A DNA stretch of 45,860 nucleotides. Origin: Candidatus Uhrbacteria bacterium (GTDB lineage: Bacteria; Patescibacteriota; Patescibacteriia; 2-12-FULL-60-25). Within the stretch, counting starts at the first letter, position 1, and the number at the start of each line of letters is the position of its first letter. Below are positions 1 through 45,860 of this stretch, piece after piece. The stretch is taken from assembly GCA_903829075.1 (NCBI GenBank), contig CAIKOH010000039.1, positions 1 to 45,860 of the forward strand, in the 5' to 3' direction. The translations under genes and the position numbers were made by a program. Under the pieces are notes generated by a model. The model saw nothing but the letters and a program-made list of their open reading frames with translations, ran no database searches and was not told the DNA's origin.

Positions 1-574
1 CGTTTACCAATTCTGTAGTACCGCATCGCTCACACGGCTTCGGAACTAAGCTCCCACTCCTTATGGCATTCCCAACCATAATGTGGGCGGCTCTTTTCAA
101 CTTATTTTTCTCGGCCCACTCCCTAGATCGTTGCCATTCCTGCGTACGCTTAACGGTGAGATCCACCATCTCATCCACGGTCATGCGACGAATCGGTTTT
201 TGGCAGACGGGACACACCGGCTGCCCAACGCGCGCGTACAACACACGCAGGTAATCATAGATCTCCGTAATCGTGGCGACCGTGGAACGCGGATTCGCAG
301 AATGCGCCTTTTGGTCGATCGAAATGGCGGGCGAAAGGCCTTCGATCTCATCCACATCCGGCTTATCCATCTGCCCCAAAAATTGCCGTGCATACGCCGA
401 CAAGGATTCCACATACCGGCGCTGCCCTTCCGCAAAAATCGTATCAAACGCAAGCGAAGATTTGCCTGAACCAGACAAACCCGTACACACGATCATTTTA
501 TTGCGTGGCAGCTCGAGCGAAATATTTTTCAAATTGTGCTCGCGTGCTCCACGAATGATAATTTTGTCTTGCAT
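1..574 (-). CDS. uvrA: UvrA N-terminal part, running into an HNH-like zinc sequence (partial)
   Basis: Excinuclease ABC subunit A, the ATP-dependent damage sensor of nucleotide excision repair. The first ~150 residues are typical: Walker [10 protein letters not shown] near residue 32, [19 protein letters not shown], the ISIDQK and [15 protein letters not shown] segments, then [18 protein letters not shown]. Normal UvrA continues here into the UvrB-binding domain (LAPVVRGRKGEH-like). Instead the same open frame reads [20 protein letters not shown], then [20 protein letters not shown], and leaves the window without a stop. That tail resembles the front half of small phage or plasmid HNH-like zinc proteins. 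The ATG at 574 lies 4 nt after the methyltransferase stop, so the two are probably co-transcribed. The UvrA identity is sure; whether the junction is biological or an assembly join at the edge is not known. Confidence 0.9.
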
Positions 575-578
575 ATAG

Positions 579-1385
579 TTATGTCTTCACCAACACGATC
601 ATGCCAAACGCATGCGATTCATCAAAAAAACCTTGCCGTTCAATATCCGACTCCATGTCTTGTTGAGCGTGAAAAATAAACGTATTCCACTCCTCATCTG
701 TGGGCGCGGGTTCAAATCGAGCACGTTCTGTTTGAAGATACGCAAGATACGGGGCGCTCTCCGTCAAACGAATAACACCGGCAACCGTTTCACGAACAGA
801 GGGCACAAACTCATCACCCATCACCTCATCCCAGGACTCAATCGTCAAGCTTTCACGTGAACCGCAATATTTTTTATGAAACATCTGTTCAAACCAGGCG
901 ATCCAGCCGCGTTTTCGTGGAACGTCTTGTGAACTATGCAGCGTGAGCACGCAACGTCCACCAGACGTTACATGCCTCAAGGCATGAGCCAACATCGCCG
1001 GCTTATCAGCCATCAAATGGAGGGTATGGGCAAGCAATATGCGATCAAACAATCCATCGAGCGTAACTGATGATGCGTCATTCACGATAAACTCAGCCGA
1101 TTGATTCACGCAGCGTATTCGCGCTTGCTCAAGCAACGGCTCAGACGTATCAATGCCAACAATATGCGCATGTGGAAACGTCTGCAGCATCTCGTGTGCA
1201 AGCTCGCCGTTCCCACATCCAAGATCTAGTACGCGCATCCCGTCAAATCCTTCAAAATGACGAATAACCTCTCCTGTTCTGCTTGAACCAATAAAAAAAC
1301 GATACAGCGCCATACGCGTCTCTAATACATGAGGCACCGCATAAGCTCTCCGTTCTTTTGTCCGCACATCATCCGCATGGTTCAT
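579..1385 (-). CDS. Class I SAM-dependent methyltransferase
   Basis: A 268-residue soluble protein with a Rossmann methyltransferase core. Motif I is [12 protein letters not shown] (about residues 52-63), the acidic residue after strand 2 is in GIDTSEP, motif II/III is in [11 protein letters not shown], and [14 protein letters not shown] is the post-III strand. The arrangement is that of the Methyltransf_11/25 families, whose substrates range from quinones and lipids to small molecules and tRNA. Nothing here identifies the substrate. It is the gene upstream of uvrA on the same strand. A TAGAAT-like -10 at 1396-1401 sits 10 nt before the ATG, suggesting a very short leader. Confidence 0.85.
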
Positions 1386-1438
1386 ACAAATACAAATTCT
1401 ACATCAGATCCGATGATCCTCTTTTTCATCCTTGTACC

Positions 1439-2608
1439 TTACGGCGTTGACGTGGTCGACGTTGACGTCGCCGTATTCAACCCGGCAAACATCAGATCAT
1501 TCGTCGTCACCTCAATCCAGGTGTTCCCACGATCAAAGAGAAACTCGCTCCCATCATCGAATTCAAAACGAATTGGCTCATTTGCTATGCGTGACCAACG
1601 AACCGCATATCGGTTCCCATCGCGATACGCGATCGCCGACCCGCTCCCAATGGTACGCACACTCAGACGTCCTTTTTCATCCAACACCTGTCCGTCCGTC
1701 TCGATCACAATCACGTTATGTGCTTCAAGAGGCGTTCCGTCGCTATCGTTTTGTTTTTTTCCACCCTGTGAACGACGATACAAATTTGTTGATGGATCAA
1801 ACTTCCACGTAACACGTGCGTCACCAGGATATCCCACGTTGATCGAACTCACATGCGCAGACATGGTCGACGTAGAAGCATCCACAAAATGCCAGGCCAC
1901 AACACTCGTCGAAGTCGCCAGACCACCGTCAATCAACGCCTGCGTCATGAACGGCTGGTTCGTATAAACGTTATGCGGCGCGCTACGTTTTGGAGAACGC
2001 CAGAAGTACAAAGCTGACGCAATCTGATCTACGTTGCCAAAAGTTTTTCCGAGCGCCTGCAGATGGTTCAAAGCGTCGGGACTTCCTCCGACATGAAAAT
2101 ACATCGCGTGCCAACCCTGAGCCCAATCGATAAAATACGGACGGCTACTGCGCACCGGACCGATCTCTGGAGGGGTCGTAGTCGCGTCAAAAAACGCCAA
2201 TAATCGAGTGATGCCCCCCTCAACAGGTGACTCAATCACGAGCGATGTCTGCGATAAACCAGATTGAGGACGCGCCGCGATCTGATTGTCGATCATCACA
2301 CCTCGAGGAACAAACATCTCTTGACCAATGGGAACCAATACCCCATCAAGGGCACGCGGCACTAGCTGCGTGCTCGTAGAAGCGCCTGGCTGCAACAACC
2401 ACGCCGTTGATGATGCTGAAGCGCTAGGCGTATGCGATCCATTGTTCACGCGCAGTTTTCCGCTGACGATCAAAAAGAATAAACCAACGGACGCGCCCAA
2501 CACAAGGAGCGTGACAAGAGGCACGCTCCACTTCAAACGACGACGCAGCAGGCGCCGATTGTTGATTGGTCGAAGACGGGTTGGTCCAGAGGATTGGATG
2601 TACACCAT
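1439..2608 (-). CDS. DUF3048 (YerB-like) membrane-anchored protein
   Basis: A 389-residue protein with a basic N-terminus, one membrane segment (about residues 28-50, VPLVTLLVLGASVGLFFLIV) and a Ser/Thr/Ala-rich linker, so the rest probably lies outside the membrane. The extracellular part has the DUF3048 hallmarks: GVMIDNQIAARPQSGLSQ, VIESPVEGGITRLLAFFD, EIGPVRSSRPYFIDWAQGW and FHVGGSPDAL. The C-terminal half (YRDGNRYAVRWSR, FDRGNTWIEV) matches the DUF3048 C-terminal domain. The family is widespread in Firmicutes (YerB) and CPR and has no settled biochemical function. A terminator separates it from rplY upstream, so it has its own promoter, possibly the TACACT box about 10 nt before the ATG. 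Confidence 0.85.
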   Translation of the reverse strand: MVYIQSSGPTRLRPINNRRLLRRRLKWSVPLVTLLVLGASVGLFFLIVSGKLRVNNGSHTPSASASSTAWLLQPGASTSTQLVPRALDGVLVPIGQEMFVPRGVMIDNQIAARPQSGLSQTSLVIESPVEGGITRLLAFFDATTTPPEIGPVRSSRPYFIDWAQGWHAMYFHVGGSPDALNHLQALGKTFGNVDQIASALYFWRSPKRSAPHNVYTNQPFMTQALIDGGLATSTSVVAWHFVDASTSTMSAHVSSINVGYPGDARVTWKFDPSTNLYRRSQGGKKQNDSDGTPLEAHNVIVIETDGQVLDEKGRLSVRTIGSGSAIAYRDGNRYAVRWSRIANEPIRFEFDDGSEFLFDRGNTWIEVTTNDLMFAGLNTATSTSTTSTP

Positions 2609-2651
2609 GATGTTCTCGAGTGTACCATGAATTCTTAATAAAACAAGAAAA

Positions 2652-2686
2652 CAAAAACCGCTCGTCTACACGAACGGATTTTGTTT
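2652..2686 (-). terminator. Rho-independent terminator after rplY
   Basis: Read on the minus strand, a 7-bp stem (2671-2677 with 2658-2664, one G-U pair) with a 6-nt loop is followed by a T-rich tract (TTTTTGTTTT). It sits directly after the rplY stop and separates it from the DUF3048 gene. Confidence 0.75.
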
Positions 2687-2701
2687 GCCAAAATAAGCGA
2701 A

Positions 2702-3409
2702 TTATTTCTTGGCGTCCTTTTTTGGTTCTTTTTTATCAAGCGAAGCTTCTTCTGCTTTCTTAGCCTCTTCTGCCGCCTTCTTTTCTTCACCTTCCGTCTT
2801 GATCGCGGTCACATCAGCTGTCTGATCGCCCTGTTCGAGACGTTTCAATTCGTCTTCCGTCAACGGAGCGGCGACAGTCGTGATCGTCACATTGCCGGCA
2901 GTGACAGCAACGACGCCTTTCGGCAACGGCAAATCGGCAACGGTGATAGAATCATTAAAGGTCTTCAATGAAGAGATGTCAACGTCGATGAAGGCAGGTA
3001 AGTCATTTGGCAGACAGCGCACAGTCATCTTATCCAATGATTTCAATAACGTACCGGCCAACACCTTAACAGCTGCAGATTCACCCACGAAGTGCAGCGG
3101 CACAACCACGGTCATCTCTTCGTCCATGCGAATGCGCTGAAAGTCGACGTGAATTGGATCAAGACGCAATGGATGGTACTGAATTTCTTTGATCAACACT
3201 TTAACGGATGCACCGCCATCGATCGCCAAATCGATCAAACTGGAATAACGAGCACCGGAAAAAATGCGCAAAAATTCAGAGCGCGTGACAATCACCTGTT
3301 GGTTTTCCGCACCTCGTCCGTAGACAATGGCAGGAATGCGTGAATTTAATCGTTCATCCTGGACGCGGCTAGTGGCCGGGCGCAGGGTCGCAGAGAGGGC
3401 GTAGGACAT
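2702..3409 (-). CDS. rplY: 50S ribosomal protein L25/CTC
   Basis: A 5S rRNA-binding ribosomal protein of the long CTC form, 235 residues. The N-terminal L25 domain (to about residue 95) has RIPAIVYGRG, VLIKEIQYHPLRLDPIHVDF and the expected beta-barrel spacing. The C-terminal TL5/CTC domain follows (VVVPLHFVGES, LPNDLPAFIDVDIS). The tail from about residue 190 is low-complexity, rich in Lys, Glu and Ala, and ends in DKKEPKKDAKK, which is common in CTC proteins. It appears monocistronic, with a terminator directly downstream. Confidence 0.95.
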   Translation of the reverse strand: MSYALSATLRPATSRVQDERLNSRIPAIVYGRGAENQQVIVTRSEFLRIFSGARYSSLIDLAIDGGASVKVLIKEIQYHPLRLDPIHVDFQRIRMDEEMTVVVPLHFVGESAAVKVLAGTLLKSLDKMTVRCLPNDLPAFIDVDISSLKTFNDSITVADLPLPKGVVAVTAGNVTITTVAAPLTEDELKRLEQGDQTADVTAIKTEGEEKKAAEEAKKAEEASLDKKEPKKDAKK

Positions 3410-3446
3410 AAAGATGGGTAGAGCTTACCCAAAGCGAGCAAAATGG

Positions 3447-3788
3447 TCAAGTCTTGCCCTTGGCACTCAATTTTAACAGGGCTTGGCACAGCTCAGCGCT
3501 GCCCTCCTCGAGAATTCGATGAAGAAAGATGCAATCATCAGAGGTAATTCGAGGCCAGCCATGGATCCGACGTGCCTCCTCAGCTTCAAGGTCCGTCACC
3601 AGGCCCACGGAGCTAACCCACTCTGTGGTTTCAAGCATAAGTGCGATCATCGCTTGCCCACAATGCGAACAGGCGCAATGAAACAACCGTGCACCATTTT
3701 GCTCGCCGATCATACGCAAATCCTTGCCGCTGTATGCCCCCTGGCACAACGGACAATTTGCAATAAGACGTGAGGGGTTTCCTTTCAT
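3447..3788 (-). CDS. Small zinc-ribbon-type protein of unknown function
   Basis: A 113-residue protein with two Cys pairs: NCPLCQGAY near residue 12, and CACSHCGQAM near residue 37, where C-x2-C follows another Cys. This suggests a zinc ribbon. The rest is predicted helical and has no recognised domain. The start at 3788 is chosen because a TATGCT -10 box (3795-3800) with a TTGTTC -35 box 17 bp away lies 6 nt upstream, implying a leaderless message. Longer in-frame starts would lie upstream of that promoter. It is divergent from the orphan gene at 3897. The function cannot be inferred. Confidence 0.65.
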   Translation of the reverse strand: MKGNPSRLIANCPLCQGAYSGKDLRMIGEQNGARLFHCACSHCGQAMIALMLETTEWVSSVGLVTDLEAEEARRIHGWPRITSDDCIFLHRILEEGSAELCQALLKLSAKGKT

Positions 3789-3794
3789 AGTTCT

Positions 3795-3823
3795 AGCATA
3801 GCGCATAGTAGAGAATGGAACAA
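3795..3823 (-). promoter_or_regulatory. Sigma70-type promoter for the zinc-ribbon gene
   Basis: On the minus strand, TTGTTC (3818-3823), a 17-bp spacer and TATGCT (3795-3800). The ATG begins 6 nt downstream, so the transcript would start at or next to the start codon. Confidence 0.55.
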
Positions 3824-3832
3824 ACACGAAGA

Positions 3833-3861
3833 TTGACGAACGGATTAATGCATGATAGACA
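3833..3861 (+). promoter_or_regulatory. Sigma70-type promoter for the orphan gene at 3897
   Basis: TTGACG (3833-3838), a 17-bp spacer and TAGACA (3856-3861). Transcription from about 3868 would give a ~29-nt leader carrying the GGAGGAG Shine-Dalgarno (3883-3889). Confidence 0.6.
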
Positions 3862-3896
3862 TACTCCGCTCTCTGAACATACGGAGGAGATACGGT

Positions 3897-4496
3897 ATGA
3901 AACATCAAGGGCTCCGTGGATTCGTCCTGTTTCCTGATTCAGAGTTCCAACGGCGAGCCAACGAGCTGAGGGCGCTCGACGGGACCGATACGTCCGCGGC
4001 GTCGCCATGCGGACTCAATCAAGCGTACATCGTCCTGTACGAGGCACGGGTCAACATCAGCGAGGTCGATGCAAGAAGAGTGCTTGATGCGCTGAGCATT
4101 CTTCAAGGCATGCCCATCGCCCTCAAAAGATCCTACGAGATCGGGCATCACGAGACCGCATCCAACCTGCAGCTGCCTGCAGCAGCGTCTGCTGTTCTGA
4201 GCAATGCTCGAATGGTGGCCACACAACTCATGCTCTATGAGGAACGCGCCCTCTCCGTACACGATCGGAATCGAGCGTTCTACCCGTGCATCAAGGTTCC
4301 GCTCAACAAAGGGCAGACGCTCGATCCCGCATCGATCGATCAACTTCCCATGAGCACCTTCATCGCGGGAGCGGCATTCTGCATCATGACCGAGCACGGC
4401 GTGGCAACGAGCATCGTGCACGAGACGAGACTCGATTCCACGTCGATCATCCAAAGCAGGGGGATGAACGACACCTGGAGAAGTAACCACATCTAA
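3897..4496 (+). CDS. Orphan protein of unknown function with strong SD
   Basis: A 199-residue soluble protein that I do not recognise. The ATG at 3897 is chosen over the in-frame ATG at 3852 because a strong SD (GGAGGAG, 3883-3889) lies 7 nt before it and the earlier codon overlaps the promoter. The N-terminus (RGFVLFPDSEFQRRANELRA) and the paired segments AYIVLYEA and FYPCIKVPL recall the layout of 2H phosphoesterases (LigT-like), but the catalytic HxT/S motifs are absent, so this is only a fold guess. It is a single-gene unit with its own promoter and two terminators, on the opposite strand to its flanks. Its initiation style and composition match the genes at 22867 and 23125, not the neighbouring core genes. 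Confidence 0.7.
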   Translation: MKHQGLRGFVLFPDSEFQRRANELRALDGTDTSAASPCGLNQAYIVLYEARVNISEVDARRVLDALSILQGMPIALKRSYEIGHHETASNLQLPAAASAVLSNARMVATQLMLYEERALSVHDRNRAFYPCIKVPLNKGQTLDPASIDQLPMSTFIAGAAFCIMTEHGVATSIVHETRLDSTSIIQSRGMNDTWRSNHI

Positions 4497-4498
4497 AA

Positions 4499-4522
4499 AT
4501 CGGCCGCACGTGTGCGGCCGAT
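4499..4522 (+). terminator. Perfect 24-nt palindromic hairpin after the orphan gene
   Basis: ATCGGCCGCAC-GT-GTGCGGCCGAT is perfectly self-complementary and begins 2 nt after the stop codon. It has no T tract of its own and is followed by a second, terminator-like hairpin. It could stabilise the mRNA 3' end or act as a protein-binding dyad. Confidence 0.6.
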
Positions 4523-4535
4523 CCCCTGAACCCCT

Positions 4536-6627
<2,092 letters not shown>

Positions 6628-6684
6628 CTAGGATAGCAAACAACCGCCGCAGACAGAAGCCTCAACCGTCAAGAGCGTTCATGC

Positions 6685-6690
6685 TATACT
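6685..6690 (+). promoter_or_regulatory. -10 box TATACT, leaderless start
   Basis: TATACT ends 6 nt before the ATG at 6697, so the transcript would begin at or close to the start codon. No SD is present and the -35 region is weak. Confidence 0.5.
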
Positions 6691-6696
6691 GCCTGC

Positions 6697-7584
6697 ATGT
6701 CTGTCGACTCTCGCATCGGAAGTGGATTCTCCCAAGAGGAATTGAGCGCTGCTTCATGGTGGGTGAAGCACCGACTCGGCCTTAGACGCTTCCTGCTCGC
6801 GCTCGGATTCACCATAATCGCTCTCAGCTGGGGCTATGCCCTGTGGACAGCTTTTGATAGCTATATTTTGTCCTGGAGGCATGATCAGGCTATTCCGCTC
6901 CACATCCTCACACAGGAGCTCAATCCCGGCGCAATTACCGCGCTCAGGCCCCAAGCGCTTCAGCCGAGCGACGTGAGCATACTTCCTGCCAGCGGCGGTC
7001 GCAAAAGCTTTTTAGTACACGTGGGCAACCCAAATCCAAATTGGTGGGCAGAGATCACCTATCACTTCAGCATCGGCGACACCCAAACATCCAGCGTGCA
7101 CAGCTTCATCCTTCCACAAAGCCAACGCTATCTCACGCTCATTGGTTGGACTGCTGCACCAAGCGTGGGAGCGCAGGCGCAAATTCAGGTAGACAATCTT
7201 GTGTGGCATCGCGTAGATCCACGCAATGTTGAAGGGAGCTACACGAATTTTGCCAATCGACGCCTACAGCTCAGCGCCATCAACACGCAATACAACGCGG
7301 CTCAGATCACCCTCAATAAAAAAACCATCCCGCAAACCAATTTCATCCTGCAAAATCTCAGCGCCTACGGCTTCACCTCCGTGGATCTCACCGTCGTCCT
7401 CTTTCAAGGCGGCGCACCTGTTGATGTCGCGCTCCTCAACGAACAGAACATCCTCCCTGGAGAAAATCGACCGATCAGCCTCAACTGGTTTGATGGAAGT
7501 ACGGTCGATATAAATAAGACAGACGTGAGTGCAGACGTAAATATTTTGGATCCGAGTGTATTTTTAAGCAGTAACCATTTGTAG
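6697..7584 (+). CDS. Single-pass membrane protein of unknown function
   Basis: A 295-residue protein with one membrane segment (about residues 31-51, FLLALGFTIIALSWGYALW). It is followed by a ~240-residue region rich in beta-strand patterns with many Asn, Gln and Thr, presumably outside the membrane. No catalytic motif was seen. WWAEITYHFSIG and repeated hydrophobic alternation suggest an Ig-like or similar beta-sandwich. It lies 38 nt before the rodA-like gene on the same strand, so a role in the cell envelope is possible, but this rests only on position. Confidence 0.75.
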   Translation: MSVDSRIGSGFSQEELSAASWWVKHRLGLRRFLLALGFTIIALSWGYALWTAFDSYILSWRHDQAIPLHILTQELNPGAITALRPQALQPSDVSILPASGGRKSFLVHVGNPNPNWWAEITYHFSIGDTQTSSVHSFILPQSQRYLTLIGWTAAPSVGAQAQIQVDNLVWHRVDPRNVEGSYTNFANRRLQLSAINTQYNAAQITLNKKTIPQTNFILQNLSAYGFTSVDLTVVLFQGGAPVDVALLNEQNILPGENRPISLNWFDGSTVDINKTDVSADVNILDPSVFLSSNHL

Positions 7585-7622
7585 CTTCTCGCTTTTTTGG
7601 CGATCTGCTACGGTGAGGTCCT

Positions 7623-8735
7623 ATGCTGCGTTTTTTTGCGTTGCTCGAACGATTGGACTGGACGCTCCTCATCAGTGCGATCACGTTGACGAGCATCAGC
7701 CTTGCAAATATCTACGGCATCGGATTGTCGCGGAATCCGGTTGACCTCAGCTCATTCCACAAACAACTTGCCGCGTTCATTATCGGCATCGTGCTCATTG
7801 GCGTACTCGTATTGCTAGATTATCGTTTTTTACAATCGTACGCCTTATACGCGTATCTGTTTGGCGCGCTTCTTCTCGTACTCGTGCTGCTCGTCGGCCA
7901 TGAATCACGCAATGTGACAGGTTGGTTTCGTCTAGGAAGCCTATCATTTCAACCGGTTGAGATCGCGAAATTGACACTCACCATCTACCTCGCAAGCCTC
8001 TTCACGCGTCGACGGCATGGCGCGCTTGATTGGCGTACGTTTGGCCTGAGCGCTGCCGCCACGTTCGCCTACGTAGGACTGATCATGCGTCAACCGGACT
8101 TTGGTTCATCCATGGTGGTAATCGCGACCTGGGGCGCGATGTGCGTATTTGCTGGTCTGCCGCGTCGCGGGTGGATTATTCTACCCACCATCATTCTCAC
8201 CATTGGTTTGCTGCTCTGGAATTTTGGACTCAAGCCCTATCAGCATGATCGCATCCTAGTTTTCTTGAATCCACACGCCGACCCACGTGGCTCTGGCTAC
8301 AACGCAGAACAGGCGCGCATCGCGATCGGGGCGGGCGGACTATTTGGTCAAGGTATCGGCGAAGGATCTCAAGCGAGGCTGCGTTTTCTTCCTGAAGCGA
8401 TTACGGATTTTATGATTGCCGTCATCGGTGAAGAGATGGGGTTTGTCGGCATGTTCCTGGTGCTGGGTTTAAGCTTTCTTGTTCTGTTGCGCTATCTTTT
8501 TCTCGCCAAAGAATCTGAGGATGATTTTGCTGCGCTGTTACTGGTCGGACTTGGAGCCACCCTCCTTATCCACATCACGGTCAATGCCGGCATGAACCTC
8601 GGACTCATGCCGATCACCGGGATTCCGATGCCGTTCGTGTCCTCAGCCGCCTCTTCGCTCGTGGTAGCGTTCTTAAGCCTTGGAATTGCGCAGAGTATTG
8701 CCGTACGCAGACGCGTCTCGTCAGCATCCATCTAA
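7623..8735 (+). CDS. rodA: RodA/FtsW-type SEDS peptidoglycan glycosyltransferase
   Basis: A 370-residue polytopic membrane protein of the SEDS family, which polymerises lipid II into glycan strands with a class B PBP. Diagnostic segments are GWFRLGSLSFQPVEIAKLTL (about 99-118), QPDFGSSMV (about 158-166), the periplasmic PHADPRGSGYNAEQARIAIG with the catalytic-loop region, FLPEAITDFMIAVIGEEMGF, and the C-terminal GMNLGLMPITGIPMPFVSS. About ten membrane spans are predicted. It resembles RodA (elongation) more than FtsW because no division genes flank it, but the two are hard to separate by eye. A weak SD (GAGG) precedes the ATG. Confidence 0.9.
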   Translation: MLRFFALLERLDWTLLISAITLTSISLANIYGIGLSRNPVDLSSFHKQLAAFIIGIVLIGVLVLLDYRFLQSYALYAYLFGALLLVLVLLVGHESRNVTGWFRLGSLSFQPVEIAKLTLTIYLASLFTRRRHGALDWRTFGLSAAATFAYVGLIMRQPDFGSSMVVIATWGAMCVFAGLPRRGWIILPTIILTIGLLLWNFGLKPYQHDRILVFLNPHADPRGSGYNAEQARIAIGAGGLFGQGIGEGSQARLRFLPEAITDFMIAVIGEEMGFVGMFLVLGLSFLVLLRYLFLAKESEDDFAALLLVGLGATLLIHITVNAGMNLGLMPITGIPMPFVSSAASSLVVAFLSLGIAQSIAVRRRVSSASI

Positions 8736-8739
8736 AAAC

Positions 8740-8768
8740 TTGTTTTTTTTTCGCATCTGTCGTACAGT
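8740..8768 (+). promoter_or_regulatory. Sigma70-type promoter for the tRNA region
   Basis: TTGTTT (8740-8745), a 17-bp spacer and TACAGT (8763-8768), about 30 nt upstream of tRNA-Gly. It could drive the whole stretch to the terminator at 9217-9251. Confidence 0.5.
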
Positions 8769-8798
8769 TCCCCTCGTTCAAACCAACGGGATTCATAC

Positions 8799-8873
8799 GC
8801 GGGTATCGTATAGTGGTTATTATGCGTGCTTCCCAAGCATGAAACGCGGGTCCGATTCCCGCTACCCGCTCCA
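8799..8873 (+). tRNA. tRNA-Gly (CCC)
   Basis: A complete cloverleaf: acceptor GCGGGTA paired with TACCCGC, a short D arm (GTA/TAT), anticodon stem CGTGC/GCATG with loop TTCCCAA (anticodon CCC at 8832-8834), and T arm GCGGG/CCCGC with loop TCCGATT. The discriminator base is T and CCA is encoded (8871-8873). Position 55 of the T loop is read as C rather than the usual T. Confidence 0.95.
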
Positions 8874-8915
8874 TCAATCAAACAAAATCCATCCCCTGTT
8901 CCAATCCCCCATTAA

Positions 8916-9046
8916 GAGCGAGTAGAACGGGCGCATATGATATTTTATCGCGAGGACTGTCTGAGCAATCCATAAAAAATAAAATTGTTCTGCTTCCGAG
9001 TTCCCCCAGCGAAAAAAAATATCGTGTGCGCCCGTTCTACGAGCGA
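8916..9046. mobile_element. Possible MITE with 14-bp TIRs and 6-bp target duplication
   Basis: A 119-bp element (8922-9040) begins with GTAGAACGGGCGCA and ends with its perfect inverse (9027-9040). The flanks are the direct repeat GAGCGA (8916-8921 and 9041-9046), as expected of a target-site duplication. The interior is AT-rich, has no gene and contains a second imperfect inverted repeat (around 8939-8951 with 9009-9023). It lies between two tRNA genes, a common insertion zone. The alternative is the basal stem of a structured RNA, in which case the direct repeat would be chance. No transposase in the window shares these ends. Confidence 0.45.
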
Positions 9047-9049
9047 CCA

Positions 9050-9139
9050 TCTGCCCAAGTTCGGAAACGAACAAGGGCGGAACATGAAGGAATGAGCACG
9101 AGCGCAGGCTTGGGGAAACCCATTAGCCTCGCTCATTCC
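9050..9139 (+). ncRNA. Two GAAA-capped hairpins next to tRNA-Thr (candidate structured RNA)
   Basis: Hairpin 1 (9050-9081) has a 7-bp basal stem (TCTGCCC with GGGCGGA, one G-U pair), a symmetric AA/AA internal loop, the 5-bp stem GTTCG/CGAAC and a GAAA tetraloop. Hairpin 2 (9089-9139) has a 9-bp basal stem (GGAATGAGC with GCTCATTCC), an internal loop, AGGCT/AGCCT and then TGGG-GAAA-CCCA. It ends exactly one base before tRNA-Thr. I looked for SRP, RNase P, 6S and tmRNA signatures and found none. It may be a separate ncRNA or a structured tRNA precursor. Confidence 0.45.
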
Positions 9140-9215
9140 GCCAGCTTAGCTCAGTTGGTAGAGCAATGCTTTCGTAAAGCAGAGGTCCCGGGTTCGACTC
9201 CCGGAGCTGGCTCCA
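9140..9215 (+). tRNA. tRNA-Thr (CGT)
   Basis: Acceptor GCCAGCT pairs with AGCTGGC, D arm GCTC/GAGC, anticodon stem ATGCT/AGCAG (first pair A-G mismatched) with loop TTCGTAA, giving anticodon CGT. T arm is CCGGG-TTCGACT-CCCGG, the discriminator is T and CCA is encoded (9213-9215). A terminator follows directly. Confidence 0.95.
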
Positions 9216-9216
9216 C

Positions 9217-9251
9217 AAAAAAACATCCCCACACGGGGATGTTTTTTATTT
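9217..9251. terminator. Bidirectional terminator after tRNA-Thr
   Basis: A 7-bp GC-rich stem (CATCCCC 9224-9230 with GGGGATG 9235-9241) is flanked by a run of A on the left and a run of T on the right. It can therefore stop the tRNA transcript on the plus strand and the gene at 9268-9594 on the minus strand. Confidence 0.85.
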
Positions 9252-9267
9252 TGATTGCGCTTGAATT

Positions 9268-9594
9268 CTAGTTCGCGGTCAGTGCAGCCGCCTTTGCCTG
9301 CAACTCAGTCGCCTGTTTATCAAGGCCTGCCATCGTTGCTTCGAATTCGCTCATCGCTTTTTGCGTGGTCGCGAGCGCAGCCTGCTTCGCTCCATCAAGC
9401 CGCGAATCATCTTCAGATAATTTTGGCACTCCGAGAGCATCCGCACTCGCATCAAGCTGCGTCTGCAAAAATTCTCCCACATCAGTCCACAGATCAATGG
9501 ACGGGCCCTCATTTTCAAGACGAACGAGAAACTCTGCGATCCGGCCCGTATCATCCGGGATGCGCTGTAAGAATGCTTTCAAATCTAATTCCAT
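9268..9594 (-). CDS. Short helical protein of unknown function
   Basis: A 108-residue acidic protein without membrane segment or signal peptide. The C-terminal half (KAMSEFEATMAGLDKQATEL and onward) is Ala-, Gln- and Lys-rich with heptad-like spacing and is probably a coiled coil. No family is recognised. It is the last gene before the bidirectional terminator and lies 29 nt downstream of the repeat-bearing 684-residue protein, so the two may be co-transcribed. Confidence 0.65.
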   Translation of the reverse strand: MELDLKAFLQRIPDDTGRIAEFLVRLENEGPSIDLWTDVGEFLQTQLDASADALGVPKLSEDDSRLDGAKQAALATTQKAMSEFEATMAGLDKQATELQAKAAALTAN

Positions 9595-9623
9595 AGAAGA
9601 AAAATAGGATCGAGGAATAAACG

Positions 9624-11678
9624 TTACGCGGCGTTTTTAAGAGGAGATGCAAAGCCGGACGAGGTCTTCCGAGTTATCGGAACGACATTGTCATGAGAGC
9701 TGCTCGCCGCGCGTTGCGCAAGACGATTATAATACGCCACGGCAACGAGGCGGACACGATACTGATCGGCAGGACTCATCTGATTAAATTCTGCGTTACG
9801 ATCCGCCGGTGACATGTTCAATCGATCATCGAAAAATTTCTGCCAAGCAGGGTTCTGATCAAGCGCCTGTTCGGCTTGCGCTTGAATCTCCATCTGAACT
9901 CTTGCCGACGCTTCATTTCCCATCGCGCGCAGCACATTTCCTGCTGCGTTGTAAGCAAGACGCGCCTGAAGAAGAGCTCCGTTGACCTGAGCAACGGCCT
10001 GATCGAGCCCATTTCCAATTTCACGCGCCACCTCTCCGATCTTATCAGCGACCTCGTTTGCTTTTTCTCCCACAAATTTTCCTGCTCTCACAACCTCAGA
10101 TCGTTCAAAATTTGTTTCTATATCACGCTTCCCCCAATTATATGTTGCTTCCCCAGCTTTATATGCCCCATAAAAAGGCAATACAGCAACGCCTACGGCA
10201 ACCTTTCCCGCTTCCACAGCCCCTCGTCCGACAGCCTTCGCACCCTTCATGGTCACGGATTTGTCCATGTCTAACGCATCTTCACGCGCCCAACGACCCG
10301 TCTCTCGAGCGCCGCGTACACCTAGTCCAAGGGTACTATCAACAACCGAACCAATTTTCTTCGCCACCGGACCAGCCAACTGACCAATTTTACTCAAACT
10401 GTTCTTAAAGAAATCCCACGCCCCTTTGCGAAACTCACGACCAATCTGCTCATTCTTTCCCATGGGTTTTTCAAACATAGCTGAAGATGAAGAATTATCT
10501 TGATCAGGTATAAACGCCTTCTCGTCGACGATGACACTTGCTTCCTGCGCTTGCGGAACAACGAGCTCTGAAGCTGCTGCACTATTTTCAGAAATCTGTG
10601 CTGCTGATTGAGACGATTCGATGGATGATGCTCCTGGCGTTTTAGAGGCGGCCTCACTCGCCACTCGTTCTGCCTCCATGGCAAACAATTCCTTTAACGA
10701 TTCAGCGACCTCATCTCCCGTAGCAAACTCCTTTGTCTGCGGCTCTTCATCACTTTCCTCAACAAGATGTGTGAGATCTTCAGCAGACTCCCTCTCGGCA
10801 TGCTCTTTCGCTTGTGCGGCTCCACCCTCTCCTTCAGCATCTACGGTATCATCGCTATTATCAATATCATCCGGAATCTCAAACACCTTATTCACATGAG
10901 ACGTCTCTCCTTTATTCCGCACAAAGGAGGCCACATCAATCCTCGGTGGCAGAACCGGTTCGTTTCGAACAAATTTCGATGCATCCACGCGCGGAGGCTG
11001 CTGAGTCTCATCTTGCGCCATCGCTACACCCTCCACAGCCGAGCGTTCAAGCGGCGACATCTCCGATACCGGTCCCTGAACCTCTTTCCTTCCTGAATCC
11101 ACGTCCTTTATCGCCCCCTCTGTCTTTGTAGCATCCGTTACCCCAATCACCTCATGCGCCGCAAGCATCTGCTCATCAAGCTTATCTAATTGGGCCTGAA
11201 TCGCGTCCTTTTCTGCAGGGGTTTTTGCTCTTGAGAGCTGCTCCGCAAGGACCTGTTGCTGATCACCTAGCGCATCTAAGGATTCTTGCGCACGTGTACT
11301 TGGAACATCGCTCGTACCGATCACCTCATGTGCCGCACCCATCGGCTCATCAAGCCTATCGAGCTGTGCGTTAATCGCGTCCTTTTCCGCAGGCGTCTTT
11401 GCTTTTGAGAGCTGCTCAGAAAGTGCGCGCTGTTGATCGCCCAAGGCGTCCAAAGACGCCTGCACCGTTTGATGCGTGTTCTTTTCTGCGGGAGATGTGG
11501 GCGCATCAAGCAGAGACTTGAGCCTCATTACCTCTGTTGCATCAACACTCGAACCACCTCCCGTCGCGGGTTTTACCTCGCGCGTCTCATCGTCTTCCTG
11601 TCTGCTCGCTTCGTGCAGCCGATCGGACACTCTGCTCGCAAACTCTTCAGCCGATGATCCTTCAGGTCCTCTATCCAT
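9624..11678 (-). CDS. Large repeat-bearing hydrophilic protein of unknown function
   Basis: A 684-residue protein. The ATG at 11678 is used because a terminator (11734-11759) lies just upstream, which excludes the longer reading from 11765. The N-terminal third is low-complexity and charged. It holds two near-identical ~57-residue units, each with SLDALGDQQ, EQLSKAKTPAEKDAI (or SRAKTPAEKDAI), QLDRLDE or QLDKLDE, and AAHEVIG. Then come two short FVRN units (DASKFVRNEP, DVASFVRNKG). The C-terminal third is helical and Ala/Gly-rich (KIGQLAGPVAKKIGSVVD, GAYKAGEATYNWGKRD) and ends with a doubled MSPAD motif. There is no clear membrane span or signal peptide. It may be a structural or cell-surface-associated protein, but the function is unknown. 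Confidence 0.75.
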   Translation of the reverse strand: MDRGPEGSSAEEFASRVSDRLHEASRQEDDETREVKPATGGGSSVDATEVMRLKSLLDAPTSPAEKNTHQTVQASLDALGDQQRALSEQLSKAKTPAEKDAINAQLDRLDEPMGAAHEVIGTSDVPSTRAQESLDALGDQQQVLAEQLSRAKTPAEKDAIQAQLDKLDEQMLAAHEVIGVTDATKTEGAIKDVDSGRKEVQGPVSEMSPLERSAVEGVAMAQDETQQPPRVDASKFVRNEPVLPPRIDVASFVRNKGETSHVNKVFEIPDDIDNSDDTVDAEGEGGAAQAKEHAERESAEDLTHLVEESDEEPQTKEFATGDEVAESLKELFAMEAERVASEAASKTPGASSIESSQSAAQISENSAAASELVVPQAQEASVIVDEKAFIPDQDNSSSSAMFEKPMGKNEQIGREFRKGAWDFFKNSLSKIGQLAGPVAKKIGSVVDSTLGLGVRGARETGRWAREDALDMDKSVTMKGAKAVGRGAVEAGKVAVGVAVLPFYGAYKAGEATYNWGKRDIETNFERSEVVRAGKFVGEKANEVADKIGEVAREIGNGLDQAVAQVNGALLQARLAYNAAGNVLRAMGNEASARVQMEIQAQAEQALDQNPAWQKFFDDRLNMSPADRNAEFNQMSPADQYRVRLVAVAYYNRLAQRAASSSHDNVVPITRKTSSGFASPLKNAA
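11160..11470 (-). repeat. Two tandem ~57-codon repeats inside the 684-residue protein gene
   Basis: The segments around 11160-11290 and 11320-11460 encode nearly the same helical unit, differing mainly by conservative changes (Ser/Arg, Asn/Gln, Arg/Lys). The DNA similarity shows a fairly recent internal duplication. Confidence 0.75.
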
Positions 11679-11733
11679 ACAAGAAAAATTAGATATTACA
11701 AAACATAGTCTCGCACGTGAACAACGCTCAGAC

Positions 11734-11759
11734 AAAAACACCCTGTCAAGACAGGGTGT
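11734..11759 (-). terminator. Terminator after the SurA-like gene
   Basis: A perfect 10-bp stem (ACACCCTGTC/GACAGGGTGT) with a 2-nt loop, followed on the minus strand by TTTTT. It ends the pgsA-mur-PH-ftsB-surA run. Confidence 0.85.
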
Positions 11760-11781
11760 GGACAAACGTCTGTATCACGAC

Positions 11782-12408
11782 TTAAAACTTCAAATACATT
11801 TTTACATTCGGAGCTTTTAAGCGCGTGGCAAGTTGGCTGTCGAAGGCAGCCTGATCTTTTGCGGTAGGCACAAGATGTTGACGCAACACCTCTTCAAGCA
11901 ACGCTGGACGAACCACATAATCTTTAAACTGCTGCTCATTCCATCCAAAACTCTGATTCAAAAATACATCTACTTCGCCCGGTGTCGTCGAAGTTCCTGC
12001 GTGTTGCATGAGCTGGTTGAACGCGTTATCCACATCCAATGTTGAAACGGAAATCTTTTGCTCATTCGCCCATTGGCCCACAGCATCCGCACGAATCAAA
12101 CGATCAAGCACATCCTGTTTTTGCTGCGAACCAGGAACCGTCGGCAAATTTGAACCCTGCGCGGCAGGACTGGCCAAAAAAATACGCTCCGCTTTTAGCT
12201 GCGTGATGTAATCCGCATACGAAATTCGTTGCGACCCAACGGACGCAACCGGGAGATGCAAAAACGTGGCACCCGCCATGATGAATGGCGCTTCAGATTG
12301 CTGTCGGTAGGTTCCATAGAGGATCGTTGCCGCGATCGCACAGACCAAAAACGCGATCGCACATCCGCCAACCAACAGACCCATGCGTTGAGATAATCCT
12401 AGTTTCAT
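11782..12408 (-). CDS. Membrane-anchored SurA N-terminal-like protein without PPIase domain
   Basis: A 208-residue protein. The ATG at 12408 overlaps the upstream ftsB-like stop as ATGA, which fixes the start. One membrane segment covers about residues 9-31 (MGLLVGGCAIAFLVCAIAATIL). The outer part resembles the SurA/PrsA N-terminal chaperone domain: VGSQRISYADYITQLKAER, then KQDVLDRLIRADAVGQWANE, the helical DVDNAFNQLM, and EQQFKDYVVRPALLEEVLRQ. In the family a parvulin PPIase domain normally follows, but here the protein ends about 30 residues later, so only the chaperone-like domain remains. It probably helps exported proteins fold or be retained outside the membrane. Confidence 0.75.
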   Translation of the reverse strand: MKLGLSQRMGLLVGGCAIAFLVCAIAATILYGTYRQQSEAPFIMAGATFLHLPVASVGSQRISYADYITQLKAERIFLASPAAQGSNLPTVPGSQQKQDVLDRLIRADAVGQWANEQKISVSTLDVDNAFNQLMQHAGTSTTPGEVDVFLNQSFGWNEQQFKDYVVRPALLEEVLRQHLVPTAKDQAAFDSQLATRLKAPNVKMYLKF

Positions 12409-12815
12409 AGTGAGATACCAAAGAAATAAGCAAACCACTTACGTGGGTTTGAAGCAGAAGATTCGGACAGGTCCGGACTCGCGAGATTCACCGTAGAGGA
12501 GCTCAACGCCTGAGGATCAACGACCACCACACGCTCGTTTGGTTTACGCAGATCTAACCGTTCACGCGCCTCTCGGTCAATCACCTCTGGAGAATTTAAT
12601 TGTTGGATGAGATTCGCGAGCTCGGCGCGACGCCCCTCCAACGCATTGGCCTCGGCTCGCATGGTATCAATTTCTTGATCCACTTTCCAGCCCTGATACG
12701 TTTCGCGGATGGTAGATACACCAACGAGCAACAGGATCGCGACGTTGAGACATAAAATAAATGACCAACGCACAACGGTGCGCCCTGCTGAACCGGCCCG
12801 CGACACATGAGACAT
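12405..12815 (-). CDS. FtsB/DivIC-family septum formation initiator
   Basis: A 136-residue bitopic protein of the divisome. The short cytoplasmic N-terminus is followed by a membrane segment (about 16-37, WSFILCLNVAILLLVGVS), then a coiled coil (about 45-78, IDTMRAEANALEGRRAELAN) and the diagnostic DREARERLDLRKPNERVVVV. In the family, FtsB/DivIC bridges FtsL and FtsQ and regulates septal peptidoglycan synthesis. The C-terminal ~35 residues are a Ser/Ala-rich tail ending in a hydrophobic patch. It overlaps the SurA-like gene by ATGA and follows the PH-domain gene. Confidence 0.9.
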   Translation of the reverse strand: MSHVSRAGSAGRTVVRWSFILCLNVAILLLVGVSTIRETYQGWKVDQEIDTMRAEANALEGRRAELANLIQQLNSPEVIDREARERLDLRKPNERVVVVDPQALSSSTVNLASPDLSESSASNPRKWFAYFFGISL

Positions 12816-12841
12816 GATGACGCAAGAAGGATAGCAGAAAA

Positions 12842-13321
12842 TCAGGAAGTTCGCATCAAACCTCGAACACGTTCAGGTTGCGGGATGTTCCAGGCGGTAA
12901 TTGAGGAAGCGACACCGGATCCACGTACATGCAAGGATCCCACGCGGAACATACGTTGAAAAAATCCGTGTGTTTCTGTTTTCACATCCTGCACAGAAAC
13001 CAACAACATCTCGAGCACGACCCGCGTCCAAATCTCACGCTGCTCAACAAACACCAGTCGCTGCGTGGTCACGATCAAGACATTCGCATCCCATAAAAGT
13101 ATCGCGCGATATGCGTACGCGATCCCAAACAGGACGCTTAAAAAAAACGCACTCCATCCCATCAGCCCAAGATGCGTTAAGGAAAAAACAAAGAAAAATG
13201 GGGACGCGATACACGCTCCCGCAAACGTGAGTCGGGGAACCATTCCGAACAGGGACTGACGGATCAACGCACGCACCTGTTCTTGCGGTTGTAATTGGAT
13301 GACGTCGGAGACTTGAAACAT
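12842..13321 (-). CDS. Membrane protein with bacterial PH-like domain
   Basis: A 159-residue protein. Two membrane segments (about residues 28-50 and 55-77) lie before a bacterial PH-type beta domain. The YvbT/YdbS-like signature is LIVTTQRLVFVEQREIWTR, followed by a linker strand with VQDVKTET and then GSLHVRGSGVASSITAWNIP. PH-domain membrane proteins of this kind are common in CPR and Actinobacteria, and their ligand is unknown. It sits between the mur ligase and ftsB genes, so an envelope role is likely by position. Confidence 0.8.
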   Translation of the reverse strand: MFQVSDVIQLQPQEQVRALIRQSLFGMVPRLTFAGACIASPFFFVFSLTHLGLMGWSAFFLSVLFGIAYAYRAILLWDANVLIVTTQRLVFVEQREIWTRVVLEMLLVSVQDVKTETHGFFQRMFRVGSLHVRGSGVASSITAWNIPQPERVRGLMRTS

Positions 13322-13342
13322 AGGTTATCCTGGTAGCAGAAT

Positions 13343-14680
13343 TCATTTTTTCATCACGGGAGACTCATCATGCTTTTTCAGAGCCGCCTGAATAGCCTGT
13401 TTCGCCGTCTCCACCTCGTTCCAAGAAAGTTTTTTGCCTTCCGCGAGACACATCCAGGCCTCAGCGCCCTTTCCTGTCATAAGGACCACATCTCCCGGTT
13501 GCGCGTAATTCATGGCCATGAAAATCGCCTCTCGACGATCTTCGATTTCAAACAGATTCTCCCCATCTCGCTTCCCGACCTCACGTGCACCCGCTGCGAC
13601 CTGATCCATGATCACACGTGGATCATCATCATACGGATCTTCGTTGGTAACAATGACGACATCCGCGACACGTCCTGCCATCCGTCCAAGGATGGGACGT
13701 CGCGCCAGGTCGCGTCCACCGCCACAAGAACCAAGCACATGAATCAAACGTGCGTGCGGCATCACGGTGACAACCTCGTACAACCGCCGCAACGATTCAG
13801 GATCAGGCGCATAATCAACGATCACCGTCCATGTCTGTCCAACGTCCACTCGTTCAAAACGCCCTGGCACCAAAGTAACCGCTTCTACACCCTTAATCGC
13901 CTTGCCGACGTCGCATCCGAGTGATTGAACCGTCGCCAAAGCTGCCAACGTGTTCTCGATGTTGTAGACGCCGGGCAATTGTAATTCGACCGATTGTCCC
14001 TTTACTCGGAATTGTGCGCCACGATCTGACCAGTGCGCTTCCTGCGCCTGAACATCGCTCGGCGCTTGAATCGAATAACGCGTAACCTGATCAAACCCAG
14101 AAACCCCACCGTAATACTCCCCATAGGGGCTATCAGCATTTACCACTGCGAGGCGCGGAACGATTTTTCCATGTACGATTTTTTGTGGACGCGTCGCGAC
14201 ATGTTCAAATAATAAACGCTTGGCTCGCTGATACGCTTCAAACCCTCCATGCGCTTCAATATGTTCAGGTGTAAGATTGGTAAACACGGCTACGTCATAG
14301 GCGATCCCTGCATGACGATGCTGAACTAACCCTTGCGAAGAGGTCTCGATCACCGCATAACGACATCCCGCCTGAACCATACGCCGCAACATACGCTGAA
14401 GAAAAAAACGCCCGGGCATGGTCATTTTCGTGTCGTTGATCCATTCACGATCTGCAATTTTCAACACAGCCGTGCTCGTGCAGCCAACACGTTCGCCACA
14501 AGCCTCAAGCGCACGCGCAAGCAAATATGCAGTCGTGGTTTTCCCATTTGTTCCGGTTACGCCGATCACAATTAACTTGCGCGAAGGATATCCGTACGTG
14601 AACGCGGCAAGATGCGCCAACATCACATGGTAAACGTTCAACCAGTTCGCGGGCACATACGTTTTTAAGCGATGTAACAT
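13343..14680 (-). CDS. murE: MurE-like UDP-MurNAc-tripeptide ligase lacking the N-terminal domain
   Basis: A Mur ligase, 445 residues, adding the third stem-peptide residue in cytoplasmic peptidoglycan synthesis. The ATP-binding loop VIGVTGTNGKTTTAYLLARA is at about 38-57. TSSQGLVQHR and FTNLTPEHIEAHG are typical of MurE, as are GVYNIENTLAALA and VPGRFERVDVGQTWTVIVDYA. The C-terminal domain has HVLGSCGGGRD and MTGKGAEAW. MurE enzymes usually have ~90 residues of UDP-binding domain before the P-loop, and here only ~37 residues precede it. The amino-acid selecting DNPR-type motif reads NEDPYDDDP, so the identity of the third residue (DAP, Lys or other) is unclear. It follows the pgsA-like gene by 15 nt. 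Confidence 0.85.
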   Translation of the reverse strand: MLHRLKTYVPANWLNVYHVMLAHLAAFTYGYPSRKLIVIGVTGTNGKTTTAYLLARALEACGERVGCTSTAVLKIADREWINDTKMTMPGRFFLQRMLRRMVQAGCRYAVIETSSQGLVQHRHAGIAYDVAVFTNLTPEHIEAHGGFEAYQRAKRLLFEHVATRPQKIVHGKIVPRLAVVNADSPYGEYYGGVSGFDQVTRYSIQAPSDVQAQEAHWSDRGAQFRVKGQSVELQLPGVYNIENTLAALATVQSLGCDVGKAIKGVEAVTLVPGRFERVDVGQTWTVIVDYAPDPESLRRLYEVVTVMPHARLIHVLGSCGGGRDLARRPILGRMAGRVADVVIVTNEDPYDDDPRVIMDQVAAGAREVGKRDGENLFEIEDRREAIFMAMNYAQPGDVVLMTGKGAEAWMCLAEGKKLSWNEVETAKQAIQAALKKHDESPVMKK

Positions 14681-14695
14681 GAGAAATAACTTGGT

Positions 14696-15283
14696 CTATA
14701 AACCGTAGGTTAACAAAGAAATCATGGCGAACACAATGGCGACGATAAAGATCCCCGAAGCGATCGTCGTAGCGAGCGGCCATCCAAACACCTCAGAGGC
14801 GAGCAGTAACCCGACACCAATCACCTGAAACAACATCTTCAACTTTCCATATTCATTCGCGGAAGACATGCGCCCCTTACGATGACGAATGTACGCAGCA
14901 CCAATGATCAGCAGTTCAAGAAAAATGACAAAAAATGTCAACCACCAAGATAGCACGCGTGTCACAAACACTAACAACACGGAGCTGATCAACAACTTAT
15001 CCGCAATGGGATCGGCAACCGTGCCCCACATCGTGATCTGCAGACGCACGCGCGCCAACGATCCGTCCAGCGCGTCCGTCAATGCCGCCAACAAAAACAG
15101 GATAAACGCCAGCATCCATGACTGAATCCAGATCGCCCACAGCACGAATGGAACCATCAAAAAACGCAAAATCGTGATGTGATTCGGATGAATCCAGGCG
15201 GGAATGAAACGGATTCCCATCTTTTCCAGCACGCGATCATGTGCGTACAACTGAACCGTGTCATTTGTCATCAACATAAGCAT
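14696..15283 (-). CDS. pgsA: CDP-alcohol phosphatidyltransferase (PgsA-like)
   Basis: An integral membrane enzyme, 195 residues from the ATG at 15283, that joins a CDP-linked lipid to an alcohol. The family signature is complete: D-x2-D-G-x2-A-R-x8-G-x3-D-x3-D, read as DALDGSLAR (70-78) and GTVADPIAD (87-95). About five hydrophobic spans are present. PgsA (phosphatidylglycerophosphate synthase) is the best match in size and pattern, but related enzymes with other alcohols cannot be excluded. A TACTGT -10 box about 11 nt before the ATG argues against the upstream TTG at 15304. It heads the envelope operon. Confidence 0.85.
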   Translation of the reverse strand: MLMLMTNDTVQLYAHDRVLEKMGIRFIPAWIHPNHITILRFLMVPFVLWAIWIQSWMLAFILFLLAALTDALDGSLARVRLQITMWGTVADPIADKLLISSVLLVFVTRVLSWWLTFFVIFLELLIIGAAYIRHRKGRMSSANEYGKLKMLFQVIGVGLLLASEVFGWPLATTIASGIFIVAIVFAMISLLTYGL

Positions 15284-15367
15284 CCCTTCGAGAAACAGTA
15301 GCAAATCCGGCCAAGATATTCAACCGGATTAGACGTTTCTTAAACGCGCACGCTACTATCCTGACAT

Positions 15368-17407
15368 CTGCCCCTCTGGATCAATACCCTGGCCGCATTC
15401 GGACTTACGCTCTACGCAGCCGTCCGAAGTCGACAGCTTTTTCCTGAAGACTCCCGTTGGACCGGAGGCTCTCTTGGAATTCTGACCAGCCTCAGCCTCC
15501 ACGCATGTGCACAAACTGCTTGGTATTACGTATTTGGAACAAATGGAACCACAAGCGAACTTGTTGCTACTGCATTCGTTATTTTGACAATAGAAGCGTG
15601 TATACGATCCCTCCCTTCCATCATCCTGATGAAAATCAGGACCAAACCTCGATCAACCGAGCGAACGATCGACTCATCTGAATCCGATCTTCATCAAGAT
15701 CGTACAGTCCGCGCGATCCATCTCGCCCTACTCATCACAACAGCAATTGGCACACTCTTTGTCTTACATCTCGCACGACACGTTGCGACCTCTGAGGCGA
15801 TTGTAACGCCTTGGCCACTGCTTCCGCATGGAATCCTTGGAGCAATCATCGCGCTATTCCTGTGTACCCTCCTCCTCGTATTCACGCGCGCGCCCTCTTT
15901 TATTCTCGCCATCTCAACGGCGTTAAGCGTCGCAAGTATCACCACCGTTGTTCCGCTGATCTATAGGCTTGGCGTAGGCTTTGATGGTTTTCTACATCGT
16001 GCAAGCGAACAGCTGCTCCTGACAAGCGGCGCGCTTCATCCGAAACCACCGTACTACATCGGACAGTACGTATTTGTTGATTGGTTGGTTCGCGCGTGGC
16101 ATATCCCCTTGTTTTGGGCGGACACGCTTCTCGTACCGCTTTCTGCCGCCCTTCTCCCGTGCGTATTCGCGCTTATTCCTGGGTCGACACGTTGGAAAAT
16201 TCCGGTGTTCGCTCTTCTTCTACCGCTCAGCGTATTCATCGCTTCTACACCCCAATCATTTGGATACATTCTTGGTCTGTGCGCAGTCATACTTGCTATT
16301 GCGGCACAGACTCGCCGCATCCATCCGCTCTGCGTCTGGAGCTGTGCAGCATGGTCACTCGCCATTCACCCACTCGCAGGACTCCCCTTTCTCGGTTGTG
16401 TCATCAGCTTAGAAGCATTGCAACGCACAAACGACTGGCGACATTGGTCCGTCCTCTCGTCCATCTTTGCAACCGCGTGCAGTATCCCTGCTGCGTTCGT
16501 CCTGTTTGGATTACAGGCGCCTGGACGACTCGTCTGGCATCTTGACCATTGGCTTCAACCAGACACCTGGAACATCTCGCTCTTCACCTGGCAACCGCCC
16601 GCTTCAGTAACCTCGATTTGGACGGACTGGACACAACTCCTGATCTTTATTTTTCCGCTTGTTTTGATCCTGTTGAGCATTATCGCTATCTGGAAAGACG
16701 CGAGATGCCGTCAAACCTGGATTCTGATCACACTCACTGCCGCCGGACTCGTACTTGCCGCTGAAATATTAGCTATCAGTTGCGACTTTCCTTTTCTTAT
16801 CAGCTATGAACGCGGCGATTATCTGAACCGCTTTCTGTTAATCGCAGCGCTCCTACTCGTTCTTCCGGCTTGCGAAGGCCTTGGAAGGATCGTGAACGCG
16901 TGTTTAAAACGTGATGCATGGTCAATCATGGCCTTTCTCTTTCTTCTTGGAGGAGCTCAAGCTGCGCACGCCTACGTCAGCCTGCCGTATCATGATGAGG
17001 CGCATGCGGAACACGGATGGAGCGTGAGCGCGGCAGACGTCGAAGCCGCACGTTGGATCAATCAGAATGCACACGGACAACCCTATACCGTTCTCGCCAA
17101 TCAAAGCGTGAGCGCAGCGGCCATTTCTCTGTATGGATTTCAACGCTACGCCGGAGATGTTTTCTACTATCCTGTGCCAACTGGTGGCCCACTTTATCAA
17201 TTATTTTTACGTGTGGTGGGCGATGATGGTTCACGTAAAACCATCTGCCAAGCCGCGACTCTTGGTCAATCCTCCTCAGTCTACGTCGTGATCGACGCCT
17301 ATTGGTGGCAGGCAAAAACCGTCAACGCGGAACTCGCATCCATCGCCGACGCCACACAACGCATTCAACAGGGGAAGGACATCATCTATCGATTCACATG
17401 TCCTTAA
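15368..17407 (+). CDS. Polytopic membrane protein, possible GT-C glycosyltransferase
   Basis: A ~679-residue protein with some twelve or more hydrophobic spans. The coding signal clearly extends upstream of the TTG at 15584: the same frame reads LWINTLAAFGLTLYAAV from about 15374 and stays open to a TGA at 15362. The only usable codon near that end is CTG at 15368, so the start is uncertain. A TACTAT -10 box lies about 8-10 nt upstream. The region after about residue 500 is soluble and extracellular (GWSVSAADVEAARWINQNA, QRYAGDVFYYPVP). The general plan recalls GT-C lipid-sugar-dependent glycosyltransferases, but I see no definite catalytic Asp motif. It is divergent from pgsA. Confidence 0.6.
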   Translation: MPLWINTLAAFGLTLYAAVRSRQLFPEDSRWTGGSLGILTSLSLHACAQTAWYYVFGTNGTTSELVATAFVILTIEACIRSLPSIILMKIRTKPRSTERTIDSSESDLHQDRTVRAIHLALLITTAIGTLFVLHLARHVATSEAIVTPWPLLPHGILGAIIALFLCTLLLVFTRAPSFILAISTALSVASITTVVPLIYRLGVGFDGFLHRASEQLLLTSGALHPKPPYYIGQYVFVDWLVRAWHIPLFWADTLLVPLSAALLPCVFALIPGSTRWKIPVFALLLPLSVFIASTPQSFGYILGLCAVILAIAAQTRRIHPLCVWSCAAWSLAIHPLAGLPFLGCVISLEALQRTNDWRHWSVLSSIFATACSIPAAFVLFGLQAPGRLVWHLDHWLQPDTWNISLFTWQPPASVTSIWTDWTQLLIFIFPLVLILLSIIAIWKDARCRQTWILITLTAAGLVLAAEILAISCDFPFLISYERGDYLNRFLLIAALLLVLPACEGLGRIVNACLKRDAWSIMAFLFLLGGAQAAHAYVSLPYHDEAHAEHGWSVSAADVEAARWINQNAHGQPYTVLANQSVSAAAISLYGFQRYAGDVFYYPVPTGGPLYQLFLRVVGDDGSRKTICQAATLGQSSSVYVVIDAYWWQAKTVNAELASIADATQRIQQGKDIIYRFTCP

Positions 17408-17438
17408 CAATAGCCGTGTGATACGATGTCTTCCATCT

Positions 17439-19241
17439 ATGCCACAAGGTCCTTCCATCAACGACTTGCTAAAACCGTCCGCAGCTCCCGCGGCCGGAAA
17501 TGCATCAAGCGCTTCTGCTCCGAGCGTCGGATCCAGCCCCAAAAAAACTCCAGTACATAGCGACGTTGATAAACCGAGTGAAAAATTAAATGCCACCATC
17601 GGTCAGATAAAAGTCCAAGAAAAAGAGCGCATCGCTCAGGAACGCGCAGCGCAGCTTGGCATGCCATACGTTTCCTTGCGCGGCTTTCCCATCACCCCTG
17701 AAGCGCTCGTGCTCATCCCACAGGAACTTGCGACGCGTTTACAGGTAGTGGCTTTTTTACGCGTGGGCGAGGAGGTGCGTTTTGCCTGCGTTGATCCGAC
17801 AGATGAGATCAAAAAAGTGGTTGCACAGATCGCAACAGATCAACACGCGCACGGCGACCTCTATCTCGTCAGCGAAGACAGTTTTACTCAGGCCTACAAG
17901 CTTTACGATAAACTTCCAAAAATTAAAGAGGTGATTTACGGCTACCGCATCGAGGAAGCGGATCTCGCCAAATACGAAAAGGAGATCAAGGATTTAAAGG
18001 AACTGCAGGCGCGCATCGGGAGCGTCAATATCACGGATGTGATCACGCTCATCATCGGCGCCGCTTTAAATGCCGACGCTTCCGATGTGCACGTAGAAGC
18101 CGAGGAAGATGATGTAAAGATCCGCTTCCGTATGGACGGCGTTCTGTATGATGCCGCTCGTTTGCCTGCAACGTCATGGAAACAAATCATTGGCCGTCTC
18201 AAATTACTCGCCGAGGTCAAAATCAACATTGAAGATGTGCCGCAAGATGGACGCATCACTATCTATCTCGCGAAAGAAAAGATCGACATTCGTGTCAGCT
18301 TTTTACCGACCGCCTACGGTGAATCCGTCGTCATGCGTATCTTGCGTCCAAAGGTCGTAGCGCTTGAATTTGATCAACTCGGTATTCGCGGGCGTGCGCT
18401 CGAACTTCTCAAGCAAGAAATCGATCGTCCGAACGGCATGATTGTCACCACCGGTCCGACCGGTTCCGGAAAAACCACCACGCTCTATGCGATCTTAAAA
18501 AAATTAAATAGCCCAGAAATCAAAATCATCACCTTGGAAGATCCGGTCGAATACAAACTCGCCGGCATCAACCAAAGCCAGATCGATCACAACAAAGACT
18601 ACGATTTTGCGAAAGGCTTGCGCTCTATCTTGCGTCAGGATCCTGACGTGGTTATGGTCGGAGAAATCCGCGACCTTGAAACCGCGGACATTGCCGTTCA
18701 AGCGGCACTTACCGGACACCTAGTCGTCTCCACCATCCATACCAACAGCGCCGCTGGAGCCATTCCACGCTTTCTTTCCATGGGTGTAAAAAATTTCTTG
18801 CTTGCCCCGGCTTTAAACACCATCATCGGACAACGCCTCGTACGACGCCTCTGCCCTGACTGCAAAAAACCCGCCACACTCACACCTGCCGTACTCAAAC
18901 AGGTCACCAACATCCTGAGCACCATCCCTCCTGCCGCAGAAACCAAGGTCGATCTAAACGCGCTCGCCTTCTCTGCTCCAGGAGCTGGCTGCGCGACCTG
19001 CAAAAATATGGGATACAAAGGACGTCTCGGTATCTACGAAATCCTGGTCATGGATAAAGACATCGAACAGGCCATGCTTGCCGTTGATGTCTCTGAAGCA
19101 CAGATCGAAAAGCTCGCCTACAAAGCCGGCATGATTACCATGGCCCAAGATGGCCTGCTCAAAGCCATGGACGGTCTCACCAGCGTGGAAGAGGTGCTCT
19201 CCGTCGCAAATGTAGACACGATGATCGTGGAACCGACCTAA
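17439..19241 (+). CDS. pilB: Type IV pilus assembly ATPase (PilB/GspE family)
   Basis: A 600-residue motor ATPase that powers pilin polymerisation from the cytoplasmic side. After a Ser/Ala/Pro-rich N-terminus comes the MshEN/GspE-N domain (GMPYVSLRGFPITPEALVLI). The ATPase core has SDVHVEAEEDDVKIRFRMDG, Walker A TGPTGSGKTTTLYAIL near residue 337, the Asp box ITLEDPVEYKL, Walker B DPDVVMVGEIRD near 405, and the His box HLVVSTIHTNSA. A tetracysteine zinc site is formed by CPDCKKP (~471) and CATCKNMGY (~517). The ATG at 17439 is preferred to the upstream GTG at 17418. No other pilus gene is adjacent. It converges with tsaE. Confidence 0.95.
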   Translation: MPQGPSINDLLKPSAAPAAGNASSASAPSVGSSPKKTPVHSDVDKPSEKLNATIGQIKVQEKERIAQERAAQLGMPYVSLRGFPITPEALVLIPQELATRLQVVAFLRVGEEVRFACVDPTDEIKKVVAQIATDQHAHGDLYLVSEDSFTQAYKLYDKLPKIKEVIYGYRIEEADLAKYEKEIKDLKELQARIGSVNITDVITLIIGAALNADASDVHVEAEEDDVKIRFRMDGVLYDAARLPATSWKQIIGRLKLLAEVKINIEDVPQDGRITIYLAKEKIDIRVSFLPTAYGESVVMRILRPKVVALEFDQLGIRGRALELLKQEIDRPNGMIVTTGPTGSGKTTTLYAILKKLNSPEIKIITLEDPVEYKLAGINQSQIDHNKDYDFAKGLRSILRQDPDVVMVGEIRDLETADIAVQAALTGHLVVSTIHTNSAAGAIPRFLSMGVKNFLLAPALNTIIGQRLVRRLCPDCKKPATLTPAVLKQVTNILSTIPPAAETKVDLNALAFSAPGAGCATCKNMGYKGRLGIYEILVMDKDIEQAMLAVDVSEAQIEKLAYKAGMITMAQDGLLKAMDGLTSVEEVLSVANVDTMIVEPT

Positions 19242-19253
19242 CATCGTAAAACA

Positions 19254-19691
19254 TCACGACATCGTCACCTCCCTCGCTCCATCCTCGCGAATACTGATGG
19301 TGATCTGAAGACGCGGACCAGTCTGTTTTTTCATCCACACTTGAAGATTCTCGGGCCATTCGATAAACAGAACCGTCCCTGGTTCAGACAGCTCTTCATC
19401 CATGTCTAACGCCAACACGTCAGATGATTTTTCGAGTCTGTACGCATCAACATGCAACACGCGTTTGATGGATGAACCGTCAGACGTGCGGTACGTTCGC
19501 ATCAAGGAGAATGTCGGGCTGCGGGGGTTTACCTTCACGCCTAGCGCACGCGCAACAGCCTGCACGAGCGTCGTTTTTCCTACCCCAAGCGATCCAGACA
19601 ACGTCACGATCATGCTAGGTTGAAGGCGCGTGACAAGCTGGGCCGCAAAGACATTCCACTCGTCAATATTTTTTATCAAGAAAGAATTCAT
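19254..19691 (-). CDS. tsaE: TsaE, ATPase of the t6A tRNA modification system
   Basis: A 145-residue P-loop ATPase required for N6-threonylcarbamoyladenosine at position 37 of ANN-decoding tRNAs. It activates the TsaB-TsaD complex. Walker A is LSGSLGVGKTTLVQAVAR (about 31-48). The conserved SPTFSLMRTY, HVDAYRLE and FIEWPENL segments follow in order. The start at 19691 lies 1 nt beyond the tsaD stop, so translation is probably coupled. The shorter reading is preferred over the M at 19769, which is inside tsaD. The TsaB partner is not in this window. Confidence 0.93.
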   Translation of the reverse strand: MNSFLIKNIDEWNVFAAQLVTRLQPSMIVTLSGSLGVGKTTLVQAVARALGVKVNPRSPTFSLMRTYRTSDGSSIKRVLHVDAYRLEKSSDVLALDMDEELSEPGTVLFIEWPENLQVWMKKQTGPRLQITISIREDGAREVTMS

Positions 19692-19692
19692 A

Positions 19693-20769
19693 TCAAAATA
19701 AATCCAGTTCCGGATCCACATCCATCTTTTTCCAATCGTGTGCATCCCCTCGTTGCAAATGCCATGCACCAGCTGCCGCGATCATGGCGGCATTATCAGT
19801 AACGTACCGAATATCTGACGGCAAGAACGACACACCCCGAAGATCACGCTTGATAGCCTCACCAAGCCGCTCGCGCAAAGCGCGATTCGCGGATACACCG
19901 CCAACCAGCAACACGCCACGAACCTTGGTCTGATGTGCGGCGAGAATCGTCTTAGTCACCAACACATCTACGATCGCTTGCTGCGTTGATGCAGCCAAAT
20001 CTGCTCTTCGAGCTTCGCGTTGATCGATAGACAACGCTTCCCAGGTTTGACGCACGGCGGTTTTCAATCCACTAAAACTAAAATCAAAAGCTCCATCATG
20101 CAACATCGGTCGTGGCAGTGCGAATGCGGATGAATCTCCATTCAAAGCCGCACGCGCAATCTGCGGACCACCCGGATACGGCAGGCCCATTAACTTCGCG
20201 GATTTATCAAACGCTTCACCAGCAGCATCATCACGCGTCTGGCCGATCAACGAGTACTCGCAAAAATCTTTTATAAAAATGAGTTCCGTGTGTCCACCAG
20301 ACACGATCAATGCAAGCAACGGAAATTTCCACTGACGACGATTTGCCGCATTCAACCATGATGAGGCGATATGTCCTTCAAGATGATTGACGCCAACGAT
20401 TGGCTTACCGGACACGGCCGCCAAACAGCGAGCCGCTTCCAGACCCACGCGCAAAGCTGTAGCCAGACCAGGACCATGCGTCACCGCGATCGCATCCACA
20501 CGTTTCATGTAGGTTTTCCCCAAGGCCTGATCCAACAACGCGATTAATTCCACCACGTGCGCACGCGCCGCGACCTCTGGAACTACACCGCCGTACATTT
20601 GATGGATTGGAATCTGTGATGACACCAAATTTTTATCAACGCGAACAGCACTTCCTTGAACACGTAAAATCGACACAGCCGTTTCATCGCAACTTGTTTC
20701 AATACCTAAGACACGCCAAGAGCGTTGACTTTTTTTTGTGTTTTTGACAACTTGAGGACGAATCTTCAT
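19693..20769 (-). CDS. tsaD: TsaD, tRNA threonylcarbamoyltransferase
   Basis: A 358-residue Kae1/TsaD-family enzyme that transfers the threonylcarbamoyl group to A37 of tRNA. Signatures in order: VLGIETSCDETAVSIL near residue 20, GGVVPEVAARAHVV, VTHGPGLATALRVGLEAAR, the metal-binding HLEGHIASSW, IVSGGHTELIFI, GLPYPGGPQIA, SFSGLKTAVRQ and VGGVSANRALRERL. The ATG at 20769 follows the femX stop by 11 nt. A ~15-residue Lys/Arg-rich extension precedes the usual N-terminus. Confidence 0.95.
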   Translation of the reverse strand: MKIRPQVVKNTKKSQRSWRVLGIETSCDETAVSILRVQGSAVRVDKNLVSSQIPIHQMYGGVVPEVAARAHVVELIALLDQALGKTYMKRVDAIAVTHGPGLATALRVGLEAARCLAAVSGKPIVGVNHLEGHIASSWLNAANRRQWKFPLLALIVSGGHTELIFIKDFCEYSLIGQTRDDAAGEAFDKSAKLMGLPYPGGPQIARAALNGDSSAFALPRPMLHDGAFDFSFSGLKTAVRQTWEALSIDQREARRADLAASTQQAIVDVLVTKTILAAHQTKVRGVLLVGGVSANRALRERLGEAIKRDLRGVSFLPSDIRYVTDNAAMIAAAGAWHLQRGDAHDWKKMDVDPELDLF

Positions 20770-20780
20770 AGAAAAATTTT

Positions 20781-21836
20781 TTACCCTCTCCAACTCCCCT
20801 TCAAAAATACCAGTCGATACATCCACGCATGCACCGGCAAATCCCAGGTACCGATGAGATCGATCGTCCGTCCGCCCCAACCGGCTTTGAAGCGCGAAAT
20901 CCCTTCCCAGCCTGTTTTGTAGTAGTAACTTGAGCGCGCGTTGGGGTTCATGCCGCCTAAATCATACCAACGCAGACCATTTGCACGCGCCGCTTGAATC
21001 GCGGACCAGTGAAGCGCATACGGCGCCATGCAGTCGCGATTCGTCGAGGAGGATGCGCCGTGCAGATACGTCACCGTGTCCCCAAAAAGAATCTCCATGC
21101 TCGCCGCTAAGACCTTTCCATCCACTTCAGCAAAACGCAATTGCGCTTGACCTTGCGCTTGCAAATATCGATACGTCGCCAACAGATATGCATCTGAATG
21201 AGAGACGAAGCCATCGCGTTTCGCCGTCTCCTTGGTTAATTCAAGAAAGGTCGCCTCATCCTGTTCGCCTTCGCCAATGCGCACCATCACGCCCTTACGT
21301 TCTGCGACACGAATATTATAACGCGTCTTTTCATGCATCTCGCGCTGCAACGCTTCAAGCGACGGCGCAAGATCAATCAAACGCGCGGAAGCTGGGTTCA
21401 TGGAATGCTGTCGTCGCATCGAAAGCGGCATCATGTCAATGCCCTGTTCAAGCGAAACGCACGGCTCAAAGCGATGAAAGACGTTTAAACCCGGAAGATG
21501 CTCTTTTGATAATCCCTGAAGACATGTCTCGAACAACTCGCGTATTAATGGTGCATCCGAAGACACCAGACCGTCGACTGATCGATCAAAGAATACCGGT
21601 CCGCGTGGGGCAAACCAATACCCAAAACCATGGCGCACAAATCGAATCAGCTGCATCGCGACAAACGGTTTTCCCTGTATATCTTCCAAGAAAAAACGAC
21701 GAACATCACGTCCTTGCGAACGCTGAAATTCTCCCCACATCCAACTCTGCGTGAACTGCGCATACACGCATGAACTCACGGTTTTGTCCCAAACGTGTTG
21801 ATCGGTGATGGATGTAAGATGGAACATACCACTCAT
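20781..21836 (-). CDS. FemX/FemAB-family peptidyltransferase
   Basis: A 351-residue FemAB-type enzyme, which in characterised members uses aminoacyl-tRNA to add a bridge residue to the peptidoglycan precursor (lipid II or UDP-MurNAc-pentapeptide). Visible features are FTQSWMWGEFQRSQGRDVRR at the N-terminus, APRGPVF, HEKTRYNIRVAERKGVMVRI in the middle, and the C-terminal GNAT-like half with YLHGASSSTNRD, APYALHWSAIQAARANGLRW and YDLGGMNPNARS. The helical tRNA arm of FemA is absent, as in FemX. It overlaps the ruvA stop by ATGA. The bridge residue is unknown. Confidence 0.88.
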   Translation of the reverse strand: MSGMFHLTSITDQHVWDKTVSSCVYAQFTQSWMWGEFQRSQGRDVRRFFLEDIQGKPFVAMQLIRFVRHGFGYWFAPRGPVFFDRSVDGLVSSDAPLIRELFETCLQGLSKEHLPGLNVFHRFEPCVSLEQGIDMMPLSMRRQHSMNPASARLIDLAPSLEALQREMHEKTRYNIRVAERKGVMVRIGEGEQDEATFLELTKETAKRDGFVSHSDAYLLATYRYLQAQGQAQLRFAEVDGKVLAASMEILFGDTVTYLHGASSSTNRDCMAPYALHWSAIQAARANGLRWYDLGGMNPNARSSYYYKTGWEGISRFKAGWGGRTIDLIGTWDLPVHAWMYRLVFLKGSWRG

Positions 21837-22390
21837 TTCCCCAAAAATTTCAGCGCTTGCCTGACGCGATCAGACGGATTCGTGATTTCAGATGGAACAT
21901 GTTTCAACACATCGCGCGCTTGCGATGCCGAATAACCAAGCGACTGCAATGCTTCCACAACCTCATGATCTTCACCGGACGCGTCATCAGATTCTACGAG
22001 CTGCCCCTTTAATTCAAGAATGATTTTCTGCGCCGTCTTTTTTCCGACGCCTGGAACGGAGGTCAACCTCGTCAGATCTCCGTCCATGATAGCTCGACAC
22101 ACCGTGTCCGCGGTTCCAAGCGAGAGAATAGTTAACGCGACCTTTGGTCCGACGCCTGAAATACTAATCAATTGCTCAAATAATTCCATGTCCGCGGATT
22201 GTAAAAAACCGTATAGCTCATGCGCATCCTCGCGAATATGATCGTGGATGTAACAGAACAGCTCGCCTTGCGACGAACAGGCGCTGAGCGCATGCGTCGA
22301 CAGAGTGACGCGATAGCCCACGCCGTGCACCTCAAGCAACACGGCGGTCAGGTACTTTTCAAGGATAATTCCACGAAGTGAGCCAATCAT
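21833..22390 (-). CDS. ruvA: Holliday junction DNA helicase subunit RuvA
   Basis: A 185-residue protein that binds four-way junctions and loads the RuvB motor. It has the N-terminal OB domain (MIGSLRGIILEKYLTAVLLE, VGYRVTLS, ELYGF), the paired helix-hairpin-helix motifs (ISGVGPKVALTILS and VPGVGKKTAQKIILELKGQL) and the flexible linker before the C-terminal UBA-like domain (EVVEALQSLGYSASQARDVL). It heads the ruvA-femX-tsaD-tsaE run. RuvB and RuvC are not in the window. Confidence 0.95.
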   Translation of the reverse strand: MIGSLRGIILEKYLTAVLLEVHGVGYRVTLSTHALSACSSQGELFCYIHDHIREDAHELYGFLQSADMELFEQLISISGVGPKVALTILSLGTADTVCRAIMDGDLTRLTSVPGVGKKTAQKIILELKGQLVESDDASGEDHEVVEALQSLGYSASQARDVLKHVPSEITNPSDRVRQALKFLGK

Positions 22391-22441
22391 AAGGGAATGC
22401 GCTCAGTCTACTGCATCAGATCAAACCTGTCACAAATGGAA

Positions 22442-22465
22442 AGACGTCCCAGAGTTGGGACGTCT
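22442..22465 (-). terminator. 10-bp hairpin downstream of the gene at 22493-22867
   Basis: A perfect stem AGACGTCCCA/TGGGACGTCT with a 4-nt loop. On the minus strand it is followed only by a short TTT, so it may be a weak terminator or an mRNA 3' stabiliser. Confidence 0.55.
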
Positions 22466-22492
22466 AGAGAGAACCCTTGCACGGTGAAGCGC

Positions 22493-22867
22493 CTAGGATG
22501 GAGACGCAGAACCGCTGTGCGCCGGGGGCGCCGACGAACGGTGCTTACTGCCCTGCGAGGAATGGGTGAGCGCCGAGTGCTGGCGGCGCAACTTGACGAC
22601 GAATGGAAATCCCTCGAACCCGATCTGAGACTCGCATCCGCCGGGCTCTGCGATCATGTGCGTCACACGACCAACGACGACGAACAGGAGCTGATCCGAT
22701 CCGTCGTACAGCTGGATGCGCTCATGGTCCATACCCGGAGCACGATTGACGTAGAACGCTCTGTTACCACGCGGAAGCTCCTTCATGGCCTGCCACAAAA
22801 AAGTACGTCCCTCGTCGGTTCCCAGGTCGACGGTCTTCTCGCTGTCACCACTCGGTCCACTTGTCAT
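22493..22867 (-). CDS. Small orphan protein with strong SD
   Basis: A 124-residue soluble protein that I do not recognise. The ATG at 22867 is set by an SD GGAGGAG 7 nt upstream and by the promoter beyond it. The central part is probably a compact alpha/beta domain (RTFLWQAMKELPRGNRAFYV, IQLYDGSDQLLFVVVGRVTH). The C-terminus is a Ser/Pro/His-rich tail. The NRAFY pentapeptide also occurs in the orphan at 3897, which has the same promoter/SD style, but no wider similarity is visible. The long plus-strand frame over this gene is taken as a shadow because it lacks SD and promoter. Confidence 0.6.
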   Translation of the reverse strand: MTSGPSGDSEKTVDLGTDEGRTFLWQAMKELPRGNRAFYVNRAPGMDHERIQLYDGSDQLLFVVVGRVTHMIAEPGGCESQIGFEGFPFVVKLRRQHSALTHSSQGSKHRSSAPPAHSGSASPS

Positions 22868-22898
22868 GCTCAGCTCCTCCGGATACAAGGGAGCATCG

Positions 22899-22927
22899 AG
22901 TATGCCATCCATTTATCCACACGTCAA
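22899..22927 (-). promoter_or_regulatory. Sigma70-type promoter for the orphan at 22867
   Basis: On the minus strand, TTGACG (22922-22927), a 17-bp spacer and CATACT (22899-22904), giving a ~25-nt leader with the GGAGGAG SD. Confidence 0.6.
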
Positions 22928-22986
22928 GCATGAGGTTTAAAAACTATAAAAAAACGCCGCCGCTTGCACATATTGTATACATATGC

Positions 22987-23015
22987 TTGACAAAATCTCT
23001 TTTTTGTGCTATTCT
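22987..23015 (+). promoter_or_regulatory. Sigma70 promoter for the lipoprotein at 23125
   Basis: TTGACA (22987-22992), a 17-bp spacer and TATTCT (23010-23015): one of the best promoter matches in the window. Transcription from ~23022 gives a ~100-nt leader, which is unusually long for this genome. Confidence 0.7.
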
Positions 23016-23124
23016 TCTATTCCAGATTGAGTCAATTTCCGTATTCGCCTCTTATTTTTAAAGAACTTAAAAACTTTGAAAATAGTGGGGGAATTTTCCC
23101 GGATGATTCAACAAGGAGACTCTT

Positions 23125-24006
23125 GTGAGACATGCTCTCGCCTTCGTGTTTTGTTCTGCGTTCCTCCTCGGCTGCGGCTCGTCGACGACGACCCGTGAGC
23201 TGGAGGAAGACGCGGCGCCCGCCGTCGATACGGCGACACCGCAGATCGTTCCGCAGGATGCAGGTGGCGACGCGAACGGAGCCGCGGTCGTCGACTCAGC
23301 GATGATCGGCTCAGACGCGGTCAGCCTGCCGCCGATCGAGCTCGAGGTCGAGATCCAGGGAGACCTGGGCAACCAGAACTCCATGATCGTGGCGGGCTAC
23401 GGGACAGAGGTAACCTTCCGGTCAATGAGCCGAACGATCGTCATTTCGCGGCTGCCCTTCCGATCCGAGGGGCTGAGCGCAGACGACCCGATCGTCGGCT
23501 CGCGCGGAACGCGCTACATCCGTCAGATCCGCCTGAGCGACGACACGCTATTCGACGCCAGCCACTCGGACGGCAGCACGATGGACTACGACCGTCAGAC
23601 GACGATCGCGGGTCCGCTCCAGCTCGCACCCAGCCTCCCGAACGGGAGCTGGATGTCGGGCTCGATGGAGTTCGATCGCGACATCATCGTCTCCCCCGGA
23701 ACGCCACGCCAGCTCTGGATCAGGATCGAATTCTGCGACGAGACCTGGACGCGCTGCGACCTCACCCTCGCGCAAGAAGATGCACCCGGTGAATTCGCAA
23801 CGCAAGACCACTGGTACAGCCTGACGCTCGGCGACGCGAGCAGCATGTTCCGCGACGGCGATCTGCACGACCTCGACACCGGCGAGAACATCCCGGTCGA
23901 GACGGTCGTCACCCGGCAGATCAACAACCTTGCCGAAGGACCAATCACGGGACGCAACCAACCGGTGCGTGGCGGCATCATCGAGCGCACACCCAACCCG
24001 CACTGA
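23125..24006 (+). CDS. GC-rich lipoprotein of unknown function
   Basis: A 293-residue protein from a GTG start, with SD AAGGAG (23113-23118) 6 nt upstream. The signal peptide ends in a lipobox (FLLGC, lipidated Cys17), followed by a Ser/Thr/Asp/Ala-rich linker to about residue 70 and then a beta-rich domain (TEVTFRSMSRTIVISRLPF, GTPRQLWIRIEFCDETWTRC). Two cysteines in that domain may form a disulphide. No family is recognised. Its GC content is clearly above the neighbouring genes and its codon use prefers GAC, CTC and CGC endings. These and its stand-alone promoter suggest recent acquisition or high expression. The long minus-strand frames over it are shadows of GC-rich coding DNA. Confidence 0.75.
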   Translation: MRHALAFVFCSAFLLGCGSSTTTRELEEDAAPAVDTATPQIVPQDAGGDANGAAVVDSAMIGSDAVSLPPIELEVEIQGDLGNQNSMIVAGYGTEVTFRSMSRTIVISRLPFRSEGLSADDPIVGSRGTRYIRQIRLSDDTLFDASHSDGSTMDYDRQTTIAGPLQLAPSLPNGSWMSGSMEFDRDIIVSPGTPRQLWIRIEFCDETWTRCDLTLAQEDAPGEFATQDHWYSLTLGDASSMFRDGDLHDLDTGENIPVETVVTRQINNLAEGPITGRNQPVRGGIIERTPNPH

Positions 24007-24056
24007 CACGTGCAGGTCCCCCGACAAAGTACCTTCAAACCCTTGTCACCAGCATC

Positions 24057-24081
24057 GACGATCTGATTCCTTCAGATCGTC
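24057..24081 (+). terminator. Perfect 10-bp hairpin after the lipoprotein gene
   Basis: GACGATCTGA pairs fully with TCAGATCGTC around a TTCCT loop, with no strong T tract. The tip ATTCCTTC recurs in the hairpin at 24351-24378. A smaller 7-bp hairpin (GCTTGAT/ATCAAGC, 24095-24115) follows. Confidence 0.5.
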
Positions 24082-24138
24082 CCTTCCCTTGAAGGCTTGA
24101 TCTTCTCTATCAAGCTATCGAGGGAAAGGAACACGCTA

Positions 24139-24339
24139 TTGAACACACGAACCAGATCCTCGCTCTCTCACTGCATGAAGGATTCGCACAACACTCGTCC
24201 TTGGGACCGCGATCCACCGAATGCGCCCGCGATCGACCCGGAGCAATTCGACCGCTTCGGAAAGGTGCTCGTAGCGGGACTCGCGCTCTCCGGCCTCATC
24301 TGCGCAGGGATCGTGGCCATGAGCTACTTCGGCCTCTGA
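24139..24339 (+). CDS. Small single-pass membrane protein
   Basis: A 66-residue protein with one C-terminal membrane segment (VLVAGLALSGLICAGIVAMS) after a polar, Pro/Asp-rich N-terminus (RPWDRDPPNAPAIDPEQFDR). The TTG at 24139 is chosen because AAAGGA lies about 8 nt upstream. ATG 24175 and TTG 24097 are in-frame alternatives. It is GC-rich like the lipoprotein before it and may share its transcript. No family is recognised. It may be a small tail-anchored partner of the lipoprotein, but only position supports that. Confidence 0.55.
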   Translation: MNTRTRSSLSHCMKDSHNTRPWDRDPPNAPAIDPEQFDRFGKVLVAGLALSGLICAGIVAMSYFGL

Positions 24340-24350
24340 TACCACCTCTC

Positions 24351-24378
24351 GCGCGACCCGAATTCCTTCGAGTCGCGC
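24351..24378 (+). terminator. Hairpin after the small membrane protein
   Basis: GCGCGAC pairs with GTCGCGC. After one mismatch CGAA pairs with TTCG around a TTCC loop. It begins 12 nt after the stop and shares the ATTCCTTC tip with the hairpin at 24057-24081. Confidence 0.5.
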
Positions 24379-24426
24379 CGCCTTCCTTACACATGGAACT
24401 TTCATTCGATGCTTGAGAAAGACGAA

Positions 24427-24459
24427 ACAAAAAAACTCCACGGTCGTGGAGTTTTTTTG
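24427..24459. terminator. Bidirectional terminator between the island and gyrA
   Basis: An 8-bp stem ACTCCACG/CGTGGAGT (24435-24452) with a GT loop is flanked by A7 and T7. It can stop gyrA transcription on the minus strand and the accessory genes on the plus strand. Confidence 0.85.
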
Positions 24460-24472
24460 TTCTGCTGCCTGT

Positions 24473-26944
24473 TTACACAAAGGTCACGCTACTCACCAAG
24501 TCCCCCGCTTCCTTAAAGCGCATCACACGCACGCCCTGTGTATCACGTCCAAGCGATGGTACGCTCTTGAACGGCGTTCGAATCACAATCCCTTTTTTCG
24601 AGATCAAAACGAGATCGCGCTCATCATCAGAGCTAGAGATAAATGCACCAATCACGCCACCGGTCTTCGCGGTAACCTTTGCGGTATGAATACCTGAGCC
24701 TCCACGACCCTGCGTCTTGTATTCATTCATGTTGGTGCGCTTTCCAAGACCATTTTCTGTGATCGTAAACAGTTCAAGCAACCCTTTTTTCGCGAGCGTT
24801 GCGTTGACAACATCCATGCCAATCACGACATCCGGCTTCTTCAACTTGATACCACGGACACCCGCTGCCGCACGTCCCATGGAACGCACGTCCGTTTCCG
24901 CGAAGCGGATAGATTGGCCCTGACGCGTCACAAGCGAAATATCATCTTGACCGGTCGATGGCTTTACCCAGGACAATTCATCACCATCATCAAGGTTGAT
25001 TGCATTCAATCCGCTACGACGCACGTTTCCAAATTCTTCCACCGAACATTTTTTGATCGTTCCCTGGCGCGTCACCATGACCAAAAATTTTGCCCCCTCC
25101 ATGTCATCTTGAGGCAGGGTTGCAGAAACACTTTCTCCAGGTGCGAGCTGCAAGAAATTGACGATAGCTTGTCCCTTTGAGGTGCGGCTCCCGACCGGAA
25201 TCTCATAGGCCTTCAAACGAAATACGCGACCACGCGTCGTGAAGAACAGCAGCTCCGTATGCGTAGAGGTTGAGAACAGTTGTTGGACAACATCTTCTTC
25301 TTTTGTCGAGACGCCGACCACGCCCTTGCCTCCGCGGCCCTGCGTCTTGAATGTGTCTGGTGGCAGGCGCTTGATGTAACCGTCATCTGTTAACATCACC
25401 ATCACATCTTCTTGCGGCACCAGATCTTCGATCGTCAACTCCCCAACCGCATTCGGCATGATAATCGTGCGACGATCATCCCCATACTTTTCTTTCATGG
25501 CTTTCACCTCGTCGCCCACAATGCTCAAAATTCTCTTCGGCGAAGCTAAAATCGCTTGAAGCTCGTCAATAACTTTTTGTTTTTCTTCCCATTCTTGCTC
25601 CACACGCAAACGCTCCAAGTTCGCCAACTGCTGCAAGCGCATGTCCAGAATCGCGTTGGCCTGGATCTCGCTTAATTTATATTTGTCTCGCAAATTCTGA
25701 CGCGCATCGTCGCGGTCTTTGGACTTTTTGATGGTTTGAATGACCTCGTCAATGTGCAACAAAGCAATACGCAATCCCTCCAAAATATGCGTCCGTTCTT
25801 GCGCGCGCGTCAGATCAAATTGCGTGCGGCGACGAATCACGATCTGGCGATGGCGCAGATGCTCTTCCAACAAACTCTTCAACGACAAGATGCGCGGCTG
25901 AATTCCATCCACGAGACACAACGAGTTGATGTGAAACGTGTCTTGCAACTGCGTCATCTTGAACAACTGATTCAACACTTTTTTTGGATACGCATCTTTT
26001 TTCAACTCAACCACGACACGCACACCGGCCAAGCCTTTGCTGGATTCATCGCGCAAGTCGCGGATACCCTCAATTTTTTTCTCGGTAACCAGTTCGGCAA
26101 TTTTTTCCACCAAGCTGGATTTGTTAACCTGATACGGCAGCTCACTGATCACAATACTGAAGGAGCCGTTCTTTTCTTCCACGATATCCGTCTTCGCGCG
26201 CATCACGATGCCGCCTTTGCCAGTGGTGTACGCCTGTAAAATATCCTGCTTGTTATAAATAATTCCTCCGGTTGGAAAATCTGGTCCAGGGATCAATTCA
26301 ACTAATTCCTCGACCGTTATGTCTGAATTTTCGATAAGCGCTAAAATTCCATTACACAACTCCGTGAGGTTGTGCGGAGGAATGTTGGTTGCCATGCCGA
26401 CCGCAATACCGAGCGTTCCGTTCAACAATAAATTGGGTAATTTTGACGGAAGAACCTTTGGTTCTTGGTACACGCCGTCATAGTTTGGACGAAAATCCAC
26501 CGTATCCTTGTCGATGTCAAGCAGCATCTCCTCAGCGATCGCCGTTAACTTGGCTTCGGTATAACGCATGGCGGCCGCACTGTCTCCATCCATGGAGCCA
26601 AAGTTTCCTTGACCGCGCACAAGCGGATAGCGCGTGGAAAAATCCTGCGCCAAACGCACCATCGCCTCATACACAGCGCTGTCACCATGCGGGTGGTACT
26701 TACCAAGCACCTCACCGACCAAAAAGGCAGATTTACGAAACTTCGACGTGGATTTCAATCCAATATCCCACATCGCATACAAAATACGGCGATGCACGGG
26801 CTTCAACCCATCACGCGCATCCGGCAGAGCGCGCGAGGTGATAACCGACATAGCATACGACAAAAAGGCACCTTGCACCTCTTCAACAAGCGAAGTTGGC
26901 AAAATGTTTCCGTTGACGGCTGGTAAAGATTGTTGCTGTGACAT
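24473..26944 (-). CDS. gyrA: DNA gyrase subunit A
   Basis: The DNA-breaking subunit of gyrase, 823 residues. The N-terminal winged-helix domain carries the catalytic tyrosine in MRYTEAKL (Tyr128). The quinolone-region segment reads [15 protein letters not shown], with Ser89 and Glu93 at the positions of E. coli Ser83 and Asp87. The tower and coiled-coil regions follow (DIRLQQL-like segment [12 protein letters not shown]). The C-terminal beta-pinwheel has blades with [12 protein letters not shown] (GyrA box) and a second [11 protein letters not shown]. The GyrA box supports gyrase over topoisomerase IV. It is the last gene of the MBL-membrane protein-gyrA run. Confidence 0.96.
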
Positions 26945-26960
26945 AAATGGTTAACATCCA

Positions 26961-27452
26961 TTACTGTGACGTGGTTGGAGTTGAAATTGTTGTTGACGTT
27001 GAAGCTGAACTCGTCGATCCATGAGACGCTGTGTTTTCCGCTTGAATCAAGGGGGTAATTTGTTGTTGAACCGCTTGGGAATCTGCCGCGGTTTGCACCT
27101 GCAAATTCTGCGTATTCCGTTCGATGATTTGATATGCCGCATCCTGTTGCGGACTGATCCCGCTCGTGAGATGCGTTCCCACGGTCATCCACCATCCAGA
27201 AAATACCACCAGGCACGACGCGGTCACGCCCACGTAATATCCGATCCCCCATCCAATTTTTGGACGTGCATGACGAACTGCCGCATGCGCAAGAATCAAC
27301 TCACGTTTATGATCACTGCTCATGAAGAGCCCGTCGCGCGTCACATGACGTGCTGGCGCGGCGTGCGTTTCTGCATGAGCCGGCGGCACCTGAACCTTTC
27401 GCCGACGACGGGGCGGAGGAACGGTTTTAGAAGGGGCGGAAGAGCGAGGCAT
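26961..27452 (-). CDS. Single-pass membrane protein of unknown function
   Basis: A 163-residue protein with a Pro/Arg-rich basic N-terminus (VPPPRRRRKVQVPPAHAE), one membrane segment (about 69-90, IGYYVGVTASCLVVFSGWW) and a helical Gln-rich outer part (NLQVQTAADSQAVQQQITPL) ending in a Ser/Thr-rich tail. It is not recognised as a family. It is 16 nt upstream of gyrA and 8 nt downstream of the MBL gene on the same strand, so all three are probably one transcript. Confidence 0.7.
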   Translation of the reverse strand: MPRSSAPSKTVPPPRRRRKVQVPPAHAETHAAPARHVTRDGLFMSSDHKRELILAHAAVRHARPKIGWGIGYYVGVTASCLVVFSGWWMTVGTHLTSGISPQQDAAYQIIERNTQNLQVQTAADSQAVQQQITPLIQAENTASHGSTSSASTSTTISTPTTSQ

Positions 27453-27460
27453 AGTTTTTT

Positions 27461-28102
27461 TTAACTTCTTTCCAACACCGCGATCACCAATTTATCCGAC
27501 GGCAAATCCTTTTTCGCGAGCTTGAGCTTGTTCACGTTCTGCCGTTCTGCTCCGCTCAGCAATTTACAGAAGACATCCACGGATCCAAGCGGCTCTTTCA
27601 GCCCAGGAAGATCAAAGTGCAACGGAATCACCAGACGAGGCTCAATCATGTTCACCATCTCCACTGCTTGAACCGCAGTCAAACACCCTCCGCCACCGAC
27701 CGGCAGCATCAATACATCAAGATCTTCGAGTTTGCCCGCCTCCTCTTCTTGCAAGACGCGCGATAAACCGCCAAGAAATCCAATAGACATACCCTCGATC
27801 TCAAAACGCGTAATCAGAGTATGCGTTAACCCTTTTTCTTGCGTGAGCGCAAATATGTGAGCAAACAATCCCTTTACTTCGTACTCGCCAGGATCAGACA
27901 CCACGAACGGCTTGTTCTCGAAAACCGACAACGGAAATCGTCCGCGATCCTGGTGCGACAACACCACCAAATCCGGTTCAAGCGTCCGCGGAAAGCGTAC
28001 ACTCGCCTCTGATTCAAAAGGGTCAGTCACCAAAATCGCCTCCTGTTCGCCATTGGAAGCTTCGATCCGCACACATGAAAATCCATGCCAGAATAGTTGC
28101 AT
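27461..28102 (-). CDS. Metallo-beta-lactamase-fold protein with degenerate metal site
   Basis: A 213-residue protein resembling the UlaG/YtkL-type MBL-fold hydrolases (start MQLFWHGFSCVRIEA; the family usually has GHSC). The metal-binding motif H-x-H-x-D-H is reduced to SHQDRGRF, keeping one His and the Asp. VSDPGEYEVKG, GFLGGLSRVL and LDVLMLPVGGGG are family-like, as is the late His in VIPLHFD. With several ligands missing it may bind no or different metal, or act without hydrolase activity. The start at 28102 is chosen by family alignment (28108 is an alternative). It heads the gyrA run. Confidence 0.75.
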   Translation of the reverse strand: MQLFWHGFSCVRIEASNGEQEAILVTDPFESEASVRFPRTLEPDLVVLSHQDRGRFPLSVFENKPFVVSDPGEYEVKGLFAHIFALTQEKGLTHTLITRFEIEGMSIGFLGGLSRVLQEEEAGKLEDLDVLMLPVGGGGCLTAVQAVEMVNMIEPRLVIPLHFDLPGLKEPLGSVDVFCKLLSGAERQNVNKLKLAKKDLPSDKLVIAVLERS

Positions 28103-28228
28103 AAACATTGCGCACAAATAAACCTTTAACACAGCGATCCTATCAACCGCGCAGAAGAGGGGCAAGGAAAAAGCGTCAAGGAGACCTGGAGCCAGGCCCT
28201 AAGACAGTTATCCACACAAAAACAAACG

Positions 28229-28265
28229 AAAAACGCGCCCTTCATAGGACGCGTTTTCTTTTTTT
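28229..28265. terminator. Terminator downstream of fusA
   Basis: A stem of AAAACGCG-type sequence with its complement around ~28239-28249 (one bulge), with A-rich and T-rich runs on the two sides. It ends the str operon on the minus strand and may also work on the plus strand. Confidence 0.75.
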
Positions 28266-28276
28266 CTTTGCGGTTT

Positions 28277-30370
28277 TTATTTCTTGGTTCGTCCTTCAAT
28301 CAATATCTGAGCCACGTTGTTTGGCACTTCGCCGTAGTGACTAAATTCCATGGAGTAGCTAGCGCGACCTTGGGTCATGGAACGAAGACCCGTGGAGTAG
28401 CCAAACATCTCTGACAATGGAACCAGGGCACTGACGATACGGGCGCCGGAGCGTTCGCTCATGTCTTGGATCTGACCACGCTTGGAGTTCAAATCACCGA
28501 TCACATCGCCCATGAACTGTTCTGGGGTCACGACCTCGACTTTCATCAACGGTTCAAGCAAGAACATGCCTGCAACTTTACACGCTTCCTTGAAGGCAAA
28601 AGATCCTGCGATTTTAAACGCCGCTTCGGACGAGTCGACATCATGGTAGCTACCATCAGTCAATTCGATCTTGACATCCAAAATTGGATAACCGGCCAAC
28701 ACACCGCGCAACATGGCTTCTTGAATACCCTTGCTAATTGGCTGAATGTATTCACGAGGAATGACACCACCTTTGGTTGAGTCGACAAATTCGTAGCCCT
28801 TGCCGCGTTCGTTGGCTTCAAGATTGATGACACAGTGGCCATATTGACCACGTCCACCAGACTGACGAACGTATTTTCCTTCGATCTCTTCGGCACGGCC
28901 ACGGATCGCTTCCTTGTACGCGACCTGCGGTTTGCCGACGTTGGCATCCACTTTAAATTCGCGGCGCATGCGTTCCACGATGATTTCCAGGTGCAATTCA
29001 CCCATACCGCTGATAATGGTCTGCAACGTTTCTTCGTCGGTGCGCACGCGGAATGATGGATCTTCTTCCGCCAATTTCTGCAAAGCCACACCCATTTTTT
29101 CTTGATCAGCCTTGGTCTTTGGTTCGATGGCGATCGAGATGACCGGTTCAGGAATGACGATCGATTCAAGCACAAGCTGGCGCCCTTCATCCGTCAACGT
29201 GTGACCCGTGAACGTGCCTTTCAAACCGACCGCGGCGGCAATGTCACCGGCGTACACGTCATTCACTTCTTCGCGCTCGTTGGCGTGCATGCGCACGATA
29301 CGACTGATGCGCTCTTTTTCACCCGTAGTGGTGTTGATGACGTAAGAACCAGAGGACAAATGGCCGGCGTACACACGGAAAAATACCAATTTACCAACAA
29401 ACGGATCAGACATGACCTTAAACGCCAAGGCTGCAAACGGTTCGTCGTCCGAGGCGTGGATCGGAATCATGCTCTCTTTCTTTTCCGTGTCATCAATGTC
29501 AAACGCTTTGATCGGCGGAACTTCGACTGGAGCTGGGAGATAATCTACGATTGCATCCAACAAAAATTGCACACCTTTATTCTTCAAAGCTGAACCACAG
29601 AGCACCGGGTTAATCTGACCAGCGATCACCGCCTTGCGCAAACCAGATTTAATTTCTTCGATGGTCAATTCCTGTCCAGCGAGATACTTTTCTGTTAATT
29701 TTTCGTCATTTTCTGCAATCGCTTCGACCAATTTCGCGCGATATTCTTTGGCTTTTTCCATCAATTCAGCTGGAACTTCCGCTTCTTCAAACTTTTGACC
29801 CATTTCATCCAAATACACCTCGGATTTCATGCGGATCAAGTCGATGATGCCCTTAAATTTCTCTTCCGCACCGATCGGCAGCTGGATCGGATACGCGTGC
29901 TTGGTCAAACGTTCGTGAATCGAGGCGAGATCCTTGTAAAAATCAGCGCCCATGCGATCAAGCTTGTTCACAAAACAGATGCGAGGCACGTTGTATTTGT
30001 CTGCCTGACGCCACACTGTTTCGGATTGCGGCTCCACACCGGCCACACCATCAAACACCACGACCGCACCATCGAGCACGCGCAAACTGCGCTGCACCTC
30101 AATCGTAAAGTCGATGTGTCCTGGGGTATCGATCAAGTTCATCAAACAGCCCTTCCAAAAACAGGTCGTGGCAGCCGCCGTGATCGTGATTCCACGTTCG
30201 CGTTCCTGTTCCATCCAGTCCATGGTAGCAGCGCCTTCATGCACCTCACCGATTTTGTGCTTGCGCCCGGTATAAAATAAAATGCGCTCGGAGACGGTCG
30301 TTTTGCCGGCGTCGATGTGGGCAATAATTCCAAAGTTGCGCGTGTCCTTCAATGAATATTCGCGGGGCAT
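28277..30370 (-). CDS. fusA: Elongation factor G
   Basis: A 697-residue translocation GTPase acting on the ribosome. G1 is [17 protein letters not shown] (about 15-31), the switch region [16 protein letters not shown]3 [10 protein letters not shown], and G4 [13 protein letters not shown] (NKLD rather than the usual NKMD). Domain II, domain III ([16 protein letters not shown]), domain IV ([14 protein letters not shown], then [14 protein letters not shown]) and domain V ([19 protein letters not shown]) follow in order. It is the last gene of the rpsL-rpsG-lipoprotein-fusA run. Confidence 0.97.
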
Positions 30371-30399
30371 ACAAGGTTATGGTGATTCGAGATCAAAAG

Positions 30400-31191
30400 T
30401 TAATCAAGTTTGTTACAATCAGGAGAACGGTGTTTGAAGCTTGGATAAGGTCGCATCACACAAGAGAACGTTTTTTGTAATTTTTTCGCTGGTGGTCTGA
30501 AGACGTATGTATCTCGCGTATCCGTAAGATTCCCATAGACCTCATGTCGAGCGTAAACCGTGGGCACCAATTCAATTCCGTTATTCGAGTAATGTTTTTC
30601 TAAATCTAGTGAGTCGAACCCTGCCTTCGTCCCCGCTATGTCAATAACGACAGGGTCTGAAAGCTTCAACGGTCGAAATTGGAAATCGATGCTCCAGACA
30701 CCAAGACGTACTTGAACAGGATGAGGAACGATTGAATCGCTCTTGCCGTCAGGGTACTTCGTCAAAGAAAAATAAATAGTGTACTGATCTTCTGCGGGCT
30801 TCCACTCATCATGGTCAAAACAAATTCGATCAAAATTCCAACCATTTGTTTGTTCAGCTTCCAACTTTGAGCGTATTGCGCTTGAGTCGAAACTCGTTGA
30901 TCCAAAAAGGTGCGCAAGATCGTCCATTTTCAAATCACATATACGGTTGACCCTGTACCAATCAACGGATGTCGAACTCGTTGCATGTATTTCAACGGGA
31001 ACTTTTACAGGAACTGTTGACGTCGGCTCAACCATCAATGAAGGCGTGACCGCTACCGGTTGAATCAGTGTCGGCATCGACGGTGTTGACCAGACGAGCG
31101 GTGATGACCAAGAGCACCCAGCCCCGGCAACAACCAAAAAACCCGCGCACAACGCGACTGGAAGCAAGCGTGCACGCGGGCCATCATCCAT
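30400..31191 (-). CDS. Lipoprotein of unknown function inside the str operon
   Basis: A 263-residue predicted lipoprotein. The signal peptide ends in a lipobox (VVAGAGC, Cys26) and is followed by a Pro/Thr/Val-rich linker to about residue 75. The outer domain has four or more cysteines and no recognised fold (DWYRVNRICDLKMDDLAHLF, FDRICFDHDEWKPAEDQYTI). Its ATG lies 2 nt after the rpsG stop and its stop 29 nt before fusA. It is therefore placed where rpsG and fusA normally sit side by side. The function is unknown. Confidence 0.75.
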   Translation of the reverse strand: MDDGPRARLLPVALCAGFLVVAGAGCSWSSPLVWSTPSMPTLIQPVAVTPSLMVEPTSTVPVKVPVEIHATSSTSVDWYRVNRICDLKMDDLAHLFGSTSFDSSAIRSKLEAEQTNGWNFDRICFDHDEWKPAEDQYTIYFSLTKYPDGKSDSIVPHPVQVRLGVWSIDFQFRPLKLSDPVVIDIAGTKAGFDSLDLEKHYSNNGIELVPTVYARHEVYGNLTDTRDTYVFRPPAKKLQKTFSCVMRPYPSFKHRSPDCNKLD

Positions 31192-31193
31192 AC

Positions 31194-31667
31194 TTATCCA
31201 ACCTTTGCAAAGTGGGCAAACGCACGGTTCGCTTCGGCCATACGATGGACGTCAGCGCGCTTCTTCACAGCGTCACCTTGATTTTGAGCAGCCTCCAATA
31301 GTTCTTGAGCAAGTTTTTCCATCATCGGCTTGCCCTTACGGGAACGAGCAGCAAGCAAAATCCAACGCACCGCCAACTGCAAACGGCGTTCCGCACGGAC
31401 CTGCATCGGAATCTGATAGTTCGCTCCACCCACGCGACGAGATTTGACTTCAAGCAAAGGAGCCACGTTCTTCATGGCTTCGTTGAACGTCTCCATGGCT
31501 GGCTTCTTGGTTTTCTCTTCGATCACGGCAAACGCGCCGTACACAATTTTTTGTGCCGTTTGTTTTTTGCCGCCGTACATCACGTAGTTGATGAACTTCG
31601 CGACGTCGACTGACGCGTATTTCGGGTCAGCTGCGACTTTTCGTTTGGATGCTTGTTTACCGCGCAT
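31194..31667 (-). CDS. rpsG: 30S ribosomal protein S7
   Basis: A 157-residue primary 16S rRNA-binding protein of the small-subunit head. Typical segments are [77 protein letters not shown] and [14 protein letters not shown]. The length matches the family. The stop overlaps closely with the downstream lipoprotein start (2-nt gap). Confidence 0.97.
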
Positions 31668-31692
31668 AATAGTTTGGATGGGATGTCATCAA

Positions 31693-32118
31693 TTACTTCT
31701 TCTCCTTCGGTCGACGCGCACCGTATTTAGAACGGCTGCCTTTACGGTTGGCGACGCCCTGGGTGTCGTACACACCGCGCACGATGTGATAACGCACACC
31801 TGGAAGATCTTTCACACGACCACCACGAATGAGCACAATGGAGTGCTCTTGAAGGTTATGTCCTTCACCCGGGATGTAGGCAGTCACCTCCTGACCGTTC
31901 GACAAGCGCACACGGGCGATTTTACGAATGGCGGAGTTTGGTTTTTTTGGGGTGGTGGTGGTCACCTTGGTGCACACGCCACGTTTAAAACCAGAACCAT
32001 GAGAAAACAACGTGCGCTTGCGCATGATGGTGTTCATGGAAAATTGCAGCGCCGGGCTCTTGGATTTGTTACGCAACGGGCTGCGGCCGTGGCGAACCAA
32101 CTGATTCATGGTAGGCAT
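31693..32118 (-). CDS. rpsL: 30S ribosomal protein S12
   Basis: A 141-residue decoding-centre protein. The start [12 protein letters not shown] (32118) matches the universal S12 N-terminus, so the longer frame from 32145 is rejected. The core has [20 protein letters not shown] with the streptomycin-site lysine in [26 protein letters not shown] and [15 protein letters not shown]. It heads the str operon and is transcribed from the promoter at 32136-32164, leaving an ~11-nt leader without SD. Confidence 0.97.
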
Positions 32119-32135
32119 GGGAAAAATGTGCGAAT

Positions 32136-32164
32136 ACTCTACCAAGACGTGAGAAATGCGTCAA
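32136..32164 (-). promoter_or_regulatory. Sigma70 promoter of the str operon
   Basis: On the minus strand, TTGACG (32159-32164), a 17-bp spacer and TAGAGT (32136-32141). The predicted transcript start is ~10 nt before the rpsL ATG at 32118, so the leader is almost absent. Confidence 0.65.
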
Positions 32165-32263
32165 GAGCCAGGAATCGGCGACATCCGTCATCCCCCAGCT
32201 CCTCGCCATGACGAAATAGAGAGCCCTGCTTGAAAGCGAACAAAAGCCGTTCCGTAGAACATT

Positions 32264-34048
32264 CTACGCCCCCTGAAATCCCCCCACCTGTATACTCCAA
32301 AGTTTTTTATACGTTCCAATTTTTCCAAGGAGTTCATCGTGCGTTCCCATATCCGCGATGCGCCCTTTTTCCATGACCACAATTCGGTCCATCCCCATGA
32401 CCGTCGACAAACGATGCGCGATCACAATGACCGTCTTCCGTTTCATGAGTTCTTGCAATGCTTCTTGAATCAGCTGTTCAGACTCTGAATCAAGCGATGA
32501 CGTGGCTTCATCGAGCACAAGAATTTTTGTATCCGCCAGAATCGCTCGCGCGATCGCGATACGTTGACGTTCACCGCCAGACAACTTGATTCCACGTTCA
32601 CCGACAAGCGTGTCATATCCTAGCGGAAGCTTGGAAATAAATTCATGACAATGCGCTTTCTTCGCCGCCGCAATCACCTCTTCAAGTTCAACCTCAGATC
32701 GACCGTAGGCGATATTTTCTCTTAAGCTTCGATGAAATAAACTCGGATCCTGTGGAACCAAAGAAACGTTCTCACGTAAACTCTGCTGCGTCACCTTTGA
32801 TGTATCCTGACCATCGATCAGCACCTTTCCTTTATTCGCATCGTAAAAACGCAGCAATAATTTCACGACCGTGCTTTTGCCCGCGCCAGACGGACCGACG
32901 AAAGCAATCTTTTCTCCCGGCGCAATGTCAAGCGTAAAATCAGATAGAATTCGTTTGTCGCCATACCCAAAATTCACTTGAGAGAATTTGATTCCGCCCC
33001 TTGTCACGCGCATCGGCTTTGCCCCCTTCACATCGCGTACTTCGACTTTGGATTTGAGGACACCGACGATCTCAGAGGCACCGGTCAGCGCTTCAATGAA
33101 ATCGCGATACGCAAATCCAATCATGAACAACTGATCAATAAGCATCACGACAAAGCTTTGCAGCAGAACAAAATCACCAATCGTGACCTGCCCACGCTCC
33201 CAACCCCATAAAGCAAGATACAAAAGACCTCCATTCAATAACGCCGCAGATACGTCCGAGGCGGTGAGACCGTGATCGGCTCGAAACCAGGCAATGCGTT
33301 CAATGTTCACGCGCTTTGCGAGACCTTCATGAAATGCTGTCGCCTCCTTTGATTCTTGCGCAAATAATTTAACCAACGTCGCATTGGACACGATATCCGC
33401 CAACAATCCTTGTGCCGCGTTTTGTATGCGACTGCGCTCTTCATCGACTGGCGTTTTCCACTTGGTGATCACGATGTTGCTGAGTGCGATGAACAGCATC
33501 CAAAAAACGACAAGCACGGCTGCTGCTGGTCGCGTGATGAGCAGCTCAATCGTAATCGTAACGCATACCGCGATCGAACCCAGGATATTCCAATAAAATG
33601 TGCCATGAACACGATCATACGCATCAGACAAACGTCCAATGCGGCGCACCAGACTCCCCATGTGTTGATCCGTGAAGAACGCGTGCGAGTGCGCCAAAAC
33701 CCCGCGCAGTCCAATCTCCTCCAGCTGTGCCTTGATGCGCGGAACCATAACCGCGGACATGTAACCAGAGCTGCGATAGAACAAACTTCCTACAAGCCTA
33801 AACCCAACCACCAGCAAAATAATCCACGTCAGCATTCCTGCATTCGCGGCAGATGGCGTCTGCGTCGTGATCACGTCAATCAAGTGCTTCATTTCAACAG
33901 GCACCATCACGAAACAGATCGAGGCAGCAATCACCACGAGAGACATCACCGCATAAAACCATCGCCGATCGCGCGTCGAGTCCCAAATAAACTTGAACAC
34001 TTCGCTTGGAGTTGCGGCGTAGGTTTTTTCTGGAAGGGACACGGACAT
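32264..34048 (-). CDS. ABC-type exporter (fused permease and ATPase)
   Basis: A 594-residue half-transporter of the MsbA/LmrA type, working as a dimer in the cytoplasmic membrane. Six membrane spans in the first ~320 residues include the coupling-helix region GSLVRRIGRLSDAY. The ATPase has Walker A GPSGAGKSTVVKLLLRF near residue 381, the Q-loop in NVSLVPQDPSLFHRS, the signature LSGGERQRIAIARAIL near 484, Walker B ILVLDEATSSLD and the H-loop in VIVIAHRLSTV. The substrate cannot be inferred: lipid, peptide and drug exporters share this plan. It follows tatD by ~55 nt. Confidence 0.92.
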   Translation of the reverse strand: MSVSLPEKTYAATPSEVFKFIWDSTRDRRWFYAVMSLVVIAASICFVMVPVEMKHLIDVITTQTPSAANAGMLTWIILLVVGFRLVGSLFYRSSGYMSAVMVPRIKAQLEEIGLRGVLAHSHAFFTDQHMGSLVRRIGRLSDAYDRVHGTFYWNILGSIAVCVTITIELLITRPAAAVLVVFWMLFIALSNIVITKWKTPVDEERSRIQNAAQGLLADIVSNATLVKLFAQESKEATAFHEGLAKRVNIERIAWFRADHGLTASDVSAALLNGGLLYLALWGWERGQVTIGDFVLLQSFVVMLIDQLFMIGFAYRDFIEALTGASEIVGVLKSKVEVRDVKGAKPMRVTRGGIKFSQVNFGYGDKRILSDFTLDIAPGEKIAFVGPSGAGKSTVVKLLLRFYDANKGKVLIDGQDTSKVTQQSLRENVSLVPQDPSLFHRSLRENIAYGRSEVELEEVIAAAKKAHCHEFISKLPLGYDTLVGERGIKLSGGERQRIAIARAILADTKILVLDEATSSLDSESEQLIQEALQELMKRKTVIVIAHRLSTVMGMDRIVVMEKGRIADMGTHDELLGKIGTYKKLWSIQVGGFQGA

Positions 34049-34103
34049 ACGACCAGAGTCTACCAGATGCGAAAACGTTCTCCAAAAAATGCGCGTAAAA
34101 AAT

Positions 34104-34946
34104 CTACACAGAAAATACTTCTCGTACGTTTCTCGTCGTCACCTCCGCAACTCCTTCAAGGTCCGTCTGACGAGCCCGCGCGACAAATTCCGCCACTCGT
34201 TCGACGTAACCAGGCTCGTTTCTCTGTCCACGAAATGGAATCGGTGCGAGATACGGCGCATCCGTCTCTAACAGCATTCGATTGAGCGGCATGCGTTCGA
34301 TCGTTCGTGTCAGTGATTGTTCGATGGTCTGTCCTTTGCGAAGCGGAAACGTCGCGATGCCGTTGATACCGATATACATCCCAAGATCCAGGAGCGGCTG
34401 CGCCTCATCCCACGTTCCCGTGAATGAATGGACGACGCCGCGTACACGACGATCCTGTGTGTCATACGATTGTAAAATCGTTGCAAGACGCAAAAGTGCT
34501 TCACGACAATGAATAACCACCGGGAGATCGAGCTCAAGAGCAACATCGATCTGTTGTCGAAACATCACTTCTTGCTGATCGATGACAATTGATCGTTCTT
34601 CGTCCGTCAAACGATATGCATCCAACCCACACTCGCCTATCGCAACAACTTTTTTTGATGAACGGATGAGTTGACGCAACTGTTCAACGTTAAGTGACGT
34701 CTCAAGCTCCTTTCCTGCGTTGAGTTGTTGATATAACGGGTTCAAAAATTCAGGATGTAAACCAACCGTCGCCCAGACGTCTGGTTGTGATTCTGCAAAA
34801 CGAATCGCCCCCTCACTATCCGCAAGCGAGGTTCCAATCACGATCATGCCGATCTGTTTTGCTCGCGCGCGCGCCAAAACCTGATCGCGGTCAGCGTCAA
34901 ATTCGATATCGTGAATGTGGCAGTGGGAATCAAAGAGTTGGAACAT
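34104..34946 (-). CDS. tatD: TatD-family metal-dependent DNase
   Basis: A 280-residue TIM-barrel hydrolase with 3'-5' exonuclease or AP-endonuclease-type activity in studied members. Metal ligands: DSHCHIHD (6-13), Glu in AIGECGLDAYR (~97), His in VVIHCREALL (~134), His in GVVHSFTGTWDEA (~163) and Asp in LLETDAPYLAPIPFRG (~212). The order and spacing match the family. The gene lies 1 nt after the cvpA stop, so translation is probably coupled. Confidence 0.93.
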   Translation of the reverse strand: MFQLFDSHCHIHDIEFDADRDQVLARARAKQIGMIVIGTSLADSEGAIRFAESQPDVWATVGLHPEFLNPLYQQLNAGKELETSLNVEQLRQLIRSSKKVVAIGECGLDAYRLTDEERSIVIDQQEVMFRQQIDVALELDLPVVIHCREALLRLATILQSYDTQDRRVRGVVHSFTGTWDEAQPLLDLGMYIGINGIATFPLRKGQTIEQSLTRTIERMPLNRMLLETDAPYLAPIPFRGQRNEPGYVERVAEFVARARQTDLEGVAEVTTRNVREVFSV

Positions 34947-34947
34947 G

Positions 34948-35427
34948 TCAGAACACCTTCAGCAACGGCATAAACAACGGCTGAGCAAATTGCGCGACGC
35001 GCGAGGCCAAAAGCCAGGCTGTCCATTGTGTCGAAATCGGCCAATGCGCGAGAATATAAGCGAGCGCGCCTGCCAGCCAAATCCCTTCAATCAACCCCAC
35101 GATAAATCCAAACAGTGAATTTAAACTTGAAACAAAGGGAATCCAACTCAAGATATGAAACGCGCGATTCAACCAATTCACCAACCAGTCAATCACCGCG
35201 TTCACCACAAAAAAGATCAACATGAAGACGATAAAACGCACCGTGTCGCGCGGCCCACCGAATATCGACCATAACTTGTCGCCAAGAACAACGGTGTACG
35301 CATGCGCCACCGCAAACGCCACCACCGCAGCAATCAACTGCCCGATCGAAGCGATCAATCCACGACGCGCCCCCTGCGCTGCCGCGATCACCATCACCAC
35401 GATCAGGACAATGTCGACAAAGTTCAT
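34948..35427 (-). CDS. CvpA-family membrane protein
   Basis: A 159-residue protein with four membrane spans (about 3-20, 28-47, 65-84 and 100-122) and the CvpA pattern: NFVDIVLIVVMVIAAAQGAR at the N-terminus and RGLIASIGQLIAAVVAFAVA. The family is linked to colicin V production and membrane stress tolerance in E. coli, but the mechanism is not settled. The start at 35427 is chosen because the longer frame runs into metG. It follows metG by 11 nt. Confidence 0.85.
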   Translation of the reverse strand: MNFVDIVLIVVMVIAAAQGARRGLIASIGQLIAAVVAFAVAHAYTVVLGDKLWSIFGGPRDTVRFIVFMLIFFVVNAVIDWLVNWLNRAFHILSWIPFVSSLNSLFGFIVGLIEGIWLAGALAYILAHWPISTQWTAWLLASRVAQFAQPLFMPLLKVF

Positions 35428-35438
35428 ACACCTACAGT

Positions 35439-37094
35439 TTACATCGCTTCTTCCTTCGCGACAATCGCTGGAAACAAAATTTGCGGCTCTGGCAACGTCT
35501 GTCCACACGGTAACTGTCCCCAGATAAGCGCATGGGACCACCCTTTTTGTAATTCTTGTTCTGCATCAAGGCCGAGCTGCGTCCAAATCTTCTTGGCCGT
35601 TTCCGGCATCATCGGCGCAATCATCCAAGCGTACCAACGACAAGCTTCAAGTAAGGCATACAGGACTTCTGCAGTTTTCTTTTCGTCCGTTTTAATGAGT
35701 TTAAAGGGCTGGGTCTCTTGAATTTTTCTATTAGCTTCTTCAACAGAAGCTTCTCCAAACCAAATCATCTTAAGAGCACGATCACAGCGGCAGCGCGCGT
35801 ACTCCGAACCCACGAGCCTTGCCAATTCAAGGAATTCTTCTTTCCGAAAACGGCAAATTCGTTCCCCTTGTTCGTTTGCTCCATAAACTGTTAATAGACC
35901 AAATTCAATTCGACCAGCCGCTTCGCGATCAACCTCCGGGACCTTCCCATCAAAATACTTCCTCGACATCGCGATCACACGATTCAACAAATTGCCAAGC
36001 GTGTTTGCGAGATCATTCGTGTAGCGTTCACTCAAGCGATCAAAAGAAAAATCTCCGTCTTCACCAAACGAAACTTCGCGCAGCAAAAAATAACGCAACG
36101 CATCCATGCCGTACACGTCCGCCAGTTCACGTGGATCAACCGCGTTACCCAATGACTTAGAAATTTTTTGTCCGTTGATGGTAAAAAATCCGTGTGCGTA
36201 TACCTGCTTTGGCAAAAGCGGCTGACCGTTTGCGGCTTGCAGTAACGGATCGTTCTTTGCAGCACTCATCAACATCGCAGGCCACAACGCACAATGAAAT
36301 TTGATGATGTCTTTACCAACAAGATGGAGATCCGTTGGCCACCACTTTTTAAACATCACTTCGTCGGTGCCATACCCAACCACGGTCATGTAATTCAACA
36401 ACGCGTCAAACCAGACGTACATGCGCTGTGAATCGTCACCTGGAACAGGGATACCAGCAGGCGCAGACGGAGCTTCGCGACTGATCGAGATGTCAGATAG
36501 GTGATCGGCAACGTAGTTACGAATTTCATTGCGACGCGATTCCGGCATGACAAACGTCGAAGATTCGTCATACAGCGCCAACAGTTGATCACGATACTTT
36601 GTTAATCGAAAAAAATAATTTTTTTCCTTGACGTGCTGTAACGGTTTATTCGGATGGAGCGGACACACGCCGTTCGTCAGATCCGTCTCGACTTTGAACC
36701 CTTCACATCCAACACAATACCACCCTTCGTACTCACCCGGATAAATATCACCGCTCGCCAACACCGCATCCCAAAAACGGCGCACGCCCTTCAGATGACG
36801 CTCCTCCGTGGTACGAACAAAATCATCAAAACTAATCCCAGATTCTTTCCAGGTCGTTTTCCAGACGCCGGACATGCGCTCCAAATACGCGGCAAAATCC
36901 TGCTCGCCAGCTTTTTCCATGGCTTGAATATTTTTTTGACTGTTCTCATCCGTACCAACACTCAAAAAAACCTCGTCTCCACTCAGACGATGAAATCGCG
37001 CAAGCGCATCCGCGACCACAGTGGTATACATGTGGCCAACATGCGGTTTATCATTTACGTAGTAGATGGGCGTGGTAAGAAAAAATTTTGACAT
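35439..37094 (-). CDS. metG: Methionyl-tRNA synthetase
   Basis: A 551-residue class I aminoacyl-tRNA synthetase charging tRNA-Met. It has TTPIYYVNDKPHVGHMYTTV with the HIGH-type HVGH (~18-21), a zinc-binding connective peptide with WYCVGCEGF and GVCPLHPNKPL, WFDALLNYMTVVG, and KISKSLGNAVDP as the KMSKS loop. The anticodon-binding helical domain follows (YTNDLANTLGNLLNRV, PFKLIKTDEKK, WYAWMIAPMMPETAKKIW). It ends without the C-terminal dimerisation/tRNA-binding domain, as in short forms. The start is 3 nt from the rsmI stop. Confidence 0.96.
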   Translation of the reverse strand: MSKFFLTTPIYYVNDKPHVGHMYTTVVADALARFHRLSGDEVFLSVGTDENSQKNIQAMEKAGEQDFAAYLERMSGVWKTTWKESGISFDDFVRTTEERHLKGVRRFWDAVLASGDIYPGEYEGWYCVGCEGFKVETDLTNGVCPLHPNKPLQHVKEKNYFFRLTKYRDQLLALYDESSTFVMPESRRNEIRNYVADHLSDISISREAPSAPAGIPVPGDDSQRMYVWFDALLNYMTVVGYGTDEVMFKKWWPTDLHLVGKDIIKFHCALWPAMLMSAAKNDPLLQAANGQPLLPKQVYAHGFFTINGQKISKSLGNAVDPRELADVYGMDALRYFLLREVSFGEDGDFSFDRLSERYTNDLANTLGNLLNRVIAMSRKYFDGKVPEVDREAAGRIEFGLLTVYGANEQGERICRFRKEEFLELARLVGSEYARCRCDRALKMIWFGEASVEEANRKIQETQPFKLIKTDEKKTAEVLYALLEACRWYAWMIAPMMPETAKKIWTQLGLDAEQELQKGWSHALIWGQLPCGQTLPEPQILFPAIVAKEEAM

Positions 37095-37097
37095 AAG

Positions 37098-37769
37098 CTA
37101 GGCTGGACCAACAATCACTACAAACTCCCCTTTTGTGCTGGTAGCTTGAAGCTGCGCGAGCACTTCGTCAAGCGTCCCTCGATACAAAGTTTCGTGCAGC
37201 TTGGTCAGTTCACGTGCGCAAAAAATCAGACGATCAGCGGCAAGATGCCCTTTAAGCTGTTCCAGCGTCTTCAAAATTCGGTGGGTAGATTCAAAGAAAA
37301 TGGTTGGTTCTTCACGTGCAGCGATTTGGCGGAAGAGCGTCTCGCGTCCTTTTTTATGCGGCACGAATCCGACATACGCGAATTCATCCATGCGAAATCC
37401 GCAGACGGAAATCGCCACTGACAAAGCCGATGGTCCAGGAATCGGTTCGATCTTAATCCCCTTCGTGAACGCAGCTTCGACCAACATATCTGCCGGATCA
37501 TTCACCCCAGGCGTTCCCGCATCAGACACATAGGCGAGTGACTTTCCCTGCTGTAATTCATCCACACAGCGCTTGATGTATGCTGGGGTCGAATGTTCAT
37601 GAAACGACAGCAGTGGTTTTTTTATCTGAAGATGCGTCAATAACTTTGCCGTGACACGTGTGTCTTCACAAATAATCGTGTCCACCTCAGACAACACGCG
37701 TTTGGCGCGTGCAGTCACATCCTCAAGATTTCCGATCGGCGTCGCCACGATGTACAGAGTGCCTGACAT
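37098..37769 (-). CDS. rsmI: 16S rRNA 2'-O-methyltransferase RsmI (C1402)
   Basis: A 223-residue TP-methylase-fold enzyme that 2'-O-methylates C1402 of 16S rRNA. Diagnostic segments are GTLYIVATPIGNLEDVTARA (start), ICEDTRVTAKLL, YVSDAGTPGVNDPADMLVEA, IPGPSALSVAISVCGF, GFVPHKKGRE, FFESTHRILKTLEQL and ARELTKLHETLYRG. The ATG at 37769 is preferred over 37778 because it matches the family N-terminus. It heads the rsmI-metG-cvpA-tatD run and is divergent from the lipoprotein at 37828. Confidence 0.94.
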   Translation of the reverse strand: MSGTLYIVATPIGNLEDVTARAKRVLSEVDTIICEDTRVTAKLLTHLQIKKPLLSFHEHSTPAYIKRCVDELQQGKSLAYVSDAGTPGVNDPADMLVEAAFTKGIKIEPIPGPSALSVAISVCGFRMDEFAYVGFVPHKKGRETLFRQIAAREEPTIFFESTHRILKTLEQLKGHLAADRLIFCARELTKLHETLYRGTLDEVLAQLQATSTKGEFVVIVGPA

Positions 37770-37818
37770 AACGCTCACGTTGTAGCAGGTTTTCTTTTTT
37801 CTGACGAATCTGTCAAAA

Positions 37819-37824
37819 TAGAAT
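37819..37824 (+). promoter_or_regulatory. -10 box TAGAAT, leaderless start
   Basis: TAGAAT ends 3 nt before the ATG at 37828. The -35 region is T-rich and weak. Confidence 0.45.
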
Positions 37825-37827
37825 CGT

Positions 37828-38583
37828 ATGCGACGCGTTCACGTTCTTTCTTTCGGAATTCTCTGTTCGAGTTTGTTGCTCATGGGATTTGGCTGTAAAA
37901 AACAAACTCCGCTCCTCCAACAACTCAAACAGCAAGCGGCACAACAAGCCGAAGAAGAAAGACATAAACCGCAAGATCCATTGCCGAGTCTTACCGATCT
38001 CGTCAACCAAATCCATCAAGAATCGCGACAACATCCAATTCAGGCCCAAAATCCTGAACTTCAAAACGTGGAAGACGCCTTAAAAAACCTGTACGCGGCA
38101 AAATCCTATCGCGCGCACAATGTCACCAAGACCTCTCAAGGCGACATCACAACCAGCATTGAATTTAACCGAACAGACCAGTCCTTGCACGAAACAATTC
38201 AAGCACCGAACGGGATGATTAGCGAAGCGCTCTACGTCAACCATACCGTCTATCTACGCGCATCAAGCAGCACCTGGGAAAATCAAAGTTTACAAGCCAA
38301 TTCTGATGCAGCCCAAAGCATCATCCAAGCGTACCAATCGCTCGCGACGGATCCAACGCCGGCCATCATCAACGCCGCCACAAAATTCATCGACGCCTCC
38401 ACGGATTCAAGCGGCTGCCATCTCGTGCGGCTATTTGCCTATGGCAGCGAAAAAGTACAAATTGACGCCTGTCTCAAAAATGGATGGCTTACCTTTATTA
38501 CGATCCATGCAAGCGATGGCGACCGCACAACCACCTACCAAGACTTTAACCAGTCGATCCTTTTATACGCCCCAAAAAACTGA
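37828..38583 (+). CDS. Lipoprotein of unknown function (LppX/LolB-like layout)
   Basis: A 251-residue predicted lipoprotein with a lipobox (LLMGFGC, Cys23) followed by a Gln/Lys-rich helical stretch (QQLKQQAAQQAEEERHK). The outer domain of beta strands (YRAHNVTKTSQGDITTSIEF, GMISEALYVNHTVYLRASSS, GDRTTTYQDFNQSILLY) recalls the half-barrel of LppX/LprG and LolA/LolB lipid carriers, but this is a fold impression only. It is transcribed ahead of clpB, and the clpB promoter lies after its stop. Confidence 0.75.
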   Translation: MRRVHVLSFGILCSSLLLMGFGCKKQTPLLQQLKQQAAQQAEEERHKPQDPLPSLTDLVNQIHQESRQHPIQAQNPELQNVEDALKNLYAAKSYRAHNVTKTSQGDITTSIEFNRTDQSLHETIQAPNGMISEALYVNHTVYLRASSSTWENQSLQANSDAAQSIIQAYQSLATDPTPAIINAATKFIDASTDSSGCHLVRLFAYGSEKVQIDACLKNGWLTFITIHASDGDRTTTYQDFNQSILLYAPKN

Positions 38584-38598
38584 GCCCTTCAACCTCCG

Positions 38599-38627
38599 TT
38601 GACAACGCGAGCGTTCTTTTCTATCCT
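38599..38627 (+). promoter_or_regulatory. Sigma70 promoter of clpB
   Basis: TTGACA (38599-38604), a 17-bp spacer and TATCCT (38622-38627). The transcript start falls inside the adjoining CIRCE element. Confidence 0.75.
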
Positions 38628-38628
38628 A

Positions 38629-38655
38629 TTAGCAGTCACACCTATTGAGTGCTAA
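38629..38655 (+). promoter_or_regulatory. CIRCE operator (HrcA site) before clpB
   Basis: TTAGCAGTC-N9-GAGTGCTAA matches the CIRCE consensus TTAGCACTC-N9-GAGTGCTAA with one mismatch. It lies 1 bp after the -10 box and 12 nt before the clpB ATG, so the HrcA repressor would block transcription until heat or misfolded protein releases it. Confidence 0.85.
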
Positions 38656-38667
38656 TCCTCATTTTGT

Positions 38668-41319
38668 ATGCTTCCCCAACATTTCACCACCAAAAGCCAA
38701 GAAGCTCTGCAACGCGCCCAACAAATTGCTGCACAGCGCCAACATCCAAGCCTTGAACCGCTTCATCTGTTCATCGCTCTCTTGGAACAGGAGGATGGCG
38801 TGGTTCCGGTGATTCTCAAAAAATGCTCCGTAAACACTCTGCAGCTCAAACAAGAAGCGGATCAACTCCTTGAACACCTGCCGGGTCTGGAAAACACTCC
38901 GCCTGGCCAACCGTTTGGTGCCGTCTATATCTCAACCGAACTGAATCAGGTGCTTCAGATGGCTGAGCGTGCCGCCCAACACTTTCATGACGAATTTATT
39001 TCTACAGAGCACCTGCTGCTCGCATTGGCGGATGGACGCGACGAAACCGCCCGACTTCTACAACGATACGCGATCAACACGGAGGTCATTCTGCAGGCGC
39101 TAAAGGACGTGCGCGGACACGTGACCGTTGATTCGCCTGAACCGGAGACATCGTATCAAGCTCTAGAAAAATATTCGCGCAACCTAACCGCCCTCGCACG
39201 GCAAGATAAGCTTGATCCCGTGATTGGACGCGACGATGAAATCCGCCGCATGATGCAGATCCTGCTGCGACGCACAAAAAACAATCCGGTTCTAATCGGC
39301 GAAGCTGGCACCGGCAAAACCGCTCTGGTCGAAGGCTTGGCTGGACGCATCGTGGCCGGCGATGTTCCCGAATCCCTCAAAGGCAAGGAGGTGATCGCTC
39401 TCGATATCGGCGCACTGGTTGCGGGAACAAAATTCCGCGGTGAATTTGAAGAACGTCTGAAAGCCGTGCTGCGCGAAATCGAATCTTCAAACGGAAAAAT
39501 CATTGTCTTCATTGACGAACTTCATACACTCGTCGGCGCTGGCGCTTCCGGCGAAGGCGGGAGCCTTGATGCGTCGAATTTGCTCAAACCCGCTCTGGCA
39601 CGCGGCGAGTTGCGCGCCATCGGAGCGACGACGTTGCAAGAATATCAAAAATACATCGAAAAAGATGCTGCGCTCGCACGTCGATTTCAACCTGTGTTAC
39701 TAGAAGAGCCGAGCGAGGAGGATGCGATCGCGATTCTACGTGGCATCAAGGATAAATACGAACTACACAATGGGGTACGCATCACTGACAACGCCATTGT
39801 GGCTGCAGTGAAGCTGTCGATGCGGTATATTTCTGATCGATTTTTACCGGACAAGGCTGTTGACCTGATTGATGAAGCCGCTTCTGCGCTGCGCATGCAG
39901 ATTGACTCGTTACCTGAAGAGCTTGATAAATTGAAACGCGAACTCGTCAAACTCGAAATTGAAAAACGCGCGCTCGCCAAAGAAGAAGATCCTGAATCCA
40001 AAGAACGCCTTCACGAAATCGAAAAACGCAACGCCGAAGTCCGCGAACGCGCGGATAAACTTGAGTTGTCCTGGAAAGCCGAAAAAGAACAGATCAACGC
40101 GCTTCAAGACGTCAAAAAGGAATTGGAAAAATTAAAATCAGAAGCTGATATCGCTGAGCGTCGCGGAAATTTGGAACGCGTATCTGAAATCCGTTACGGA
40201 CGCATCCCAGATCTTGAAAAAAAACGCCAAGAGGCGGAGGCAAAACTCAAAGCGTTTCAAGGTCAGCGCGGGTTGTTGAAAGATGCGGTCACCGAAGAAG
40301 AAATCGCCCACGTGGTCGCAAACTGGACGGGCATTCCGGTGCAACGCATGCTAGAAACAGAGGCGAGCCGCCTCACAAAGCTCGAAGAGGAGCTTCATCG
40401 ACGCGTCGTTGGACAAGAAGAAGCCGTGCATGCCATCGCCAATGCACTGCGTCGTTCGCGTGCCGGCATCGGCGAGGAAAAACGTCCGATCGGTTCATTC
40501 TTATTCCTGGGTCCGACCGGCGTAGGAAAAACAGAGCTCGCACGTGCACTCGCGGAGATCATGTTTGACGATGAGGATGCGGTCGTGCGTCTCGACATGT
40601 CAGAGTACATGGATAAACACACGGTCTCGCGCATGATCGGATCGCCGCCAGGCTACGTCGGTTACGATGAAGGTGGGCAGCTCACGGAAAAAATTCGCCG
40701 CAAACCGTACGCCGTCATTCTCTTGGATGAAATTGAAAAGGCGCACCAAGACGTCTTCAACATCCTGCTTCAGGTTCTTGATGATGGACGTTTAACCGAT
40801 GGCAAGGGACGCATCATCAATTTTAAGAACACGATTATCGTGATGACCTCGAATATTGGTTCGAGTACGATTCTGGATTGGGGCAAACGCCGCGGTGAGA
40901 TCGGATTCCAAACAGACGAACAGGACACTGGCGAAGAAAAAGAGAACAACTTGCGACGTCGCGTCATGGATATGTTGCGCGAACAGTTTCGCCCAGAGTT
41001 TTTAAATCGCGTAGACGAAATCGTGATGTTCCAAGCACTTACCAAAGAGGACCTGGCAAAAATCGTTGAGCTTCAACTCACACAGGTAGCGAAACGCTTG
41101 CACTCGAAAAAGATTCGCATCGAATTTACTGATAAGGCAAAAAAATTCATTGCACAGGCGGGATACGACCCTTCATACGGCGCCCGTCCGCTTCGACGTG
41201 CCATCCAGGAACTCGTGTTAGATGAACTTGCCATGCGCATCGTAGATGGACGTGTCAAAGAAGGTGACACCGTGACAATCGACGCCACGAAGGAGAAGAT
41301 TGTGATGAAAAGCGGATAA
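38668..41319 (+). CDS. clpB: ClpB disaggregase
   Basis: An 883-residue AAA+ hexameric chaperone that extracts proteins from aggregates together with DnaK. The N domain is [23 protein letters not shown]1 has Walker [20 protein letters not shown] (~208-226), with an Ala where GEPG is usual, and the arginine-finger region. The middle coiled coil (about 410-530, many Lys/Glu) distinguishes ClpB from ClpA and ClpC. NBD2 has Walker [19 protein letters not shown] (~614) and the pore loop [14 protein letters not shown]. The C-terminal D2-small segment has [26 protein letters not shown] operator directly upstream indicates HrcA control. Confidence 0.97.
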
Positions 41320-41323
41320 CCTG

Positions 41324-41329
41324 TATACT
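41324..41329 (+). promoter_or_regulatory. -10 box TATACT before the flippase gene
   Basis: TATACT ends 7 nt before the ATG at 41337, just after the clpB stop at 41319, suggesting a leaderless transcript independent of clpB. Confidence 0.45.
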
Positions 41330-41336
41330 CGCCCAC

Positions 41337-42608
41337 ATGATAAGCTCCGCAAGAAAAAGGGCGTCGCAACTCATTGAGCGGCTTGAATCCATCCTCAAGA
41401 CCGATGTTCGCTATATCTTAAAAGGAGGGTTCTGGCTGACCTTTGGGCGTATCGCGTCCATGCTCGCCTCGTTTTTGCTGTCTCTTGCCTACGCCAACCT
41501 CCTCTCAAAAGAAACCTACGGATCCTACAAATTCGTCCTATCCATCGCGTCGATGCTGTCGCTATTTACGTTGCCCGGCATCAATACTGCGTTAAGCCAA
41601 ACAGTCGCCCGCGGATACGAGGGAACACTTGTTCCAAGCACCCTTGAGCGTATCCGTTGGAGTATCCTTGGAACCTGTGTAGGCATTGGCGTGGCCGGGT
41701 ATTATTTTTTCATCGGACACAACCAAACGCTCGCACTCGCCGCGCTCATCATCGCCGCATTTTTGCCGGTCATGGATACACTCATGACCTACAGCGCTTT
41801 TCTTCAAGGACAAAAAAAATTCAAGCTCGATGCGCTGCTCAGTAGCGCAACGCAAATCTCTGGCACCCTTGCGTTAATTGTCACTTTTTTTCTCACAAAA
41901 AATCTCCTCTACATTCTACTCACCTACTTTTTCGTCTACACGTTTCTCCGGGCGATCTTTTTTTTCTACACTCAAAAAACGCAACAGACTACGAACCTCA
42001 CGGATGCGCGAGCGCTCACCTATGGCAAACATTTAAGTGCCATGAACATTCTGGGTACGATCGCAGGGAATGTAGACGACATCATCCTGTTTCACGTCAT
42101 GGGACCCGTAGGCGTCGCCCGATATAATATTGCGGTCGCCCCAGCTGATCAGGCCAAAGGATTACTTTCATTCTCAGATCCTCTACTCTTCCCGCAGTTT
42201 TCAAAACACTCCGAGGAAGATATTCGCCGACACATCGGAAAAAAATTCTTCTGGTACGGCGTATTTGGCGCTGTGATTGTTGGCGCGTACTGGCTGGTGA
42301 CGCCCTGGTTTTTTCGAATATTTCTTCCCAAGTACACGGAGATCATTTTTCTGTCACTCCTCTACTCTCTCTCGATGCTGAATGCCGTTGTCGCTCCAGC
42401 TGCTACGTATTTAGTCGCCAAACGAAAGGTGAAGGAACAGTACTATCTCAATCTCATCACCTATATCTTTCAGATCGGCAGCATGGCTTTCCTGACCGTT
42501 ACTCATGGTCTGCTCGGCCTGATCATCGCACGAATCGCCACTCGTTTTTTTGGAGGAGCTCTCAGTGTCTTTTTCTTCGTTCGTCCTTTTAAACAAGCAG
42601 AGACCTAA
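41337..42608 (+). CDS. Wzx/MATE-type polysaccharide flippase
   Basis: A 423-residue membrane protein with about twelve spans, of the oligosaccharide flippase (MOP) superfamily, moving lipid-linked glycan units across the membrane. Typical of the family are KGGFWLTFGRIASMLASFLL, AYANLLSKETYGSYKFVLSI, the repeat VAPADQAKGLLSF and the central gap between span bundles. The last 20 bp overlap the end of the convergent GT4 gene. Position beside GT4, deacetylase and methyltransferase genes supports a surface-glycan role. Confidence 0.88.
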   Translation: MISSARKRASQLIERLESILKTDVRYILKGGFWLTFGRIASMLASFLLSLAYANLLSKETYGSYKFVLSIASMLSLFTLPGINTALSQTVARGYEGTLVPSTLERIRWSILGTCVGIGVAGYYFFIGHNQTLALAALIIAAFLPVMDTLMTYSAFLQGQKKFKLDALLSSATQISGTLALIVTFFLTKNLLYILLTYFFVYTFLRAIFFFYTQKTQQTTNLTDARALTYGKHLSAMNILGTIAGNVDDIILFHVMGPVGVARYNIAVAPADQAKGLLSFSDPLLFPQFSKHSEEDIRRHIGKKFFWYGVFGAVIVGAYWLVTPWFFRIFLPKYTEIIFLSLLYSLSMLNAVVAPAATYLVAKRKVKEQYYLNLITYIFQIGSMAFLTVTHGLLGLIIARIATRFFGGALSVFFFVRPFKQAET

Positions 42609-43839
42609 ACAATTTCTCGTAGGCATCTACCTGAGCAGTAAGTGAAAAATCCTGCCGAACTCGTGTAAACCCGTTTTCACCAAAGGCGCTGCACTTCTTT
42701 CGGTCAGTAAGCAGAGCCTGAATCTTTTCCGCCAACATCGAGACATGGTACGGATTCACGACGTAACCAGAGACACCATCCTCAACAAGTTCACGCGCGC
42801 CACCAAAGCAGGTGGTGATAACCGATTTTTTACAGGCGAACGCCTCAAGATTTACCGTAGGAAATGAATCAAAGCACAACGAAGGGGTCACGACAAGCGT
42901 CGCAGCATGATACGCGGTATGAAGCTCGGGGCCGGATATCCATCCGGTAAAAATCAGTCTGTCCTGAAATCCAAATTTTTTCGCCTGCTTCAGCAACCGT
43001 TCACCATACACACCTGCTTTGCCCACAATCAATATCTGAAGATCGGGAAAAGCACGCACAAGTTTCTCAGCAGCCTCCAAAAGCTTTCCTCCGCCCTTGA
43101 TCCCACTCAATCTTCCACCAAACAAAATCACGGAATCGCCAAGCGCATATTTTTTCTTAAATTCCAACACCTGCTGCGATGACACGGTCCACGCGGCAGC
43201 ATCAATACCATTATGGATGACCCGCGTATTTCCGATCCCATTTTCATTCAACGCTTGAGACAAGGCCTTGCTCACGGCAACAATCCGATCAACTGATGAA
43301 CGAAGCACGTGACGAATAATGACGTTCCTCAACGGATTATATCTGAATCTATTTGCCCTGAATTGCTGCCACGCGTTAACCCTGTAGTGAAAAACTGAGG
43401 GCACGCCGGCTTCATGTAGATCTATAAAATCTGTATATTTTGTATAGTTAAACGGCATCACGTCATGGCCCGTAAGAACGACTTTTGCGCCAAGTTTTTT
43501 TGCCACGACTATTGACCGATAGGACAAGTATCCATGGACATTGTGCGCATGCACGAGATCGGGTTTGAATGTGGACAAGATTTTTTTCACCTCCATCACC
43601 ACCGGTACATTCCAGAGACCGACGTATGCTTGAAACCGCAAATCGTATTTCGTAGCGATCCGGCAGATTCGCAATCCCTCATAGTTAAATTCTCCTGCGT
43701 ACTGCGAGTCTCGGATCGTGGTCAGCACCAGAACTTCATGGCCGCGACGTCGCATCTCCTGTGCCAGACCAAAAGCAATAATTCCGGCGCCCCCAAATGA
43801 ATCCGGCGGAAAATCATCCTGAAGAATGGCGATTCTCAT
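42589..43839 (-). CDS. GT4-family glycosyltransferase
   Basis: A 416-residue GT-B-fold retaining glycosyltransferase. The N-terminus is MRIAILQDDFPPDSFGGAGI with the Gly-rich loop GGAG, then VHAHNVHGYLS and VLTGHDVMPFNYTKY. The C-terminal donor domain has LFGGRLSGIKGGGKLLEAAE, LIFTGWISGPELH and VTPSLCFDSFPTVNLEAFAC, in which the E-x7-E region is partly altered (Asp at the first position). It starts in an ATGA overlap with the deacetylase stop. The sugar donor is unknown. Confidence 0.88.
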   Translation of the reverse strand: MRIAILQDDFPPDSFGGAGIIAFGLAQEMRRRGHEVLVLTTIRDSQYAGEFNYEGLRICRIATKYDLRFQAYVGLWNVPVVMEVKKILSTFKPDLVHAHNVHGYLSYRSIVVAKKLGAKVVLTGHDVMPFNYTKYTDFIDLHEAGVPSVFHYRVNAWQQFRANRFRYNPLRNVIIRHVLRSSVDRIVAVSKALSQALNENGIGNTRVIHNGIDAAAWTVSSQQVLEFKKKYALGDSVILFGGRLSGIKGGGKLLEAAEKLVRAFPDLQILIVGKAGVYGERLLKQAKKFGFQDRLIFTGWISGPELHTAYHAATLVVTPSLCFDSFPTVNLEAFACKKSVITTCFGGARELVEDGVSGYVVNPYHVSMLAEKIQALLTDRKKCSAFGENGFTRVRQDFSLTAQVDAYEKLFRSLLV

Positions 43840-44564
43840 AGCAGTTCACCGTTCGTTACATAGTGACAGTCCGCGCGATGAGCGATGTACGCCAACACGC
43901 GTTCCAACTCCTCCCACATGCCATACTTTTCTATCTCCCATGAGTGACCCCATAGATGAAAAACCTGCCCCCGTTGAAGCGCAACCTCAAACGTTGCCTT
44001 GGCGAGCGCTTCCCACGAACGAAATGCCCACCACGACACACCCATGGCGCGAAACGCGGAAGAGCGCTCATGAAACGGATCGAGCAAATGACGCCAATAA
44101 TACGACTGCGCCCCCATTTTTCGATATGGCATCGGATAGACCTGTACCGTCGTCGGCATCTGAAAAGGATTCTGTGCGTTACTTATGAACCCTTGGATCG
44201 TTGTCCGCGCACCATGGAACCCCACGGACCTCACAATCTCTTCTGTCTCAGCATCTTGATAACCCGCCGGATAACAAAACAGGGGGATCTGCTTACCCAG
44301 TAATTGCTCAAGCCACTGCTTTGAACCCAAAATCTCGCGCCGTTTTTCCTCGCGTGAACATATTGGCAAATTCGGATGCGATAACGTGTGTGCGCCAATC
44401 TCATGACGTTGCGACAACTGCTGAATCACAGCATCGGTCAATCGCGCTACTCGATACGCTTTTGCGATATAAAACGTCCCTCGAATCTCATACTGATCAA
44501 GCAACGTCGCAAGCTTTTCGTCGAACGCATCCCCGTCATCCCAACTGGTTGTTACCTTAAGCAT
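43836..44564 (-). CDS. Polysaccharide deacetylase (NodB-type)
   Basis: A 242-residue carbohydrate esterase family 4-like protein. The metal and catalytic motifs are TTSWDDGDAFDEKLATLL (the family's TFDDG) and EIGAHTLSHPNLPI (H-x3-H). LFCYPAGYQDAETEEIVR and ARTTIQGF supply the other side of the groove. It may de-N-acetylate a surface glycan or an intermediate. It has no signal peptide, unlike exported peptidoglycan deacetylases. It sits 18 nt downstream of the methyltransferase and is coupled to GT4. Confidence 0.85.
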   Translation of the reverse strand: MLKVTTSWDDGDAFDEKLATLLDQYEIRGTFYIAKAYRVARLTDAVIQQLSQRHEIGAHTLSHPNLPICSREEKRREILGSKQWLEQLLGKQIPLFCYPAGYQDAETEEIVRSVGFHGARTTIQGFISNAQNPFQMPTTVQVYPMPYRKMGAQSYYWRHLLDPFHERSSAFRAMGVSWWAFRSWEALAKATFEVALQRGQVFHLWGHSWEIEKYGMWEELERVLAYIAHRADCHYVTNGELL

Positions 44565-44582
44565 AGATTTTCACGCGAACAC

Positions 44583-45296
44583 TTACGTTTTCAGAAAGCA
44601 CAGACGCTTCATTTTTTTGTCTTCATGGATCGTCTTTTGATACGTCAGTTTTGCACGAATTCTTTCCTCACCATCCGTCCCCTTACGCACGTCGACGATC
44701 AGGATTCCGCCCGGTTTAAGAACTCGACAAACTTCGTCAAGATACGTTTCCGCAGGATAATGAAAACACCAAGAAATCAGCGAGATCACAACATCGATGG
44801 ATGTAGCAGAAAGAAGAATCTTATTGTCCGGAGTCGCTTCTTGCAGATGAATCTTCGTTTCAGGAACGCTGTTCGCCGTAAGCAGATGCTTGGCGGTCTC
44901 CAATGAATTATAAAACGATCCACGCTTCTCAAATTTATAGTAAATCGTTTTATCCGTCGCGGTCTTATCAAGCAAATAATTGTCCACGCTATTCTTAAAA
45001 TGCTGATTGAGCACGACCTCGAAACCCGCCACACCACAACCGATATCAAGCAACGAAGTCATGCTCGACGGAAGAGAAGGAAGGATCTGTGAAAATTCCT
45101 CCTGCATATCTTTTGAAAAACTGTCTTTAAATTCTTGCGCGTAGATCGTCGTTAAAAAGTTGACGTTAAGCTTATACAAAAAAGGGATGCGTGCGCTCAC
45201 AACATCCAGGAAGCGCTTCAGAGGCTTATCATTCAGATAGGCCGTGCGTTGAAAAAAAATATACGGAAGGGCTTCTTGCGGAATAAACATACTCAT
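44583..45296 (-). CDS. Class I SAM-dependent methyltransferase
   Basis: A 237-residue protein with motif I LLDIGCGVAGFEVVL (about 82-96) and the post-I acidic residue in LLDKTATDK. IDVVISLISWCFHY and VLKPGGILIVDVRKGTDGE complete the fold. The N-terminal ~75 residues are helical and not shared with the methyltransferase at 579-1385. It is the first gene of the minus-strand glycan run, so it may methylate a sugar or a glycan-lipid. A TATAAT -10 box (45320-45325) lies 24 nt upstream. Confidence 0.82.
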   Translation of the reverse strand: MSMFIPQEALPYIFFQRTAYLNDKPLKRFLDVVSARIPFLYKLNVNFLTTIYAQEFKDSFSKDMQEEFSQILPSLPSSMTSLLDIGCGVAGFEVVLNQHFKNSVDNYLLDKTATDKTIYYKFEKRGSFYNSLETAKHLLTANSVPETKIHLQEATPDNKILLSATSIDVVISLISWCFHYPAETYLDEVCRVLKPGGILIVDVRKGTDGEERIRAKLTYQKTIHEDKKMKRLCFLKT

Positions 45297-45319
45297 GGAA
45301 GAACGGTAGATGATAGCTG

Positions 45320-45325
45320 ATTATA
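45320..45325 (-). promoter_or_regulatory. -10 box TATAAT for the glycan run
   Basis: A perfect TATAAT on the minus strand, 24 nt before the ATG at 45296. The -35 region is weak. TTGACA at 45355-45360 is too far for the usual spacer. Confidence 0.5.
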
Positions 45326-45439
45326 AAACGTATGTTCGCTTAGACGATAGGGCCTGTCAATGCATCCATCTCGCTTCTGATTGATGGCTTGATGACAATA
45401 CGTTACTCTGTTTGGGTTATTCTCGCTATCTATCATCCT

Positions 45440-45860
45440 ATGTCAGACGCCGCCTTCTCCATCACAGACACAGCTCAAGAGTATGTCGAGAAACGCTTTC
45501 CACGAGCGACCCCAAAAGAACGGCGCAAAATCGTCCTGGACTGGGAACATAAAATACCAAAATCCCTCAAAATGGTCCGCGAAATCGAGCAACGACTCGG
45601 ATCTCTGTCACATGCTTCTATTCTTGATATCGGATTTGGAAATGGTGGCGTAGGCATCGCCTTCAGCACAACCGGCGCGCAGGTGATGGGAATTGATATT
45701 GAGGAAGATCCATTGTGGCAGATGTCGTATACAGCGGTGATCGATTTGTGTGCGTTGGTGGGGGACAATGAGGTGATTGCACAGGCGCAGAAATTGGGAC
45801 TCAAAACCCTCACAACAATCGCAGATGGTGTTTCCCGCAGGGACCGCAGGGAGCGCGATA
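45440..45860 (+). CDS. SAM-dependent methyltransferase, N-terminal part (partial)
   Basis: An open frame of 140 codons from the ATG at 45440 to the window end. A helical start (ATPKERRKIVLDWEHKIPKS) is followed by motif I SILDIGFGNGGVGIAF (about 61-76) and post-I MGIDIEED. It resembles methyltransferases found next to O-antigen-type glycan clusters. The last ~20 codons run through a short tandem repeat (CCGCAGGGA twice, from about 45835), so the end may lie close to an assembly edge or repeat. A TATCAT box ends 3 nt before the ATG. Confidence 0.7.
   Translation, partial: MSDAAFSITDTAQEYVEKRFPRATPKERRKIVLDWEHKIPKSLKMVREIEQRLGSLSHASILDIGFGNGGVGIAFSTTGAQVMGIDIEEDPLWQMSYTAVIDLCALVGDNEVIAQAQKLGLKTLTTIADGVSRRDRRERD

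Follow-up and report, generated by a model that had tools for sequence, protein, structure and literature searches.

The 266-nt spacer between the genes for tRNA-Gly(CCC) and tRNA-Thr(CGT) in a Candidatus Uhrbacteria genome contains a large hairpin, H0, that belongs to W, apparently an undescribed family of scattered hairpins in which the core is constant and each copy has its own well-matched arms. Probably, if well short of certainly, the two smaller hairpins that form the 3' end of the spacer, H1 and H2, are folded spacer RNA within a tRNA-Gly–tRNA-Thr precursor whose spacer grew by hairpin gain, H0 being one dispersed copy of W. H0 itself is most likely an ERIC/MITE-like hairpin inserted in a tRNA operon. 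The Gly-Thr spacer amounts to ordinary spacer biology and the W element within it less so; the family is noteworthy for its fixed core, copy-specific arms and chromosome polarity in streamlined Patescibacteria.

The window analysed here, 45,860 nt of this genome, carries all features of the locus on the plus strand. ARAGORN and Rfam place tRNA-Gly(CCC), the first gene of the pair, at 8799–8873 and tRNA-Thr(CGT), the second, at 9140–9215. An earlier note on this DNA had described two GAAA-tetraloop hairpins directly before tRNA-Thr, and folding reproduces both. H1 occupies exactly 9050–9081 and comprises 7 bp, a symmetric AA/AA internal loop, 5 bp and a GAAA loop; H2 spans 9089–9139, likewise with a GAAA loop, and its last base adjoins the tRNA-Thr start that ARAGORN sets at 9140. 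The hairpin pair is much more stable than expected by chance: 9040–9140 folds at −45.8 kcal/mol, dinucleotide-shuffled versions reach −26.0 kcal/mol (sd 3.3; z=−6), and none of 200 shuffles equals the native sequence. Folding of the whole spacer (8874–9140, z=−9) reveals H0 as its largest hairpin: 127 nt at 8918–9044 with a near-perfect stem of ~30 bp, just outside the 9050–9139 range reported before.

A clear site resembling an intrinsic terminator follows tRNA-Thr at 9218–9247, which confirms the terminator noted at 9217–9251. The promoter proposed at 8740–8768 fails a sigma-70 consensus scan, whose sole promoter-like match lies at 8912–8941, within the hairpin region. What holds of the suggested tRNA-Gly-RNA-tRNA-Thr transcript is the structured RNA between the tRNAs and one likely transcript reaching the terminator; the promoter assigned to it does not. 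At gathering and at permissive thresholds, Rfam found the tRNAs only and nothing else convincing in the spacer region. The reported absence of SRP, RNase P, 6S and tmRNA signatures is borne out: RF00010 has no match here, the genome's own RNase P RNA being on contig C5 (158 bits), RF00013 (6S RNA) matches neither at the locus nor in any of 57 genomes, and neither Rfam nor ARAGORN detects SRP RNA or tmRNA at the locus.

We compared the spacer across 19 loci of the bacterial family with both tRNAs in tandem within 300 nt, the relatives being from other genera. The Gly-Thr pair is conserved; the spacer measures 1–3 nt at nine of these loci, from many genera, and 15–266 nt at the rest, where it is mostly filled with hairpins. 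Since almost half of the tandem loci have 1–3 nt, the spacer looks like an expansion and not like an ancestral RNA gene. BLAST of the spacer in the relatives found no full-length homolog. Hairpins related to H1 occupy the same spacer position in two of the genomes, G002 and G016, with the common form CCACC-AA-GUUCG...CGRAC-RA-GGUGG, and the similarity exceeds chance (p<0.0005 for H1 against G002, 0.009 against G016, and 0.001 for G002 against G016). Among the loci compared the motif is confined to these three orthologous spacers, and we rejected H1 as a dispersed motif. Its covariation, which the earlier note had proposed as a check, is not significant in the three sequences: there is one compensatory pair, no better than in shuffles (154/500). 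For H2, no sequence similarity to anything in the G002 and G016 spacers emerged (p 0.1–0.4).

The proposal that the GAAA-loop pair is a conserved functional RNA is therefore not upheld: the spacer is nearly absent from nine loci and the H2 sequence is not conserved. GAAA loops are not family-defining, and the conserved structure of the wider region is H0. Excision of H1-H2, or of all three hairpins, from the tRNA operon as a small functional RNA appears very improbable, even though the fold is very stable and a homologous H1 sequence is kept in three genera; the hairpins are missing where the spacer has 1–3 nt, H2 is not conserved, H1 covaries no better than shuffles, and Rfam has no match. 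Like known tRNA-linked small RNAs and tRNA spacer fragments, H0-H1-H2 lie between tRNAs in one likely precursor; unlike them, they give no sign, as judged from sequence, of a product that is conserved or accumulates. We find no evidence of a separate functional RNA, and spacer structure in a tRNA precursor seems the more likely account. The persistence of H1 in three genera nevertheless hints at some selected role. At another Gly-Thr locus (L024, genome G021), the 221-nt spacer holds a 28-bp direct repeat and an apparent second copy of the tRNA-Gly 3' end, suggesting a small duplication or insertion at tRNA-Gly.

Among 43 tRNA leaders examined in this genome, the 55-nt leader of tRNA-Thr(CGT) has the most stable fold; most of the 43 have no leader hairpin. 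Strong hairpins also stand directly before tRNA-Gly(TCC), tRNA-Gly(GCC) and tRNA-Leu(CAA) (L402, L404, L403). In four relatives (G028, G016, G002 and G005), a spacer hairpin ends 0–5 nt before tRNA-Thr. H2, with H1, could thus be a cis-acting leader structure that governs how RNase P or RNase III processes tRNA-Thr(CGT). H2 runs right up to the 5' end of the tRNA, its leader ranks first, the four relatives repeat the arrangement and a few other leaders in the genome, such as those of Gly-TCC and Gly-GCC, resemble it, but most tRNA leaders lack a hairpin, many relatives have no room for one and the hairpin sequences are unrelated; we regard such control as unlikely.

In the favoured reading, folded spacer RNA gained hairpin by hairpin, the ancestral Gly-Thr pair probably had almost no spacer, and the spacer would have expanded in this lineage. 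H1 and H2 would be older local hairpins near the tRNA-Thr 5' end, and H0 one instance of a scattered intergenic element that is probably mobile. Co-transcription of the pair would start at a promoter ahead of tRNA-Gly and stop at the 9218–9247 terminator; RNase P cleavage at the 9139/9140 boundary would release H0-H1-H2 as a by-product. H2 may prevent mispairing of the leader with the tRNA.

H0 was placed in W through its loop and core. Short exact BLAST matches to the H0 loop in other genomes proved to be hairpins with the W core, GCGAGGACUGUYUGAG...CGAGUUCCGCAGC (also given as ...CGAGUUCCGCAG), which is invariant and sits inside a long self-complementary stem. The arms of 20–30 bp are copy-specific and mostly near-perfectly paired. 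Among 286 genomes of the class, 16 contain the pattern GAGGACTGTYTGAGN{4,34}GAGTTCCGCAG, with 57 exact copies in total against 0 for a reversed control pattern, and further copies occur in three genomes of other classes. An alignment of 29 copies, from which the window was left out, shows an invariant core between variable arms whose pairing is far above that of shuffles and slid controls. The covariance model built from it, R3, matches H0 at 8929–9033 with 45.3 bits (E=1.2e-9; genome-wide E 2.7e-8). H0 has the 17-nt 5' core exactly (GCGAGGACTGTCTGAGC, 8950–8966, identical to the core common to W copies), the 3' core CGAGTTCCCCCAG at 8997–9009 in the R3 alignment (consensus CGAGTTCCGCAG) and 22-nt arms that are at least 95% paired.

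R3 finds two more W copies in the same genome, one beside dnaA and one beside mnmA, and 0–22 copies per genome within the bacterial family. The W copy on contig C72 has part of the H0 apical loop in common, AATCC[A/T]TAAAAAA. On contig C44, a W hairpin (L401:1071–1154) directly adjoins dnaA, near DnaA-box-like repeats. We found no description of W, of R2, a second hairpin family treated below, or of the literal W core motif in open-licence PMC papers; the W family may be wider than found here and known under another name. BLAST gave no match to W in plasmids or phages, which is weak evidence for so short and interrupted a conserved core. Two W-like hairpins (L309:8988–9127 and 10191–10326) in inverted orientation flank a 315-aa ORF on an IMG/VR contig, which from its ORFs looks proteobacterial.

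The arms pose a puzzle of origin. In this genome, those of the three W copies are 35% identical to each other and 98% self-complementary. Ten copies in genome G027 agree in the core and over most of their apical loops (0.73 identity), and their outer arms, each self-complementary, reach 0.51 identity versus 0.46 when shuffled. Simple duplication would leave arms at least as alike as the loop, and the G027 arms are less alike. Either fast compensatory change has rewritten the arms, or the core is passed on without them. Probable orthologs in genomes G013 and G030 (L298 and L433, respectively), compared by eye, have recognisably the same arms, with mismatches gained in one species; this pair speaks for arms that were made once and then drifted. 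A strand-neutral wobble test counted 28 G-U versus 40 A-C for W.

Many W copies sit next to a gene on the opposite strand, 0–20 nt from its stop codon. Comparison of flanking genes revealed no recurring neighbour around W or R2 copies, and no transposase or other carrier among the W neighbours. No W copy other than H0 was found touching a tRNA gene, so the tRNA-adjacent position of H0 may be accidental. The W hairpins, H0 included, might instead be functional RNAs with a regulatory or structural role, kept at their sites by selection and not mobile, a reading that would fit the invariant core, arm pairing kept despite differing sequences and the many copies close to opposite-strand stop codons. 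We consider it doubtful, as copy number is highly uneven, neighbours do not recur, and some copies have decayed arms (L297, and L433 relative to its probable ortholog L298). Uneven copy number, the lack of recurring neighbours and copy-specific arms together lead us to infer that W is mobile.

W copies are polar along two near-complete chromosomes, a 1.24-Mb contig of G013 with 22 R3 matches, all plus-strand, and a 1.52-Mb contig of G030 with 13, all minus-strand. GC skew was sampled along both (G013:C3 and G030:C1; L330–L369). In each genome, one half of the chromosome combines strong GC skew (mostly about 0.10–0.19) with genes that lie mostly on a single strand; skew is nearly absent from the other half, a pattern unusual for bacteria. 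The W copies of both genomes lie mostly in the skewed half, antisense to its genes. Across all W loci, genes on both sides are on the opposite strand in 21 cases and on the same strand in 5. Part of the strand bias may follow from gene orientation, since W is mostly flanked by opposite-strand genes and antisense in the skewed half.

A more radical view is that W is a mobile core without ends of its own, whose arms are made from local DNA at each site; the core hairpin might, for instance, prime fold-back template switching at the replication fork. Local synthesis would account for the identity of the cores, the near-perfect pairing of otherwise unrelated arms and the use of one strand only along the GC-skewed half. 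We hold it to be improbable. If arms were made at the insertion site, the hairpin would spread in a manner unlike known MITE or REPIN behaviour.

Comparison with known systems sets the architecture of W apart. Integron attC sites form long hairpins whose structure is conserved and whose sequence varies; they are strand-polar and often follow stop codons. W resembles them in each of these respects; however, attC ends are conserved and the inside varies, whereas in W the ends vary and the inside is conserved, and W does not occur in cassette arrays. In REPINs, the outer paired units are conserved and the middle varies. W has the reverse conservation, inside fixed and outside varying, and no gene recurs beside it. 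W is similar to the tyrosine transposase-linked REP/REPIN sequences (PMC3116915, PMC3733652) in consisting of dispersed palindromic hairpins outside genes. Closest to the most likely reading of H0 are ERIC/IRU/RU-1, YPAL/RU-2, RU-3 and Correia/NEMIS, small mobile repeats that form one long hairpin, can affect neighbouring transcripts and, in known cases, are cotranscribed with their neighbours (PMC2229807, PMC2267715). W is like ERIC, YPAL, RU-3 and Correia in its ~100–200 nt, intergenic location, multiple copies of variable number and single hairpin (PMC2229807, PMC2267715). Repeats of the ERIC/Correia kind have sequence in common over their whole length, ends included, and most carry terminal inverted repeats; W has a conserved internal core and differing terminal arms, so that conserved terminal inverted repeats are lacking (arm identity 0.35, self-complementarity 0.98 in this genome).

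The Gly-Thr spacer of two other Uhrbacteria holds a 140-nt hairpin with compensatory changes that defines the second family, R2. R2 is a dispersed hairpin of ~141 nt with an apical GAG-CGUAC...GUACG-UUGA motif; example copies are L147:7153–7293 and L169:4188–4328, with more in L204–L278, and none of the hairpins has an Rfam match. H0 was tried as a member and rejected, with only 24.3 bits and the apical motif missing, before it was placed in W; R3 does not detect R2 copies. Of 286 class genomes, 20 contain matches to the R2 model, with at most 11 scored copies in any one; a refined model finds the hairpin in 15 of 41 genomes of the bacterial family, with 48 copies in G015. Double changes affect 43 of 46 pairs in 15 diverse copies and 45 of 46 in 83 copies, in alignments fitted to the model, which favours pairing. 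On the modelled strand, the outer stems contain 108 G-U versus 27 A-C, an excess of G-U suggesting that the folded form is this strand, as RNA or as single-stranded DNA.

Of 81 R2 copies, 20 directly abut a tRNA gene, an adjacency with binomial p about 4e-5 when the two seeds are left out and the background is taken as 8%, a value estimated and not measured. Copies also occupy 16S-tRNA and pre-23S positions; tRNA and rRNA flanks in these bacteria thus attract such hairpins. The genome studied here has a single R2 copy, in the 23S-5S rRNA spacer (L271:1501–1637, contig C79), and a group I intron (Rfam RF00028) lies within its 23S rRNA gene at L271:2682–2941.
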